Shown: positions 1 through 64,000, numbered from the stretch's first letter. The stretch is 64,000 bases of DNA from an uncultured Vicinamibacterales bacterium (GCA_958295905.1 OY282382.1:1388001-1452000); one strand, 5' to 3'. Numbers and translations are program-made. The notes: a model not told the origin generated them from the letters alone.

Positions 1-2
1 AA

Positions 3-203
3 TCACCCGCGGCGCAGGGGGACGACCTGACCACGCACCTCCTCGATGTACGACGACCAGTCGTCCATCAGGTGGCGGCGGCGCTCGAACAGGTCCGACC
101 GCGCGTAGGCCGCCTCGGTCTGGTTCCTCACGGTGTGCGCCAGCGCCGCCTCGACCACTTCGCGCGGGTGGTTCGTCCGCTCCGACGCCCAATCGCGGAA
201 CGA
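3..203 (-). pseudogene. Tyrosine integrase C-terminal fragment
   Basis: The last 66 codons of a phage-type tyrosine recombinase, ending in a stop at the window edge. Residues run from SSFRDWASERTNHP to the end and match the complete integrase at 49793..51076 with only two differences seen (QVVPL for QLVPM). The fragment keeps the late catalytic His (LAHTV) and Tyr (AAYAR) but has lost the N-terminal arm, core and first Arg. Homology stops abruptly near 205, where a sorting-tail gene fragment on the opposite strand begins, so this is a recombination scar. A second nearly identical integrase copy implies a recently amplified element. Confidence 0.85.
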
Positions 204-206
204 CGA

Positions 207-416
207 ATGGTGACGGCAGACGACCTGCCGGACGGCGGCACCGGCACCAACATGGGCGAGTCCCTGGTGCTCATCGGGACGGTCGACGGCATGGAGATCG
301 GCACCTTGACGTTCACCATCTGGGACGTTGCGGTTCCGGCCCTGCCGGTCATCGCCCAGCTCCTGCTGGCGGCGTTCCTGGCCCTCGGCGGCTACCGCCG
401 TTACCTCCGGCGGTAG
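207..416 (+). pseudogene. 3' fragment of a surface-protein gene with C-terminal sorting tail
   Basis: The reading frame ends with WDVAVPALPVIAQLLLAA followed shortly by GGYRRYLRR and a TAG stop. The pattern is a Pro-rich motif, a hydrophobic helix and an Arg cluster, as in IPTL/PEP-CTERM-type sorting tails. The preceding residues (TADDLPDGGTGTNMGESLVLIG) align with the end of the 945-aa protein encoded at 52392..55229. No own start or N-terminus exists: upstream is the integrase fragment. I infer a broken relic of a secreted, surface-anchored protein. A stem-loop follows at 450..490, the same arrangement as behind the full-length gene. Confidence 0.75.
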
Positions 417-449
417 CGCGTTCGGCGGCGGCGGCGTTCGCACTCTCCC

Positions 450-492
450 AATCCCCCTCTCCCCAGACGCCCCGGGGGGAGAGGGGGATTTT
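450..492 (+). terminator. Stem-loop behind sorting-tail fragment
   Basis: Perfect inverted repeat AATCCCCCTCTCCCC / GGGGAGAGGGGGATT with a loop of about 10 bases, followed by TTTT. It has the form of a Rho-independent terminator. Related G/C-rich stem-loops recur at about 691..730 and 52322..52360, each behind a copy of the same C-terminal tail. Confidence 0.6.
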
Positions 493-600
493 CCCCGATG
501 CAACTCGCTCGCTCCCAGGCCGACAGCCGGCCACGCTCATCGGCTGCGGGTGCCCTTCTCGGGTGACCGCTGACAGGACCGGGCGAGACGATGGGCCTGC

Positions 601-730
601 CGGCGGCCGTTCCCGGCCCTCGGCGGCTACCGCCGCTACCTGCTGCAGCGGCAAGCGTCCTGCCGGCGGCGTTACGCAACTCTCCCCCAAGTCCCTTTCC
701 CCCGTAAGAAGTCCGGGGGAGGGGGATTTT
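601..730 (+). repeat. Second, decayed copy of sorting-tail end plus stem-loop
   Basis: Bases about 610..640 still encode ALGGYRRYL, but the end of the tail is altered to LQRQAS and the stop is lost. The following bases resemble the spacer behind the first copy (GGCGGCGTT..GCA..CTC), and a stem of CCCTTTCCCCC against GGGGGAGGGGG ends in TTTT near 730. This is a degenerate duplicate of the 3' cassette at 350..492. No functional gene is left here. Confidence 0.5.
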
Positions 731-1179
731 CGATGCGCCCGCTCCCCATGCCGACGGCCCCGACCACACCCGTTTTGCTCGGGCGGGTGTAAAGCGTCGC
801 ATCGACGTCGGCACCGCGAGGTTCTGCCGTTCGATGTGCTGATCCGGTTCGGATCAGGCTCGCCGATGGTCGTCTTCCTGACGCAATCCTGACAGACGAC
901 CGGGCTGTGCCGGGCCTCTGGGTCGTCTTCCTGACGCAGACGACCGGGCTGTGCGCCGGGTCTCCGGCCCCGCGGTTCCGCGCCGTAGATCTTGATGAGG
1001 CGGGGTCGCCGCGCTATCGAGCCACCTGCATTTGCAGCAGGACCGGCGCGAGGGGATTGAGGGCGGTGGCCAAGCGGCTCCAGCCATTGGTGATCCGGGA
1101 CCTCGGATCAAGTACGATTGGACGAGATGGCGGGCGTCCCCGCCGGTCCGGAGCGATCTCGGAGGAAAGTGAGGGTACG
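731..1179. other. Gene-free stretch with a short direct repeat
   Basis: No convincing gene. Two copies of GTCGTCTTCCTGACGCA followed by GACGACCGGGCTGTGC lie at about 869..911 and 927..954. The first copy carries about 10 extra bases. GTCGTC and GACGAC within each unit can pair as a hairpin. A purine-rich ribosome-binding site (GGAGGAAAG) near 1161..1170 serves the next gene. Confidence 0.4.
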
Positions 1180-1881
1180 GTGAGCACGGATAGCACGGCA
1201 TTCGCCTGGGCGGTGGCGGCGCTGCTCACGACGACGGCTGCGGCGCAGGAAGCCGTCGAAATCAAGGGCACGGTCGTCGATGCGGATACGGAGGAGGCCC
1301 CGAGGGAGGGCGTTAGGGTCTGGTACGAGGAGTTCGGGGCCGTGTATGAACCCGTTTTCGCGGACACGGAAAACACGGGTGGGTTCACGTTCGATCTCGT
1401 CGGCGGCATGGGCAAGTTCGGCCTGCTCTCCGTGCGCGAACCTGGGTACAACTCGGCGGTGCTGGGTTGGCCGGTACCGGCGGACACGGACATAGTGTTC
1501 CGGTTGTCCAAGCCGATCCGGATTTACGGCAAGCTCGTCAACGCCTCGGGGGTGCCCGTGAGCGGCGCCATGCTGAAGTGGAGCATGCCGCACGATGACC
1601 GTCTGACGTCGGGCACGGGGATCGCGGAACAGGATGGCACCTTCAGTATGCTCGTTCCCGGTAAGTCGGACGCTCTCAGGCTCGCCGCCTGGGCCGACCT
1701 CTACGCCCCGACGAAGATCGCCGCTTTCAGCTACGACAGCGACGAGGCGCCGCCCCCTACCGTGTTGAAGACTCTGGAGAACATGCGAGGAGACGCCAAG
1801 GCGGACGACCAATATCTTCAGGATTGGATCGACGAGATTCTGTCGAGCCAGGAGCCGGCGACGGAGCTCGCGCCAAGGTGA
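1180..1881 (+). CDS. Secreted protein with carboxypeptidase-regulatory-like domain
   Basis: A 233-residue protein starting at GTG, preceded by GGAGGAAAG about 10 bases upstream. The longer frame upstream lacks coding character. Residues 1-22 form a signal peptide ending TTTAAAQ. The mature part begins VEIKGTVVDADTEEAP, a beta-sandwich pattern of the CarboxypepD_reg type, followed by a second similar unit (IRIYGKLVNASGVPVSGA). Such domains occur in exported or outer-membrane proteins as carbohydrate- or protein-binding modules. No catalytic residues are visible. The 104-aa secreted protein starts 6 bases downstream, so the two are probably co-transcribed. Specific function unknown. Confidence 0.7.
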   Translation: MSTDSTAFAWAVAALLTTTAAAQEAVEIKGTVVDADTEEAPREGVRVWYEEFGAVYEPVFADTENTGGFTFDLVGGMGKFGLLSVREPGYNSAVLGWPVPADTDIVFRLSKPIRIYGKLVNASGVPVSGAMLKWSMPHDDRLTSGTGIAEQDGTFSMLVPGKSDALRLAAWADLYAPTKIAAFSYDSDEAPPPTVLKTLENMRGDAKADDQYLQDWIDEILSSQEPATELAPR

Positions 1882-1887
1882 CCGACC

Positions 1888-2202
1888 ATGCTCAGGCCGC
1901 GACACCTCTTGGTCATCTCCTCGCTGTTGCTGGTCCCGACGCTGGCGCATGGCCAGCGTTGCGTGGTGGATGTCGTCGTTCTGAATGTGGACCGCAGGGG
2001 CGAGGGGCCGATCTCGGCAGAGTGCTCCCGACCGCACAGCATCCCGTTCGGGAATTGGGGAGTCGAGTTTCCGTATTTCGGATCACAGCGGCGCATGAGG
2101 GACGGGTACTGCCGCGGAGAATCGAGGTGGGTCGAGCCCGTATCCGGAGCTAACTCGGTCTACGCACGGCTGAAGCTCGAGGTCCATCTGCACATGGACT
2201 GA
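1888..2202 (+). CDS. Small secreted protein of unknown function
   Basis: A 104-residue protein beginning MLRPRHLLVISSLLLVP with signal-peptide cleavage expected after TLAHG. The mature part is about 80 residues with three cysteines (QRC, AEC, GYC), and many aromatic and Gly residues. It follows the regulatory-like domain protein by 6 bases, suggesting one transcript and perhaps a shared periplasmic or surface role. No family recognised; it may be specific to this lineage. Confidence 0.6.
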   Translation: MLRPRHLLVISSLLLVPTLAHGQRCVVDVVVLNVDRRGEGPISAECSRPHSIPFGNWGVEFPYFGSQRRMRDGYCRGESRWVEPVSGANSVYARLKLEVHLHMD

Positions 2203-2525
2203 ACTTGCTCGGCGCCGGGACAGGGAACTCGGGGTTTTGTCAACAGTCGCCCGAAAGTGCGTCGATTTGAACAGGCTGCGCATCGTTGCGGCACGCGCAG
2301 TCCATGCGCTCGTCGTCCGGGGCTTCTTCGAGAGCGGCTTTATTCGCCGTTGGATGGCCGCGGGCACATCGATGATCGGCGGTTGGCGCCGTCGAACGGA
2401 CCGGGCTCCCGGCGGACGGCCCGGCGAAACCCTGCCCGCATTGATTCCGTGGAGCCGTAGTAGAATCGAGTTGAACGAAGGCAAGGCGTCGTAGCCAACC
2501 GATTCGGTGCGTCCCGGGTTCGACG
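2203..2525. other. Intergenic stretch, no gene seen
   Basis: No reading frame has convincing features. The bases just before 2526 are less GC-rich (TTGATT, TAGAAT) and may hold the promoter of the next gene, but the spacing between these boxes is 14 bases, too short for a standard sigma-70 site. Confidence 0.3.
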
Positions 2526-2756
2526 ATGTTCGACACTCACGCCATCGCGCGCAGCCTGACCAACGCCAACCTCACGGTAGAGCAGGCGGACGCCATCACG
2601 GCCGCCATCGCCAGCGCCGCAGAACACGGCGACCACGCAACCCGCGCCGATCTTCAGGCCCTCCGCGCCGAGATGGCCGCGATGGAGTCGCGGCTGACGT
2701 GGCGCCTCGTCGGGGCCATGACGGCCATCGGTGCCATTCTCCGCTTCATCGGCTGA
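2526..2756 (+). CDS. Small coiled-coil membrane protein, DUF1640-like
   Basis: A 76-residue protein beginning MFDTHAIARSLTNANLTVEQ, then an acidic/basic heptad-rich stretch (ATRADLQALRAEMAAMESRL) and a C-terminal hydrophobic helix (LVGAMTAIGAILRFIG). The order FDTH head, helical hinge, coiled coil and terminal membrane helix is that of DUF1640/CCDC90-like proteins. A close paralogue is encoded at 16990..17268. Function in bacteria is unknown; the shape suggests a membrane-anchored oligomer. No operon partner is nearby. Confidence 0.7.
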   Translation: MFDTHAIARSLTNANLTVEQADAITAAIASAAEHGDHATRADLQALRAEMAAMESRLTWRLVGAMTAIGAILRFIG

Positions 2757-3102
2757 CCGCCGGGGGACGGCCAGCGGTGCCGTCGGCCCTGTTCGAGCGC
2801 CGGCGCCCGGGCGGCTGAACGCGACCGGGCGCGGAACGCCTCGGCCGACCCCGCGGGACGGACGGCGGAACAGGGACATCCTTCATCGCCGTGAATCTAC
2901 CTTCGTCGGCTGAAGATGCCGCCATCATAATGGGCCCACGAGTTTGGGCACGTCAGAGGATTGCCTGATCGCTCGGAGGCGGGCATGGTCATGAGCGGGA
3001 CTGCTGCGAGGGCGCTGCGTAAAAACCGCCGCGTCGACCCGAACGAATGCCGGGAGTTCGGGGGTGAGCCCTGATGGGGCCATTTCCCAAGGAGACAGGG
3101 AT
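2757..3102. other. Intergenic stretch before HEAT-like gene
   Basis: No gene recognised. The last 20 bases contain AAGGAGACAGGGAT, a strong ribosome-binding site for the ATG at 3103. Confidence 0.35.
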
Positions 3103-3620
3103 ATGCGACGAATCATCGTATTGATTGGGGTACTGCTCATCGCACCTTTGAGGATAGCTCCAGCGGCCGAGCAGGCCGGCAATCAAGGGACAAGCGTCGA
3201 AGCCCTCGTACGCGGGATCTACATCCACGGTCTACCCTACGAGGTCGCGGGTAAGTACACGTCGAATGACTCCGAAGTCCTGATCCCGATGCTCAGGAAC
3301 CCGGAGAACGCTCTGTATTGGCCGAATATCACGAAAGTAATCGGTATCATTGGGGACGACAGCGCCGTGGAGCCCCTGATTGAGTTCCTGCATGGACTCG
3401 ACAGCGAGACCGAGTGGTCGTCCACAATCTATCGAGGGCGTACGAGCGCGATCCTGGCACTGGGCTACCTCGCCAACAAGCGGGGCAACGCCGGGGCCAT
3501 GGACTACCTGGTCAAGTCCGTGAATCCGGATGAGTGGGCAGATCGAGACATCGCTTGGGTGACTGCGCACGAAAACGCAGAGCGGCTAATGATGGCCGAA
3601 GACACCTGCCCGTCACCGGG
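3103..3620 (+). pseudogene. Exported HEAT-repeat-like protein, 3' end lost
   Basis: Starts with ATG behind AAGGAGACAGGGAT and a signal peptide (MRRIIVLIGVLLIAPLRIAP). The following ~145 residues contain helical repeat signatures typical of HEAT/PBS-lyase-like scaffolds (DDSAVEPLIEFLHGL, ILALGYLANKRGNAGAMDYL). After about residue 170 the sequence turns into Pro/Arg-rich translation of a direct repeat and then runs antisense through the M1 peptidase gene. I therefore place the end of real coding near 3620 and treat the gene as truncated. Function unknown beyond a periplasmic interaction scaffold. Confidence 0.6.
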
Positions 3621-3703
3621 TCCCCGGGTCCATGCCCGATCGCGGGCCGGTGGGGCGGTGCCGCTGTCCCGACGGCGCCTGCCCGTCACCGGGTCCCCGG
3701 GTC
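3605..3703. repeat. Direct repeat, 26 bp, period 73
   Basis: CCTGCCCGTCACCGGGTCCC and the next six bases occur identically at 3605..3630 and 3678..3703. They lie exactly where the HEAT-like gene loses coding character and just before the convergent M1 peptidase stop. CCGGGTCCCCGGG can pair with itself. Confidence 0.7.
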
Positions 3704-3768
3704 CCGCCCGAGCCGCGGCTTGGGATGGGGTCGTCGGCGGGATGGTCGGCGTCGTCGCCCTCCGGAGG

Positions 3769-6354
3769 TCACCGCACCCGGGCCAGCACCGCGTGCCCGG
3801 CGTTGAACTCGATGCCGGCGGGGCGGGCCGGCAGCGGCAGCTCGACGGAGACCTCGGGGGCGTCGACGAGGATGTGGCGGACGAGCGGCGGACGGTCGTC
3901 GAACGTCAACCGGACGGGTACCGGCATCCTGAACCCGTCGGGGACGTCCTCCTGGCGGACGCGGCCGTGGAGCAGGAACGGCGCCGGCCGGTCCACCACC
4001 GGGCTGACGTCGAGGTCCACCCGATAGGTCGGGACGTCGACGCCGTACACCCACTGGTCGAAGAACCACCCCATCGGCTCGCCGACCGCCGCGGTCACCG
4101 CGTCTTCGAACGAACGCGTGGACATGACCCGCCCCAGGTGGGCGACGGCATAGCCGCGCATCATGTCGCGGAACCGGGCGTCGCCGCCGGTCTCCCAGTC
4201 GAGCAGCATCGACCGCAGCATGTGCAGGACGTAGGCGCCCTTCTCGTAGACGAGGATGCGGTGATCGATGCCCGCGTCGAAGCGCGGCTCGGTGGAGACC
4301 AGCCGGTACCCGAGGACCAGCGCGCCCGCGTCGTGCCCGTCGCTCCACCGCAGCGCCTCCGGGCGGTAGCCGTAGTGTCTGAGTCCGATGCCCTGGCCCA
4401 CTTGTCCTTCGCCCAGCACGTCGAGGCGCCACGCATCGATCACCGCCTCGAACTGGTCGGGGTCGTCCAGGCCGTACAACGCATAGAGGGCCGCGGCGTA
4501 GTTCGAGAAGCCCTCCGCCATCCACTGGTCGCGGTAGTCCCGCCACCAGTCGATTCCGGCTCCCCACCACTGGTGCGCCACCTCGTGGGCGCGGAACAGC
4601 TCCGCCTCTCCCGTGCGCATGGCGCCGAAGGCTTGATACGACAGGAACAGCAGGCCGGGGAAGGCCTGCCCGCTCAGGGTCTCGGTCTCGGTGACGATCA
4701 GCGACGGGTGGGGGAAGGGTCCGAAGTATTCGGTGAAGAGTTCGATCGCGCCGGTGAGGTCGGCGATCGTTTTCTCCCGGTTGCCCGGTGCGAACCCGCG
4801 GTGGTTGTCGTCGGCGTAGATGGAGACGGCCGGGGCGGTCGGCCGCTCGACCTCGGTCACCTCGAACTCTCCGTAGTGGAACGCCATGCTGCCGACCGGA
4901 TCGGCCGTCGTCCATCGCTGGATGCGGGTGTCGTCCTCCACGCGTTCGTCGACCAGCGTCCCGCCGCTGGCGATGCGGTACCGCTCGGGCACCCGGAAGG
5001 TCGTCTCGATGCGGCTGGTGCGGTTGTCGGCGTGTTGCGGCCGCCAGTCGAGGGTGTCGAGAAGCACGAAGTCGCGGGTCTGGCGCAGGCGATCGACGAG
5101 CGCTCCCTCGTAGGCCAGCTCGAGGACGAACGGCTCGCCGGCGGCGACGGTGCGGGGCAACGCCACCGTGACCCACGGCTCGAATCGGTTGTCCTCGAAG
5201 GTGCGCTCGTGATGCTCCTGCGCGAAGGGGAGCGGCTCGCCGGTCAAGCCGGCCGGGTCCGCGGGGTCGGCGTCGGGGTCGGCGGCGAGGAGGCCCGCGT
5301 CCGCCGGGCGGTCGGGGGGGGCGGGACGCCACCGGGCGTCGGTGACCTCCAGCGTCGCGCTGATCTGCAGCCGGACCCCCCGCGTCGGTTCGATCGGCAC
5401 GATCAGGAGGGCCGCCGCCGCGCGGGCGTCGCCGTCCCCGTCGAGGGCCAGATCCACCTCGGTGCGCGGCGCCCGCGCCCGCGCCGTCCAGCCTTCCCCG
5501 TCGGGGTCGACCGGACGCCGGGGCAACCCGAGGGCCGCGCCGGCCGCCCCGCCGCCGGCGGGGGTGTCGGGGGCGACCGCGAACGGCTCGAGTGCCCGGT
5601 CCGCGTACTCGGGCCGGTAGTCGGTCAGGGCATCGAAGCGCATCCAGGTGTCGGACACCCCGCGCCGGTGCTCGTAGCGGTACAGGGCCACTTCCTCCGG
5701 TTCGTGCGGTTCGACGAGCAGGGTCAGCCAGCCATGGTCCTTGCTGTCGAGCTCGACCAGCCGATACGTGCGCCCCGGCGGCAGCGTGCCCGCCTCCCGC
5801 CGCCACCGGTCGTGGAGAATCCGGCTCTCGGGGTTGATGCGCCGCTGCTCCAGCAGCCGCTTCCGCCGGTCCCTCAGGAGCCGGTTGGCGCGTTCGGTGT
5901 CACGCCGGCGCTCGCGCGCCGGGGCGGCGAGCGCGCGCAGCCGTCCGGCCTCGCCGCCGCCGCTCCACAGGACGAGCCGGTCGAACGCCTCGTCGACACG
6001 GTGTCCGCCCGAGAATCGCTCGAGCTGGTGGCGCTCGACCGCGTCGGGGGGGTGGGCGCGCACCCGGCCGTCGCCGACGAAGACGGCGGTGGGGACGGCG
6101 CCGCCGACGTCCGGGGCCAGATACAGGCGTCCTTCCTCCAGGTGCAGCTCGAACCGGTCCACCCGGAGGCGGCCGCCGCGAATCTCCCCGGCGTACGAAA
6201 CCTCGGCGTCCCGCAGCTCCCGGTACAGCGGCGGGGGGCCGGGCCCCTCGCCGTCCGAGCCGTCCTGGCGTGCGCCGGCGGCCGTTCCCGTCGAGAGGGC
6301 GAGGAGGGCCGCGCCCGACAGCAGCGATGCGGCCGTTCGGTACGCGGTCGGCAT
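3769..6354 (-). CDS. M1-family metallopeptidase, exported
   Basis: An 861-residue zinc aminopeptidase-like protein. A signal peptide (MPTAYRTAASLLSGAALLAL) is followed by a long N-terminal region of about 450 residues. The catalytic domain carries HEVAHQWWG near residue 588 (HExxH) and the downstream third ligand in WMAEGFSNYAAALY. The usual GAMEN exopeptidase motif is replaced by SGQAFPGLLFLS, so strict aminopeptidase activity is uncertain. The C-terminal part contains a fibronectin-like segment (FRMPVPVRLTFDD). It probably degrades peptides in the periplasm or outside the cell. A large false open frame runs antisense to it. It converges with the truncated HEAT-like gene. Confidence 0.9.
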   Translation of the reverse strand: MPTAYRTAASLLSGAALLALSTGTAAGARQDGSDGEGPGPPPLYRELRDAEVSYAGEIRGGRLRVDRFELHLEEGRLYLAPDVGGAVPTAVFVGDGRVRAHPPDAVERHQLERFSGGHRVDEAFDRLVLWSGGGEAGRLRALAAPARERRRDTERANRLLRDRRKRLLEQRRINPESRILHDRWRREAGTLPPGRTYRLVELDSKDHGWLTLLVEPHEPEEVALYRYEHRRGVSDTWMRFDALTDYRPEYADRALEPFAVAPDTPAGGGAAGAALGLPRRPVDPDGEGWTARARAPRTEVDLALDGDGDARAAAALLIVPIEPTRGVRLQISATLEVTDARWRPAPPDRPADAGLLAADPDADPADPAGLTGEPLPFAQEHHERTFEDNRFEPWVTVALPRTVAAGEPFVLELAYEGALVDRLRQTRDFVLLDTLDWRPQHADNRTSRIETTFRVPERYRIASGGTLVDERVEDDTRIQRWTTADPVGSMAFHYGEFEVTEVERPTAPAVSIYADDNHRGFAPGNREKTIADLTGAIELFTEYFGPFPHPSLIVTETETLSGQAFPGLLFLSYQAFGAMRTGEAELFRAHEVAHQWWGAGIDWWRDYRDQWMAEGFSNYAAALYALYGLDDPDQFEAVIDAWRLDVLGEGQVGQGIGLRHYGYRPEALRWSDGHDAGALVLGYRLVSTEPRFDAGIDHRILVYEKGAYVLHMLRSMLLDWETGGDARFRDMMRGYAVAHLGRVMSTRSFEDAVTAAVGEPMGWFFDQWVYGVDVPTYRVDLDVSPVVDRPAPFLLHGRVRQEDVPDGFRMPVPVRLTFDDRPPLVRHILVDAPEVSVELPLPARPAGIEFNAGHAVLARVR

Positions 6355-6585
6355 GGGGCCAGCTTACCACCGGCGGGGCACCGGGCCGCGCCGAAGCATC
6401 GCCGCTCGAAGGCGGGGACTTCGCCGCGGGCTGGTAGGATTGGTTGGGCGGCGACAGCCGGGCTCGGCGGCCATGGGACAATCGGCGCGACGGGGCCGGC
6501 GGTTCGCGGCGGCACGGCGGCCGGAACCGCCGGCGTCGATTTCCGGGCCGGCGGGCGCGCGGCGGCGAAGGGGGGGCGGAAGCGG

Positions 6586-7032
6586 ATGAGCACGACGATT
6601 CGAAGGGGCGCGGCCCTGATCGGCGCACTGGCGCTGCCGGTGCTGGGGGCGGCCGGATGCGCCTCGAATCCGGCGCTTCCGACCGAGGTTCTCTTCCTGC
6701 AAGCGTACGATATCGAGAGCGGAACCGGGCGGGAGGCGGGCGCCGGCGACCGGGTCGTCATCGACTACGTCTTCTGGGCCTACGATTCGGATCAGGCCGA
6801 CAACAAGGGGCAGGAGGTCGATTCCCGCACCGGGTACACGTTCTTCCTCGGGGCCAACCAGGTCATCCCCGCGTTCGACCAGGGTCTTGTCGGCATGCGG
6901 ATCGGTGGATTGCGCCGACTCATCATTCCTCCCCAGTACGCGCGGGGGGCGACCGCGTTCGGCTCGGTCCCCCCCAACACGCCGCTCGTCGCGGACGTCC
7001 GCCTGGTGGACGCGCAGGTCGTCGCGCCGTAG
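6586..7032 (+). CDS. FKBP-type peptidyl-prolyl isomerase, lipoprotein
   Basis: A 148-residue protein. The N-terminus MSTTIRRGAALIGALALPVL leads to a lipobox (LGAAGC), so it is probably lipid-anchored. The mature part is a single FKBP domain: VVIDYVFWAYD near the start, then FFLGANQVIPAFDQGLVGMR, the IPP loop (LIIPPQYARG) and FGSVPPNTPLVADVRLVD at the end. It should catalyse prolyl cis-trans isomerisation for exported proteins. The ATG has a purine-rich GGCGGAAGCGG upstream. The very long frame that reaches it from 3064 is an artefact. Confidence 0.9.
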   Translation: MSTTIRRGAALIGALALPVLGAAGCASNPALPTEVLFLQAYDIESGTGREAGAGDRVVIDYVFWAYDSDQADNKGQEVDSRTGYTFFLGANQVIPAFDQGLVGMRIGGLRRLIIPPQYARGATAFGSVPPNTPLVADVRLVDAQVVAP

Positions 7033-7211
7033 CCGCCGGGTTACCGGAACAACTGGGGGATCACGGGTCGCTGCTGTCGATCCGTGACCGGATCAAGTTG
7101 TGCGACGGCCTGACGGAGTTGCACGTCGGCGTCAGTCCCGCGGTACTCTCGAAATACCCTGCCGGTTTTGAAATCGAAGTCGCGCGCCGGTCTTCGATTT
7201 CTTCGCGGGCC
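7033..7211. other. Short gene-free spacer
   Basis: No supported gene. Frames on both strands are short and lack known motifs. Confidence 0.3.
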
Positions 7212-7580
7212 GAGGTGGCGGCGATTCGGCGGGCGGTGACCGTGCCGGCGAGCGGCACCCTGCGGCCGGGGCCCTACCGCTACAGCCTGCGGGTGCCGGC
7301 CTTGGTGGAGTCCGCGGACGACCTCGCGGCGATCGTCGTCTCGGCCCCGGGGTCGCGCCTCGGGTGCGGCTCGCCGATGTGGCCCGCGTCGATGTGGCGC
7401 CGAGCGACACGCGGTCCGTGCTGCGTTTCGACGGCCGACCCGCCGTCGGCCTGCGCCTCTAGCTGGGAGGGCGCGGTCGGCAACGCCTTGGTCGTCACCG
7501 ACGCGGTTACCGACGTGCTCGCCGCGTTCCGGGCCGATCATCCCGACGTGCGGCTCGCCGGCCTCGAATCGCTCAAGTGC
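7212..7580 (+). pseudogene. Fragment of RND efflux permease (AcrB-like) with frameshifts
   Basis: Three frames must be joined. The first reads EVAAIRRAVTVPASGTLRPG, then PYRYSLRVPALVESADDLAA. The second reads VRLADVARVDVAPSDTRSVL and then FDGRPAVGLRL. The third reads GNALVVTDAVTDVLAAFRAD. In order these match the periplasmic porter region of AcrB/MexB-type transporters (anion-site loop, conserved RLxDVARV, PAVGL, then the A-x-A-V helix). At least two frameshifts and loss of all membrane segments make it a relic of roughly 120 codons from a protein of about 1,000. Confidence 0.7.
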
Positions 7581-7617
7581 GCTAAATCCGCCGCCCCACC
7601 CCGTAGAGTGCGGTCGC

Positions 7618-8730
7618 TCAGTTCCCGTCCCCACCGGCTTGAATGACTTCTTCCGCCCGCACGTGCAGCTCGTGAAGGAACTCGCGCTGTCTCACCCCCG
7701 CATCGCCACGCCTTTTGGCGCGGGCAGACAGCTGGTGAAAACGGGCGATCACATCCTCTTGCGCTATGATCCAGGATCTCTCGACCCTTCCATTCTGTTC
7801 CCCTGCCGCCGACCGCTGCGCAGACTCCATGTAGAACTTGGCCAGTTCCCATGCCTCGACCTCATCCATCAGGGGCTCCAATTTGATCTCGTTCTGGAGC
7901 CGCCCCCTTAACGCCGGCAGCGCGGCCGAATAGCGACGCAAGGCATCCGGCGTTATGCCGATCATCAAGAACAGACGTTGAGGAAGCGCGTCGACGACCG
8001 ACCTGATCGCCGACAGGTAGCGCACGACCGCCGTCGGACCGAGAACGCCGTCATGCTTCTCCAACTCGTCGAGCAACAGGAATATCCCGTTGAGCACACC
8101 GGCGCTTCCGCTGACCTGCACAATGTCCCTGAGCGCCGCCGTCTTCGATTCTACCGTATCCAGCCGAAACTGGACGCCGAGCGCCAGCCGGTGCGCCTTG
8201 AGCACGCGCAGTCCGAGCAGCCACTGCAGCATCAAATCGAACTCCGGATGATCCGACTTTATCAAGCGATACAACGCCGTCCGCATGTCGTGACCGCGAA
8301 CCTGCTGATCGATGGACGCTTGGTTCCGGCGAAGGCTGTCGACCAGTGTCCGAAGGTGTTCCGTCCCCAATTCCTCAAACAGCCGACGGGTCGTACCCTC
8401 AAACGACGCTTCGGGGTCAGCCAGATAGCGTACCAAGTAGTAGCCGTCACGATCCGCCATCACATTGCGGATTTCGGACTCGAAGTGATTCAGGAAGTTG
8501 GTCTTGCCGACGCCTTGCGTACCGGAAATGACCACCACATGTGACTTGCCGTCGCGCACAAAGGTGACGATACGACGTTCCGCCTCCTCGTCGGCGCTCA
8601 GTGGCCGACGAGGATTCGCCGAAGTCTGATTCGATGCCGGAAACGGATTCGTGATGATACCGAATCGTTCGTACAGACGCTCTCCCGAACTCCGGTCATC
8701 GCTCTGTCGCAGGCGGTCGCGCAAGCTCAT
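7618..8730 (-). CDS. AAA ATPase, third gene of a PIN-nuclease operon
   Basis: A 370-residue P-loop ATPase starting MSLRDRLRQSDDRS. Walker A is GTQGVGKT (residues 70-77) and Walker B is GIFLLLDELEKH (Asp221-Glu222), followed by a sensor strand (LMIGITPDAL). The region before residue 60 (LYERFGIITNPFPASNQT) resembles ORC/ExeA-type ATPases that bind DNA or act as switches. No membrane segment is visible. Its ATG overlaps the stop of the PIN gene (TAATG) with GAGGAG upstream, so it is translationally coupled. I infer a nucleotide-dependent sensor or motor controlling the PIN nuclease. No known named system was recognised. Confidence 0.8.
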   Translation of the reverse strand: MSLRDRLRQSDDRSSGERLYERFGIITNPFPASNQTSANPRRPLSADEEAERRIVTFVRDGKSHVVVISGTQGVGKTNFLNHFESEIRNVMADRDGYYLVRYLADPEASFEGTTRRLFEELGTEHLRTLVDSLRRNQASIDQQVRGHDMRTALYRLIKSDHPEFDLMLQWLLGLRVLKAHRLALGVQFRLDTVESKTAALRDIVQVSGSAGVLNGIFLLLDELEKHDGVLGPTAVVRYLSAIRSVVDALPQRLFLMIGITPDALRRYSAALPALRGRLQNEIKLEPLMDEVEAWELAKFYMESAQRSAAGEQNGRVERSWIIAQEDVIARFHQLSARAKRRGDAGVRQREFLHELHVRAEEVIQAGGDGN

Positions 8731-10760
8731 TACCGTGGCTCCTCGATGCGTAGACTCACGCTCCCCTTTCCGGGAATCAGGTAGTCGCCACGATACAAGT
8801 GGACCGGTTCCACGACCGGCCACCCGGATCTCGTGCGAAGGACATGGACGATCCGATCATCGAATCGCATCTGGGTCGTCGACCCCTCTGTGGATCTGCG
8901 CAGAAAACCCCGTTCGCCCGCTTCCTGAAGGCGACGGCGCGCGATCTCCGGGTGAATCCCGTCGTGGCTGATCAGCGACTCCAGCCAAGCGCCGGTGGCG
9001 ACCAGTCCGTCACCGCCGTCGAGGCCCGAGAACCGGCTCAAGGCGATCCGCGCAAACGCCGCCGCGTCGGGCACGGTTGGTGTCGGAAAGATATCGGCAT
9101 TCGAACCCGACGCGCAGATCAGCGTCATTTCTCCCAGTACACGGTAGGTGAACTTGCCGCGCCCCATCGTGGAGATATGGAGTGTTTGTCCCACCGACAG
9201 TTTCCTGACACGTTCCGAAAATGCGGCAAACGAAGGTGCCGTGAGGAGAATCTTGCGAACTTCATCCACGCGTTCGTGCCGCAGTGCGGCCGAGAGCCCC
9301 TGCAGATGTCCTTCCGCCCGCCACGTCCCGTTCATGACGGAAACCAGACCCGCAGATTCCAGAAAACGACGATATTCGTCGCCACCCCGACGCGTCTCCA
9401 GCACCTCCGCAACTTCGGGCCCAGTCATTTCTACGCGGTCATCCAGCATGCAGATCAACCGGATGATTCGATCGACGCTGAAACGGAGAAGGGTCCCCGA
9501 CGCCGAACCCCGGCGGCGATTCGCAGCGATGCTCCGAATTTCGGAACTCGCCCTTCTCTCCTCCGTATCGCCAACCTGCGCGCTGTCGCCGTTCATGGCG
9601 CGGGCACCGGCACCCCGCGTATGCCGACACCACAGCAGATCGTCCTTCGCGTGGTACGGCGCCCAGGGCAGGTCCCGACCAAGTGCGGTAAGCTCGAAGG
9701 TACTGTCCTGGCCGTTCTTCAGGCGGACAGACCCGAAGGCCGTGGCAAGTTCCCACAGAACCTCCGACAGCGGCGTCTCCCGAAGGTGCCCGGAAAACGG
9801 GTCGAGGCTTTTTCCAGAAAGTCGTTCACCGAACAGACGTGCCGCTCCAGTCGCCACAAAATAGAGCGGCTTTACCCCCTCGGCCAGCGCCATTCGCGCA
9901 AGGCCCTGATCGCTGGTCAAGAGCCGAACCGCATGTTCCGGACTCGACTGCGCCTGGTGATGTCGAGCCGCCTCGACGATCAATCGGTCGACATAGGCCC
10001 GAATCGAGGTACTGATGTTGAGATCCGACAGATTGCTGTCCCGCTCGGGCTGAAATGCGCTCCGCAGGGGATCGCCCAGCAGGTACGTCCGCTCCATTTC
10101 CGTATCGGTCTGCAGCTCGATTCGCAAGAGCGTCCGGTGTCCGCCCTGACTCTTCAGATGTTCAAGCAACAGGCTGATGCGACGCGCGGGTTTCGCAGTA
10201 TCGGCCCGTCGAATGCTGAAGAACCGTTCGGTGAAGTTGACGATCTCCATGTGCACGATTGCGGGGATCTTCACTCTGGCCGCCGGATGAAGATGTCGAG
10301 CAACGAAGTCCAGACCGCCCTGGAGGATCCCCGAGGTGTCCAACACCACAGTAGTCGAGCGGCGAAAAGGCATCTCCTCGAGTGCAGCGGGATCGAAGAT
10401 GGGGTGCGTGAGACCCACGCGAACGGGTGTCGAAGCAATTTCATCCATCGCGCGATCCACCGCCTTCAGTAGTAACGCGTTCTTCCTTTCGTCTGGTCCG
10501 ATCCTCAGGGCATCGAACAGATTAGTGCGTGCCTCTTCAAGTTGCGGCAGCGACCACTCGAATGCGCCCCTTCGCACAGCGTTGGTGGATGCGCCATCGG
10601 CTTGACTGCTCGACACCAGTACGATGTCGCCCAGCGGGAACCACTGGTCCTGAAAAGCCTGTTCGTCACGTACCGAAAGTTCACAGCTACTTTGCCGCTC
10701 GAACATCTCGGCGATCTGCGGCTCGGCTTCATGCCGTGAGATGAGGACGTTTGCAGTCAT
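8730..10760 (-). CDS. Large PIN-domain protein with C-terminal winged-helix-like region
   Basis: A 676-residue protein. The PIN-fold nuclease lies at about residues 135-300: VVLDTSGILQGG (Asp141), IVHMEIVNF (Glu172), a middle acid in YVDRLIVEAA (Asp258) and LLTSDQGLARM (Asp284). This is the full acidic set expected of a metal-dependent RNase/DNase. Residues 430-670 look like helix-turn-helix units, for example RLICMLDDRVEMTGPEVAEV and WLESLISHDGIHPEIARRRL. The start ATG overlaps the stop of the upstream 151-aa gene (ATGA); the longer frame is ignored. It is much larger than VapC toxins (about 130 aa). The likely role is an effector nuclease with its own regulatory domain, inferred from domains and operon. 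Confidence 0.8.
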   Translation of the reverse strand: MTANVLISRHEAEPQIAEMFERQSSCELSVRDEQAFQDQWFPLGDIVLVSSSQADGASTNAVRRGAFEWSLPQLEEARTNLFDALRIGPDERKNALLLKAVDRAMDEIASTPVRVGLTHPIFDPAALEEMPFRRSTTVVLDTSGILQGGLDFVARHLHPAARVKIPAIVHMEIVNFTERFFSIRRADTAKPARRISLLLEHLKSQGGHRTLLRIELQTDTEMERTYLLGDPLRSAFQPERDSNLSDLNISTSIRAYVDRLIVEAARHHQAQSSPEHAVRLLTSDQGLARMALAEGVKPLYFVATGAARLFGERLSGKSLDPFSGHLRETPLSEVLWELATAFGSVRLKNGQDSTFELTALGRDLPWAPYHAKDDLLWCRHTRGAGARAMNGDSAQVGDTEERRASSEIRSIAANRRRGSASGTLLRFSVDRIIRLICMLDDRVEMTGPEVAEVLETRRGGDEYRRFLESAGLVSVMNGTWRAEGHLQGLSAALRHERVDEVRKILLTAPSFAAFSERVRKLSVGQTLHISTMGRGKFTYRVLGEMTLICASGSNADIFPTPTVPDAAAFARIALSRFSGLDGGDGLVATGAWLESLISHDGIHPEIARRRLQEAGERGFLRRSTEGSTTQMRFDDRIVHVLRTRSGWPVVEPVHLYRGDYLIPGKGSVSLRIEEPR

Positions 10761-11212
10761 CGAATGGACACCGATATACTCGGGCGGTTTGCGAAGCACC
10801 CCAGCAGCCACTTCAAGTGCAAGACGAATGCCACCAGTGCGTTTATCTCGTTGGGCAATTCTTCATGACCAGGGGGTTGACTCAAGCTTTCGGACCACAC
10901 TACGTGCTGAGAGTCCATTGCTCGTTCGGCGGCCAGGACGAAGTCCGCGAGGACGGCGAGACGCCGTTCTTGCGGCGGTTTCGACACATCCAAGCGCTCA
11001 AGGCGGTCTCGGAGGTTGCGGCGGACACCTTCGTCCTCGACGCCCGCGAAGGGGTCCTCTCGCAGTTGCCACGAATACACCTCTTGTTGAAGGTTGGACT
11101 CGAGGTCCAACATCCAATGCCCGCCTTTTTCATCAGACAAGACAAGCGCACGGGACGGGGCGAAGTCCCGCCAGATCGACAGCGTGCGTACCACGTGCGG
11201 CTCCACCGGCAC
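10757..11212 (-). CDS. Hypothetical protein, first gene of the PIN-ATPase operon
   Basis: A 151-residue protein with a GTG start preceded by AAGGAGAACACG. It is soluble, without a signal peptide. The N-terminal half has a beta-rich pattern (SRALVLSDEKGGHWMLDLES) and the C-terminal half is helical (NEINALVAFVLHLKWLLGCF). No family recognised. It overlaps the PIN gene by 4 bases, so all three products are probably made together. It could be the specificity or neutralising subunit of the module, but nothing in the sequence proves this. Confidence 0.6.
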   Translation of the reverse strand: MPVEPHVVRTLSIWRDFAPSRALVLSDEKGGHWMLDLESNLQQEVYSWQLREDPFAGVEDEGVRRNLRDRLERLDVSKPPQERRLAVLADFVLAAERAMDSQHVVWSESLSQPPGHEELPNEINALVAFVLHLKWLLGCFANRPSISVSIR

Positions 11213-11570
11213 CGTGTTCTCCTTGGCTGGACGATTCCGCTGACGGGGCGCAGAACCCCGCCGTCAAAAGGCTAGCGCATTGCCATCGTTAAAAATAGGG
11301 TCGCCGAAGAACTCACTTCGGACCGAAAGAGTTCCCATGCAGAGGAAATACATCGTTCGGCTCAAGTCCGTCTGTCTGAAGATTATGACGTGACGGACCA
11401 CTGGGGGTCTCGACGACGTGCGATTTGGGCCCGCGCTGCGTCGCGGCGTATTATGGCATTTCTGGACTGACCGGAGGGCGGGAGACCCGCGCAACGCAAC
11501 GGCTCGGCGGCGGCCCGACGATGACGACGATTGCCGCGAGGTGACGGCGCGGATCCCGGCCGCGCGCCCC
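11213..11570. other. Spacer with an insertion-sequence-like relic
   Basis: No intact gene. From 11339 a short frame reads MQRKYIVRL and then degenerates, resembling the first residues of IS630-type transposases. Within it lies the dispersed repeat at 11363..11402. No promoter boxes were clear for the operon that starts at 11212. Confidence 0.35.
11363..11402 (+). repeat. Dispersed repeat with core ATTATGACGTGACGGACC
   Basis: About 40 bases running from AAGTCCGTCTGTCTGAAG through ATTATGACGTGACGGACC. Nearly the same sequence lies inverted at 43085..43125, and a weaker copy at 36998..37050. GTCCGTC and GACGGAC inside the unit form an inverted repeat. It may be an end of a small mobile element. 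Confidence 0.6.
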
Positions 11571-14072
11571 TTACCGGAACAGCCGGGTGACCTTGACGAC
11601 GAACCCCCGGTTGCGGAGCTCGGCGTAGCGGTCGGGCCGCAGCGGGTCGACGTCCTGCTCTTCGGTGTAGACGACGAACAGCTCGCTGCCGGGCGAGTAC
11701 TCCCACCGCAGCCGGAGGTTGGTGCCGAGGGTGTGGTTGGTGGAGTTGTACTGGAACAGCCCGCTGACGAACATGCGGGGAGAGAACGTGTAGTTGAGGC
11801 GCCCGCGCAGGAGGTCGGTGCGGAAGGAACCGCCCGGCAGGTCGATCCAGTTGAACGAGACGCTGGGCTCGACGGACAGGCGCGGCGACAGATCGACGCG
11901 CCCGCGGCTGAGGTCGACCGAGGTGAGCTTCCCGTCGAAGTAGCCGCCGGTCGCCGCCTCCACCCGCCCGTTCAGCAGCCGTTGCGGGCCGAGCGCATAG
12001 GTCAGGCGCACGTCGGTGAAGTCGTAGCCGCCGACCGGAATCGTCACCCCCTCGCGCCGCGAGACCGGGAACGGCTTCCGCAGAAACTCGAAGCTGTCGC
12101 TCAGCCTCACCCCGAACTGGTCGCTGTTCTCGAGCTCGGTCTGCACCGCGACCTGTTGCTGGCGGGTTTCGAGCCGTCCGGTGTCGGCGGTCAGGAAGTA
12201 GTCGAGGCTGCCCTCGAGGACGAACTGGCGCACCGATTCGATGGACCGCGGCCGCGGGCTGAAGCGGCCCGAGACCGACGTGCGCCGGAAGTTGTCGCGC
12301 CGCAGGAACCCGACCTCGGGGCGGAAGTCGTCTTCCACCGCCAGGTGATCGAGCTCGAAGCCGTAGCGGTCGGCGCCGTAGTCGAACCGCGCCTGGTAGC
12401 TGGCGTCGCGGCCCGTCACGCCGGTGGTGCGGGTCCGGGCGTAGTAACCGAGGAAGTTGACGCTGTCGAAGAACGAGAAGCTGGCGTCGGCCCCGTAGGC
12501 CTGGTTCGAGCCGGTTCCGTCGAACGACACCGACCGGTTCGTGAGCAGGGCGCCGATGCTGCTGCGGCGCAGGAGGTCGCGCCTGACCCGCAGCACCGTG
12601 AAGTTGGTGGCGCCCGCGCCGGAGACCGTCTCGGCGCCGGTGCGGAGGTTCTGCTCGCCGGTCTGGATGTTCAGGGCCCCGACGTCGAACGCGCCGACCT
12701 TGCCGGTCAGGCGCCCCCCGCCGAGGATCGGCACGACCTCGCCGCCCTGCAGCCCGATGCGCCGGCTGTAGAAGAGGGTCGGCGCGGCGCCCCCGCCGAG
12801 CACGCTGCCCTGACGCAGGCTGCGGGCGGTGCGGAAGCTCCCGCGCGCGAAATCGAAGATGCCGCGCCCCTCCAGAAAGAACTCCCGTTTCTCGGGGAAG
12901 AACAGGTTGAACCGGGTCAGGTTCACCTGCTGCTCGTCCACTTCCACCTGCGCGAAGTCGGTGTTGACGGTGAAGTCGGCGGTCAGGTTCTGGGTGACGC
13001 CGTACTTCAGATCGACACCGAGCCCGCCGTGGCGGGCCCCCTGTTCGGGGGGGGCGTTCACGTCGGTGGTCATGCCGCCGATGGCGTACGGCTTGATCTC
13101 CAGATGGTTGCCCGCGGGCGGCGTCTCGAGCCCGACCAGGGTGCCCGCCGCCGACACCCGGAAGACGCCGCCGCGCCCGCCGAACCCGGCCGCGGAGATG
13201 GGAATCAGGGTCAGGTAGGCCCACTCGTTCTTGCGGATCACGGTGCGGCGGATCTGGATTCCCCACACCTGGTCGCGGTCGGGCCGATAGCGCAGCGACT
13301 TGAACGGCACCACCATCTCGATGGTCCAGCCGCCGTCGAAGCGCGCCGTCTTCACGTCCCACACCGGGTTCCAGTCGCGGTTCGGATTGCCTTCGTTGGT
13401 GATCGCCTGGTCGACGAACCCGCCGGCGGGGTTGGCGTAGAAGAGGAGCGCGTTGCGCCGGTCGTAGAACGTGTCGATCAGGAAGCCGAACAGGTCGTTG
13501 TTCAGCATGTTGAACGCGTCGCGGCGCATCTCCGTCGCCACCCACTCGCTCGGCGGCGCGCTGTCCCAGCAGCGCCCGGCGACGTAGAAGTTCTCGTCGT
13601 CGAACATCACCCAGGCCTCGGTGCGCTCCGTGGCGGGGGCGCCCTCGTCGGGAAGCTGCTGGATGAAGCCGGACACCGGGGGGACGGTCTCGTAGACCGG
13701 CTCGTCCAGCCGTCCGTCGACGCGGATTCCCGCCCGCAGCGGGATGGCGCGCATGGTCGCCTGCCCGCCCTCCCGGGTGATCATCGCGGGCGGCGCCGGC
13801 GGGGGAGGCCCGTCGATGGCGATTCCCGGCTCGACCGCAGTCAGCTCGCCCGGCTCGCCCGGCACGGGCTGGGCCGAAGCGGGCGCCGCGAGGCCCAGGG
13901 CCGCTGCCAACAGGATCGCCGGGACCCGCCGGGGCCGGGCCGTGGTCGGCTCGGCGGCGGCTCGGCGAACGTCGGGGCCGAAGACGGCAGTCACACGATG
14001 CCGCAGGCGGGAGACGTGGCTGTTCTCATGGTGGTGTCCCGGGACGATGTCCGCCGGCGCCGGCATCCGCAT
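11571..14072 (-). CDS. DUF5916 outer-membrane beta-barrel protein with CBM9-like head
   Basis: An 833-residue exported protein; a signal sequence lies near residues 45-65 (AILLAAALGLAAPASA), so the true start may be one of several codons after 14072. Residues ~105-260 resemble a family-9 carbohydrate-binding fold (IRVDGRLDEPVYETVPP, EAWVMFDDENFYVAGRC). The rest is rich in alternating aromatic strands with FFPEKREFFLEGRGIF, a hallmark of DUF5916 proteins, and ends in VVKVTRLFR, a terminal strand ending in Phe-Arg. This points to an outer-membrane barrel in polymer uptake or surface binding. The family is common in Acidobacteriota and Bacteroidota. It is monocistronic here. Confidence 0.85.
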   Translation of the reverse strand: MRMPAPADIVPGHHHENSHVSRLRHRVTAVFGPDVRRAAAEPTTARPRRVPAILLAAALGLAAPASAQPVPGEPGELTAVEPGIAIDGPPPPAPPAMITREGGQATMRAIPLRAGIRVDGRLDEPVYETVPPVSGFIQQLPDEGAPATERTEAWVMFDDENFYVAGRCWDSAPPSEWVATEMRRDAFNMLNNDLFGFLIDTFYDRRNALLFYANPAGGFVDQAITNEGNPNRDWNPVWDVKTARFDGGWTIEMVVPFKSLRYRPDRDQVWGIQIRRTVIRKNEWAYLTLIPISAAGFGGRGGVFRVSAAGTLVGLETPPAGNHLEIKPYAIGGMTTDVNAPPEQGARHGGLGVDLKYGVTQNLTADFTVNTDFAQVEVDEQQVNLTRFNLFFPEKREFFLEGRGIFDFARGSFRTARSLRQGSVLGGGAAPTLFYSRRIGLQGGEVVPILGGGRLTGKVGAFDVGALNIQTGEQNLRTGAETVSGAGATNFTVLRVRRDLLRRSSIGALLTNRSVSFDGTGSNQAYGADASFSFFDSVNFLGYYARTRTTGVTGRDASYQARFDYGADRYGFELDHLAVEDDFRPEVGFLRRDNFRRTSVSGRFSPRPRSIESVRQFVLEGSLDYFLTADTGRLETRQQQVAVQTELENSDQFGVRLSDSFEFLRKPFPVSRREGVTIPVGGYDFTDVRLTYALGPQRLLNGRVEAATGGYFDGKLTSVDLSRGRVDLSPRLSVEPSVSFNWIDLPGGSFRTDLLRGRLNYTFSPRMFVSGLFQYNSTNHTLGTNLRLRWEYSPGSELFVVYTEEQDVDPLRPDRYAELRNRGFVVKVTRLFR

Positions 14073-14297
14073 GGCGGGCCGTCTGTCCGCCGGTGCGCTG
14101 CGATGATACTTCAGCCGGGTGCGGGATGACGGTCGGCGTCCGCTCCGGCGGCCGCTTCCACCCGCGACGGTGTTCTGGACGCACCCGTGATCCGGACACC
14201 GGTGTAGGTCGGCGGCGCTGGGCGTCGGCGCCGTGGCACGGCGCGGGTTCTGGAGGGTCGCCGGGCCGGCGGGGGCGCTGTCCGGGCGGTCGGCCGG

Positions 14298-15236
14298 CTA
14301 CGCGACCCGGTGCAGCAGATCTTCGCCGGCCGCGATGCGCCGGCAGTTCTCCACCGCGACGGCGAGGCTCCGTTCCAGCGTCTCCCGCGTCAGCCACGCG
14401 GCGTGGGGGCTGCAGACGACGTTGTCGAGGCCGAAGAGGGGGTTGCCGGCCGGCGGCGGCTCGGTCTCGAAGACGTCCAGCCCCGCGGCGCCGAGGCGGC
14501 CCGTCCGCAGCGCCTCGACGAGCGCCGCTTCGTCGACGAGCCCGCCGCGCGCGGTGTTGACGAGGACGGCGCCCGGCTTCATGCGGGCGATCGCGCCGGC
14601 GTCGATGAGCCGCGCGGTGTCGGGCGCGAGGGGCACGTGGAGCGACACGACGTCGCTCGCCCGCAGCAGGGCGTCGAGCGGCGCGCGCTCGCCCGCCGCG
14701 TCCGGCTTCGGGCTCCGGCTGGCGTACAGGACCCGGGCGCCCAGCGCGCGCAGCACGGGGGCGAGGCGGCGCGGCACCGCCCCGTATCCCACCAGCCCGA
14801 CGGTGCGCCCGCGCACCTCGCCCGCGTGGTCCTGGAACACCGGAGGCAAGCGCCAGGTGGTGCGCGCCGCGGCGTCGAGCCGGGTCGCGCGGCGCAGGGC
14901 GCCGAGCATGAGCAGCAGGGTCATCTCGGCCACCGCCTGGGTGTTCGTCCCCGGCATGTTGCAGACCGCGACCCCGCGGCGGCGCGCCGCCTCGACGTCG
15001 ATGGTGTTCACGCCGACCCCGATCTTCTGGATGAGACGGAGCCGCGGCGCCGACGCGATGATCTCCGCCGTCAACGGCTCCAGGAGGTGCCATATCACCT
15101 CGGCGCCGGAGAGCAGCCCGCGGAACCGGTTCCGGTCCGCGGGCTCGCAGACCGAGATCGAGAGGCCCTCGTCGTCGAGGGCCGCGAGCCGGCGCGTCAG
15201 GCCCGGCCCGGCCGGGTAGTGATAGATCACGTTCAT
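14298..15236 (-). CDS. D-2-hydroxyacid dehydrogenase
   Basis: A 312-residue NAD(P)-dependent oxidoreductase of the D-isomer-specific family. The Rossmann segment is TVGLVGYGAVPRRLAPVL, slightly unusual because the last Gly of GxGxxG is replaced. Catalytic residues are visible: Arg in LVNTARGGLVDE, Glu in DVFETEPPPAG and His in VCSPHAAWLT. The N-terminal substrate domain includes IQKIGVGVNTIDVEAARRRG. Expected reaction: reversible oxidation of a D-2-hydroxyacid to the 2-keto acid (phosphoglycerate or glyoxylate-type substrates). Length is typical of short family members without an ACT domain. It stands alone between the DUF5916 gene and a toxin pair. Confidence 0.9.
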   Translation of the reverse strand: MNVIYHYPAGPGLTRRLAALDDEGLSISVCEPADRNRFRGLLSGAEVIWHLLEPLTAEIIASAPRLRLIQKIGVGVNTIDVEAARRRGVAVCNMPGTNTQAVAEMTLLLMLGALRRATRLDAAARTTWRLPPVFQDHAGEVRGRTVGLVGYGAVPRRLAPVLRALGARVLYASRSPKPDAAGERAPLDALLRASDVVSLHVPLAPDTARLIDAGAIARMKPGAVLVNTARGGLVDEAALVEALRTGRLGAAGLDVFETEPPPAGNPLFGLDNVVCSPHAAWLTRETLERSLAVAVENCRRIAAGEDLLHRVA

Positions 15237-15282
15237 GGTCGACTCCGGGTTCTTCGGCGTCGGGGGCGGACGGGTTTCCGGG

Positions 15283-15722
15283 CTATTCGATCAGCCGGAC
15301 CACCGGGGCCGGGCGCGTACCGTCGGGGGAGCGCCGCAGCCGGCCGTCGAACGTCACCAGACGTCCCCGCCGGTGGGCCGCGAGTGCGGCCAAGTGGAAG
15401 TCGGTCAACGGATGGTGGCCCTGCAGCCGTCGCGCGACCTCGTCGTCCAGCGAGACGCGCCACGACCTGTCGTCGGGCCGGAAGCGGTGTCCGCCCGAGT
15501 CGCAGAAGCGGGCCAGCCGGCGCAGTACTTCGTGGGGCGGGGCCGAGACCGTCGGATAGGCAGGGTTCTCGACAAGACCCGCACGCACCCGGCTTCCGTG
15601 ATCGTGCAGGTCGCCCAATCGGCGGCCCCCGTCGCGGCGAACCAGCGATGCGCGGCTTGGTGATTGGGGTGTCGTGCGTCGAACAGCGCGACGAGAAAGT
15701 TGACGTCCGGTAGATGGCTCAC
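15283..15722 (-). pseudogene. vapC: VapC-type PIN toxin with a frameshift
   Basis: Begins with GTG overlapping the antitoxin stop (GTGA) and reads VSHLPDVNFLVALFDARHPN with the first PIN Asp, then TITEAGCVRVLS. At about 15585 the frame breaks: one extra base would restore ENPAYPTVSAPPHEVLRRLA, followed by HPLTDFHLAALAAHRRGRLV and TFDGRL, which hold the last acids. The repaired protein would be about 146 residues, typical of VapC ribonucleases that cleave tRNA or rRNA. The single-base loss makes it inactive unless the assembly is wrong or frameshifting occurs. Confidence 0.8.
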
Positions 15723-15958
15723 GGGATGTCGTCCCGGAGCCGATTCACCAGATCGAGGTCGGGGGCCGCGACGTTGGACGGCGGGCCCGGGGGTACGGAA
15801 AATATCGGCACGCCGTTTCTGACCGGCGGCGTGTCTTCCGGCCGAAGCGCCTGCGGAATCAGCTCCGAAGCAATGGCGCCGAGCGACTTGCCGCGCTGGT
15901 GGGCGAGCTGGCGCACGGCGGCCAGGGCGTCGGCCGACAGGTTCAAGGTCGTTCGCAT
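15719..15958 (-). CDS. vapB: VapB-type ribbon-helix-helix antitoxin
   Basis: A 79-residue protein starting MRTTLNLSADALAAVRQLAH, the short strand plus two helices of a ribbon-helix-helix DNA-binding domain. A Pro-rich C-terminal tail (PPVRNGVPIFSVPPGPPS) is likely to wrap the toxin. Antitoxins of this kind bind VapC and repress their own operon. Its stop overlaps the toxin start by 4 bases. The gene is intact although the toxin is frameshifted. It is divergent from the SMUG1-like gene at 15989, sharing a 30-base promoter region. Confidence 0.8.
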   Translation of the reverse strand: MRTTLNLSADALAAVRQLAHQRGKSLGAIASELIPQALRPEDTPPVRNGVPIFSVPPGPPSNVAAPDLDLVNRLRDDIP

Positions 15959-15988
15959 GTTCTGGTATCCTCGCCCGCGGTTCGGTTG

Positions 15989-16765
15989 ATGTCAAGCATC
16001 ACACATCGATCATCATCCGCGCGCGGGTTGGTGGAGATTGCCGAGCGGCTCCGGGAGCGCACCCGGAACCTGCGCTTCGCGCCGCCGGTGGCCTGCGTCT
16101 ACGCGCCCCTCGACTACGCCTGGGCGCCGCACCGCCTCTACCTGGAGCGGTACGGCGCCGAGCCGCGGGAGGTCCTGTTCGTCGGGATGAATCCGGGCCC
16201 GTTCGGGATGGTCCAGACCGGCGTGCCGTTCGGCGATGTGGCGATGGTCCGGGACTGGCTCGGCATCGAGGCGCCGGTCGAGCGGCCCGCCCGCGAGCAT
16301 CCGAAGCGCCCGGTGCGCGGCTTCGACGTCGGCCGAGGCGAGGTCAGCGGCGCGCGCTTCTGGGGCTGGGCGCGCGCGCGCTTCGGTGCCCCGGAGCGGT
16401 TCTTCCGGCGCGCCTTCGTGTGGAACTACTGTCCGCTCGCCTTCGTGGGCGCGACCGGGCGCAACCTCACCCCCGACCGGTTCCCCCGCGCCGAGCGCGA
16501 TCCGCTGTTCGCGGCGTGCGACGACGCGCTGGCCGCGGCGACCGCGCACTTCCGCGCCGCCCTGGTCGTCGGCATCGGCCGATTCGCGGCTCGGCGCGCC
16601 GCGCCCATCGCCGCCGCCGCGAACGCGCGGTGCGGGGGCGCGCCCCACCCCAGCCCCGCGAGCCCGGCCGCCAACCGCGGCTGGCCCGGCATCTTCGACG
16701 CCGCCCTGCATGATCTCGGGCTCCACATCGAGGCGCCCCCGCCCACCCGGCCCCGACGGGGCTGA
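15989..16765 (+). CDS. SMUG1-type uracil-DNA glycosylase
   Basis: A 258-residue base-excision repair enzyme. The catalytic motif is FVGMNPGPFGMVQTGVPFGD near residue 70, the GMNPGPFGM signature of single-strand-selective glycosylases. Further conserved blocks are EHPKRPVRGFDV, EVSGARFWGW, NYCPLAF and GRNLTPDRFP; the C-terminal motif is weaker but present (APHPSPASPAANRGW-like, written here as AHPSPASP in position ~230). It removes uracil and oxidised pyrimidines from DNA. The chosen ATG lies close to the divergent antitoxin gene and lacks a clear ribosome-binding site. The length is normal for bacterial members. Confidence 0.85.
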   Translation: MSSITHRSSSARGLVEIAERLRERTRNLRFAPPVACVYAPLDYAWAPHRLYLERYGAEPREVLFVGMNPGPFGMVQTGVPFGDVAMVRDWLGIEAPVERPAREHPKRPVRGFDVGRGEVSGARFWGWARARFGAPERFFRRAFVWNYCPLAFVGATGRNLTPDRFPRAERDPLFAACDDALAAATAHFRAALVVGIGRFAARRAAPIAAAANARCGGAPHPSPASPAANRGWPGIFDAALHDLGLHIEAPPPTRPRRG

Positions 16766-16783
16766 GGCGCTCGGCGTCGGACG

Positions 16784-16872
16784 CAGGCACGGGCGTTCTT
16801 TGCCCGCGGGCGCTCTTCAGCCCGCCGGCGCCCTCCCCGCCCTCGGGGCGAACGCGGGGTTTCACCACGGGC
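16784..16872. repeat. REP-like double-hairpin repeat, copy 1
   Basis: About 89 bases beginning CAGGCACGGGCGTTCTTTG, holding two consecutive hairpins (CGGGCGTTCTTTGCCCG and CGGGCGCTCTTCAGCCCG) and ending CCACGGGC. A second copy lies at 33855..33942. Both sit just after the stop codon of a forward gene, as extragenic palindromes or terminators do. Confidence 0.75.
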
Positions 16873-16989
16873 TGATACGCATAAGGAGTACGCCGGGAGC
16901 GCCGGCGTGGAGCGCACCCACGCCGGCGTACGTGACATAATCGTGGGGCGGCGTGATACCCGTGGAGGGATGACGAGGAGAAGCGGGAC

Positions 16990-17268
16990 ATGTTCGACAC
17001 GCACGCCATCGCCCGCACCCTGACCGACGCCGGCATCGAGCCGGAACAGGCTGACGCGATTACGGCCGCCGTGCGTCAAGCGGCCGAACATGACAACACG
17101 GCCGAACCACTGGCCACCGCCCGCGATCTCAACGCCGGCCTCGCCGATCTCCGGATTGAGCTCGGCGCGCTGGAAGCCCGCATCGCGTGGCGTATCATCG
17201 GCGCTTTGCTCGCCGTTGCCAGCATCCAGACCGCCATCCTGATCGCCGCGTTGCGCATGCTTACCTGA
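16990..17268 (+). CDS. Small coiled-coil membrane protein, DUF1640-like
   Basis: A 92-residue paralogue of the protein at 2526..2756: the head reads MFDTHAIARTLTDAGIEPEQ and continues ADAITAAVRQAAEH. A helical segment follows (DLNAGLADLRIELGALEARI), then a membrane helix (LLAVASIQTAILIAALRML). GAGGAGAAGCGGGAC precedes the ATG, a good ribosome-binding site, and CATAAT about 50 bases upstream could be a -10 box. The role is unknown; a membrane-tethered helical oligomer is likely. It converges with the AAA ATPase gene. Confidence 0.7.
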   Translation: MFDTHAIARTLTDAGIEPEQADAITAAVRQAAEHDNTAEPLATARDLNAGLADLRIELGALEARIAWRIIGALLAVASIQTAILIAALRMLT

Positions 17269-17329
17269 CGAGCAATACCCACCACCCACCCGGTACGGCC
17301 GACGCGGCGAACGAGCCGCCGGCCGCCGG

Positions 17330-18538
17330 TCAGTTCCCGGCGGTCTGCCGCCCGATGAACCGGCCCAACAGGGGAACCGCGAACGAGTACTTCCCGTGTC
17401 GATTCTTGTATACCAGGCCCTGGGCGGACAGCGTGACGAGCATCTGGTTGACGTGGCTGCTGCTGAACGGCTTGTTCAGAGTTCGCCTGGAATCCTCGAC
17501 CACTTCCTGGACCGTGAACTCGTCGTCGCAGCCTTCGAGTCGGGCGATCACCGACAGCAGATCCCGTTGCCGGTCGGTGGCGCGCGCCCAGCGTCCGGCG
17601 AAGAAGTCGGTGTCGAGCTTCCGTTCGATTTCCGCGACGGGGACGGACGCCCGTTCGTCCTTGTCGAGCCGTTGGATGAACGCGTCGTAGACCTCGCGGC
17701 AGATGAACTGCAGGAAATAGGGATAGCCGCCGGACGTTTCGACGATCGTCCGTACGGCGTCGTCGGACAACCGCACCGGACACGCCGCGTCCTCTACCGG
17801 TCTGCGAACCGCGTCTTCACTCTCGCGCTCGTTCAGACTCCGCAGAAACCGCACCCTGAACATTCTCTCGGAGAACGTTCGGGCCTCCACCAGCTTGGGG
17901 AACAGCGTGGGCAGACCGGTCAGGACCAGCATCAGCGGGAGCCCCATCTTCTGCAGAGACTGGAAGGTGTCGAGCAGGAGGGACAGGGGGTACTGTTCTC
18001 TCGCCGGCCGATCCGCGAGATTCTGGGCTTCGTCGTAGGCGAAGATGATTCCGCGCACGGCCCCGGCCTGCGAGAGCCCGTTCCAGGCGAACTGGAGAAC
18101 CGCCTTGAGCTTGTCGAGCGCCAAGCCGGGGGTGCGGTGGTAGTGTTCGATGAGGGTCTCGTAGCCGAGGGTGTGCGTGATGGTCTCGGTGGCGGCCCCG
18201 AACCCCGCCGGGCGCCGTTCCTCGGTGGCCACGACCACGCTGGAGGTGGCCGGCGCCAGATCCGTGCAGAGCCGCGTCGCCAGGTTGTCCTCGCTGACGC
18301 TGGTCGACTCCGACAGGTCGGTTCCCGCCCAGAGCCACCCCCGGCTCGTCGCCGGCGGCTTGAACGTATCGAGCAGCACCGTCTTGCCCACGCCGCGAAG
18401 CCCCGTGAGGACGAGGTTGTCCAGGATCGGGCGCTGGTCGAGCAGCCCGAGAAACTCGTTGCGTTCCACGTGACGACCGGCCAGATACGGCGGGGTGTGC
18501 CCGGCCCCGGGACGAAACGGATTCGAGAACTCGGCCAT
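17330..18538 (-). CDS. ORC/Cdc6-like AAA ATPase
   Basis: A 402-residue protein starting MAEFSNPFRPGAGHTPPYLA. Walker A is GLRGVGKTVLL, Walker B is GIIFAYDEAQNLA and a sensor strand reads LMLVLTGLPTLF. The C-terminal ~90 residues form a winged helix (FTVQEVVEDSRRTLNKPFSS, then HVNQMLVTLSAQGLVYKNRH), giving the AAA-plus-wHTH layout of archaeal Cdc6-like and bacterial AAA_16 proteins. It probably binds DNA in an ATP-dependent way. Such genes are frequent in mobile or defence regions, but there is no partner in the same transcript. An AT-rich promoter lies directly upstream; with that promoter the internal ATG is preferred over the upstream TTG. Confidence 0.75.
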   Translation of the reverse strand: MAEFSNPFRPGAGHTPPYLAGRHVERNEFLGLLDQRPILDNLVLTGLRGVGKTVLLDTFKPPATSRGWLWAGTDLSESTSVSEDNLATRLCTDLAPATSSVVVATEERRPAGFGAATETITHTLGYETLIEHYHRTPGLALDKLKAVLQFAWNGLSQAGAVRGIIFAYDEAQNLADRPAREQYPLSLLLDTFQSLQKMGLPLMLVLTGLPTLFPKLVEARTFSERMFRVRFLRSLNERESEDAVRRPVEDAACPVRLSDDAVRTIVETSGGYPYFLQFICREVYDAFIQRLDKDERASVPVAEIERKLDTDFFAGRWARATDRQRDLLSVIARLEGCDDEFTVQEVVEDSRRTLNKPFSSSHVNQMLVTLSAQGLVYKNRHGKYSFAVPLLGRFIGRQTAGN

Positions 18539-18571
18539 GTCGATGTTCACTAGGCGCAAGCGACGTCACTA

Positions 18572-18600
18572 AATTTATGACATTTAATAAATTCAGTCAA
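18572..18600 (-). promoter_or_regulatory. Sigma-70-like promoter with inverted repeat
   Basis: On the minus strand TTGACT and TAAATT are separated by exactly 17 bases, in a conspicuously AT-rich patch. The spacer holds AATTTAT...ATAAATT, an inverted repeat that could be an operator. Transcription would begin about 25 bases before the AAA ATPase start at 18538. Confidence 0.6.
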
Positions 18601-18712
18601 TGAACTCTGTTCTGTCCGCCCGGTTCTGCGGCGCTTGGCCTCCCGCCTCTTCGGCTGGGCGGTGACGATCAGGGAGAGCAGATCGAGCCGGCCGCCCAGC
18701 GCCCGCCGCTCT

Positions 18713-20473
18713 TCAAGGCAGCGCGAACACGAACAGGTTGTTCCCGGCGCTCGGGCGCAGCTCCGGTGTCAGCCCGAGGAAGCCCGAGGCGGTGCCGGCC
18801 GAGCCGGTGCTGACGGCCACGTACTGGCGCCCGCCGACCGCGTAGGAGATCGGGAACCCGGTCACCGCCGAGCCGAGGTTGATCTCCCACAGAATCTCGC
18901 CGGTCTCCTGGTCAAGCGCCCGGAAGCGTCCGTTCACGTCGCCGCCGAACACGAGCCCGCCCCCCGTCGCCACCAGCGACATGGTGGCCGAGCGCTGCTC
19001 GTGGATCCAGCGGGTCGCGCCCGTCTCGGCCGAGATCGCCTGCACCGTGCCGACCTGGTCGGTGCCCGGCGCGATCTGGTTGCGGACGGCGAGCGCGTAG
19101 TGGCTGCCGGCGTCGCGCGAGGCGAGCATCCGTCCGCAGACGTTGCGCAGCGGCATGTACATCGTGTTGGTCAGGGGGCTGTAGGCGCCCGCCTCCCAGT
19201 CCTTGCCCCCGAACCAGCTCGGGCACGCCAGCACTTCCTGGCCCTCGGCGGTGAAGACGAGCTCGCCGTTGGGGATCACCGCCCCGGTGGCGCCGTCGAT
19301 GTCGCCGATGACGTTCTGGGTCACCGTCGGGGTGGCCCACAGGAACTCGCCGGTCTCCCGGTCCAAGGTATAGACGACCCCGGTCTTGCCGGGAATGCCG
19401 GTCACCACCTTCCGCGTCCCGCCGGCCGCGAGCCGCGGGTTGATCCAGCTCACCGCGGCGGGATCGGGGGCCACCGCGGTGTCGACGAGCAACCGCTCGA
19501 ACGGGTGGTCGAGGTCCCAGTGGTCGTTCAGGTGCTGGTAGTACCAGACGATCTCGCCGGTGTCGGCGTCGAGGGCGAGGGTCGAGTTGTGGTACAGGTG
19601 GGTGTTCTCGATGCCGCCCCGCAGGAACTTCGGCGCCGGCGAGGTGACGGAGGTGCCGACGTAGACACGGTTCAGCTCGGGGTCGACGCTGGGGGCGGTC
19701 CACGACCCCACGTGCACGCGGTCCTCGTAGGGCACGTCGCCCCACGTCTCGTCGCCCGGCTCTCCCGGGGCCGGCACCAGCCGCCGGCGCCACCGCTCCT
19801 CGCCGGTCTCCGCGTCGTGGGCCACGATGACGCACGCCTCCGGTCCCGCCCACGGCCGGCAGCTTCGTCCCGAGAACGCCTTGCCGCCGGCGACGATCGG
19901 GCCCGACGAATGCCGGGCGGGATTCACCGTGTAGTCGAGAATCTCGGTTTCCCAGACCAGCTCGCCGGTGCGGGCGTCGAGGGCGTAGATGTAGTCGTCG
20001 TTGCTCGTGTCGAGGATGCGGGTCCCGTGGATGGCGATGTTGCGGTTCACGCTGACGAGCCCGCGGATGTAGTCGTCGATGTCGTCGGGGAGGTCGCGGC
20101 GGTACTCCCAGCGGAGATCGCCGGTCACCGCGTCGATGGCCTGAATGACGTCGTTCGGGTTCGGCATGTACAGCACGCCGCCGTACGCGAGGGGCGTGCC
20201 CTGCTGGCTGCCCGGGGCGAGGGCGCGGGTCCACACCATGCGCAGGTCGCCGACGTTGCCGCGGTCGATCTCGTCGAGGGGGCTGTACCCCCACCCGTCG
20301 AGGGTGCGCCGCCACATCAGCCAGTCGCCCGGGGCGGGGTCCTCGAGCATGGCGTCGGTGACGGGCACGAAGTCGTCGCCGGTCTGCGCGGCGGGAGATG
20401 CGATCCAGGCCAGTGCGATCGCCGCGACGGCCGCCACGGATCGGCGGGGGACTGCGTTACACCTTGGGTTCAT
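18713..20473 (-). CDS. PQQ-dependent dehydrogenase, periplasmic
   Basis: A 586-residue quinoprotein. The ATG at 20473 opens a signal peptide (VAAVAAIALAWIASPAAQ). The mature part is an eight-bladed propeller with repeated W-motifs such as AIDAVTGDLRWEYRR, ALDARTGELVWETEI, ALDADTGEIVWYYQ and ALDQETGEILWEINLG. WFGGKDWEAGAYSPLTNTMY is typical of the family. No haem domain is fused, so electrons must leave through a separate cytochrome; the diheme cytochrome at 25798 is a possible but unlinked acceptor. Substrate (alcohol, sugar or other) cannot be told from sequence. Confidence 0.9.
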   Translation of the reverse strand: MNPRCNAVPRRSVAAVAAIALAWIASPAAQTGDDFVPVTDAMLEDPAPGDWLMWRRTLDGWGYSPLDEIDRGNVGDLRMVWTRALAPGSQQGTPLAYGGVLYMPNPNDVIQAIDAVTGDLRWEYRRDLPDDIDDYIRGLVSVNRNIAIHGTRILDTSNDDYIYALDARTGELVWETEILDYTVNPARHSSGPIVAGGKAFSGRSCRPWAGPEACVIVAHDAETGEERWRRRLVPAPGEPGDETWGDVPYEDRVHVGSWTAPSVDPELNRVYVGTSVTSPAPKFLRGGIENTHLYHNSTLALDADTGEIVWYYQHLNDHWDLDHPFERLLVDTAVAPDPAAVSWINPRLAAGGTRKVVTGIPGKTGVVYTLDRETGEFLWATPTVTQNVIGDIDGATGAVIPNGELVFTAEGQEVLACPSWFGGKDWEAGAYSPLTNTMYMPLRNVCGRMLASRDAGSHYALAVRNQIAPGTDQVGTVQAISAETGATRWIHEQRSATMSLVATGGGLVFGGDVNGRFRALDQETGEILWEINLGSAVTGFPISYAVGGRQYVAVSTGSAGTASGFLGLTPELRPSAGNNLFVFALP

Positions 20474-20559
20474 GGTTCTGACTCCTGACGAGGGTCCGCC
20501 TCCAGACCGGCGAGACATGCCGGTCTGCGCGATCGCTGACAACCGTGGTCCGTCCACCC

Positions 20560-20675
20560 CGGCGAACACAACACAGGGCTTGGCGGACTGTGCCTGCTCC
20601 CGTTTCCTCGAAGATCACGGCCAGCACCGCCGACGCGTCCAAAAGCGTCCGGCCGGCGTCACTCTCGTGCGGCAT
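20560..20675 (-). pseudogene. Truncated VapC-type PIN toxin
   Basis: Starts at an ATG inside the end of the AbrB antitoxin gene and reads MPHESDAGRTLLDASAVLAV followed by IFEETGAGTVRQAL. This is the first strand-Asp motif and first helix of a PIN toxin. After about 38 residues homology ends and the frame runs into the PQQ gene leader. The other catalytic acids are missing, so the toxin is dead. Confidence 0.7.
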
Positions 20676-20952
20676 CTTCGCGTCGTTCGGCGATGAACGT
20701 ATCGACGACGCTGGCCGGTTCCTTTCGCCGGCGCCGAGCGATGGCCTGCGCCCGATCAATGGCCGCGTCGATGGTGCGCAACCGGATGGTGGCGCCGTCG
20801 AGACCGATCGTGAGCGACTGACCGCTGCGGGTGCCGAGGGTTCGACGAATCTTCGCTGGAATCACCACACGTCCGGCCGAATCGATGGAGACGCGCTCCC
20901 CGCCACGGGTTGGTTCGTCGATTCTCCCGGATTCGGCCCCAGACGCCATCAT
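20659..20952 (-). CDS. AbrB/MazE-type antitoxin
   Basis: A 97-residue protein (start MMASGAESGRID). Residues ~20-65 form a swapped-hairpin SpoVT/AbrB domain (RVSIDSAGRVVIPAKIRRTL). The tail is charged and helical (ARRRRKEPASVVDTFIAERR). It would bind its own promoter and neutralise a PIN toxin; the adjacent toxin gene overlaps its end but is truncated, leaving an orphan antitoxin. A promoter-like pair TTGTGT / GATAAT with an 18-base spacer lies immediately upstream, so the leader would be very short. Confidence 0.75.
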   Translation of the reverse strand: MMASGAESGRIDEPTRGGERVSIDSAGRVVIPAKIRRTLGTRSGQSLTIGLDGATIRLRTIDAAIDRAQAIARRRRKEPASVVDTFIAERREDAARE

Positions 20953-20961
20953 CGGACCATC

Positions 20962-20991
20962 ATTATCCGGCCCCGGCCGGATGCAACACAA
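20962..20991 (-). promoter_or_regulatory. Promoter-like boxes for AbrB antitoxin
   Basis: TTGTGT and GATAAT separated by 18 bases on the minus strand. The region includes part of a short dispersed repeat shared with 43797..43833 (core CCGGCCGGATGCA). Confidence 0.4.
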
Positions 20992-21041
20992 CTTCTGCCA
21001 CGCACCCCAAGCCACGGTCCGTTCCGCCGTCCGTGCGGGGC

Positions 21042-22088
21042 CTACTGCCACCGGAACACGCGGAGCGCGAGCGTGAACGTCACCACCCCCCAACCGGCCA
21101 GCAGGCCGAGCTCGACGCCGACGCCGGCCAGCGCGTGGCCGTTCAACATCACGCCCCGCAGCGCGTCGATCAGCGCGGTGAGCGGGAGCGCGCGGATGAA
21201 CGGCTGGGCGGCTTCGGGGAAGTTCGTCACCGCGAAGAACACCCCGCTGCAGATCCACATCGGGACCATCACCACGTTCATGATGCCGGAGACCCCCTCG
21301 ATGGTGCGGGCCCGGCTCGCCGTCAGCAGCCCGATGCCCCCGAACGCGAGGGCGCCCACCAGCGCCACCACCACCAGGGCCGCGGGGCCGCCCTCGTTCC
21401 CGACCCCGAAGACCCAGCCCGCGAACCCGAGGAGCGCGAGCATCTCGAACCCCAGGAACGCGAGCCGCGAGACGACCAGCGACGCCAGGAAGTGCGATCG
21501 GCGCATGGGGGTGGCGACCATCCGCTTCAGCAGCTTGCGCGACCGCGCCATCACGATGCCGAACCCGAGCCCCCACATGCCCGTGCCCATGATGTTCATG
21601 CCCAGCAGGCCGGGCACCAGCCAGTCGATGTACCGGCTGCCGGGCGTCGCCACCTCCTCCGTCCGGGCGGTCCACGCGGGCGCGTGACCGGCCGCGCCGG
21701 CCAGCGCCCGGTCGACGAGCAGGCGGGTCAGGCGGCTCTCGGGGCGGACCGGGTCGTACCGGTAGGTGGGCGGCGATCCGGGCACCACCACCAGATGCGC
21801 GCGCCCGTCCCGCAGGAGGGCCAGCTCGTCCCCCTCGGGGGTGACGACCCCCTCGAGGTCGCCGGCCCGCGCCAGCGCGGCCAGGATCGGCGCCGCGCCC
21901 GGCGCGTCCCTGACCGCCACCGGCATCGGCTCCTCGCCGCGGGACTGGAACGCGATGCCGAGGGCCAGGGCCATGAGGATGGGGAAGACGAAGATCCAGA
22001 ACACCATCTCCGGCTCCCGGATCGTCAGCCTGAACCGGGCGAGGGTCAGCGCGGCCAGTGGATGCCGGAAGGGGCCGCCGTCAGACAT
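21042..22088 (-). CDS. ABC-2 type transporter permease
   Basis: A 348-residue membrane protein. The N-terminal helix (EMVFWIFVFPILMALALGIA) is followed by a periplasmic domain of about 120 residues and five further hydrophobic segments, as in ABC-2 exporters. It overlaps the ATPase gene by 8 bases and is translationally coupled to it. Together they form a type that exports drugs, lipids or polysaccharides. The substrate is not evident. Confidence 0.85.
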   Translation of the reverse strand: MSDGGPFRHPLAALTLARFRLTIREPEMVFWIFVFPILMALALGIAFQSRGEEPMPVAVRDAPGAAPILAALARAGDLEGVVTPEGDELALLRDGRAHLVVVPGSPPTYRYDPVRPESRLTRLLVDRALAGAAGHAPAWTARTEEVATPGSRYIDWLVPGLLGMNIMGTGMWGLGFGIVMARSRKLLKRMVATPMRRSHFLASLVVSRLAFLGFEMLALLGFAGWVFGVGNEGGPAALVVVALVGALAFGGIGLLTASRARTIEGVSGIMNVVMVPMWICSGVFFAVTNFPEAAQPFIRALPLTALIDALRGVMLNGHALAGVGVELGLLAGWGVVTFTLALRVFRWQ

Positions 22089-23043
22089 CGCGCAGGCGCC
22101 TTCCCGTCAGCGAGACGAACACGTCTTCCAGGGTCGCGGCGTGGGTGGTGACCGAGACGAGCGCGATGCCCGCCTCCTCTGCGAAGCGCATCAGGGCCGG
22201 CAGCGTCTCCTGCAGGTCCTCGGCGCCGAGCTGCCACCGGTCTCCGGCGCGGTCGACGTCCCGGACGCCGGGCAGCGCCGCCAGCCGCGCGGCGATCTCG
22301 CGGGCGTCCGGCTCGGCGTCCTGTCCGGACGGGAGACCGAACTCGATCACGTGGGCCGCCCCCAGGGAGGCGATCAGCTCCCGCGGCGCGCCCTGCGCGA
22401 TGATGCGGCCGCCGTCGACGATGGCGACGCGGTCGCACAGGACCTGCGCCTCGTCCATGTAGTGGGTGGTCAGCAGGATGCTGCCGTCCGCGGCCCGGAA
22501 CCGTTGCAGCACCGACCACAGTTGCCGGCGCGACTGCGGGTCGAGCCCCGTCGTCGGCTCGTCGAGAAACAGCAGCTCGGGGTCGCCGACCAGCGCGCAC
22601 CCGACGGCCAGCCGTTGCCGCTGCCCGCCCGAGAGCTGGCCGACCCACGTGCCCGCCTTGGCCTGCAGGCCGAGGGTCTCCAGCACGTCGGCGACCGGCG
22701 GGCCCCCGCGGTAGAACGACCGGAACAGGCCGAGGGTCTCGGCCACCGACAGCCGCTCGTCGAACTGCGTTTCCTGCAGGTGGATGCCCAGCCGCCGGCG
22801 CAGCGCGTCGTCGTCCGCGCCCCACCGCGAGCCCAGCACCTCGACCGCGCCCGCGTCCGGCGCCAGCAGCCCTTCGAGGATCTCGATGGTGGTCGTCTTG
22901 CCGGCCCCGTTGGGACCCAGCAGGCCGAAGCACTCGCCGCGGCGCACCGTGAGATCGAGGCCGTCGACCGCGGTCAAATCGCCGTAGCGTTTCACGAGAC
23001 CCGTGCAGTTGAGGGCCGGACGGCCGGTCGCCGGTAGAGGCAT
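22081..23043 (-). CDS. ABC transporter ATP-binding protein
   Basis: A 320-residue ATPase beginning MPLPATGRPALNCTGLVKRY. Walker A is GPNGAGKTTT, the signature is LSGGQRQRLAVG, Walker B is LLFLDEPTTGLDP and the H-loop is LLTTHYMDEA. The C-terminal 80 residues end LEDVFVSLTGRRLRDV, typical of drug-export and CcmA/NodI-like subunits. It pairs with the overlapping permease gene. The longer upstream frame was rejected because it lacks coding character. It is divergent from the small gene at 23177. Confidence 0.9.
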   Translation of the reverse strand: MPLPATGRPALNCTGLVKRYGDLTAVDGLDLTVRRGECFGLLGPNGAGKTTTIEILEGLLAPDAGAVEVLGSRWGADDDALRRRLGIHLQETQFDERLSVAETLGLFRSFYRGGPPVADVLETLGLQAKAGTWVGQLSGGQRQRLAVGCALVGDPELLFLDEPTTGLDPQSRRQLWSVLQRFRAADGSILLTTHYMDEAQVLCDRVAIVDGGRIIAQGAPRELIASLGAAHVIEFGLPSGQDAEPDAREIAARLAALPGVRDVDRAGDRWQLGAEDLQETLPALMRFAEEAGIALVSVTTHAATLEDVFVSLTGRRLRDV

Positions 23044-23176
23044 CGGTGAGGTGGTCGGTCTGCCGAACAGCGTATCAGCAATCTGCCCCCCCGTGAAGTT
23101 CGGCAGAGCGAGACGGCGTCCAGGCCGGGCCGCAAGGCCGGTAGGGAAGGGTTTTCTCGCTACGTGTGGTACAAAT

Positions 23177-23311
23177 ATGAAGGAAACGGTCTTCGAAGGC
23201 CGGCTGGTGAACCGGGGGACTGGCGAGTACGAGTACAAGGGATACCCGCTCGATCGGGGCGAGTGGCCGACCGGCATCCAGGAGATCCATGCCGATCACG
23301 TTCGAGACTGA
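23177..23311 (+). CDS. 44-residue protein preceding ImmA-like gene
   Basis: A tiny protein, MKETVFEGRLVNRGTGEYEY continuing to a charged end (EIHADHVRD). It overlaps the next gene by 23 bases in another frame, so the pair is probably co-translated. No known family. The compact beta-like pattern suggests a folded partner of the following protein, which is inference only. Confidence 0.5.
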   Translation: MKETVFEGRLVNRGTGEYEYKGYPLDRGEWPTGIQEIHADHVRD

Positions 23312-23948
23312 ATGGGTGGCGGCCGACGAGATCCGGGGCCCCGAACTGGCCTCGACTTGGGCCTCCCTGCTCATCAGAGTCGACGACGCCGTGCTCACAC
23401 GTGTCGTCGATCAGAAGGCGCAGACCGTTCGCGACCACGTCTACGTTCCGCTCTATCCGCTCGCCGAGTCGATCGTCTCGAACTGGTGGTTCCTGCTCCA
23501 CGAAGTCGGAAACCCGGCGAAGAACGACGACGCATTCGAACGGCGGCACGCCCTCGTGTCCATCAGAGACGGATACGCGTTTCCGAAGCTCCAGGTCGTG
23601 TCGTCTGGAACCCGGACGCTTCTTGCCTGGACCCCCCACTCGCTCCCATGGGCCAAGCTCGCCTACCCGCACGAGAATCAGGTCTGGGTCGACGGGAACG
23701 AGTTCCGCGAGAGTTGCGCCGATCTCGTGGATCGCGTCATTGGCAGGCTCGTGTCCCGCGGCATCGAGGGGACGTTTCTGCAAGAAGAATGGGCCTCGGT
23801 CCAGGCCGCGGATCAGGACGAGTCACGGTTCTGCAGGACCGCCGCGGGGCTGGGCTGGGATCCGTATGCCCTGAGCGACTCTCAACGGGAAGCCGTGTTC
23901 CGGCTCGGACAGGTTCAGAATCACCGGATCGCCGGGATCCGAAAGTAG
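23289..23948 (+). pseudogene. N-terminal half of ImmA/IrrE-type metallopeptidase protein
   Basis: A 219-residue open frame with the pattern seen in front of ImmA/IrrE peptidase domains as I recall the family: PLYPLAESIVSNWWFLLHEV, then RHALVSIRDGYAFPKLQVVS, and FCRTAAGLGWDPYALSD near the end. The following zinc HExxH domain is absent; the frame stops at AGIRK just before an unrelated permease gene. Full-length relatives are about 400 residues and act in stress or phage-repressor control. I therefore call it 3'-truncated; it could alternatively be a stand-alone regulator. Confidence 0.5.
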
Positions 23949-24057
23949 GTGTCACCCCGACCAGGGACGCGCTCCTCGATCCGTCCGAGCGGCAGTCCCC
24001 GTGATCCTCGACGCTGGGCGTCGGACGGCACTCGCGCGCGGTCCCCGCATCCCGGTC

Positions 24058-25506
24058 ATGACTGACGCTCCGGTCCACCTCCGCCGATTCCTCGGCCGCG
24101 GCGACGTGCTGGCCGTCGCGTTCGGGGCGATGGTCGGCTGGAGCTGGGTGGTGCTGGCCGGCGAGATGATTGTGCGGGCCGGCGCCGTGGGGTCGATCCT
24201 GGCGTTCGGGGCGGGGGCGGTCATGGTCTGGCTGGTGGGGCTCACCTACGCCGAGCTGTCCGCCGCCCTGTCCCGCGCCGGGGGCGAGATCAGCTTCACG
24301 TTCCTCGCGATGGGGCCCCTGGGCGCGTTCGTCTGCGGATGGACGCTGGTCCTCGCCTACGTGGCGGTCTGCGCCTTCGAGGCGGTCGCCCTGCCCACCG
24401 TCCTCGGCTATCTCGTGCCCGCGTTCGCGACCGGGGACGCGCTCTACACGGTGGCGGGGTGGGACGTGCAGCCGGGCCGGGTGCTCGCCGGGGTGGCCGG
24501 GGCGCTCGTCATCGGCGTGGTGAACTACCGCGGCATCCGGTTCGCGGCGTTCGTGCAGCAGGTCGCCGTCGCCGGCCTCCTGCTGGTCGGACTCGCCTTC
24601 TTCCTGCCCGGCGCCGCGCGCGGCGATTTCGGCAACCTCGCCCCCGCGATCACCGGCTGGGAGGGCGTACTGCGGGTGATGATCATGACCCCGTTCCTGT
24701 ACGTGGGGTTCGACGTCATCCCCCAGCTCGCGGAAGAGATCGCCCTGCCGTTCCGCACCATCGGCCGCATCATCCTGCTCTCGATCGTGATGGCCTTCGT
24801 CTGGTACGGCCTCGTGCAGTGGACGGTGGGCCTGTCGCTGCCGCCCGGCACCCTGGCCGCTCGGGCCCTGCCCACCGCCGACGCCATGAGCGCGGTCTAC
24901 GGCAGCCCGTGGGGCGGGCGCGTGCTGGTGCTCGGGGGCGCCGTCGGCATTCTGACGAGCTGGAACGCGTTCTTCCTCGGCGCGTCCCGCCTGCTGTTCG
25001 CGATGGCCCGGGGCGGCATGCTGCCGGCGGCGTTCGCCCGCCTGCACCCGCGCCACGGGTCGCCGGCCGCGGTCGTCGTGGTGCTGACCGCGATCACCGC
25101 GATCGCCCCGTTCTTCGGGCGGCCGGCCCTGGTGTGGCTCGTCGACGCCGGATCGCTGGCGACGGTGGTGGCCTATCTGCTGGTGGCGGTCGCGTTCCTC
25201 GTCATCCGGCGCCGGCACCCGGACCTGCCGCGTCCGTACCGGGTCGCGGCCCCGGCGACCGTCGGCTGGCTGGCGGTGGCGGCCACGGTGTTCTTCATCC
25301 TGCTGTACCTGCCGGGCAGCCCGTCGGCGCTGGCGTGGCCCGAGGAATGGGCCATCGTCCTCCTGTGGCTGGGATTGGGGGTGGTGCTGGGCGCCGGCAT
25401 GCGCCGCCGCGTGGCCGTACTGGGCCCCCGCCGGCAGGCGCGGCTGATTCTCGGCGACGGCGCGAGCCTGCTGGAATCCGACCATCCCCGCGCGCGGAGC
25501 GGGTAG
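24058..25506 (+). CDS. APC-superfamily amino-acid permease
   Basis: A 482-residue integral membrane protein beginning MTDAPVHLRRFLGRGDVLAV. The first helix pair carries GAMVGWSWVVLAGEMI, the substrate-site glycines of APC transporters. About twelve hydrophobic segments follow and the motif PFLYVGFDVIPQLAEEIALP is characteristic of the family's helix 6. It should import an amino acid or amine by cation symport or exchange. It is monocistronic, with a dispersed 118-bp repeat directly behind the stop. The ATG was preferred over the earlier GTG because family N-termini start here. Confidence 0.85.
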   Translation: MTDAPVHLRRFLGRGDVLAVAFGAMVGWSWVVLAGEMIVRAGAVGSILAFGAGAVMVWLVGLTYAELSAALSRAGGEISFTFLAMGPLGAFVCGWTLVLAYVAVCAFEAVALPTVLGYLVPAFATGDALYTVAGWDVQPGRVLAGVAGALVIGVVNYRGIRFAAFVQQVAVAGLLLVGLAFFLPGAARGDFGNLAPAITGWEGVLRVMIMTPFLYVGFDVIPQLAEEIALPFRTIGRIILLSIVMAFVWYGLVQWTVGLSLPPGTLAARALPTADAMSAVYGSPWGGRVLVLGGAVGILTSWNAFFLGASRLLFAMARGGMLPAAFARLHPRHGSPAAVVVVLTAITAIAPFFGRPALVWLVDAGSLATVVAYLLVAVAFLVIRRRHPDLPRPYRVAAPATVGWLAVAATVFFILLYLPGSPSALAWPEEWAIVLLWLGLGVVLGAGMRRRVAVLGPRRQARLILGDGASLLESDHPRARSG

Positions 25507-25529
25507 GGAGATCCTGCGCCGCCTCCGTG

Positions 25530-25647
25530 CAGGACCATCCCGCGCTCCGTCACCGCCGTGCGCAGGCGGAATCGTGGCGGGTCCTGGGCTCCGGACGTGC
25601 GGCATCGTGGGTCTCACGCGGCGCCGGCCGGTCGGCAAGACGGTGGC
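25530..25647. repeat. Dispersed 118-bp repeat, copy 1
   Basis: Begins CAGGACCATCCCGCGCTCCG and ends GGCAAGACGGTGGC. It matches 61070..61189 closely throughout. Both copies lie immediately downstream of a forward gene (the permease here, moeA there), so this is a 3'-flanking repeat family. Confidence 0.75.
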
Positions 25648-25797
25648 GACCCCTCGAATCGGGGACGGGCCGTCACGCGAAGTCAGCGTGGGATGCTCCT
25701 CCGCCTCCGTGCATCCGCTATTGCAATTCGGACATCGACGTGCCATAAAGCTGACGTTGTTGCGGAAACGTGAACAAGGCTTGAAAGGCGACCTACG

Positions 25798-26790
25798 ATG
25801 CGACAGCTGAGCAGCGCATGGATGGCAGGGCTGGCGGCGGGCGGACTCGCAGCCGCGGTGGAGGTGCGCGCGCAGCAGGACACTGAGGGGGCCAACGCGG
25901 TCCTGCCGTGGGCCTACGTGCTCAACGACCCCGCCGCGGCGGGCGCCGACGCGCCCGACCCCGCCGAGGTGGTCACGGTGCCCGGCTCCAGCGTGTCGAT
26001 GCCGCGCTCGGCCATCAACATCAACGACGGCCCGCCCGACTGGCACCCCGACGCCCATCCGCCGATGCCCGAGGTCGTGGCCCGCGGCGGCGGCGAGGGC
26101 GTCGTCGCGTGCGGCTACTGCCACCTGCCGAACGGCCAGGGCAAGCCGGAGAACGCCGGCCTCGCCGGCCAGCCGTACGAGTACATCGTGCAGCAGATGA
26201 CCGACTGGCGGAACGGCCTGCGCAGGCCCGGCGAGCCGCGCATGGGGCCGCCGGCCTTCATGGAGCGGATCGGACTGGCCGCCACCGACGAGGAGGCGCG
26301 CATCGCGGCCGAGTACTTCTCGTCGATCGACTTCAAGCCGTGGGTCGATGTCGTGGAGACCGACGCGGTGCCGAAGACACGCTTCGCGGGTTGGATCCAC
26401 GAGGTGGTCGAGGGCGGCGGCGCCGAACCGATCGGCACGCGGGTGGTCGAGACGCCCAGGGACCTGAAGCGGACCAAGCTGCGCGACGACGCCTCCGGCT
26501 TCATCGCCTACGTGCCGTCGGGCGCGGTGGGCCGTGGACGCAGGATCGTGCTCACGGGGGGCGCCAACTCCGTAGCGTGCACCGTCTGCCACGGCCCCGA
26601 CCTGCGCGGCATCGGCCCGGTGCCGGCCCTCGCCGGCCGCTCGCCGAGCTACATGGCCCGGCAGCTCTACGACCTGCAGACCGGCGTGCGCAACGGAGCG
26701 TGGTCCGACCTGATGGACGCCGCCGTGAAGAACCTCACCCCGGAGGACATCGTGGACATCGTCGCCTACACGGCCAGCCTGGAGCCGTGA
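25798..26790 (+). CDS. Diheme cytochrome c, periplasmic
   Basis: A 330-residue exported protein with a signal peptide (LAAGGLAAAVEVRAQ). Two haem-attachment sites are visible: CGYCH near residue 104 and CTVCH near residue 261, each followed by class-I cytochrome features such as GLAGQPYEYIVQQM and PALAGRSPSYMARQLYDLQT. It would carry electrons in the periplasm, perhaps from a quinoprotein or molybdenum dehydrogenase. It lies 25 bases before the helicase gene but is functionally unrelated, so co-transcription may be incidental. Confidence 0.9.
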   Translation: MRQLSSAWMAGLAAGGLAAAVEVRAQQDTEGANAVLPWAYVLNDPAAAGADAPDPAEVVTVPGSSVSMPRSAININDGPPDWHPDAHPPMPEVVARGGGEGVVACGYCHLPNGQGKPENAGLAGQPYEYIVQQMTDWRNGLRRPGEPRMGPPAFMERIGLAATDEEARIAAEYFSSIDFKPWVDVVETDAVPKTRFAGWIHEVVEGGGAEPIGTRVVETPRDLKRTKLRDDASGFIAYVPSGAVGRGRRIVLTGGANSVACTVCHGPDLRGIGPVPALAGRSPSYMARQLYDLQTGVRNGAWSDLMDAAVKNLTPEDIVDIVAYTASLEP

Positions 26791-26815
26791 GGAACTCCGC
26801 AGACGAAAAGTATCC

Positions 26816-28888
26816 GTGACGTACGACCCCCGGCGCGCCCTGGAGCTACTGAGAGAAGGTACGAGGCGCCGCGACACCGGGTTCCGCGAGGGGCAGGAGG
26901 AGGCGATTCGGCACGTCGTGGAAGCTCGTGGCCGGCTCCTCGTCGTGCAGAGGACCGGATGGGGCAAGAGCTTCGTCTACTTCATCGCGACCAGACTGCT
27001 GCGCGAAGCCGGGGCAGGACCCGCGCTTCTCATCTCCCCGCTGCTCTCCCTGATGCGGAACCAGATCGCCGCCGCCGAGCGGATGGGGATCCGCGCCATC
27101 AGGATCACTTCGGACAACCAAGACCGCTGGCAGGACGCGGAAGCGTGCCTGCGGCGCGACGAGGCGGACATCCTGCTCATTTCTCCCGAGCGGCTGGGCA
27201 ACGACCGCTTCCGCACCGAGGTGCTGGCGGAGGTTGCAGAACGCATCAGCCTGCTGGTCATCGACGAAGCCCATTGCATCTCGGATTGGGGGCATGATTT
27301 CAGACCCCACTACCGGCTGATCGAACGGATCGCCCGCACCCTTCCGGCGAACCTCAGACTGCTCGCAACCACTGCGACCGCAAATGATCGAGTGATGGGC
27401 GATCTCGCCGCAGTGCTCGGCCCGAACCTGGAGGTGCTGCGCGGCGGTCTCGGCCGGCCATCGCTCATGCTCCAGACGATACGGCTACCCCGGCAGTCGC
27501 AACGGCTGGCATGGCTTGCGGAGCAGCTTCCCGCATTGCCCGGCCACGGGATCATCTACACGCTCACCGTCCGGGATGCCGTCCAAGTGGCGGAATGGCT
27601 CCGGTCGCGAGAACTGCCGGTGGAATCCTATACGGGACAAACCGGAGATGGGCGCGAGGCTCTTGAACAGTTGCTGCTCGATAACCGTGTGAAGGCTCTG
27701 GTGGCGACGACCGCGCTCGGGATGGGCTTCGACAAACCGGATCTCGGCTTCGTGATCCACTACCAGGCACCGGGCTCGGTCGTGGCGTACTACCAGCAGG
27801 TCGGCCGTGCCGGCCGTGCGCTCGACAGGGCCTATGGCGTGCTGCTGAGCGGCGAGGAAGAGACCGACATCACGGACTACTTCATCGCCGGTGCGTTCCC
27901 GACCCGTGGCGAAGTTCGGCAGGTGATCGACGCGCTCGACGCGGCGCCGGACGGCCTCTCCATCCCGAACCTGCTCGGAAGGGTCAATCTCAGCTCTGGA
28001 CGCATCGAGAAGACGATGGCGCTGCTCTCGCTCGAATCACCGGCCCCCATCGCAAAACAGGGGACCAAGTGGCAGTTGACCGCCGCAGACCTGAGCAGCG
28101 GGTTCTGGGAGCGGGCGGAGCGCCTGACCGACCTGCGGCATGAGGAGCAGCGCCAGATGCAGGAGTATGTGATGCTCGAATCCGGACACATGGAATTCCT
28201 CATCCGGGCGCTGGACGGAGATCCGGAGACCGTTCGACCCCCGAACCTGCCGCCGCTGCCCACGGAGGTCGAGCCGGGACTCTTGCAGGAGGCGGTGACG
28301 TTCCTCCGCCGCACCGGCCTGCCCATCAAACCGCGCGAGCGATGGCCCGCGGGCGGGCTGCCGCGATGCGACGTTCGCGGATCGATCTCCTCGGAGCACC
28401 GGGCCGAGGCCGGGAAGGCGCTCTGTATCTGGGGCGACGCCGGCTGGGGCGGGCTGGTTCGGCGCGGCAAGTACCGGGACGGCCGTTTCGCGGACGATCT
28501 CGTCCGCGCCTGCGCTGCGCTGATGGCGCAATGGACCCCGCGGCCGGCGCCGGAGTGGGTGACCTGCATCCCGTCACGACGGCGTCCGAGCCTCGTCCCG
28601 GACTTCGCCGAACGCTTGGCGACGGAGATGGGACTGCCGTTCCATCGATCGCTTTCGAAGGTCGAGGATCGGGCGGAGCAGAAATCGATGGCGAACAGCG
28701 TCCAGCAGGCGCGCAACGTGGATGGCTCGCTCGCGGTCTCCCAGGAGCCGCTGCCCGGTGGACCGGTGCTGCTGGTGGACGACATGGTGGATTCGCGCTG
28801 GACGTTGACGGTCGCCGCGTGGCTGTTGCGCTCGAAGGGCAGCGGCGCAGTGTGGCCGCTTGCCCTCGCCCTGACGGGTCACGATTGA
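26816..28888 (+). CDS. RecQ-family helicase fused to phosphoribosyltransferase domain
   Basis: A 690-residue protein with GTG start. Residues 1-330 are an SF2 helicase core: [13 protein letters not shown] (motif 0), RTGWGKS (Walker A), [17 protein letters not shown] (DEAH box with RecQ loop), TATAND, and [13 protein letters not shown] (motif VI). The RecQ zinc and HRDC domains are not obvious. The last ~200 residues resemble ComF-type phosphoribosyltransferases, ending with the PRPP-loop motif [20 protein letters not shown]. Its stop overlaps the start of the DprA-like gene by one base. Known antiphage system ShosTA pairs a phosphoribosyltransferase protein with a DprA homologue; here a helicase is added. 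Role in DNA surveillance is inferred. Confidence 0.85.
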
Positions 28889-29892
28889 TGACGTTCGAGC
28901 TGTCTTCCAACACCCAGGCGATCTTGCTGCTGACGGCGCCGTTGATGGCCGGGCGAGGCAAGCCTTCCGTCAAACCGCTCGCCGCCGGCGAGTACCGCCG
29001 GCTCGCCCGCCGGCTCCGTGAGCAGCAGCGCCAACCCGCCGATCTGCTGGAGCCCGGGGCGCGCGAGATCGTGAGCGGCTGCCGGGTTGAACTGGATTCC
29101 GAACGACTCGCACAGCTGCTCGGCCGCGGGTTTCTCCTCGCCCAGGCGGTGGAACGCTGGCGGACGCGGGCGATCTGGGTCCTGAGCCGGGCGGATGCCG
29201 ATTACCCGCGCCGCCTGAAGCAGCGCCTTGGAGAGGACGCGCCCCCGGTGCTCTACGGCTGTGGCGACGCCGCGATTCCGGGCACCGGCGGCCTGGCGGT
29301 CGTCGGCTCCCGGAACGTGCACGAGGCGCTGATTCAATACACCGAGGACGTGGGGCGACTCGCCGCGTCGGCGGGACGCAGCCTGGTATCGGGCGGCGCC
29401 CGGGGCGTCGACCGGGCGGCGATGCGCGGGGCGCTGGATGCGGGCGGGCGGGTGGCGGGCGTACTGGCCGACGGCCTCGAAAAGGCGGCGATGCTCCGGG
29501 AACATCGGGAAGCGCTGATGGAAAGGCGGCTGGTATTGATTTCCCCATACGATCCCGCGGCCCGTTTCCAGGTCGGACATGCGATGCAACGCAACAAGCT
29601 GATCTATGCGCTCTCGGACGCGGCGCTGGTCGTCAATTCGGACTACGGGAAAGGAGGCACCTGGGCGGGGGCGGTCGAGCAGCTCGGCAAGCTGAAGCTG
29701 GTGCCCATCCATGTTCGTGCCAACGGCGAGGTGGGGAAGGGCCTCCAGGGACTTCTGGAACGGGGGGCGAAGCCGTGGCCGGAGCCGGAGACTCCGGAGG
29801 CTTTGGAAGAGATCCTGGATGCGGCGGCAGACGAGGGGCCCGGCGCCCTGGGGCGACAGGGGCTCCGGCCTCTTTTCGAGCAACGGGATTGA
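28888..29892 (+). CDS. DprA/Smf-like protein paired with RecQ-PRTase
   Basis: A 334-residue protein. Residues 1-110 are helical and unlike canonical DprA; the Rossmann-like domain follows with [24 protein letters not shown] (the nucleotide/ssDNA loop, SGxARGxD) and [20 protein letters not shown]. The C-terminal winged helix of transformation DprA is missing. Standard DprA loads RecA on incoming DNA; this divergent, operon-borne form more likely serves a conflict module. Translationally coupled to the helicase (TGATG). Nothing suggests natural competence genes nearby. Confidence 0.8.
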
Positions 29893-30008
29893 AAGAAGGA
29901 TGGAACCAACTAAGTCGAGCGACGACACACCGCTTCAGGCCGCAGTCTGTACAGCAAGAGTCCTGTTGTCAATGGTTTACAAGGAGCGAAGGACACTTTG
30001 ATGGAACG
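29893..30008. other. Spacer with a 33-codon open frame
   Basis: Contains an ATG at 29900 behind GAAAGAAGG and a frame ending ...VYKERRTL at 30001. It may be a small third gene of the RecQ-DprA operon or noise; nothing identifies it. Confidence 0.25.
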
Positions 30009-31142
30009 TCACTTGGCGGTCTCGAGCGTCTCAGAGGCCGCCGGCGCGGGACGTTCGACCTGTTGCTTGACGTGCTCCAGATAGTTGCGCACGGCGTCGC
30101 GCGAGCGGCGTCTGATGACGGGCCGCAGGAACCACCCTCTGAAGCCGGTCATCCCGTCGTTGCGCGATCGCGTGATCGAGACGAGCGCGGTGCCGGGCGG
30201 ATCGGAACCGCGGGGGTGGTCGAAGAGAAAGCGCAGCTCGAGCGTGGTGTGGAAGTAGTGGCTCGCGTAGAGCTGTTTGATGGCGATCGCATAGGCGGCG
30301 CCCGATGACGACCCGGCGTCCAGCGGATGGATCGTGACGTGGTTCACCCGGATGGTCGGCTTGAGGCCGAAGTCGACCACCGTCCAGTAGAAGAAGTCCT
30401 CGGCGCCGGCCGGACGACCGTGCGGGTAGTCGTCGAGATACGCCAGGAGGGCGGGCACGGGAACGGGCAGCGGGTCGCCGCCGGCGAGCAGGGCGCGGAA
30501 CTGCTCGGCCACGAGCAGGGGCCGGCCGCCATCGACGTAGGACCCGAGCGCCGCGTTGCCCTCCGCCTGGTACGCGCGGACCAGCTCGAGGATCATTTCG
30601 CGGGCGATCTCGTCGGCCTGACCCGCCGCAGTTTCGGACGACCAGTCCACGCCGGTCCGGAATCGCTCCATCGCGGGCGCCGAGAGCTTCACCTCGCAGT
30701 CGCCGGGACGACACCCCGGCAACGCCTCGACATCGGCTTCGGGCAGCGTCAGCGCCTGCAGATCCTCGAGACGCGGGGGACTCGCGAACCGACCGATCTG
30801 CGGGATGCCGGAGCCGCGCTCGAACCGCTCGATGTCGCGGAACTGCTCGACCACCTGTTCGGGCCGCGCTTCGACGTACACGACCCCGATGTTGGCCAGC
30901 TCCTCGCGGACCGGCGTGTCGAGGCTCCTGATGACGGCCGAGCCGCGGTCGAGCGTTCGCACATCGTCGGTCGAGAAGCCCAGGGTCTGCGTCACGAGCC
31001 GCTCCACGGTCGACCCGGATTGCGCGGCGGGGGAGACGACGGCGATCGGCAGAAACGCCCACGCCAGGGCGACCCGCGCAGCCTCCGAAGACAGGCGGTG
31101 AATCGGGTTCCGGCCGGGGGGCGCGCCAGCGGCAGAGGACAT
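30009..31142 (-). CDS. Exported protein of unknown function
   Basis: A 377-residue protein starting MSSAAGAPPGRNPIHRLSSE with a signal-like segment (RVALAWAFLPIAVVSPAAQ). The mature protein has no recognised enzyme motif. Conserved-looking stretches are YWTVVDFGLKPTIRVNHVTI and SSGAAYAIAIKQLYASHYFH with TTLELRFLF, suggesting a lipid- or ligand-binding fold. It ends in a charged helix (RDAVRNYLEHVKQQVERP). It is convergent with the DprA-like gene and divergent from the molybdopterin dehydrogenase subunit. I could not assign a function. Confidence 0.65.
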   Translation of the reverse strand: MSSAAGAPPGRNPIHRLSSEAARVALAWAFLPIAVVSPAAQSGSTVERLVTQTLGFSTDDVRTLDRGSAVIRSLDTPVREELANIGVVYVEARPEQVVEQFRDIERFERGSGIPQIGRFASPPRLEDLQALTLPEADVEALPGCRPGDCEVKLSAPAMERFRTGVDWSSETAAGQADEIAREMILELVRAYQAEGNAALGSYVDGGRPLLVAEQFRALLAGGDPLPVPVPALLAYLDDYPHGRPAGAEDFFYWTVVDFGLKPTIRVNHVTIHPLDAGSSSGAAYAIAIKQLYASHYFHTTLELRFLFDHPRGSDPPGTALVSITRSRNDGMTGFRGWFLRPVIRRRSRDAVRNYLEHVKQQVERPAPAASETLETAK

Positions 31143-31190
31143 GGGTGACGGGCCCATTGTAGTATGCGCATCGTCCGGCGCCGTCTGCGG

Positions 31191-31365
31191 GAACACGCGT
31201 GACGCCCGGCGGACACGGAGATCTTCGCAATCATCTGCGGCGCCACCCGCCGCTACCGGCGGGAACACGCGTGACGCCCGGCGGACACGGAGATCTTCGC
31301 AATCATCTGCGGCGCCACCCGCCGCTACCGGCGGGAACACGTGTGACGCCCGGCGGACACGGAGA
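31191..31365. repeat. 72-bp tandem repeat, about 2.5 units
   Basis: Units start at 31191, 31263 and 31335 with GAACACGCGTGACGCCCGGC and include GGACACGGAGAT. The last, partial unit supplies GGACACGGAGATTCGACGC, whose GGAGA is the ribosome-binding site of the ATG at 31374. The period is a multiple of three. Confidence 0.85.
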
Positions 31366-31373
31366 TTCGACGC

Positions 31374-33737
31374 ATGAACACGGTTCCGGTACTGCCAAAA
31401 CTGATCGGCCGGCGCATCAAGCGGCGCGAGGACCCGCGGCTCGTCCGCGGGCGCGCCACCTATGTCGACGACGTGAAGATCCACGGCCTGCGGCATCTCG
31501 CGTTCAAGCGGAGCGACGTCGCGCACGGGCGCATCCGGTCGGTCGACACCCGCGCCGCCGCCGCGGTCGACGGGGTCGAGGCGGTGCTCACCGGCGCCGA
31601 GATCGCCGGGTTCCTCGGCCCGATGCCGATCGGGACGCCGTTCCCCTCGCCCGATCACCACGCGGTGGCGGTGGACACGGTCCGGTTCGTCGGCGAGCCG
31701 GTCGCGGTGGTGGTGGCCCGCGACCGCTACGCGGCGCGCGACGCCGCCGACGCGGTGGTCGTCGACTACGAGCCGCTGCCGGCGGTGGTCGATCCGGAAC
31801 AGGCGATGACCGGGCAGCCGGCGGTGCTGCACGCCGACTATCCGACCAACGTGGCCCTCGGTCCGCTGTCGCGGGGGACGGGCATCCGCCGGCGGCAGCC
31901 GGTGGACGACACCGCCGTCGACGAGGCGTTCGCGGCGGCCGACATGGTGATCTCGCAGCGGATCGTGAACCAGCGGCTGGCCCCGAACTCGATCGAGCCG
32001 CGCGGGGTGGTGGCGCACTACGAGGGGGGCAAGGACGAGCTGACGATCTGGTCGTCGACCCAGAACCCGCACATTCTCCGGACCTTCGTGGCGCGGATGA
32101 TCGGCCTCGGCCAGGACCGGGTGCGGGCGATCGCGCCCGAGGTCGGGGGCGGATTCGGGGCGAAGATCAACATCTACGGGGAGGAGTACGTCGCGGCGGC
32201 GCTGTCGAAGCGGCTCGACATGCCCCTCAAGTGGATCGAGGATCGGTCCGAGGCGTTCCTCGCCACCGTCCACGGCCGCGACCTGATCGGATACGTCGAT
32301 CTGGCGGCCCGGCGCGACGGGTCGGTCCTCGGCCTGAAGCTGCGCATCGTGGCCGACATCGGCGCCTACAACATGCTGCTGACCGCGGGCATCCCCACCA
32401 ACAGCATGACGATGGCCGGCGGCAGCTATGCGTTCCCCGCCGTCCGCGTGACCCTGACCGAGGTCTTCACCAACAAGACGCCGACCGACGCCTACCGCGG
32501 CGCGGGCCGCCCGGAGGCGACCTACTTCGTCGAGCGGGCGATGGACATGCTCGCGCGCGAGATCGACATGGACCCGGCCGAGCTGCGCCGGAAGAATTTC
32601 ATCCGGCCCGACCGGTTCCCCTACCGAACGCCGCTGGGCGCGGTCTACGACTCGGGCGACTACGAGAAGACCCTCGACCGCGCGCTGGAGACGGCGGGGT
32701 GGGCGCAGCTCAGGACCGAGCGCGCCGCGGCGCGGGCCGCCGGCCGGGTCGTCGGGCTCGGGCTGTCGATGTACGTCGAGAGCTGCGGGCTGGGGCCGTC
32801 CGCCATGGTGTCGCCCGGCGGCTGGGAGCACTCGCAGGTCACCGTCGAGCGCGACGGGCGCATCAGCGCAACCACCGGCGCGTCACCGCACGGTCAGGGC
32901 AACGAGACGACCTTCGCGCAGATGCTCGCCGACCAGTTCGGCGTGCCCATCGACCATGTGACCATCCGCCACGGCGACACCGCGGTGGTCAAGCAGGGCA
33001 TCGGCACCTTCGGCAGCCGGTCGCAGGCGGTCGGGGGAACGGCCCTGCACAACGCCGGGATCAAGGTGAAGGCGAAGATGGCCCGGTTCGCCGCCTTCCT
33101 GCTCGAGGCGCACGAGGAGGACCTCGTCTTCGAGAACGGGACCATCGCCGTCCAGGGCGCGCCGTCGTCGGCCCGGCCGTTCGCCGAGGTGGCCGCCTAT
33201 GCCTACAAGCCGGTGAAGCGTCCCGAAGACCTCGACCCCGGCCTCAGCGACGAGGCGTTCTTCGAGCCGCTCAACAACACCTACCCGTTCGGGTGCCAGA
33301 TCGCGATGATCGAGGTGGACCGCGGGACCGGCGAGGCGCGGCTGCTGAAGATGGTCGCGGTCAACGATGCCGGCCACCTCATCAATCCGCTCATCGTCGA
33401 GGGGCAGATCCACGGCGGGCTCGCGCAGGGCATCGGCCAGGCGCTCATCGAGGAGGTCGTCTACGACCGCGACGGCCAGCCGCTCACCGGGTCGTTCATG
33501 GACTACGCCCTCCCCCGCGCCGCCGACTTCCCGCGTTTCGAGCTCGACCACACCGTCACCCCGACCCCCGTCAACCCGCTGGGCGCGAAGGGAGTCGGCG
33601 AGGCGGGGACCATCGGCTCGCCCCCCTGCATCGTCGCCGCCGCCGTCGACGCGCTGAGCCCGTTCGGCGTGCGGCACATCGACATGATGCTGCGGCCCGA
33701 GAAGCTCTGGCGCCTCATGCAGGGGGAACCGTCGTGA
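31374..33737 (+). CDS. Molybdopterin-binding subunit of xanthine-dehydrogenase-family enzyme
   Basis: A 787-residue large subunit. The N-terminal domain has RREDPRLVRGRATYVDDV; the molybdopterin part has VGGGFGAKINIYGEEY and ends with the catalytic Glu motif KGVGEAGTIGSPP. The active-site loop is AYRGAGRPEATYF, not the AYxCSFR of true form-I CO dehydrogenase, so the substrate is probably an N-heterocycle or aldehyde-like compound. The FAD and iron-sulphur subunits that normally accompany it are not in the window, so it is an orphan or uses distant partners. MoaB and MoeA for its cofactor are encoded at 58.7-61 kb. Confidence 0.9.
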   Translation: MNTVPVLPKLIGRRIKRREDPRLVRGRATYVDDVKIHGLRHLAFKRSDVAHGRIRSVDTRAAAAVDGVEAVLTGAEIAGFLGPMPIGTPFPSPDHHAVAVDTVRFVGEPVAVVVARDRYAARDAADAVVVDYEPLPAVVDPEQAMTGQPAVLHADYPTNVALGPLSRGTGIRRRQPVDDTAVDEAFAAADMVISQRIVNQRLAPNSIEPRGVVAHYEGGKDELTIWSSTQNPHILRTFVARMIGLGQDRVRAIAPEVGGGFGAKINIYGEEYVAAALSKRLDMPLKWIEDRSEAFLATVHGRDLIGYVDLAARRDGSVLGLKLRIVADIGAYNMLLTAGIPTNSMTMAGGSYAFPAVRVTLTEVFTNKTPTDAYRGAGRPEATYFVERAMDMLAREIDMDPAELRRKNFIRPDRFPYRTPLGAVYDSGDYEKTLDRALETAGWAQLRTERAAARAAGRVVGLGLSMYVESCGLGPSAMVSPGGWEHSQVTVERDGRISATTGASPHGQGNETTFAQMLADQFGVPIDHVTIRHGDTAVVKQGIGTFGSRSQAVGGTALHNAGIKVKAKMARFAAFLLEAHEEDLVFENGTIAVQGAPSSARPFAEVAAYAYKPVKRPEDLDPGLSDEAFFEPLNNTYPFGCQIAMIEVDRGTGEARLLKMVAVNDAGHLINPLIVEGQIHGGLAQGIGQALIEEVVYDRDGQPLTGSFMDYALPRAADFPRFELDHTVTPTPVNPLGAKGVGEAGTIGSPPCIVAAAVDALSPFGVRHIDMMLRPEKLWRLMQGEPS

Positions 33738-33854
33738 ATCCGGCGGTGTCGACGTGTGTTGACAGCCCGTGGCGAAAGTCCCCGCGGTATTCGAGCGGCG
33801 GCGCATCCGCCTGACTGCGCTGTTCGTTGGTTTGCGCCCTCACTCACGCCTTGT

Positions 33855-33942
33855 CAGGCACGGGCGTTCTTTGCCCGCGGGCGTTCTTCAGCCCGCCGGC
33901 GCCCCCGCCGCTCTCGGCGCGGCGCGGGGTTGACCACGGGCG
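33855..33942. repeat. REP-like double-hairpin repeat, copy 2
   Basis: The same ~89-base element as at 16784..16872, with a few substitutions in the GC-rich middle. It contains CGGGCGTTCTTTGCCCG and CGGGCGTTCTTCAGCCCG in tandem. It lies about 120 bases behind the molybdopterin subunit stop and just before the SMC-like ATPase gene. Confidence 0.75.
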
Positions 33943-33996
33943 GTTGATGGGAACGAGCGTCGACGACACGCTCGAACCGCACCCGGGAATCGACGC

Positions 33997-36501
33997 ATGG
34001 CGCAGACCCGCGAGACGATGGACCCCGGCTGCGCGGACCTGATCTCACAAGTTCTCACCCGCGCGGATGCGGATGCCGCGCTGGAGGTTGGCGCCGGCCT
34101 GTTGCTGCTTGCGGCCCTCACTGGAGACGAGGCGCTCGATCGGGCGCTGGCGAGCGACGACGAGGGACACGCCGAACCCGATACGCCGGCCGCGAACCCG
34201 GTTCCCGTCCACCCGCCGGCAACTCGTTCCTACATCAGTTCGATAGCCGTCCAGGGGTTCCGCGGCATCGGCGCGCGCAGCGGGCTGCACGTCGTGCCGG
34301 GACCTGGGTTGACGCTGGTCGTGGGTCGGAACGGCAGCGGCAAGTCGAGCTTCGCCGAGGCGCTGGAGCTGCTGTTGACAGGCGAGAACCGCCGCTGGGC
34401 GCAGCGCTCGGCGGTCTGGAAGAGAGGATGGCGCAACCTGCACTGGAGCGGTCCGCCGGAGATCGAGGCGACGTTCGCCATTGAGGGCGAGCGGCAACCA
34501 CTGTCCGCCCGGCGGGCGTGGGCGCAGGACGCCGCCGACGAGGCGGCCGGGGTCACGACCGTACGGGGCGCCCGCCGCGGCGAGGGCCTCGCGGTGCCGG
34601 GATGGAAAGCGGCGATTTCCACCTATCGCCCGTTCCTCCCGTACAACGAGCTGGGATCAATTCCGGACAGCAAGCCGTCAGAGCTCTACGACATGATGTC
34701 GGCCGCGCTGGGCCTTGACGTGCTGGTGGACGCGCGCGAACGGTTGCGCACGCGGAGACTCGTGCTGAAGAAGCGGTGCGACGCCGCGGAATCCGCACGG
34801 CGGGAATGGTTTCCCGACGTCGACGGGCTCGACGACGAGCGGGCGCGCACCTGCGCAGGCGCGCTCCGGAAACCGCGCGCGGGGTCCTGGAAACTCGATG
34901 ACGTGGAGCTGGTGCTGGACGGTGCGATCGAACCGCCCGAGAGCGGGATCGTCCTGCTGCGCCAGCTCGCGGCGTTGCGCGCCCCGGGCTCCGATGAAGT
35001 CGGCGCCGCCGCGAAGGTCCTCGAGGCGGCGGTCGAGGCGGAGCGCACCACCGCAGCCACCGACGCCGGCCGCGCACGTCAGCTTGCGGATCTGCTCGAT
35101 GGGGCGCTCGCGGTGCACACGGCGCACGGTGACCGCCCTTGCCCGATCTGCGGCGAGGGCAGGTTGACCGACGCGTGGCGCGCGCGGACCGAAGCGGAGG
35201 TGATCCGCCTGCGTGAAGAGGCGGACACGGCGGTACGAGCCCGGCGGGCCCTCGAGCGCGCCCGGCGCGGCGCGCGCGGTCTGCTGACGGCGCCACCGGA
35301 GATCCTGAGCCGCGCCGGTGCCGTAGATGTCGACGCGGCAACCCTGCGCGCGGCCTGGGACCGCTGGACCAACCTGCCGGCCGACGCGGCGGACGACGAT
35401 TTCGTGGCGCACTTGCAGGGTACGCACGGCGATCTCTCGACCGCAGCAGCTTCACTCCGAGACCGTGCCGCCGCCGAGCTCGAACGGCGGGAGGATGCAT
35501 GGCGGCCGCTCGCCCGCCGACTGCGCGAATGGCTGCCGGACGCGCGCCGCGCAGTGCGGGGAAGCCGGGCGGTCGCCCACCTGCGCGCCGCGGAAAAATG
35601 GCTTCAGACCGAGATCGAGCGGCTTCGCGCCGAACGGTTCCGCCCCATCGCGGAACGGGCGGCCGCGGTCTGGGCGTTGCTCCGACAGAACAGCAGCGTC
35701 GCGCTCGCGAGCCTGACCCTCGCCGGGACGACGACGAGTCGTCACGTCGCTCTTGACGTCAGCGTCGACGGAACCGACGGACAGGCGCTCGGGGTGATGA
35801 GCCAGGGGGAGATCCACGCGCTCGCGCTCAGCCTCTTCCTGCCGCGCGTGCTGCTGCCCGAGTCTCCGTTCGGATTCGTCGTGATCGACGATCCGGTTCA
35901 GGCGATGGACCCCGGCAAGGTCGACGGACTGGCGCGCGTGCTCGCCATGGTCGCGCAGACACGGCAGGTCGTCGTCTTCACGCATGATGAGCGGCTGCCG
36001 GAATCGGTGCGGCGACTGCAGATTCCCGCGCAGGTGGTCGAGGTGACGCGGCGCGCGGGCTCTGTGGTGGAGTGCCGGCCGACCGGCGATCCGGTCACCC
36101 AGTACCTCGACGATGCGCGCGCGCTGCTGCGCACCGACCGTCTCCCGCCGCCCGCCGCCGCGCGCGCCGTATCGCTGTTCTGCCGCCTGGCGATCGAGGC
36201 GGCGTGCACGGAAGCGGTGCGGCGGCGGCGCATCGGGCGCGGCGAACCGCATGCCGACGTTGAGGTGACCCTGATGGAGGCACGGACGCTGCGGCAGAAG
36301 TTGGCGCTCGCCCTCTTCGACGATGCCGGTCGCGCCGGAGAGGTCCTGAGCCGGATCAACCGCGGTTCGCGGGCCTACGCCGATGCCGTCGCTTGGGCGA
36401 ACCGCGGACCCCACGAAGAGGACGCCATGGAGACTTCGCAATCCGAGGCCCACGTCGAAGCGGTCGAACGCGTCACGCAACAGATCCGTCACCGGCGGTA
36501 G
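33997..36501 (+). CDS. SMC/Rad50-like ATPase
   Basis: An 834-residue ABC-type ATPase. After ~80 variable residues comes ISSIAVQGFRGIG and Walker A GRNGSGKSS near residue 113. The middle is an Arg/Glu-rich helical arm with a CPICGEG knuckle, resembling a short zinc hook. The C-terminal half-site has a signature-like MSQGEIHALALSLFLPR, Walker B FVVIDDPVQAMDP and an H-loop VVVFTHDERL. A further ~180 helical residues follow, unusual for Rad50. Such proteins sense or handle DNA ends and drive several defence systems (Lamassu, Septu, RloC), but no named match was recognised. Its partner starts 4 bases downstream. Confidence 0.8.
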   Translation: MAQTRETMDPGCADLISQVLTRADADAALEVGAGLLLLAALTGDEALDRALASDDEGHAEPDTPAANPVPVHPPATRSYISSIAVQGFRGIGARSGLHVVPGPGLTLVVGRNGSGKSSFAEALELLLTGENRRWAQRSAVWKRGWRNLHWSGPPEIEATFAIEGERQPLSARRAWAQDAADEAAGVTTVRGARRGEGLAVPGWKAAISTYRPFLPYNELGSIPDSKPSELYDMMSAALGLDVLVDARERLRTRRLVLKKRCDAAESARREWFPDVDGLDDERARTCAGALRKPRAGSWKLDDVELVLDGAIEPPESGIVLLRQLAALRAPGSDEVGAAAKVLEAAVEAERTTAATDAGRARQLADLLDGALAVHTAHGDRPCPICGEGRLTDAWRARTEAEVIRLREEADTAVRARRALERARRGARGLLTAPPEILSRAGAVDVDAATLRAAWDRWTNLPADAADDDFVAHLQGTHGDLSTAAASLRDRAAAELERREDAWRPLARRLREWLPDARRAVRGSRAVAHLRAAEKWLQTEIERLRAERFRPIAERAAAVWALLRQNSSVALASLTLAGTTTSRHVALDVSVDGTDGQALGVMSQGEIHALALSLFLPRVLLPESPFGFVVIDDPVQAMDPGKVDGLARVLAMVAQTRQVVVFTHDERLPESVRRLQIPAQVVEVTRRAGSVVECRPTGDPVTQYLDDARALLRTDRLPPPAAARAVSLFCRLAIEAACTEAVRRRRIGRGEPHADVEVTLMEARTLRQKLALALFDDAGRAGEVLSRINRGSRAYADAVAWANRGPHEEDAMETSQSEAHVEAVERVTQQIRHRR

Positions 36502-36505
36502 CGCG

Positions 36506-36883
36506 ATGACGCCACTCGGGTTCCTCGACGTCGCGGATGCCCTGGTGGGGGACGGTGGGGACGACCGTACCGGCGGCTGGCCGAGAATCGCCGCGGTACT
36601 CGGCCGGCACGCCATCGAGAAGGCGCTTCATCAGTACTGGCGCCTCCGTCAGCCCGGCGTGGAACGCTGCAGCAGACGCGCGCAGTTCCTCTGTCTGAAC
36701 ACGTATCTGAGTGACCGCGATCTGGCCCGTGCGACGTTCGTCGCCTGGTCCGACCTGAGCCGGTGCTGTCACCATCACCCGTACGAGATCGCCCCGACCG
36801 CGGACGAGTTGAGCGAAAGCCTCCAGGTCGCACGCAGGTTCGCGAACGAAGTCACCCGGCAGACCACTACCGCCCGCCGGTGA
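36506..36883 (+). CDS. 125-residue helical partner of SMC-like ATPase
   Basis: Begins MTPLGFLDVADALVGDGGDD and is almost wholly helical. Notable is RAQFLCLNTYLSDRDLARAT followed by WSDLSRCCHHHPYEIAPTAD, a Cys/His cluster (CCHHH) that may bind metal or be catalytic, as in some HEPN-like bundles. The 4-base gap from the ATPase stop implies one operon. Function unknown; it is a candidate effector or adaptor of the ATPase. Confidence 0.6.
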   Translation: MTPLGFLDVADALVGDGGDDRTGGWPRIAAVLGRHAIEKALHQYWRLRQPGVERCSRRAQFLCLNTYLSDRDLARATFVAWSDLSRCCHHHPYEIAPTADELSESLQVARRFANEVTRQTTTARR

Positions 36884-37060
36884 CGACGGCATGCGCGCTC
36901 CCGACCCTGCCCGTCACCGTTCGTTCCACCGCCAGCGCCTTTCAAAGATGCCGACCAAGCTCCGCGGCGGTCATCGGGGGAACTCACCGTCGAACCCGGA
37001 GAGAGTCCCCATGCAGGAGCCGTCTATGCGAATATTATGACGTGACGAACCGCCGGCCGA
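36884..37060. other. Spacer with weak third copy of dispersed repeat
   Basis: No gene. At 36998..37050 the sequence GTCCCCATGCAG..., then ATTATGACGTGACGAACC, resembles the repeat at 11325..11402. Confidence 0.45.
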
Positions 37061-39163
<2,103 letters not shown>

Positions 39164-39170
39164 CCAGCCG

Positions 39171-40535
39171 TCACATCGAGAGCGCGTCCACGCGGCCGGT
39201 GCTGTCCCCGAGCGTCTCGATCGGCACGCCCAGCTTGTCCAGCATCGCCAGGAACAGATTCGTGTTCGGCGTATCCTTGGCGACCTCCACGTGGCGTCCG
39301 CCCGCGAGGCGTCCGCCGGCGAGGCGTCCGCCGGCGCCGCCCACCAGCAGCGTGGGCAGGTCGTGGTGGTTGTGCCGGTTGCCGTCGCTGAGGCCGCTGC
39401 CGTACATCACCATCGCCGAGTCGAGCAGGGTGCCGTCGCCGTCCTCGGTCGCCGCGAGCCGGTCGATGTAGTAGCCGAACATCTCGGCGAGGTGGTGGTC
39501 GACCTTCTTCAGCCTCTCGATGAGCACCCGGTCGCCGCCGTGGTGAGACAGCGCATGGTGCGCGTCGGGCACCCCGATCTCGGGGTAGGCGCGGTTGCTC
39601 GTCTCGTGCCCCAGCATGAACGTGATGACCCGGGTCAGGTCGGCCTGATAGGCCAGCACCTGCAGATCGAACATCAGCTTGGCGTGCGCCTCGAAGTCGT
39701 CGGGCACGCCGGCGGGCTGGTCCATCGCGGGCAGCTCGCGCGCCGTCTGCTGCTCGGCCATCTGGATGCGCCGCTCGACGTCGCGCACCGCGTCCAGATA
39801 CTCGTTCAGCTTCACCTGGTCGCGGGGGCCGAGCTCCTTGCGGAGCCGCGCCACCTTGGCCGTCACCATGTCGAGCAGGCTGCGGTCGTGCCGCCGCGCG
39901 GCCAGCCACGCCGCGGGGTCGGTGGTCCCGCCGGTGCCGAACAGCCGTTCGAAGACGGCGCGCGGGTCGCTCGCCATCGGCAGCGGGGTGGTGGGGCTGC
40001 TCCAGCACAGGGTGTTCGCGTAGGCGCAACTGTAGCCGGGGTCGCACGACCCGGCCCGGTCCGCGGACTCGAGCGAAAGCTCGAGCGAGGCGAGCTGCGT
40101 CTCCTGCCCGAGCACGCGGGCCGCGATCTGGTCCATCGAGACGCCGGCCCGGATGTCGTGCCCCTCGGTCTTCTTCGGATGCACGCCGGTCAGGAACGCG
40201 CCGGCCGCGCGGGCGTGGTCGCCGGCCCCCTCGCCGGGACGGGCGATGCCCTCCTCGCTGCACAGCCCGCTGATCATGAGCATGCGGTCGCGGTGCGCGG
40301 CCAGCGGCCGCAGCGTCTCGGTGACGTCGAGGGCGCCGGCGCCGCCGGACGGCGTCCAGTTCTGCATGAACATGCCGTTCGGCACGTACACGACCCCGAG
40401 GCGGCGGACGGGCTCGGCCGCGCCGGCGCGCCGGCCGAACGCGGGCGCCATGCCGTCGAGCATCGGCAACGCCAGGGTCACGCCGAGGCCGCGGAGGAAC
40501 GTACGACGCGGGAGGTGCTTCCTGGTGACAATCAT
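39171..40535 (-). CDS. DUF1552 protein, Tat-type exported
   Basis: A 454-residue protein beginning MIVTRKHLPRRTFLRGLGVT; RRTFLRG is a twin-arginine export motif. Conserved DUF1552 elements follow, such as VYVPNGMFMQNWTP, FLTGVHPKKTEG and SNRAYPEIGVPDAHHALSHH. These proteins are encoded beside DUF1592-type cytochromes in Planctomycetes and Acidobacteriota; the pair is thought to act in exported redox or hydrolytic degradation, but the reaction is unproven. Near residue 405 a 15-bp DNA repeat inserts GRLAGGRLAGGR. The start overlaps the upstream gene's stop (ATGA). Confidence 0.85.
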   Translation of the reverse strand: MIVTRKHLPRRTFLRGLGVTLALPMLDGMAPAFGRRAGAAEPVRRLGVVYVPNGMFMQNWTPSGGAGALDVTETLRPLAAHRDRMLMISGLCSEEGIARPGEGAGDHARAAGAFLTGVHPKKTEGHDIRAGVSMDQIAARVLGQETQLASLELSLESADRAGSCDPGYSCAYANTLCWSSPTTPLPMASDPRAVFERLFGTGGTTDPAAWLAARRHDRSLLDMVTAKVARLRKELGPRDQVKLNEYLDAVRDVERRIQMAEQQTARELPAMDQPAGVPDDFEAHAKLMFDLQVLAYQADLTRVITFMLGHETSNRAYPEIGVPDAHHALSHHGGDRVLIERLKKVDHHLAEMFGYYIDRLAATEDGDGTLLDSAMVMYGSGLSDGNRHNHHDLPTLLVGGAGGRLAGGRLAGGRHVEVAKDTPNTNLFLAMLDKLGVPIETLGDSTGRVDALSM

Positions 40536-42970
40536 GGCTCTCGCGATCTCCTCATCTGAAACGGAGTGCTCTCGACGACGCCGAGAATCATCGACGACCA
40601 GCGGTAGCCGCCGTCCGCCGTCCCGCGCGCGATGCCGCGGACGGCCGGCCCGTCGTAGTGCTCGACCCCCCGGCCCAGGGCGTAGGTCAGGAGCTTCTCG
40701 GTCACGGTTTCGACGAAACGCTCTTCGGCGCCGAGCAGGATGTCGCGCAGCCCGGCCGGGCCCGCGAACCGGGAACCGTCGGGCAGGGTGCTCGACACGT
40801 CGATGGGGGCGCCTTCCTCGGTCGTCCGCCACGCCCCGATGCCGTCGTAGTTCTCGAGCGAGAAGCCCAGCGGGTCCATCAGCACGTGGCAGCTCGCGCA
40901 GACCGGGCTGATGCGGTGGACCTCCATGCGCTCGCGCATCGAGAGCCGGCGGGCCTCCTCGGGATGGTTCGCGTCGGGCAGCCCCGGCACCTCCGGCGGG
41001 GGCGGGGGGGGAGGCGTGCCGAGAAGGCTCTCGAGCACCCACAGCCCGCGTTTGGTCGGCGACGTCCGGTTCGGATACGACGTGGCGGTCAGGATGCTGC
41101 CCTGGCCCAGCAGCCCGCCCCGGCCGTGGGCGGCGACGGGCACCTGCCGGAAGTGGTTGCCGTAGACGTTGGGAACCCCGTAGTGCCGGGCGAGGCGCTC
41201 GTTCAGATAGGTGTAGTCGGCGCGCAGCAGGTCGAGGACGCTGCGGTCGCCGCGCACCTGGCTCTCGACGAAGTGCGCCGTCTCCTGCTCCATCGCCTCG
41301 CGCAGGTTCTCGTCGAAGTCGAGGAACGCGTCGGGGTCGGGGGCGACCGTCCGCATGTTGCGCAGCAACAGCCACTGCCCGAAGAAGTTGTCGATGAAGG
41401 CGTCCGAGCGCGGGTCGCCCAGCAGGCGGGCGATCTGGATCTCGAGCGCTTCCGGGTCGCGAAGCCGGCCGGCGGAGGCGACGTCGAGCAGCTCGTCGTC
41501 GGGCAGGCTGCTCCACAGGAAGAACGACAGGCGCGAGGCGAGCTCGAGGTCGGTGACCGGATAGGCGGCGCCGGGGGCCGCCCCGGCCGGGTCGCGCTCG
41601 ATGCGGAACAGGAACTCGGGATCGATCAGGATGCCCCGCACCGCGAACTGGATGCCCTGCTCGAAGCCCCCCCCGCGGCGGCCCTCCTCGTAGAGCGCGA
41701 GCAGCGGCTCGACGTCCGCCTCGTCCACCGGGCGGCGGAACGCCCGCCGGGCCAGGGTGGACAGGATCTCGGCCGCGCAGCCCGCCTCCTCGGCCGGCGC
41801 CTCGGGGTAGCAGGAGAACACCCGCCGGCGACTGGCGGTGTCCTCCGGGGTCACCCCGCCGTAGGGGCCGCTGATCTCGATGCTGTCGAGGGCCATCGCC
41901 GCGTTCCGATCGCGCGAATAGGCGAGGCTCGACACCCCGGGCCGCGGCTCGAGGACGCCCTCGGCGACGGCGGCCCGGTCGAGGAACGCGGCGCTGACGA
42001 GACGCGTGCCGGCCTTGACCTCCAGCCGCACCTCCAGCCCCTCGTCGGCCGTCTGCTCATAAAGGGACGGCCGTGACACCGCGTTCCACGGCGCCCGCAC
42101 CCCGTCGCCGCCGACCGTGAACCGGCCGATGCGCGCGCGGTCGAGGCGCAGCTCGACGTCGTTCGGCTCTTGGAGCCCGCGGATGTGGTTGCCGTAGGCG
42201 CGCTGCAGCTCGATTTTGATGACGTACTCGCCGTCGAGGGGGAAATGGTGGCGCACCGCGAGGCCGCCCCGCGAGCCGAACGGCAGGTCCTCGCTCATGC
42301 GGCCTTCCTGCCACCGCGTGTAGGGAACCGTGTAGGTCTCGATGGCGGGCCGGATGGCGGTGTCGCCGAGGGCGAGCCGGCTGATCTTCTCGGCCGCGAC
42401 CATGTAGCGGTCGAGCAGGACCGGGGAGATCGCAAGCACGTCGGCGATGTTGTCGAACCCGTAGCCCGACTCGTCGGGCGGCAGCAGCGCCCGCTCGTCG
42501 ATCTCCAGCGCCAGCAGGTCGCGAACCGCGTTGCGGTACTCGACGCGGTTCAGGCGGTGGATGGGCGGGCGGCCCGGATTCGGGTCGGCCGACGCGGCGG
42601 CGTCGAGGGCGGTCTCGATGACGTGGGCGGCGGCGTCGTAGGCCTCGGCGTCCGGCCGCGGGCGGCCCGGCGGCGGCATCGCCCGCCCCCGCAGCTTGCG
42701 CACGACCTTCTCCCAGGCCTCGAGCTCGCCGGCGACGCGGCCGACCCGCTCGGTGTCGATGGACTGCAAGGTCAGGCCCGCCTGGCGCGTGCGGTCGTTG
42801 TGGCACGCCACGCAGTACCGATCGAGCAATGCCCGCGGCGTGGAATCGGCTTCCGCCGCCCGTGCCGCCGATGGCGCGGGCACCGCCTCCGGCGCCTGCG
42901 CCCGGGCCTGACCGGCGCCGCCGGCCGCGAGCACGAGACCGAGCCAACCCACCAAGCCTCTGGCCGTCAT
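40532..42970 (-). CDS. DUF1592/DUF1588/DUF1587/DUF1585/DUF1595 cytochrome-like protein
   Basis: An 812-residue exported protein with a signal peptide (GWLGLVLAAGGAGQARAQ). A haem site YCVACHN near residue 53 starts the planctomycete-type cytochrome domain; a second CASCHV lies near residue 690. Family blocks are in order: AMPPPGRPRPDAEAY, IHRLNRVEYRNAVRDLLAL (DUF1587), LARRAFRRPVDEADVEPLLA (DUF1595), LASRLSFFLWSSLPDDELLD (DUF1592), TSYPNRTSPTKRGLWVLE (DUF1588), and FVETVTEKLLTYALGRGVEH (DUF1585). It is co-translated with the DUF1552 gene. Probable periplasmic multi-domain redox protein; substrate unknown. Confidence 0.9.
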   Translation of the reverse strand: MTARGLVGWLGLVLAAGGAGQARAQAPEAVPAPSAARAAEADSTPRALLDRYCVACHNDRTRQAGLTLQSIDTERVGRVAGELEAWEKVVRKLRGRAMPPPGRPRPDAEAYDAAAHVIETALDAAASADPNPGRPPIHRLNRVEYRNAVRDLLALEIDERALLPPDESGYGFDNIADVLAISPVLLDRYMVAAEKISRLALGDTAIRPAIETYTVPYTRWQEGRMSEDLPFGSRGGLAVRHHFPLDGEYVIKIELQRAYGNHIRGLQEPNDVELRLDRARIGRFTVGGDGVRAPWNAVSRPSLYEQTADEGLEVRLEVKAGTRLVSAAFLDRAAVAEGVLEPRPGVSSLAYSRDRNAAMALDSIEISGPYGGVTPEDTASRRRVFSCYPEAPAEEAGCAAEILSTLARRAFRRPVDEADVEPLLALYEEGRRGGGFEQGIQFAVRGILIDPEFLFRIERDPAGAAPGAAYPVTDLELASRLSFFLWSSLPDDELLDVASAGRLRDPEALEIQIARLLGDPRSDAFIDNFFGQWLLLRNMRTVAPDPDAFLDFDENLREAMEQETAHFVESQVRGDRSVLDLLRADYTYLNERLARHYGVPNVYGNHFRQVPVAAHGRGGLLGQGSILTATSYPNRTSPTKRGLWVLESLLGTPPPPPPPEVPGLPDANHPEEARRLSMRERMEVHRISPVCASCHVLMDPLGFSLENYDGIGAWRTTEEGAPIDVSSTLPDGSRFAGPAGLRDILLGAEERFVETVTEKLLTYALGRGVEHYDGPAVRGIARGTADGGYRWSSMILGVVESTPFQMRRSREP

Positions 42971-43084
42971 CGCAGTCAACCCTCCTGCACGCCCCGACGC
43001 CGTAAGCGCGGCCGGGTCGAGGCGGGCCCGGCGTACGTTCACGTCCAGTCGCGCATCGTAACCCAGATGCGCCGGCGCACCAAA

Positions 43085-43125
43085 CCAGTGGTCCGTCACG
43101 TCATAATTTTCTGATAGACGGACTC
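43085..43125 (-). repeat. Dispersed repeat with core ATTATGACGTGACGGACC
   Basis: On the minus strand GAGTCCGTCTATCAGAAA precedes ATTATGACGTGACGGACC. It matches 11363..11402 at nearly every position. Here it lies between the sorting-tail relic and the DUF1592 gene start. Confidence 0.65.
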
Positions 43126-43153
43126 GAGTTGCGACCGCCGCCGCCGAACGCTA

Positions 43154-43600
43154 TTACCGCCGCAGATATCGGCGGTATCCGCCGATGGCCAGGAACGCCG
43201 CCAGCAGGAGCTGCGCGATGATCGGCAGCGTCGGCACCGCGGCATCCCAGGTGTAGAGCTTGACCTCGCCCTTGACCTGATTGCCGCCTTGCCGCCGACT
43301 GTCGCGACGAGCACCAGCGCGGCCGGCATGTTGTTCATGTTCTCCATCATGTCGTCTTCGACGGCCTTCACCCTGGTCAAGCCTGTCATCTCGCCGGCCA
43401 TGATGGATCAGCGGCGGGTCGCGCATGTAGTCGTCGTCGCCGGCGCTGCTGGCCGCCCGGTCACGCACGACCATGACCTCGGTGTTGGCGTCGACCGCCC
43501 GGTTGGTCGTCACGGTCACCATGGCTCCTGGGCCGCCCTCGACGATGTTCATGTCCTCGGGTCCGGACAGCATGTAGGTGAGCGCCAATTCGCCGCAGAA
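43154..43600 (-). pseudogene. Surface-protein 3' fragment with sorting tail, frameshifted
   Basis: Reading in several frames gives LSGPEDMNIVEGGPGAMVTV, then AGDDDYMRDP, then AVEDDMMENMNNMPAALVLV and finally WDAAVPTLPIIAQLLLAA with GGYRRYLRR. These align in order with the last 150 residues of the protein encoded at 52392..55229. At least two frameshifts and no upstream domain mean it is a relic. The bases after the stop (AGCGTTCGGCGGCGGCGG) also match the other copies. Confidence 0.75.
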
Positions 43601-43653
43601 AATCGATGCGACAATTGACAATTGTAGACGAGCCGACGACGAGAGGGGACTTG

Positions 43654-44446
43654 ATGTCGACCACGTTTCGCCCCTACCAGCCCGTGGCAAAACTCCGCGG
43701 CGCGCCAAAACCGGCCGGCGGTGGCGCGGAAACGGCTCGGATCGGCCAGATTTCGGCGATTTCGACGGCTGCACGACACGTTCTTGGGCCGAGATACGGC
43801 CCGGCCGGATGCAGCACCACTTCTGCCACGGCCTGCTATCGTTTGGCGGCGATCCGGGCGGCGCAGGCGCGTTTGGAGGCGGCGCAACGGGCTGCGGCCG
43901 CCGCGCGCGGCCGGCAGCCGGGGCGGACCCGGAATCCGAAGGGGGGCCGGCCGTACAAGCGGGCGTATGGGGAGCCTGACGAGAAGTCGCAGAGACTTCA
44001 CGGACCCGGAAAGCGGGATCATGAAGACGAGCGGCGAGGGCTTCCAGCAGTGCTACAACGCGCAGGCGGCGGTGGACGCCGAGCACCAGTTGTTGGTGGC
44101 GACGGATGTGACGGCGAACGCGAGCGACCAGGGGGGGCTGCCGGGGCGGCTGCCGGTGTTGCTCGACCAGGTGCAGGAGAGGTTCGAGACGCAGCCGGAG
44201 ACGGTGCTGGCCGACGCGGGGGGTACTGCAACGAGCGGGATTTGGCGGACCTGGAAACGCGGGGTGTTGACGGTTACGTGGCGGCGGGCCGGGAGGACAA
44301 GGGGGTCGCCGGCCGCGATCTGGAGAAGCATCCGGCGACGGGGCGGATGGTGGAGAAGCTGTCGACGCCGGCGGGGCGGGCGGTGTATGCGGAGCGGAGG
44401 TGGTTGTCGGAGGCGCCGTACGGCTGGGTCAAGCACGCTAGGTTCG
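43654..44446 (+). pseudogene. IS1182-family transposase remnant
   Basis: The start MSTTFRPYQP is that of IS1182 transposases. After an internal replacement, family blocks appear in alternating frames: GRTRNPKGGRPYKRAYGEPD, DFTDPESGIMKTSGEGFQQC, YNAQAAVDAEHQLLVATDVT, PETVLADAGG, then YCNERDLADLETRGVDGYVA and GRAVYAERRWLSEAPYGWVK. At least two frameshifts, and the last part of the DDE domain is missing. TTGACAATTG about 45 bases upstream may be a relic of the element's promoter or end. Confidence 0.8.
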
Positions 44447-44766
44447 AGCGTCCCCGACACCCAACCCCGTCGCCCGCGTATTTGGCGCCAACCGCGTCCG
44501 GCTCCGGGGTCGATACGGTCGATCAGCAGATCCTCCGCCTGCACCGCGGGTGCAGCAGCAACAGGGGATGGCGTCCGCGCGGTCCCCACCGCGGTTGACA
44601 CCCGGTTAACGAGGCGAATAGCCTAACTAAGCGTGGGGGGTGTTCTGGACCACTTCACGCATCGGCCACGCTACGCGGACGGAGGCAGGCGGCACCGTGT
44701 GGTGTCTCCTTCCCTCTGGCCCATTCAGGCAGGGTGTTTCGGTGTTCACGTGTAAGGATACGCCAC
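44447..44766. other. Leader region of NYN gene
   Basis: No gene. TTGACA at about 44596 with TAGCCT after an 18-base spacer is a possible promoter. AAGGATACGCC before 44767 is a fitting ribosome-binding site. Confidence 0.35.
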
Positions 44767-45286
44767 ATGTCTCACGTCGGCGGGACAGTGCTGGAGCAGG
44801 CCGAGGTCCTGTCCCTGGTGTCCCCTCGGCTGGGCAGCGTGAGTGTCTCCATGGCGACCTCAAGCGCCATTGTTACGACTCTCTACGCGGGACCCACACC
44901 GGTGATCATTCTCATCGATTACGACAACCTGGACACGCTGGTACGTCGGCGGGGAACACGACACGTCATCATTCGTCTGCTGGATGTTCTCGGCTCGTCG
45001 CGAACGGCTGAAGTGAGGAGAGTCGACTGCCGGCTATACGGCGGTTGGCTCGACGAGGACACTTCTTCTCGGAACGCGGAACGCCTGATTCCCGATCTCC
45101 GGCGTGATTTTCCATGTTCAGTACCTGTGATCGGCGCCGCGGGCGCCCACGCCGTTCTCGTCCACGTCGAGCTCGCCCGTTCCCTCGCGTGTGACCCCGC
45201 GGTGGTCCTCACCTATACCTACCGCCAGCGTTCACTGCCGCCGCACCTGCGTTGCGAGACGGCACCATTCCGGGGTTGTGCGGCCC

Positions 45287-46576
45287 CACTTCTGTCCCAC
45301 ACACCTTCAAGTGAAGGCGGCTTGAACCTTCCATGTCTGATAGAATGATTGGTAGCATAAGTCATTCAAAAGACAGGAGATCCAAGCCGTGGCTCATCAT
45401 AACACAGTCTTCGCGCAGCTTCTCAAGTTCCTTCCGAGACATGAATTCGAGGCCGAAGCTCGCCGGCACCAGCGCGGTCAGGGGTTGCGCGTCATGAGCC
45501 GCTGGGCGCAGTTCGCGGCCCTTGGCTTGGCGCAGTTGACGGGCCGACAGAGCCTGCGGGATATCGTGAGCAACTTGGCCGCCCAAGGACGCAAACTCTA
45601 TCACCTCGGCGTGGGGACGGTCAGCCGCTCGTCGTTGGCCCGGGTCAATACCGAACAGCCGTACACCCTCTACGAAGCGCTGTTCGAACGCCTGTTGGGC
45701 CGCTGCCGGGAGCACGCGCCGAGGCACGGCTTTCGATTCAAGAACAAGTTGTACGCCGTCGATGCGTCCACCATCGATTTATGTCTGGCGGTCTTCCCGT
45801 GGGCGACGTTTCGACGCACGAAGGCGGCCGTCAAGCTGCACGTCGGTCTGGATGAGGCGGGCCATCTACCGAGCTTCGTCAGTGTGACCGAAGGCAAGAC
45901 CGCCGATGTCACGGTCGTCCGCACCTGGATATTTCCGGCCGGCAGCGTGGTCGTGGCGGACCGGGCGTATATGGACTTCAAGTGGTTCCATCAGTTGCAG
46001 GCGCAGGGCGTGACCTTCGTGACGCGCCTGAAGCGGGGCGTGCGGTATCGGGTCACGGACACGCACGGCGTCCGCCGCGGGACCGGCGTCATCAGCGACG
46101 AGACGATCGAGCTGACGAGCGCTCGCGGCCGGAAGGCGTATGCCGCGCCGCTGCGGCGGGTGGTCTACAAGGACCCGGTGACGAAGAACCGGTACGTGTT
46201 CGTGACCAACAACACGACGTGGGTGGCCAAGACGATTGCGGACATCTACAAATCCCGGTGGCAGATCGAGCTGTTTTTCAAGTGGATCAAGCAGCATCTG
46301 AAGGTGAAGCGGTTCGTGGGCCGGTCGAAGAACGCGGTCATGACGCAGCTATGGGTGGCGATGTGCATGTACTTGCTGTTGGCGTATCTCAAGTTCGTCA
46401 TGCGAGTGAGTTGGAGCCTTCACCGGATGCTGCAGGTCCTCCAGCTCAACGTGTTCGAACGTCGCCTACTCCAGGAGCTCTTCACGACGCCGTCGCCACC
46501 CGGTCCTTCCAGCCCTCCCGGCCCCCAACTGCCGCTGATGTGGGCCTAGAATCGCCAAAATTGTGGGACACTAGTG
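45287..46576 (+). mobile_element. IS4-family insertion sequence
   Basis: About 1,290 bases with terminal inverted repeats CACTTCTGTCCCACA (left) and TGTGGGACACTAGTG (right), 13 of 15 matching. It is flanked by direct repeats GTGCGGCCC. It carries one intact transposase gene and looks recent because the duplications are perfect. Confidence 0.85.
45389..46549 (+). CDS. IS4-family transposase
   Basis: A 386-residue DDE transposase with a GTG start behind AGGAGATCCAAGCC. The N-terminus MAHHNTVFAQLLKFLPRHEF contains the DUF4372-like head. The catalytic residues are Asp in LYAVDASTIDLCL, Asp in VVVADRAYMDFKW and Glu in YKSRWQIELFFKWIKQHLKV, the Y-(2)-R-(3)-E-(6)-K signature of IS4. A stop-free frame and complete ends suggest it is still active. 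The C-terminus is a Pro-rich tail (TPSPPGPSSPPGPQLP). Confidence 0.9.
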   Translation: MAHHNTVFAQLLKFLPRHEFEAEARRHQRGQGLRVMSRWAQFAALGLAQLTGRQSLRDIVSNLAAQGRKLYHLGVGTVSRSSLARVNTEQPYTLYEALFERLLGRCREHAPRHGFRFKNKLYAVDASTIDLCLAVFPWATFRRTKAAVKLHVGLDEAGHLPSFVSVTEGKTADVTVVRTWIFPAGSVVVADRAYMDFKWFHQLQAQGVTFVTRLKRGVRYRVTDTHGVRRGTGVISDETIELTSARGRKAYAAPLRRVVYKDPVTKNRYVFVTNNTTWVAKTIADIYKSRWQIELFFKWIKQHLKVKRFVGRSKNAVMTQLWVAMCMYLLLAYLKFVMRVSWSLHRMLQVLQLNVFERRLLQELFTTPSPPGPSSPPGPQLPLMWA

Positions 46577-46924
46577 GTGCGGCCCCGTCGCGCTGTCCGG
46601 TCGCCGCCATCGACCCGTTCATCCGCAACGCCGGTTGTCCTGTCGATGGCTGCCCCGTCGAGCCGCGCACGGTGTTGGCGCGCGAGGAACAGAAGCTCGT
46701 CGACTCGATGCTGGTCGTCGATCTGATTCATTTCGCGGAAACGACGGACGAACCGCTGGTCGTCGTATCGGCGGACGACGATCTCTGGCCGGGCATCCGT
46801 TTCGTGCTGCTGCGCAGCGCGCGCGTCATTCACGTGATTCCCCGCCGCGGCCGGGTGGATCGCAAGCGATACCGGTCCCTGGAAACCGAATCCTACTCGC
46901 AGGTCGTGATGTAGGGGAGCAAGC

Positions 46925-49213
46925 ATGCAATTCAACGACTTCAAGCGGGTCGTGACCTGCTTCGCCGACCGGGTGGACGATGTGGACACCAGCCGCGGCG
47001 AGCTGTTGGTGCAGATCCGAGACGAGACTATCACCGCCAGACTGCATCAGCGACCGGACGGATTGCTGGTCGAGGAGCACGATGAACGCATGCCGGCGGT
47101 GGCGTGGATAGTCAAGCGGCTGGCGAGGGTTCCGCTGCTGGCGGACCGGATCTGTTCGTATGTTTCGCCGCCGGAGCATTTCGTCCCGCCGTCCGGACGC
47201 TTCCTCGATCAACTCGACAAGAATCCGTCCGGTAACGATATTCCCCGGCCTGACGTGGTGGAGGCGATGACCGGCACGCTGAACCTGCGCCCAGCCGGCA
47301 CGACTTCCGTTCTTTATCTCACGTCGAATGCCGGTGAGGGGAAGACGTCGCTGATCAACCAAGTAGCCGTCAGACAGGCGAAGGAATACAAGGCCAAGCG
47401 GTCCGACTGGCTGCTCGTACCGGTTCCGCTGGGAGGACGCACTTTCCTCCATTTCGACGACGTGGTGATCTCAGCGCTGGTAAACAGGCTGCGGTTTCAG
47501 CTCTTGTACTACGATGCGTTCCTCGAGCTGGTTCGACTCGGCGTGCTGGTGCCCGCGTTTGACGGCTTCGAAGAGATGATTGTCGAGGCGTCTTCGGGCG
47601 AAGCCCTTTCAGCCCTCGGCAATCTCGTGGGCAAGTTGCGGTCCGCCGGCACGCTGCTCGTCGCCGCCCGCACGGCCTACTTCGACTATCCGAATTTCGG
47701 CTCGCAGGCGCGATTGTTCGACACCATCGGATCGGACGGTGACGTTGCTTTCGGACGGCTGTCGCTGAATCGGTGGGACCATGACACGTTCCGGCGGTAC
47801 GCCGGCAAGCGACACATCCCCGACCCGGACCGCTTGTTTGCGGTGGTGTCGGAGCGGCTGGGCGACGACCGGCACCCCGTGCTGACCCGCGCCGTGCTGG
47901 TCAAGCGTTTGGTCGATGTCGCAACCGAGGATGACGATCTGTCCACCCTGCTGGATCGCATCGGTCAGGATCAGCGGGACTACTTCCACGATTTCGTTGG
48001 CGGTATCGTCGAGCGGGAAGCCCGTTTCAAGTGGACTGACAAGTCAGGTGACTCATTGGGGGGGACGCTGCTGACGACCGACGAACATCACGAGCTGCTC
48101 TCCATGGTGGCGCAGGAGATGTGGTTGGGTGCGACCGACGAACTCGGAACCGACGTCGTGACCCTCGTGGTGGAGATGTTCGCAGATGCGAAGAAGAAGA
48201 GCCCGGCCGTTGCGCGGCAAATCCAAGAGCGGATCAAGCAGCATGCGCTTCTCGCGGTGACACGGATTGGTCGCACGGCGTTGGCGTTCGACCACGAGGA
48301 CTTTCGCGTCTTCTACCTCGGACAGGCGCTCGGGCGGGCGCTCGTTGAGTGCGACGCGGGCGCGGTGAGGTCGATCATCGACAAGGCGGCCCTGCCTGCA
48401 TCAAGCGTGCCGGAAGCGGCCGCCTGTGTTCGGCGGCGCGGCGGCGACGCGCTGGGAAGAATACTGGCGCTGCTCCAGACGCTGGCTGACGGGGTACTGC
48501 CGGCGTCATTCGTGCGGGAGAACTGCGGGGTGTTGACCCTGGCTCTGCTCGACCGCCAAAGCAGCGCCTGCGAGATGCGAAACATGAGTTTTCCGGTCGG
48601 CGCACTGTGCGGGCGGCACTTGACGAACGTCACGGTGAAGGGATCGTACTTTCACGCGACCCGCCTGACGGCCACGGAACTGTCTCGGTGCACCTTCGTG
48701 AACTGCCATTTCGAACACCTGGAGATCGACGGCTCCGAGCGGGTGTCAGACGCGTCGTTCGATGATGGGTGCCGCATTGACACTGTCGTGCGTGTGGGGG
48801 ACAACGGCGATCAGGTTGCACGTTTCGATCCAGAACAGATCCGGCGCGAACTTTCCCAGGCGGGGTTCGACATCTCTCGTGACGCGCCATCGAAGCAGGA
48901 CGTCGATGCGGAAGACGGCACCGATGACGATCTGGTCTTGGTGCAACGGCTTTTGCGGGCGTTTCTCCGTGCGACCGCACTGAACGAGTCGACGATCCGA
49001 CAGCGGCTGGGTGTGAATGCGAATCACTTCTTCAAGGTGTTGCTTCCGCGGCTGGAGCAGTCAGGTGTGGTCCAGGAGGTGCCGTACCTGGGGCACGGTA
49101 CGCAACGCCGGATGCGTCTGGTAGCTCCGATGACCCGTATCGAGGCGGCGATGCGCGTGTCGGGCGGCGACTTCGACAGATTCGTGTGCGAGGTTCGACA
49201 AGGCGCTGCGTGA
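46925..49213 (+). CDS. STAND-type NTPase partnered with NYN nuclease
   Basis: A 762-residue protein; the ATG follows GGGGAGCAAGC. Walker A is SNAGEGKTSLINQ near residue 140, Walker B is VPAFDGFEEMIVEA near 205, and LLVAARTAYFDYP is a sensor strand, as in NACHT/STAND switches. Residues ~560-605 hold pentapeptide-like repeats (NVTVKGSYFHATRLTATELS, then RCTFVNCHFEHLEI). The C-terminal ~90 residues look like a winged helix (NESTIRQRLGVNANHFFKVL). The likely role is a threat sensor that would activate the NYN nuclease; the partner is now disrupted. The 3' end abuts transposon debris, so the last residues may have been altered. Confidence 0.8.
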   Translation: MQFNDFKRVVTCFADRVDDVDTSRGELLVQIRDETITARLHQRPDGLLVEEHDERMPAVAWIVKRLARVPLLADRICSYVSPPEHFVPPSGRFLDQLDKNPSGNDIPRPDVVEAMTGTLNLRPAGTTSVLYLTSNAGEGKTSLINQVAVRQAKEYKAKRSDWLLVPVPLGGRTFLHFDDVVISALVNRLRFQLLYYDAFLELVRLGVLVPAFDGFEEMIVEASSGEALSALGNLVGKLRSAGTLLVAARTAYFDYPNFGSQARLFDTIGSDGDVAFGRLSLNRWDHDTFRRYAGKRHIPDPDRLFAVVSERLGDDRHPVLTRAVLVKRLVDVATEDDDLSTLLDRIGQDQRDYFHDFVGGIVEREARFKWTDKSGDSLGGTLLTTDEHHELLSMVAQEMWLGATDELGTDVVTLVVEMFADAKKKSPAVARQIQERIKQHALLAVTRIGRTALAFDHEDFRVFYLGQALGRALVECDAGAVRSIIDKAALPASSVPEAAACVRRRGGDALGRILALLQTLADGVLPASFVRENCGVLTLALLDRQSSACEMRNMSFPVGALCGRHLTNVTVKGSYFHATRLTATELSRCTFVNCHFEHLEIDGSERVSDASFDDGCRIDTVVRVGDNGDQVARFDPEQIRRELSQAGFDISRDAPSKQDVDAEDGTDDDLVLVQRLLRAFLRATALNESTIRQRLGVNANHFFKVLLPRLEQSGVVQEVPYLGHGTQRRMRLVAPMTRIEAAMRVSGGDFDRFVCEVRQGAA

Positions 49214-49221
49214 GATCGTGA

Positions 49222-49290
49222 CGAGCTGCGCGTAGTCGATGTCCATCCCGAAGGCCGCCTTGACCGCTTCGAGGCAGGGTTGACGTGCCG
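49222..49290 (-). pseudogene. IS1-family transposase scrap
   Basis: On the minus strand CLEAVKAAFGMDIDYAQLV matches the YLEAVE-AFG-DIDYAQLV block of IS1-type DDE transposases. Only about 20 residues are left, directly behind the NTPase stop. Confidence 0.5.
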
Positions 49291-49406
49291 AAGGGCCGAA
49301 AGGCGACCGGCTGACCCCCCGGCCGATGCGCCGTCCTCGTTCGGCGCATCGCCGCGGGCGGGAGCGAGGAACCTGCGAGACTCCGCGCCGTATAGGATCA
49401 GGTAGG

Positions 49407-49649
49407 GGACGGGCCGCCGCGGCGGGCTGTCCCATCGCCACCGGCGTCATCGAAGGGGCGTGCCGGCGCTGGGGGTACTGGGTCCGCGACCGGATGGAGT
49501 CGACCGGTGCTCGCCGGTGCCTGGTTGGCGCCGAGACGGTCATGAAGCTCCGGGCGCTGCGAGCCAGTGGTGACCGGTGCGTACCGGGACTCCACGAAGC
49601 GCGCGAGTACGAGCCGGAACGAACGCGCAGCGATACCCTGATGGAATAG
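49407..49649 (+). pseudogene. ISKra4-family transposase C-terminal remnant
   Basis: Reads [20 protein letters not shown] followed by [29 protein letters not shown] and LHEAREYE. This is the end of ISKra4-type transposases ([22 protein letters not shown].TG). The rest of the gene is missing and a short insertion disturbs the ACRHLVKDR stretch. Confidence 0.65.
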
Positions 49650-49792
49650 CGCCGCCGGTCACCGAGCCGCCTCCGCCGCCCTCCTCATCACGCCTTCGAC
49701 GGGTCGAGTAGCTCTTGCCGCGCCGCTCGCGGAAGGGCCGCCGACGCAGAGCCGCCCCCCAACCGGGGTTCGACCAATAATTTGGGAATGGA

Positions 49793-51076
49793 ATGGAACA
49801 CCAGGAGAAGACAAGCGAGAAAGCCGCCAAGACCCTCCCCAAGAAACGCCGGCAGACCAAGCGCAGGGGCAGGCACCCCGACAAGGCCCTCTCCGCCGCC
49901 TTCTGCCGCAACGTCGCCGAGTCCGGGCGCTACGCCGACGGCAATGGCCTCTACCTGCACGTCGATCCCTCGGGGGCGCGCCGCTGGGTGCAGCGACTCG
50001 TGATCCGGGGCCGGCCCCGCGTCCTCGGTCTCGGCGGCTACGCCCTCGTCCCGCTCGCAGAAGCCCGCGAACTGGCGCTCGACAACCGCAGAATCGCGCG
50101 GGCGGGCGGGGACCCCCTGGCGGATCGACGCCGTTCCAAGGGCATCCCGACGTTCGAGGAAGCCGCCGGCAAGGTGTTCGCCATCTACCGCGGCGCGTGG
50201 CGGGATGGCAGCAAGACCGCGCAGCAGTGGGCGGCGAGCATGCGCGACCACGTGTATCCGCACATCGGCGACAAGAGCGTCGACCAGGTGACGACGGCCG
50301 ACGTCATGACGACGCTGCTGCCCATCTGGACGAGCAAGCACGTCACGGCGCGGAAGGTGCGCCAGCGCATCGGCACCGTCATGAAGTGGGCCATCGCCCA
50401 CGGCTACCGGAACGACAACCCGGCCGGCGACGCGATCACGGCGGCGTTGCCGAAACGCCCCCGGCCGGTCGAGCACCGGGCGGCGCTTCCGCACCGCGAG
50501 GTCGCCGCCGCGATTGCCACGGTTCGGGGCTCGGATGCGTGGCTCGGGACGAAGCTGGCGTTCGAGTTTCTGGTCTTGACGGCGGCGCGGTCCGCCGAGG
50601 TCCGGTTGGCGACGTGGGACGAGATGGACCTTGTCGCGCTGGTGTGGACGATTCCGGGGACGCGGATGAAGGCGAAGCGCGAGCACCGGGTGCCGCTGTG
50701 CCGCCGGTCGGTCGAGGTCCTGCGGGAGGCGGAGCAGCTCCGCCGGGTCTCGAACCGGGCCGCGTGGGGCGAGCTGGTGTTTCGGACCGTGCGCGGCAAG
50801 ACGGTCGACGGCGCGACCCTCTCGAAGCTCGTCAAGGATCTGGGCATCGCGGCGGTGCCGCACGGCTTCCGGTCGTCGTTCCGCGATTGGGCGTCCGAGC
50901 GGACGAACCACCCGCGCGAAGTGGTCGAGGCGGCGCTGGCGCACACCGTGAGGAACCAGACCGAGGCGGCCTACGCGCGGTCGGACCTGTTCGAGCGCCG
51001 CCGCCACCTGATGGACGACTGGTCGTCGTACATCGAGGAGGTGCGTGGTCAGCTCGTCCCCATGCGCCGCGGGTGA
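49793..51076 (+). CDS. Tyrosine integrase with DUF4102 arm domain
   Basis: A 427-residue site-specific recombinase of the P4/Sf6 type. The N-terminal arm-binding domain contains YADGNGLYLHVDPSGARRWV and GLGGYALVPLAEARELAL (DUF4102). The catalytic domain carries the Arg in LTAARSAEVRLATWDEMD, then PHGFRSSFRDWASE (HxxR), the late His in ALAHTV and the nucleophile Tyr in TEAAYARSDLFE. Integrases of this kind insert islands at tRNA 3' ends, but no tRNA or att repeat was seen beside it. A C-terminal copy exists at 3..203. The downstream tandem coiled-coil genes may belong to the same element. Confidence 0.9.
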   Translation: MEHQEKTSEKAAKTLPKKRRQTKRRGRHPDKALSAAFCRNVAESGRYADGNGLYLHVDPSGARRWVQRLVIRGRPRVLGLGGYALVPLAEARELALDNRRIARAGGDPLADRRRSKGIPTFEEAAGKVFAIYRGAWRDGSKTAQQWAASMRDHVYPHIGDKSVDQVTTADVMTTLLPIWTSKHVTARKVRQRIGTVMKWAIAHGYRNDNPAGDAITAALPKRPRPVEHRAALPHREVAAAIATVRGSDAWLGTKLAFEFLVLTAARSAEVRLATWDEMDLVALVWTIPGTRMKAKREHRVPLCRRSVEVLREAEQLRRVSNRAAWGELVFRTVRGKTVDGATLSKLVKDLGIAAVPHGFRSSFRDWASERTNHPREVVEAALAHTVRNQTEAAYARSDLFERRRHLMDDWSSYIEEVRGQLVPMRRG

Positions 51077-51149
51077 TTCTGCGGTTGCCGCGTCGGGTCT
51101 ACGCGGTTCACGCGGTGAGCGGTCGCCTTTTGCGTGCTACGCTACCAGT

Positions 51150-51455
51150 ATGAGCACCGACACGAAGGCGATCATCGGGACCATCGTGGGCACCGGCTTG
51201 GTGATGGCCGGCCTGCTGTCGGCGCAGATCTCCATCGGCAACGCCAGCTTGAACACCCGCATCGACGACGTGAACAACCGGATCGACGACGTGATCGACG
51301 GCATGCACCGCCGCATGGACCGCATCGAGGTCCGTCTGGACAGGTTCGACGAACGTCTGCGCGCCGTCGAGATCGCCTTCGGCAAGATCGATCAGCGGCT
51401 TGAGACGCTCGAACGCGCCATCCTGCCGACCGCACCGCCACCACCCGCCGATTGA
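51150..51455 (+). CDS. Small membrane-anchored coiled-coil protein, copy 1
   Basis: A 101-residue protein: MSTDTKAIIGTIVGTGLVMA and GLLSAQI form an N-terminal membrane helix. A heptad-rich stalk follows (NTRIDDVNNRIDDVIDGMHR, RMDRIEVRLDRFDERLRAVE), ending in a Pro-rich tail. No catalytic motif. It is the upstream member of a tandem pair directly behind the integrase gene. It may form parallel trimers or dimers at the membrane, and its function is unknown. Confidence 0.7.
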   Translation: MSTDTKAIIGTIVGTGLVMAGLLSAQISIGNASLNTRIDDVNNRIDDVIDGMHRRMDRIEVRLDRFDERLRAVEIAFGKIDQRLETLERAILPTAPPPPAD

Positions 51456-51701
51456 GACGCTCGAACGCACCATCCCACAGGCGGACGCCGTCACAGAGCC
51501 GGTGCGTTTGGCCGGCGAGCCTGACGGACCGGGCAGCGGACCGCGAACGCCGGTCTCGAAGCGCGCCTGTCCGCCAGCGAGACCCGATTGATTCGGCGGA
51601 TTGTCGGGGGCGTTGCGGCGGTCGGCGCGTTCTGCGGTTGCCGCGTCGGTCTACGCGGTTCACGCGGTGAGCGGTCGCCTCTTGCGTGCTACGCTACCAG
51701 C

Positions 51702-52028
51702 ATGAGCACGGACACGAAGGCGATCATCGGGACCATCGTGGGCACCGGCTTGGTGATGGCCGGCCTGCTGTCGGCGCAGATCTCCAGCGGCAACGCCAGC
51801 TTGAACACCCGCATCGACGACGTGAACAACCGGATCGATGACGTGAACACTCGCATCGATGACGTGATCGACGGCATGCACCGCCGCATGGACCGCATCG
51901 AGGTCCGTCTGGACAGGTTCGACGAACGTCTGCGCGCCGTCGAGATCGCCTTCGGCAAGATCGATCAGCGGCTTGAGACGCTCGAACGCGCCATCCTGCC
52001 GACCGCATCGCCACCACCCGCCGATTGA
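51702..52028 (+). CDS. Small membrane-anchored coiled-coil protein, copy 2
   Basis: A 108-residue near-duplicate of the preceding protein. It differs mainly by seven added residues (NTRIDDV), exactly one coiled-coil heptad, and by Ser for Ile after SAQI. The insertion keeps the heptad register, so the stalk is lengthened by one turn pair rather than broken. Same upstream sequence, hence probably the same expression signals. Confidence 0.7.
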   Translation: MSTDTKAIIGTIVGTGLVMAGLLSAQISSGNASLNTRIDDVNNRIDDVNTRIDDVIDGMHRRMDRIEVRLDRFDERLRAVEIAFGKIDQRLETLERAILPTASPPPAD

Positions 52029-52391
52029 GGTTCCCCCAGACTGGCGCCGCACCGCGGTGGATTTGCCGATCCCCACCAGGAACCTCGTGAAGCCCCCGAA
52101 CGTGGACTGCACCTTCTCCGCCATCCGTTCGCTGTAGCCTTCCACCGGCTCTTCCGCCTCCTCCACCTCGAACGCCGCGAAGTTGCCGGGTCGATCCTCT
52201 TCCAGCATCCGGCGGACCGCCCGTGCCCGGTTCACCCAAGCAACCCGCCCCATATAGACACGGATCCTTGATCACAGCTCGACCCCAGCGGCGAAGGCGA
52301 AGCCCGCCCCCTATAAACAGAGAAGCCCCCTCCCCCCGGGCGTCGGGGAGAGGGGGCTTCAAGGGAGGATTACGAACGCCGCCGCCGAACG
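52029..52391. other. Spacer with unassigned frame and stem-loop
   Basis: On the minus strand a ~70-codon frame (GRVAWVNRARAVRRMLEEDR, then FGGFTRFLVGIGKSTAV) ends inside the duplication; it could be a gene relic but no family was recognised. The strong stem-loop at 52322..52360 lies behind the surface-protein gene. Confidence 0.35.
52322..52360 (-). terminator. Stem-loop behind surface-protein gene
   Basis: GAAGCCCCCTCCCC pairs with GGGGAGAGGGGGCTTC with a short loop. It is about 30 bases after the stop at 52392 and is the best copy of the stem-loop that follows each sorting tail. Confidence 0.65.
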
Positions 52392-55229
52392 CTACCGTCG
52401 CAGGTAGCGCCGGTATCCGCCGATGCCCAGGAGGGCCGCCAGCAGGAGATGAGCGATGATCGGCAGGGCCGGAACCGCAGCATCCCAGAGGTAGAGCTTC
52501 ACTTCGCCCGAGACCTCGCCGGCGTTGTCAGCGGCTATGCCGTAGAGCACCAACTCTTCCGCCATGTTGTCCACGCTCTCCATCATGTCGTCCTCGACGG
52601 CCGTTATCATGGTCGAGCCCGTCATCTCACCGGCGTTGATGGTGATCGAACCCGCCGTGAAGTCGTCGTCGCCGGCGGTGCTCTTGGACCGGTCACGCAT
52701 CAGCGTCACCATGATGTCCTCGGTGACCGCCCGGTTGGCCCTCACCGTCACCGTGGCCGGCGTGCCGCCCTCGACGAGGTTCACATCGGCCGGACCTTCG
52801 AGGGTGAGGCTGAGTGCCACGAGGCCCACCTCGACCGGGAACATGATGCTGGCTTCACCCGGAGCCGTCTGATCGGGGATCGTCACGCCGCCCGCTGTGC
52901 TCGCGTGGGCGGTGATCGTGATGTCGGCCATCCCCGCGTTCTCGGCCGTCACCACGACCTTGCCTCTGTCGTCGGTGACCGTGGACGCCACGTTCCCGTC
53001 GCTCGTCTTGGCCGAGTAATTGAGCGTGACGCCCTGGGCCGCGTTGAACAGGGCGCTTCCCATGATCTCGATCATCTCGCCCGCGGAGAACGTCATGTCG
53101 CTGCCCATCCCGGCTTCCCTGGCAGCTTGGATCGCGCCCTGAACCTCCTCCTGCGTCTTCGCCCAAACGAGCCTCTCCGTGCCTTCCTCGATGGTCAGCG
53201 ACGACACGGCAGGGTATGGCTTCTTCTCGCTGCCGTTCGCCGCGACCGTGCCGGCGACCATGGCGTCAAGCACCAGCATCTCCATGTCGTCGAGCTCGTC
53301 GTCCTCCAGCGCCTTGACCTTGACCTTCATTTCCGCCGTGTAAGACCCCCGCTCGCGCTCGGGGAACGTCACGGGGTTGGTCATGACCGAGAAGTCCGGC
53401 GCGCCTTTGACGGTGCTGCCGGCGCCCATCGTCAACATGACGGTGACTTCCTCTTGCGTATACTGCAGCTTCTCGGTGCTGCTGACAGTGGTGTTGGCGG
53501 GATTCCGGTTGATCGTCAGCGTCAGCTCGATCTCGTCGCCTTCTTCCACGGTGCCGGTCTTCGGACTCACGGTGAGTTCGGGCAGCTTGTGACGGTCCAG
53601 CACCTTGATGGCATGGGTGGTCACCGGTACCGTCCGATACCCCCCCGACGTCAACGAGTACGCATTCACCGAGGCCTCCAGCATGTAGTCGTCGTCCATC
53701 CTGTTGCCGTCGGTCGCCGGCAAGTGAACGACGACCTGGTCGCTGTTGCCGGTATCATCGTCATTCAACCTCATCGTACTTTGGTTCAGCGAAATCTCGG
53801 CCGAGCTCACCGTCACGCCCGCCAAATCGAGCATGTTCAATCGAACTTCGAGGGGGAGGTCGACTCTCTCCGGATCCGCTGCGACGGTGAAAGTAACAGC
53901 AGCTCCGCTGTCACCCTCGTAGACGGTGGACGGTCCCGACGATGTTCCCTTCTTCACCGTGACTTTCTGCACCTCGTCGTCTTCGATGACCACCTCGGAC
54001 GTCGTCTTGTTGACCGCAGCAGTGGCGTCCAGGTTAACGTCATCGCTGCTCACTGCCTCGATGTGGAACGCATCGTTCTCCGCTTCAGAGTCGTCAAGCA
54101 CCAAGAGGGCGAGTTCGCCGGTCTTTTCCTTGGTGTGACGCGAGCTGCCGCGCTGAGCCTCGGGCACCTCGGTCAGTTTTGGTGTCTTGACGGTGACGAT
54201 ACCCGTCAGCCGGCCCACAGTACCCGCAGTACTGGGGAAGATCACGTCGGCTTGGCCGTCGATCCAGGAGAGCCAGTCCGGCAAACTGGTCTCGTCCGAC
54301 CTGATTTCAACAGTAACGGCCTGCGTTACGTCATATCCGATGGTGGCGATTTCTGCATGCGTCCACCTCACTTTCATCAACAGCTTGACGTTCTGCGCGC
54401 CCTCCTGCACATGATACCGCTCGGCACCCCCAATAGTTTTCTTCTGGCCGCCGGTCAGCTCGAACTCGACGATTTGACCGTTACTTCCACTGCTTCCCGG
54501 CGAACTCCTGACCACAACCTTGAAGGTTGCGGAAACGGAGTCATCTTGGTTGCCGCTAGGTATCAGATCGGAGTCGTCGTCTTCCACAGTGTAAGTAACG
54601 TCGTATTCCATCGCGGGTCCGGTCGGGACCCCGCTTACTACCCGGGTGTTGTCGTTAAACGCGAGTCCGGGGGGCAGGCCAGTGACGCTATACTCCCAAT
54701 CTGCGAGGGTCCCGTTGCCGCCGGTGGCTAAGGGGAGCACAAAAGAGACGGTCGTTCCGATGATCACTTCCTGGCGAGGCAGGCTTGGGATCACTGGGGG
54801 GACATCCTGCTCCGTCACGGCTTGTGCGGAGAACGCCGCCAATTCCTGATTGTCACTCGCGGCGATAATTCTCCTATTGATGGAGGACCCTGGGGTGTAC
54901 GACAAGCCTCCCGCACCGTTGGCTTGCGCCGGCGTCTCGAAGATAAGCGTGATACTTTCGCTGCCCGGTGTGCTGAGCGGAATATCGATCTCCTGAGGAG
55001 ACACACTGTTGATCGCGAAGACACTGGGCGGCGGCTGTTGCCGGGCATACACCTTCTCGGAGAACGTGACGATAACTTTCTCGCCCCTGCTTATTACCGG
55101 CGTTGTTGTGGACGCCACGGTTGGCTGCGCGACGGCCTGCTCCGCCCCCAGCGCGCACACCACGCCGAACAGCGCCATCCACTTCAGCGCCCGGCAACCG
55201 CCTCTTGCGAAAATCGCTCCCATCCTCAT
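52392..55229 (-). CDS. Large surface protein with Ig-like/Calx-beta repeats and C-terminal sorting tail
   Basis: A 945-residue exported protein. The ATG at 55229 follows GGGGGAGATTGCGAC; a signal peptide (WMALFGVVCALGAEQAVAQ) precedes SwmB-like (VIVTFSEKVYA) and putative-Ig (GLPPGLAFNDNTRVVSGVPT) domains. Several Calx-beta-like stretches follow (TGTVEEGDEIELTLTINRNP). The end is WDAAVPALPIIAHLLLAA plus GGYRRYLRR: a Pro motif, one membrane helix and an Arg cluster, as in CTERM sorting signals recognised by exosortase- or rhombosortase-type enzymes. Probable adhesin or matrix protein. Two or three truncated copies of its end exist elsewhere in the window. Confidence 0.85.
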   Translation of the reverse strand: MRMGAIFARGGCRALKWMALFGVVCALGAEQAVAQPTVASTTTPVISRGEKVIVTFSEKVYARQQPPPSVFAINSVSPQEIDIPLSTPGSESITLIFETPAQANGAGGLSYTPGSSINRRIIAASDNQELAAFSAQAVTEQDVPPVIPSLPRQEVIIGTTVSFVLPLATGGNGTLADWEYSVTGLPPGLAFNDNTRVVSGVPTGPAMEYDVTYTVEDDDSDLIPSGNQDDSVSATFKVVVRSSPGSSGSNGQIVEFELTGGQKKTIGGAERYHVQEGAQNVKLLMKVRWTHAEIATIGYDVTQAVTVEIRSDETSLPDWLSWIDGQADVIFPSTAGTVGRLTGIVTVKTPKLTEVPEAQRGSSRHTKEKTGELALLVLDDSEAENDAFHIEAVSSDDVNLDATAAVNKTTSEVVIEDDEVQKVTVKKGTSSGPSTVYEGDSGAAVTFTVAADPERVDLPLEVRLNMLDLAGVTVSSAEISLNQSTMRLNDDDTGNSDQVVVHLPATDGNRMDDDYMLEASVNAYSLTSGGYRTVPVTTHAIKVLDRHKLPELTVSPKTGTVEEGDEIELTLTINRNPANTTVSSTEKLQYTQEEVTVMLTMGAGSTVKGAPDFSVMTNPVTFPERERGSYTAEMKVKVKALEDDELDDMEMLVLDAMVAGTVAANGSEKKPYPAVSSLTIEEGTERLVWAKTQEEVQGAIQAAREAGMGSDMTFSAGEMIEIMGSALFNAAQGVTLNYSAKTSDGNVASTVTDDRGKVVVTAENAGMADITITAHASTAGGVTIPDQTAPGEASIMFPVEVGLVALSLTLEGPADVNLVEGGTPATVTVRANRAVTEDIMVTLMRDRSKSTAGDDDFTAGSITINAGEMTGSTMITAVEDDMMESVDNMAEELVLYGIAADNAGEVSGEVKLYLWDAAVPALPIIAHLLLAALLGIGGYRRYLRR

Positions 55230-55479
55230 GTCGCAATCTCCCCCTTGTGATTGTTGTCCCATGTGCCGCATGCACCCGGGGGAAAGCCGGCTCAGTCCGC
55301 CCCCCCTACGTCCACGACGTCCGCGTTTCATCTCGATCCGCATGTACCCTGCGCCTCCCTGCGCCCCATGGGCAAATTGTCAACGAATTGGGTCACAACC
55401 CCCCCTTAAGGGCACCCTAAAGGCTTTTAGGTCAACAGCGTGCGGCGGTGCGCCGCCCGTTCGCGTGGGAGACGATTTC
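55230..55479. other. Upstream region of surface-protein gene
   Basis: No gene. Around 55375..55395 the sequence GGCAAATTGTCAACGAATTG is less GC-rich and may hold a promoter. Boxes are not clear enough to assign. Confidence 0.3.
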
Positions 55480-55600
55480 CTGCCGGCAACATCGGCTCGC
55501 CGATCACAGGCAAGGGGGCAAGCAGTACGTCGTACTGCCGATCGGCTCGCCGACCCACCCCGGCGAGTGGATCGCGCTGGAGCTGTCGTGGGAGTCGTAG
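55480..55600 (+). pseudogene. C-terminal scrap of a PQQ-type quinoprotein dehydrogenase
   Basis: GNIGSPITGK and, after a frameshift, KQYVVLPIGSPTHPGEWIAL with LELSWES and a stop. This matches the last blade of PQQ dehydrogenases (ITGKQYVVxPIG...ALALP). About 40 codons remain. Confidence 0.5.
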
Positions 55601-56190
55601 GAACGCTGGGTGGAGTGTCGACTCGGGCGCCTGCCGGCGCTTGAGCGACCGTGGGACGGTCACGTCAGTCCGTTGCCGGAACAGGGGATCTTCCGCGCTT
55701 GCGTTCCAGGCGGCGGGGCTGAGAACGTCTCGTCGCCGAGCCGGGCGGGCATCCAGGGCTGGGCCAGGAGCTCAGCGCGGCGGCAGACGGAAGCGGCGTT
55801 TCCGGTGCCGCGACCCTCACATCGCCGTAGACGGACGTCGGTCTTCTCCGCGCTTGCCGAAGTACGACGATCAGGGGGCTACCTTGTCCTCGATCCGGGC
55901 GAGGACCGCCTTGGACCGCTATCCCACCAAACCCGTCACGGAGCAGGGGTGCGCGTCAGGAGAGTTGAGACGCCGCCGCCGGAGGTATTCGGCTCGGTTG
56001 GCCCCCGGACGCCCCTGGGCGCCGGAGCCGAAGAGGCCCGTTCGGAGGGCATCGGTCGAGAACAGGAAGCGCGAACCGGGGGGATCGATGGAAACGAAAT
56101 CGCCGACGTTGACAGTTCCAGGGCAGCCGTCCGGCGAATCTCACGTGCGCCCGCAGAGCAGGTCCCCGGCCTCGGCGAAGCGCGTATCGT
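55601..56190. other. Gene-free stretch
   Basis: Open frames exist on the + strand but show no known motif, signal peptide or consistent coding pattern. It is probably decayed DNA between the quinoprotein scrap and the coiled-coil repeat gene. Confidence 0.35.
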
Positions 56191-56655
56191 TCAGCCGCCG
56201 GCCGCATGATCAACGCGGTCGCGTTCCTCCTGCCGGCCGCGCAGAAACGCAACGTCGACGGCGGTGGCGTCGCTCCTGGCCCCGAGCGACGCTATCTGCC
56301 GCTGGTTTTCCTTGACGTTCTCGGTGAGTGCCGCGAGCGATGCCGCAGTCTGCCGCTGGTTTTCCTTGACGTTCTCGGTGATCGCCGCGAGCGACGCTAT
56401 CTGCCGCTGGCTTTCCTTGACGTTCTCGGTGATCGCCGCGAGCGATGCCGCGGTCTGCCGCTGGCCTTCCTTGACGTTCTCGGTGATCGCCGCGAGCGAC
56501 GCTATCTGCCGCTGGCTTTCCTTGACGTTCTCGGTGATCGCCGCGTGCGCCGCCGTGTTGTCGATCCTGATGGAGTCCAGCCTGGACGCCAGAAACTTGG
56601 CCGTGGCGAGAACCAGCGCCAGAACTCCGAGCACTTCAGGGACCGTCAACGTCAC
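56191..56655 (-). CDS. Membrane-anchored protein of near-perfect coiled-coil repeats
   Basis: A 154-residue protein. The first 25 residues (MTLTVPEVLGVLALVLATAK) form a membrane helix. Then five repeats of about 18-19 residues follow, AAITENVKESQRQIASL with small changes (alternating an extra Ala: QTAASL), and a charged end (FLRGRQEERDRVDHAAGG). The DNA repeats alternate 54 and 57 bases, so two-unit blocks of 111 bp recur. Such arrays expand by recombination. Like the proteins at 2526, 16990 and 51150, it combines one membrane helix with a coiled coil; no function is known. Confidence 0.7.
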   Translation of the reverse strand: MTLTVPEVLGVLALVLATAKFLASRLDSIRIDNTAAHAAITENVKESQRQIASLAAITENVKEGQRQTAASLAAITENVKESQRQIASLAAITENVKENQRQTAASLAALTENVKENQRQIASLGARSDATAVDVAFLRGRQEERDRVDHAAGG

Positions 56656-56858
56656 GTTTGTATGCTATCACAGATGGCTTCGGCGGCAACCCCGGCAGGT
56701 TTGAGCTCTCTGTGACCGAGACGTCGCCCCCGGAGCCGCGCCCGGCGACGGCCGCTCCGGCCGGCGCGGCTCCGGTGTGTGGTCGGCGACCGAGGAACCC
56801 CGCCGCCGCCTTCCGGCGACAGTCGCTCCGGCCGACGCGGGCAACGGCCGTCCCGGCG

Positions 56859-58718
56859 TCAGCGCCGTCGGGCGGCGCGGGTCAGCCCGTGGCCGGCCGG
56901 AAACCCGTCGCCGAGGGTGATCGGCAGGCGCCCGCCGATGGCCGCTTCCCCCGCCACGGCGCGGACCGCGCTGGCCTCGGCCAGATCGTAGAAGTCGTAG
57001 GCCAGCAGCATCGCCGGCAGCTCGGGCAGGGCCGTCGCGACGTAGGGGTTCCCGAAGAACACGGTCACGAACGGCTGGTCCCGCCGCCCGCCGCGCCGGG
57101 CGACGTCCCGCAGGAGCCGCACGACGCCGGGGGCCAGATCCATCCGTCCGCTGAACGAGGCGGTGCGCACGAAGACCGACGCGACGACGGCATCGTAGCG
57201 GTCGGCGCTGGCCCGCACGAGGTCGAGCTCGGCCCGCGACGTGTGGTCCGACACCTCGACCGCGGTCACGTTCGGCCACCGCCCGCGCAACTCGGGCAGG
57301 AACGTGCGGCTCGGGGCGCCGTTGCCCCACCCCGACGGATAGTCCAGCACCGACAAGTACAGAACCGCCGCGGAACGGGGCAGCGTCAACGGCACGTCGC
57401 CGCGTTCGTCGCGGATCAGGGTCAGGCCGCGCCGGCTCGCCTCGGCCGCCACCGCCCGGTGGCGCCGGGCGCCGACCACCCGCGGCAGGTCGTCGAGGCT
57501 GACCGCCCGGGTCCGGTGCAGGCCGAGGGCGGCCTTCGCGGCGAGGATCCGGCGCACCGAGGCGTCGATGCGGCCCTCGGTGAGGGCGCCCCGCTCGACC
57601 GCCCGCCGGAGACCGTTGAACGCCGCCGCGTCGTCGGGCGCGTGCACGACGACGTCGTGCCCCGCCGCGACCGCCGCCACCGCCGCCTGCGCGGTCGACA
57701 GCCGGTTCGTGATGCCCCGCATGCGCATCGAGTCGGTGTACACGAGCCCGTTGAACCCGAGGTCGCGGCGCAGCAGACCGGTGACCACCGGCGCGCTGAC
57801 GGTGGCCGGCCGGATCGAGCCGGGGTCGAGACCGGGCAGGGCGACGTGGGACGTCATGACCGCCCCCGCCCCGGCCGCGATGCCCGCCCGGAACGGCGGC
57901 AGCTCGACCCGGTCGAGGCGCGCCCGCGGATGCGCGATCAGCGGCAGCCTGCGGTGCGAGTCGACGTCGGTGTCGCCGTGCCCCGGAAAGTGCTTGAGGG
58001 TGGCGACCATGCCGCCCGCGGTCAGCCCGCGCACCCACGCGGCGGCGAGACGCCCCACCACCGCCGGGTTCTCGCCGAACGAGCGCGTGTTGATGACCGG
58101 GTTGCGGGGGTTGTTGTTCACGTCGGCGACCGGCGCGAAGTTGACGTGCACGCCGAGGGCCCGCGCCTCGACGGCGGTGATGCGCCCCGCCTCGAACGCC
58201 AGCTCCTCGTCGCCCGCCGCCCCGAACGCCATCGCGCGGGGAAAGGTGGTGCCGCCCCGCAGCCGGAACCCGACCCCGGTCTCGAAGTCGGCCGCGTTCA
58301 GCAGGGGCAGGGCCGAGAGCGCCTGCAGCCGATTGACGATCGACGCCCCGGCCAGGGGTTGCCCCAGCCTCGACCGTGCGTAACCCGGGTTGAGCAGCAC
58401 GTCGGGGGCGGGATCGCGTCCGCCGAACAGCAGGAACCCCCCGGGGTGCTGCCCGCGGACCAGCGCGGCCAGCCCGTCGAACGTCTCGCTGTCGGTGCTG
58501 AGATAGGTGGACCGGAACGACGGCATGACGAGCTGACCGATCTTCTGGTCGAGGGTCATGCCGCCCAGGGTCGTCTCGACCCACCGGGCCGCCTCGGGAT
58601 CGAGCTGCGCGGGCGTGGTCCCGGCGACGAGCACCGCCGCCAGCAGACCGGCGGCCCCGGCGACGAGCGCCGTCGCGAGACCGGCCGCCGCCGCGGAGCG
58701 TCGGGCGTGGATACGCAC
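56859..58718 (-). CDS. Glycoside hydrolase family 3, beta-N-acetylglucosaminidase-like
   Basis: A 619-residue protein. GTG at 58718 opens an export signal (AGLATALVAGAAGLLAAVLV). The GH3 barrel shows KHFPGHGDTDVDSHRRLP, the loop with the His-Asp general acid/base dyad of NagZ-type enzymes, and VYTDSMRMRGI with the catalytic Asp. A C-terminal alpha/beta domain (residues ~420-600) completes the two-domain form. It probably trims peptidoglycan or chitin sugars in the periplasm. It starts 31 bases from the divergent moaB gene, so their promoters overlap. Confidence 0.9.
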   Translation of the reverse strand: MRIHARRSAAAAGLATALVAGAAGLLAAVLVAGTTPAQLDPEAARWVETTLGGMTLDQKIGQLVMPSFRSTYLSTDSETFDGLAALVRGQHPGGFLLFGGRDPAPDVLLNPGYARSRLGQPLAGASIVNRLQALSALPLLNAADFETGVGFRLRGGTTFPRAMAFGAAGDEELAFEAGRITAVEARALGVHVNFAPVADVNNNPRNPVINTRSFGENPAVVGRLAAAWVRGLTAGGMVATLKHFPGHGDTDVDSHRRLPLIAHPRARLDRVELPPFRAGIAAGAGAVMTSHVALPGLDPGSIRPATVSAPVVTGLLRRDLGFNGLVYTDSMRMRGITNRLSTAQAAVAAVAAGHDVVVHAPDDAAAFNGLRRAVERGALTEGRIDASVRRILAAKAALGLHRTRAVSLDDLPRVVGARRHRAVAAEASRRGLTLIRDERGDVPLTLPRSAAVLYLSVLDYPSGWGNGAPSRTFLPELRGRWPNVTAVEVSDHTSRAELDLVRASADRYDAVVASVFVRTASFSGRMDLAPGVVRLLRDVARRGGRRDQPFVTVFFGNPYVATALPELPAMLLAYDFYDLAEASAVRAVAGEAAIGGRLPITLGDGFPAGHGLTRAARRR

Positions 58719-58749
58719 ACGGGGATGGTAACAGGTATCATCATCGGCG

Positions 58750-59253
58750 ATGAGCCGCGAGGAGCACCGCGCCGCGGCGCCGGCTGCGGTCGGCTGCCAC
58801 GTCATCACCGTCAGCGACACGCGGACCCAGGAGACCGACACCGGGGGGCGGCTGCTGCGGACGCTGTTGGCCGAGGGCGGACACCGGGTGCTGGGGCACG
58901 AGATCGTGCCCGACGACCCGGACACGCTGCGGGCCGCGCTCGATCGCCAGCTCGCGGCGGACGCGCCGCAGGCGGTGTTTACGACCGGCGGCACCGGCAT
59001 CAGCCGCCGCGACGGCAGCTACGAGGTGATCACCGAGCTGATCGAGAAGCGTCTCGACGGCTTCGGCGAGCTGTTCCGGGCGTTGAGCTTCGAGGAGATC
59101 GGTCCGGCCGCGATGCTGTCGCGGGCCGTCGCGGGCGCGGCGCGGGGCAAGATCCTGATCGCGCTCCCCGGCTCGAGGGACGCGGTCCGGCTGGGCATGA
59201 CCCGGCTGGTGCTGCCCGAGCTCGGCCACCTCGTGCGCGAGGTCTCGCGGTAG
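58750..59253 (+). CDS. moaB: Molybdenum cofactor biosynthesis protein MoaB
   Basis: A 167-residue molybdopterin adenylyltransferase-type protein. VITVSDTRTQETDTGGRLL is the MoaB/MogA start, and AVFTTGGTGISRRDGSYEVI holds the GGTG nucleotide loop. The end (ILIALPGSRDAVRLGMTRLV) carries the conserved PG-S motif. It adenylylates molybdopterin before metal insertion. moeA follows 540 bases downstream with repeats between them; together they supply cofactor to molybdoenzymes such as the one at 31374. Confidence 0.9.
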   Translation: MSREEHRAAAPAAVGCHVITVSDTRTQETDTGGRLLRTLLAEGGHRVLGHEIVPDDPDTLRAALDRQLAADAPQAVFTTGGTGISRRDGSYEVITELIEKRLDGFGELFRALSFEEIGPAAMLSRAVAGAARGKILIALPGSRDAVRLGMTRLVLPELGHLVREVSR

Positions 59254-59576
59254 CGGTTTGTGCTGTGAAACAGGTCCCGACGTTTTCGTGGCGTTGGGGT
59301 GATCGGCGTCCCCGATCACGACGGTTTGTGCTGTTAGAACCGCGCGGACGACCGGAGGATTGGTCGGGGCGGCAACGCCGCAACGGCGGCGGCGGAGACA
59401 CCTCCCGCCGGATGAGGTCGTCCTGCGCCCGTGCGGGCGACGCCGCGCGACGGTACCGCGACATCGGCCTGCTGTCGGTCGTCCTGCGCCCGCGTGCGGC
59501 AACGCCGCAGGGCGGCGGAGTCTCCAGGCGGGGTGTCGTCCCAGGCCGGGCGCTTGCGCCCCGAAAGCCGGGCGGA
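59254..59576. other. Repeat-rich spacer between moaB and moeA
   Basis: No gene. CGGTTTGTGCTGT occurs twice (about 59253 and 59322), and GTCGTCCTGCGCCCG also recurs. This suggests decayed short repeats. Confidence 0.35.
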
Positions 59577-59797
59577 CTCCTGACCGGGATGTGTTTGGGG
59601 CGGCGCCGCGGCGGCCGCAGGGCGGAAGCATGACCGCCCGGTGCCGGGAAGGAAGCGGCGCCGCGGCGGCGCGGGGTGGAAGCATGACCGCCGGCGCCGG
59701 GAAGAGAAGCGGTAACGCGGCGGGCCGCGGGACGGAAGCATGACCGCCGGCGCCGGGAAGAGAGCGGCGCCGCGGCGGGCCGCGGGACGGAAGCATG
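59577..59797 (+). repeat. ~55-bp tandem repeat carrying ribosome-binding site and ATG
   Basis: Four units, each with GGAAGCATGACCG, place ATG triplets at 59630, 59684, 59740 and 59795 (spacing 54, 56, 55). Between them lie GCCGGCGCCGGGAAG and GGCGCCGCGGCGG. The last unit is the real start of moeA; the other three open short frames that stop or leave frame. Confidence 0.85.
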
Positions 59798-61015
59798 ACC
59801 GGAACGAAGATGCGGCCGATTCGCAAGACCATTCCCGTCGAGGACGCCCTGCGCCTGGCGGGCGGGGCCGCCCGGCCCCTCGACCGGACCGAGCGGGTCG
59901 AGCTGGACGCGTGCGGGGGGCGCGTGCTCGCCGCCCCGGTGGCGGCCGGCCAGGACGTGCCGCCGTTCGACCGGGCTGCGATGGACGGCTACGCGGTCGT
60001 CGCCGAGGACACCTTCGGGGCCGGCCGGACCGCTCCGCGGCTTCTCGACTGCATCGAGACGGTACACACCGGGGATGTGCCGACCCGGACCCTCCAGCCG
60101 GGACAGTGCGCGCAAATCGCCACCGGGGCGCCGATGCCGGAGGGCGCCGACGCCGTGGTCATGGTCGAGGAGACCGACCGCCGCGGCACCGAGGTCGCCG
60201 TCTTCACCCCCGTCTACCCCCGACAGCACGTCGGACGCCGCGGCGCCGACATCGCCCAAGGCGCCGAACTGCTGCAGCGGGGCGACCTGCTGACCCCGAG
60301 CCGGCTCGGGTCGATCGCCGCCCTCGGCATCGCCGCGGTCGAGGTCTATGCCCGCCCGCGCGTCGCCCTCCTGTCGACGGGCGGCGAGATCGCGCCCCCG
60401 GGCCGGCCTCTGGGCCCGGGTCAGATCTACGACATCAACCGGTTCACCCTCGGCGCCGTCATCCGCGAGCACGGCGGGGTTCCGACGCCGCTGCCCACCG
60501 CCCCCGACAACCTCGACGAGCTCGGCCGCACCGTGGACGGGTGCCTCGACCACGACATTCTCGTCTTCTCCGGCGGCAGCTCCGTCGGCGAGCGCGACCT
60601 GACCCTCGACGTCATCCGGCAGAAGGGCGAGCTGCTGTTCCACGGCATCGCCGTCAAGCCCGGCAAGCCGACGGCATGCGGCGTCGTCGGCGACACCCTG
60701 GTGCTCGGCATGCCCGGCTACCCCACCTCGTGCCTGTCGAACGCCTACATGCTGCTGGTGCCGGTCCTGCGCAAGGTGGCCCGGCTGCCTCCCTACCTCT
60801 TCCGAACCGCCTCGGTGCCCGCCGCGCGGCGTTTCGTCTCGACCCCCGGGCGGCATCAGTTCTACACCGTCCGGGTCGTCGACGGCCGTGCCGTGCCCGC
60901 CTTCAAGGCCTCGGGCGACATCACGAGCATGTCGCAGGCCGACGGCTACATCGAGATCCCCGCCCGCACCGACATCGTCGAGGAGGGCGAGACGGTCGAG
61001 GTCAAGCTGTTCTGA
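59795..61015 (+). CDS. moeA: Molybdopterin molybdotransferase MoeA
   Basis: A 406-residue protein. PPFDRAAMDGYAVVAED is the MoeA signature near residue 60. IATGAPMPEGADAVVMVEET follows, and the MPT-binding domain reads VALLSTGGEI and VFSGGSSVGERDLTLDVI. The C-terminal domain is complete (YTVRVVDGRAVPAFKASGDI). It inserts molybdate into adenylylated molybdopterin made by MoaB/MogA. Its start codon and ribosome-binding site are the last of four tandem copies, which may influence translation. A dispersed repeat follows the stop. Confidence 0.9.
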   Translation: MTGTKMRPIRKTIPVEDALRLAGGAARPLDRTERVELDACGGRVLAAPVAAGQDVPPFDRAAMDGYAVVAEDTFGAGRTAPRLLDCIETVHTGDVPTRTLQPGQCAQIATGAPMPEGADAVVMVEETDRRGTEVAVFTPVYPRQHVGRRGADIAQGAELLQRGDLLTPSRLGSIAALGIAAVEVYARPRVALLSTGGEIAPPGRPLGPGQIYDINRFTLGAVIREHGGVPTPLPTAPDNLDELGRTVDGCLDHDILVFSGGSSVGERDLTLDVIRQKGELLFHGIAVKPGKPTACGVVGDTLVLGMPGYPTSCLSNAYMLLVPVLRKVARLPPYLFRTASVPAARRFVSTPGRHQFYTVRVVDGRAVPAFKASGDITSMSQADGYIEIPARTDIVEEGETVEVKLF

Positions 61016-61069
61016 TTGCCCATCGCCATACCCCCGGCGTCGTCTGGACCGGGGGTGCGCCCCTGGACC

Positions 61070-61189
61070 CAGGACCACCCCACGCTCCGCCACCGCCGTG
61101 CGCAGGCAGTATCGTGGCGGGTCCCGGGGCTCCGGACGGGCGGCATCGTGGGTCTCACGCGGCGCCGGGCGGTCGGCAAGACGGTGGCC
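61070..61189. repeat. Dispersed 118-bp repeat, copy 2
   Basis: Starts CAGGACCACCCCACGCTCCG and ends GGCAAGACGGTGGCC. It matches 25530..25647 over the full length with a handful of substitutions, and again lies just behind a gene end. Confidence 0.75.
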
Positions 61190-61205
61190 TTGACTGCAGC
61201 CGCGC

Positions 61206-61322
61206 GACGCGATCCACGCGGCGGTCATGCGTCGCAACCGGATCCGGACGGTCGTCAGCTACGATCGCCACTTCGACGAGCTTCCCGACATTGAGCGCGT
61301 CACGCCTGATACGGTGCTTTGA
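61206..61322 (+). pseudogene. C-terminal remnant of VapC-type PIN toxin
   Basis: One frame reads DAIHAAVMRRNRIRTVVSYD followed by RHFDELPDIERVTPDTVL and a stop. This is the last third of a PIN toxin with the third and fourth acids (D-A-I-H and S-x-D-x-x-F-D). The first 90 residues are gone, replaced by the dispersed repeat. Confidence 0.7.
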
Positions 61323-61401
61323 ACGCGGCCCCGTCTATCGCTGCGCGGCCGGCTGACCGCGATCCGCCCGCGTGACGCCGCTCGACCGCACCCCGCCCCG
61401 C

Positions 61402-64000
61402 TCACCGGCCCAGGCCGGGGACGCCGTCCGGCTCCTCGTCCCACCACCACAGCGGCGGCAGCGGGCGCGCGCGGGGGTAGGTCTCGTCGAGAGTGTCGCC
61501 GTCGTAGAGGCGGCCGTTCAGCATCACGCGCTCGACGGTGTTGGTGTTCCGCAGATCGTCGAGCGGGTTGCCGGTGAGGACGACGAGGTCGGCGAGCTTG
61601 CCGGGCTCGATGGAGCCGAGGTCGTTGCCGAGGCCGATGGCGTCGGCGCCCATGATCGTGGCCATGCGCAGCGCGTCGTGCGCCTTCATGCCCGCCGCGG
61701 CCATCGCCCACAGCTCCCAGTGGTACCCCAGCCCCTGGAGCTGGCCGTGGCTGCCCACGCCGGCGCGCCCCCCCGCCTCCACGAGGTCGCGCACGAACCG
61801 GGCGTGCCGCTCGAACACGTGCTGCTCGTCGCGGAACCACTGCCCCCGCCGCAGGGTGCGCGCGTCGATCTCGTCGTGGGGCACGAAGCGCCGCAGCTTC
61901 GCGTCGTCGTGCGGGTTCTCGCGGCTGTAGAAGTAGTTCTCGGCCCACGGCCCCCCGTAGGACACGAGCAGCGTGGGGGTATAGACGCGCCCCGTTTCCG
62001 CGAACAGCCGCACGTAGTCGCCGTACACCGGGAAGATGGGAATGGAGTGCTCGAGGCCGGGGTAGCCGTCGAGGGTCTCGGTCAGGTTCTGCCGGATGTT
62101 CAGCGCCCCCTCGGTGGTCGGCATCAGGCCGAGCTCGCGGGCCGCCGCGATGATGTGCTGCCGGCCCTTGCGCGCGGCCGCCACGTACATCTTGATGGTC
62201 TTGGTGTCGAAGTAGTCGGCGTAGCGCTTCAGGACGTCGCGCGCCTCGTCCTCGGTGTCGATGCCGTCCTGCCAGAACACGCCGGGTCCGGTGGAGTAGA
62301 TGCGCGGACCCAACACCGTCCCCGCGCGCACCCTGTCGGCGTAGGACAGCACCTCGGTGTTGCCGGTCTGGGGGTCGCGCGTGGTGGTGACGCCGTAGGC
62401 GAGGTTGGCCAGGTACGGCCACACGTCGGTACGGTGGATCTCGTCGCGCGCGCGCAGGTGCGCATGGGTGTCGACGAAGCCGGGCACGACGGTGCGCCCC
62501 GACACGTCGATGACCGCGGCCTCGGCGGGCACGTCCACCGTGCCGCGCGGTCCCACCGCCTCGATGCGCGGCCCGCGCACCACGATGTCGGCGTCGTCGA
62601 CGACCTCGCCGCCGTTCATGGTGACGGCGCGCGCGCCGCGCAGCACCGCCACGCCGTCGGGCAGATCCCGCGCCGCGGCGATGACCACCCGGATCTCGGC
62701 GGCCTCGAACTCGGGTTCTTCCTCCCCGTCGCCGGCGTCGTCCGTCTCGTCCGCCCCGCCGGAATCATCCGGCTCCCCGGCCGCCGCGTTTTCGTCCGCC
62801 CCGGCGTCCGCGGGTTCGTCCTCCGCCGCCGCCTCTCCCTCGGCCGCATCGGCCTCCCGGCGCGCCTCGAAGGCCCGCGCCTCGTCGAGGTCGTACGAGA
62901 ACCAAGCGTTGCCCAGCGACCAGTGTACGGTCCGCCCGTCCGCGCTCCACGCCGGGAATTCGCCCCCCAGGTCGGTCAGCCGCCGGACCGGAAACGCCGC
63001 GTTCTCCGGATTGGACACGTTGATGGTGGGGGCCGCGCCCAGCCGGGGCACGGTCACCGTGTAGACGTTGCGCTGCATCTCCACCAGCGCCTGGTCCCCG
63101 CGCGGCGCCATCACGATGCGCGTCGGCGTCAATCCGTCGGTCGATCCGGCCGGGGTCGGGCCTTCGACCTTGACGTGCTCCTTCTCGTCGGTCCCGTCCC
63201 ACCGGATGGAGACGAGCACGTCGGGAGACTTGAACAGGTGGATGCGGTCCGAGCCGGCCGTGAAATGAGGAAAGGCGCGCCGGTCCGAGGGGGCGACCAG
63301 GGTCGCCGCCGACCCTTCGCCGCCCTCGGGATCGGCGGGAACCCAGACGATCTCGGTGCCCGGCGCGCCGCCCTCGCCCTGCGTCAGGTAGGCGCGCACG
63401 GGCCCCCGCACCGACGCGATCCGGTCATCCGGCCCCCACGCCGGCCGGTACCAGGCGGCGGCGCCGCGGGTCAGCCGCACCGCCTCGCCCGCGCCGTCGG
63501 CCCGCGCCTTGTAGAGGTGGCCCTGCGCGCCGTCCCAAGTGGAATAGGCGATCCAGGCGCCGTCCGGCGACCACGCGGGGAAGTGCTCGGACCGGTCGTC
63601 GCGGGTCAGCCGCCGGGGGTTGCCGCCGTCGGCGTCGGCCACCCACAGGCGGTCGAGGGCGGTGAACGCGATCCGCCCGCCGTCGGGCGAGGGGGCCGCA
63701 TCGCGGATCTGGCGCACCGTGAACGTGGGGGTGTCCTCGATGGGATAGTCGAACTCCACCTTCGGCCCCAGCGTCAGATCGAACCGCACCCGGAACGGGA
63801 TCTTCTCCGCCGCTCCGCCCGCCACCGGCAGCTTCCACAGGCCGCCGCCCCAGGAGGCGACGAGGTGGCGCGAGTCGGGGGTGAACGACATGCCGGGCAG
63901 CAGGCCGAGGGTGGCGCGCGATTCCTGGTCGTCGTGCTGCACGGGATAGGCCAGCCACCGCTCGGCCCCGGTGTCCAGATCGCGGAGGACCAGCCCCGTG
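61402..64000 (-). CDS. PD40/TolB-like propeller fused to amidohydrolase, 5' end outside window
   Basis: At least 866 residues; the frame is open to the right edge. The N-terminal part consists of WD40-like PD40 blades (RIAFTALDRLWVADADGGNP, HFPAWSPDGAWIAYSTW). A Glu/Asp-rich linker (EEEPEFEAAEIR and neighbours) leads to a metal-dependent amidohydrolase with FVDTHAHLRARDE (HxH) and, later, GVGSHGQLQGLGYHWELW and LGSIEPGKLADLVVLTGNPL. Known relatives are exported peptidase- or imidase-like enzymes of Acidobacteriota and Bacteroidota. Substrate unknown. Confidence 0.85.
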   Translation of the reverse strand, partial: TGLVLRDLDTGAERWLAYPVQHDDQESRATLGLLPGMSFTPDSRHLVASWGGGLWKLPVAGGAAEKIPFRVRFDLTLGPKVEFDYPIEDTPTFTVRQIRDAAPSPDGGRIAFTALDRLWVADADGGNPRRLTRDDRSEHFPAWSPDGAWIAYSTWDGAQGHLYKARADGAGEAVRLTRGAAAWYRPAWGPDDRIASVRGPVRAYLTQGEGGAPGTEIVWVPADPEGGEGSAATLVAPSDRRAFPHFTAGSDRIHLFKSPDVLVSIRWDGTDEKEHVKVEGPTPAGSTDGLTPTRIVMAPRGDQALVEMQRNVYTVTVPRLGAAPTINVSNPENAAFPVRRLTDLGGEFPAWSADGRTVHWSLGNAWFSYDLDEARAFEARREADAAEGEAAAEDEPADAGADENAAAGEPDDSGGADETDDAGDGEEEPEFEAAEIRVVIAAARDLPDGVAVLRGARAVTMNGGEVVDDADIVVRGPRIEAVGPRGTVDVPAEAAVIDVSGRTVVPGFVDTHAHLRARDEIHRTDVWPYLANLAYGVTTTRDPQTGNTEVLSYADRVRAGTVLGPRIYSTGPGVFWQDGIDTEDEARDVLKRYADYFDTKTIKMYVAAARKGRQHIIAAARELGLMPTTEGALNIRQNLTETLDGYPGLEHSIPIFPVYGDYVRLFAETGRVYTPTLLVSYGGPWAENYFYSRENPHDDAKLRRFVPHDEIDARTLRRGQWFRDEQHVFERHARFVRDLVEAGGRAGVGSHGQLQGLGYHWELWAMAAAGMKAHDALRMATIMGADAIGLGNDLGSIEPGKLADLVVLTGNPLDDLRNTNTVERVMLNGRLYDGDTLDETYPRARPLPPLWWWDEEPDGVPGLGR

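Follow-up and report, generated by a model that had tools for sequence, protein, structure and literature searches.

An apparently mobile three-gene cassette with a putative PIN nuclease and a BrxC/BrxD-like ATPase, a candidate anti-invader system

Introduction

PIN domains are nucleases, often RNases, and ATPases of the ORC/CDC6 type load on DNA. Both kinds of protein occur in described conflict systems. In VapBC, a single-domain PIN of about 130 aa is accompanied by VapB, and in DS-3 and DS-5, two compact systems with a PIN nuclease as effector, defence requires the PIN catalytic residues (PMC13092281). The ATPase of the Ssp phosphorothioation system is predicted to translocate together with the wHTH reader SspB (PMC10853773), and BrxD of BREX is a stand-alone ATPase of the ORC/CDC6 type (PMC12839542). 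The RM-like system Hma also goes by the name Type-1 BREX-related, and an anti-phage role of its HmaA has been demonstrated (PMC12839542); according to PMC12988326, which cites Payne et al. 2024, systems embedded in Hma have been used for discovering new defences.

Here we describe a cassette whose parts belong to known superfamilies and whose combination and order of genes matched no catalogue searched. A sequence-only reading of the window, by which we mean the whole stretch of 64,000 nucleotides that was analysed, had pointed out three genes at 7618-11212 with overlaps of 4 and 1 bases, and three intact ORFs of 151, 676 and 370 aa were found there on the minus strand:

10757..11212, minus strand: gene 1, a small acidic protein of 151 aa without known family
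8730..10760, minus strand: gene 2, 676 aa, a putative PIN nuclease fused with a winged-helix region
7618..8730, minus strand: gene 3, a BrxC/BrxD-like (ORC/CDC6-type) ATPase of 370 aa

Gene 1 (11212-10757) has a GTG start with AAGGAG upstream, and its four-base overlap with gene 2 reads ATGA, while the single base shared by genes 2 and 3 lies within TAATG. That the genes are conserved together, as had been surmised, was borne out in all six loci with an intact cassette, which have the same order and overlaps; in none of them does the operon extend beyond the three genes. The ORF set is thus confirmed to be more than chance, since six copies are intact in the same order and dN/dS between the window and the other copies is low (0.08-0.26 where dS was computable, many dS values being saturated).

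Comparison with known systems

The earlier impression that no named system has this make-up has held: PADLOC 2.0.0, NCBIfam 20 and PHROGs gave no match to the set, with gene 2 matching none of the PADLOC and NCBIfam models and genes 1 and 3 giving weak matches only. No published system of this composition was found in the literature either, in a search that had supplementary tables and bioRxiv outside its scope.

The likenesses are partial. Gene 3 matches the BrxC/BrxD ATPase family PF10923 above the cut-off (33.3 bits against 22.2) and is, like BrxD, a stand-alone ORC/CDC6-type ATPase (PMC12839542), but PglZ, PglX and BrxHI were not found beside the cassette, and membership of BREX is contradicted by the nearest window neighbours, among which there is no PglZ or methyltransferase. 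Its best PADLOC match is mad8 of MADS, though a weak one (E 0.005, and 2e-4 for the orthologue in locus L028), and no strong mads gene lies alongside; the one mad3-like AAA match, in L029, has an E of 1e-5. A Dpd or 7-deazaguanine DNA modification system does not fit, as the operons have three genes only and no TGT was seen among the neighbours read. Ssp is similar in outline, with an ORC/CDC6-type ATPase and a wHTH reader that brings an activity to DNA (PMC10853773), but when compared by description the cassette differs in its PIN effector; no sulfur-modification genes were seen among the neighbours read, and no Ssp-named families among the PADLOC matches. DS-3 and DS-5 have in common with the cassette the PIN effector in a compact system, but going by their description DS-3 consists of one protein whose PIN is split, in DS-5 the PIN is accompanied by a DUF5830/AcrIF4-like partner, and no ORC/CDC6 ATPase is described for either (PMC13092281).

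VapBC also has a PIN with conserved acids and a small coupled upstream gene, which brings up the alternative of a toxin-antitoxin-type module with gene 1 as antitoxin, gene 2 as PIN toxin and the ATPase as chaperone or regulator, where addiction, and not direct immunity, maintains the cassette. PIN is the fold of the VapC toxin and gene 1 has the usual position of an antitoxin; moreover, a decayed relic of the cassette exists (in genome G017, see below) and a HicA gene lies near the copy in L026. Gene 2 is however, as had been remarked before, about five times the size of VapC, a multidomain protein with a DNA-binding region, and gene 1 matches no antitoxin family, including VapB. The cassette has a conserved ATPase, which is not a known component of type II modules, and DS-5 is a two-gene PIN system that likely is not a toxin-antitoxin pair (PMC13092281). 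The cassette is hence not a VapBC system, and we regard a toxin-antitoxin role in the wider sense as unlikely.

Domains and conserved residues

The features of genes 2 and 3 are the following:

10350..10760, minus strand: N-terminal domain of gene 2 (aa 1-137), without family, RRGAFEW and GLLHP.FD conserved
9870..10349, minus strand: PIN_4 domain of gene 2 (aa 138-297), by Pfam match, D141, E172, D258 and D284 invariant
9261..9482, minus strand: MarR-like winged helix of gene 2 (aa 427-500), VIA-align Z 9-11, rmsd 1.5-4.2, 65-78 aligned
8826..9065, minus strand: second putative winged helix of gene 2 (aa 566-645), from predicted secondary structure only
8500..8523, minus strand: Walker A of gene 3, GTQGVGKT, invariant in six copies
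8065..8079, minus strand: Walker B of gene 3, LLLDE, invariant in six copies

Gene 2 is a putative nuclease, judging by the match to PIN_4 (PF13638; 24.9 bits against a cut-off of 21.9 for the window copy, and E<=0.1 in all five members scanned) and by the catalytic acids, the four of which are invariant across all six copies, as are further residues including D151, H158 and D230. The sequence-only reading had proposed the PIN domain with its full acidic set as well as intact Walker motifs in gene 3, and all of these have stood up. AlphaFold gave a partial model of gene 2 (mean pLDDT 50.8 with five sequences, 34 with a single sequence) in which aa 1-110 reached about 57-84 and the PIN core about 30, so that the PIN fold is assigned from the Pfam match and the conserved acids. 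Foldseek found no match for the model at E<=0.001, and no relatives of the three proteins turned up when their profiles were searched against PDB sequences. A structural second look with VIA-align, which covered mainly aa 427-500, matched this part, a winged helix in the model, mostly to MarR-type regulators, whereas aa 566-645 is predicted to be a helix-helix-helix-strand-strand unit that looks like another winged helix. Of the winged-helix-like units suggested earlier, the first thus has structural matches and the second the secondary structure prediction.

Gene 1 is acidic (pI 4.6-5.4), the fastest evolving member of the trio, and carries the conserved motifs LSIWR.F and LHLKWL..CF. It was rightly said to be without recognisable family, as Pfam, NCBIfam, PADLOC, PHROGs and PDB yielded weak matches only.

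A related operon in haloarchaea

The nearest relative of gene 3 found outside the cassette is a haloarchaeal ATPase. When gene 3 was compared with plasmids by tblastn, the only matches were two distant ATPases of this kind (E 8e-9 and 3e-6), and these are part of a triad of tRNA-guanine transglycosylase, a 300-aa protein and the ATPase that is conserved in the seven plasmids read. The hhalign match to gene 3 covers most of the length (E 7.8e-16); those to a BrxD (L019, E 0.0095) and to Shango-like ATPases were much weaker, though single sequences were used there. The haloarchaeal operon has coding overlaps like the cassette, its ATPase has the same N-terminal NPFP motif, and the gene directly upstream of the ATPase aligns weakly with the C-terminal part of gene 2. 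It differs in that a transglycosylase replaces the PIN, the winged helix is a separate protein, the ATPase has about 24% identity, and a gene 1 homologue was not recognised.

The 300-aa protein aligns colinearly with aa 400-676 of gene 2 (score 29.9, P 0.002), compared with 22.6 for the best of 60 column shuffles, 13.6 when reversed and 18.9 for the N-terminal part of gene 2, but by sequence the link is weak, with an hhalign probability of 13%. We take this as suggestive, not as proof, of a winged-helix/ATPase module common to both. A further-reaching reading, which we put forward as possible but somewhat doubtful, is that the cassette would be a new anti-invader system built on an interchangeable surveillance module of ORC/CDC6-type ATPase and winged-helix reader, which is coupled to a guanine transglycosylase in haloarchaea and here, in what would be its nuclease branch, to a PIN nuclease with a small gating protein.

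The transglycosylase/predicted winged-helix/BrxD-like ATPase operon (L004 6039-9131, and L005-L010) has genes of the 7-deazaguanine pathway and a csa3 gene nearby in some records, and may itself be a system of DNA modification or defence that has yet to be characterised.

Other ATPases were found in the phylum of the window with gene 3 and mixed-ATPase profiles. They were set aside as other systems, none of which has a PIN gene. By our own reading, L019 is a BREX type 2-like system, L017 a Shango-like set of ATPase and helicase, and L018 holds an ExeA-like ATPase, while in L016 (6429-11159) an ATPase of the same broad class lies beside a DNA methyltransferase and what is probably a nuclease.

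Distribution

A first scan of genome contigs with gene 2 gave no match. Gene 3, scanned against one genome per species for 84,980 species, matched four contigs (L026, L027, L028 and L029), all from Gammaproteobacteria MAGs, one of them labelled Pseudomonadales, and all four have the full trio in the same order with overlaps of 1-4 bases. A profile search of the family to which the L026 genome belongs found the cassette in 5 of 207 genomes and added a new carrier with all three genes (G944, locus L035). Intact cassettes are thereby known from six genomes in two phyla, namely the window and five gammaproteobacterial ones. The samples of the gammaproteobacterial order and class contained no relative besides the query genome, 396 genomes of the window's phylum contained none by gene 3, and there was none in phages and viral contigs; gene 2, searched by tblastn and a peptide-pattern scan, was likewise not found in plasmids, phages or viral contigs.

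The 162 genomes of the host order have one intact copy and one relic. The latter (L002 1441-1632), from a different genus within the host family, is a degraded gene 1-gene 2 fusion where 28 residues that match gene 1 are followed without a break by 43 codons of gene 2. It is a deletion remnant of the cassette in which the order of the two genes is kept. Two Uma2-like genes adjoin it, and a Uma2 gene is found near the L027 cassette too.

Amino acid identities between the window and the gammaproteobacterial copies are 45-57% for gene 1, 52-55% for gene 2 and 60-67% for gene 3, which is about the same as among the gammaproteobacterial copies themselves when the near-identical pair of L026 and L029 is left aside. 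The window copy seems therefore to lie within the gammaproteobacterial diversity though its host is of a different lineage, which points to lateral transfer.

Insertion and mobility

The insertion in the window is the following:

7033..11570, no strand: segment missing in two congeners, with the cassette and an RND-permease remnant

In the congeners G001 and G002 the FKBP-type gene adjoins the DUF5916 gene at a distance of roughly 70 and 330 bp, whereas in the window the former ends at 7032 and the latter at 11571, so that the window has a private segment of 4.5 kb. GC is 0.606 in the cassette against 0.696 in the remainder of the window; in L027, L028, L029 and L035 the cassette is 4-8 points lower in GC than its flanks. 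Apart from the L026/L029 pair no sequence is common to the flanks of the copies, and no terminal repeats recur, so that the conserved unit is the three genes alone. From these comparisons the cassette is horizontally acquired cargo, and a transposon with conserved ends was considered and rejected since no such ends were found.

These observations also bear on the alternative that the cassette is machinery of a mobile element, for integration, segregation or replication control, with an ATPase like TnsC/TniB or a partition ATPase. Transposition systems do have ATPases of the ORC/CDC6 type among them (PMC10853773), and the cassette moves laterally and has a transposase near its L027 copy. Against it, the cassette has no transposase or integrase of its own, and its unrelated copies are without the common flanks or recurring ends. 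PIN is not known as a transposase fold. We consider this the least probable of the alternatives, and a very unlikely one.

The stretch that separates the FKBP-type gene from the cassette holds what is left of an RND efflux permease gene, with a frameshift (7060-7590, plus strand); an 85% identical copy, overlapping an ORF that matches ACR_tran, is found elsewhere in the genome. A 20-bp inverted repeat (95%; 7321-7340/11523-11542) flanks the window cassette with one arm in this remnant; it was not seen at the other copies and may be due to chance. In L026 and L029 the cassette block is 98% identical and the neighbouring shared stretches 79-92%, L029 having additional genes in between, which suggests a hotspot for variable cargo or a recent exchange, to be taken with caution in MAG assemblies.

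Genomic contexts

In L028, HmaB (3-2735; PADLOC 1375 bits) and HmaA (6992-10606; 1575 bits) enclose the cassette, which is on the opposite strand. This embedding is seen in L028 only, and HmaC, if present, would be past the contig end. Within the same Hma locus, directly downstream of the cassette, is a gene for an HTH_31/HTH_3 regulator (6465-6911, plus strand), and none was seen beside the cassette at the other loci examined. The other copies have a DDE (IS) transposase and a Uma2 gene alongside (L027), HicA nearby (L026), or a histidine-kinase-like ATPase gene and an AAA_27 gene nearby (L029). The window and L035 copies are among housekeeping genes, which in the window are those of an M1 peptidase, the DUF5916 protein, a hydroxyacid dehydrogenase and, identified by eye, the FKBP-type gene. 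The contexts are thus mixed rather than purely housekeeping. As to the defence islands that the sequence-only reading had suggested looking for, only one of the six contexts, that of L028, is a recognised defence locus.

The housekeeping neighbours of the window and L035 copies could speak for an accessory role in RNA processing or DNA repair, occasionally acquired, and PIN nucleases serve RNA processing too. Such a role is hard to reconcile with the very patchy distribution (one intact copy and one relic in the 162 genomes of the host order, five in the 207 of the gammaproteobacterial family, none beyond the query genome in wider samples), the foreign GC and the embedding in Hma, and we find it improbable.

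Proposed function

We think it probable, without being certain, that the cassette is a rare, stand-alone, horizontally moving anti-invader unit where DNA surveillance by the ATPase and the winged helix licenses the PIN nuclease; the target is probably phage. The suggestion of a sensor-effector conflict set is in this way supported, with the function read from sequence. It is supported by the trio being kept in six genomes of two phyla with invariant catalytic residues, by the congeners without the insert, the foreign GC and the unrelated flanks, and by the homology of gene 3 to an ATPase paired with a winged-helix protein. The insertion into Hma in L028 is the "guilt-by-embedding" signature by which anti-phage systems have been sought (PMC12988326), and Ssp (PMC10853773) and the PIN effectors of DS-3 and DS-5 (PMC13092281) are precedents. 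The scarcity of recognised defence contexts and the housekeeping surroundings of the window and L035 copies weaken it.

We infer the defence function, the formation of a complex, its trigger, the substrate and the role of gene 1 from what is known of PIN and ORC/CDC6 proteins and from the Ssp and DS-3/DS-5 precedents. The ATPase of gene 3 and the winged-helix region of gene 2 would assemble on DNA and survey it. Once invading DNA is recognised, with turnover of ATP, the PIN nuclease of that same gene 2 protein would be unleashed to cut RNA or nearby DNA and stop the infection. RNA may be slightly favoured as the substrate given the precedent of other PIN domains. The product of gene 1, which is coupled in translation and evolves fastest, would most likely bind that of gene 2 and either hold it inactive or confer specificity.

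Conclusions

The cassette is a compact three-gene unit of 3.6 kb and is easily testable in a laboratory host. If the proposed function is true, it would add a branch with a PIN effector to the conflict systems built on an ORC/CDC6 ATPase and a winged helix, and it may help to explain the winged-helix/ATPase pair in the transglycosylase operons of haloarchaea.
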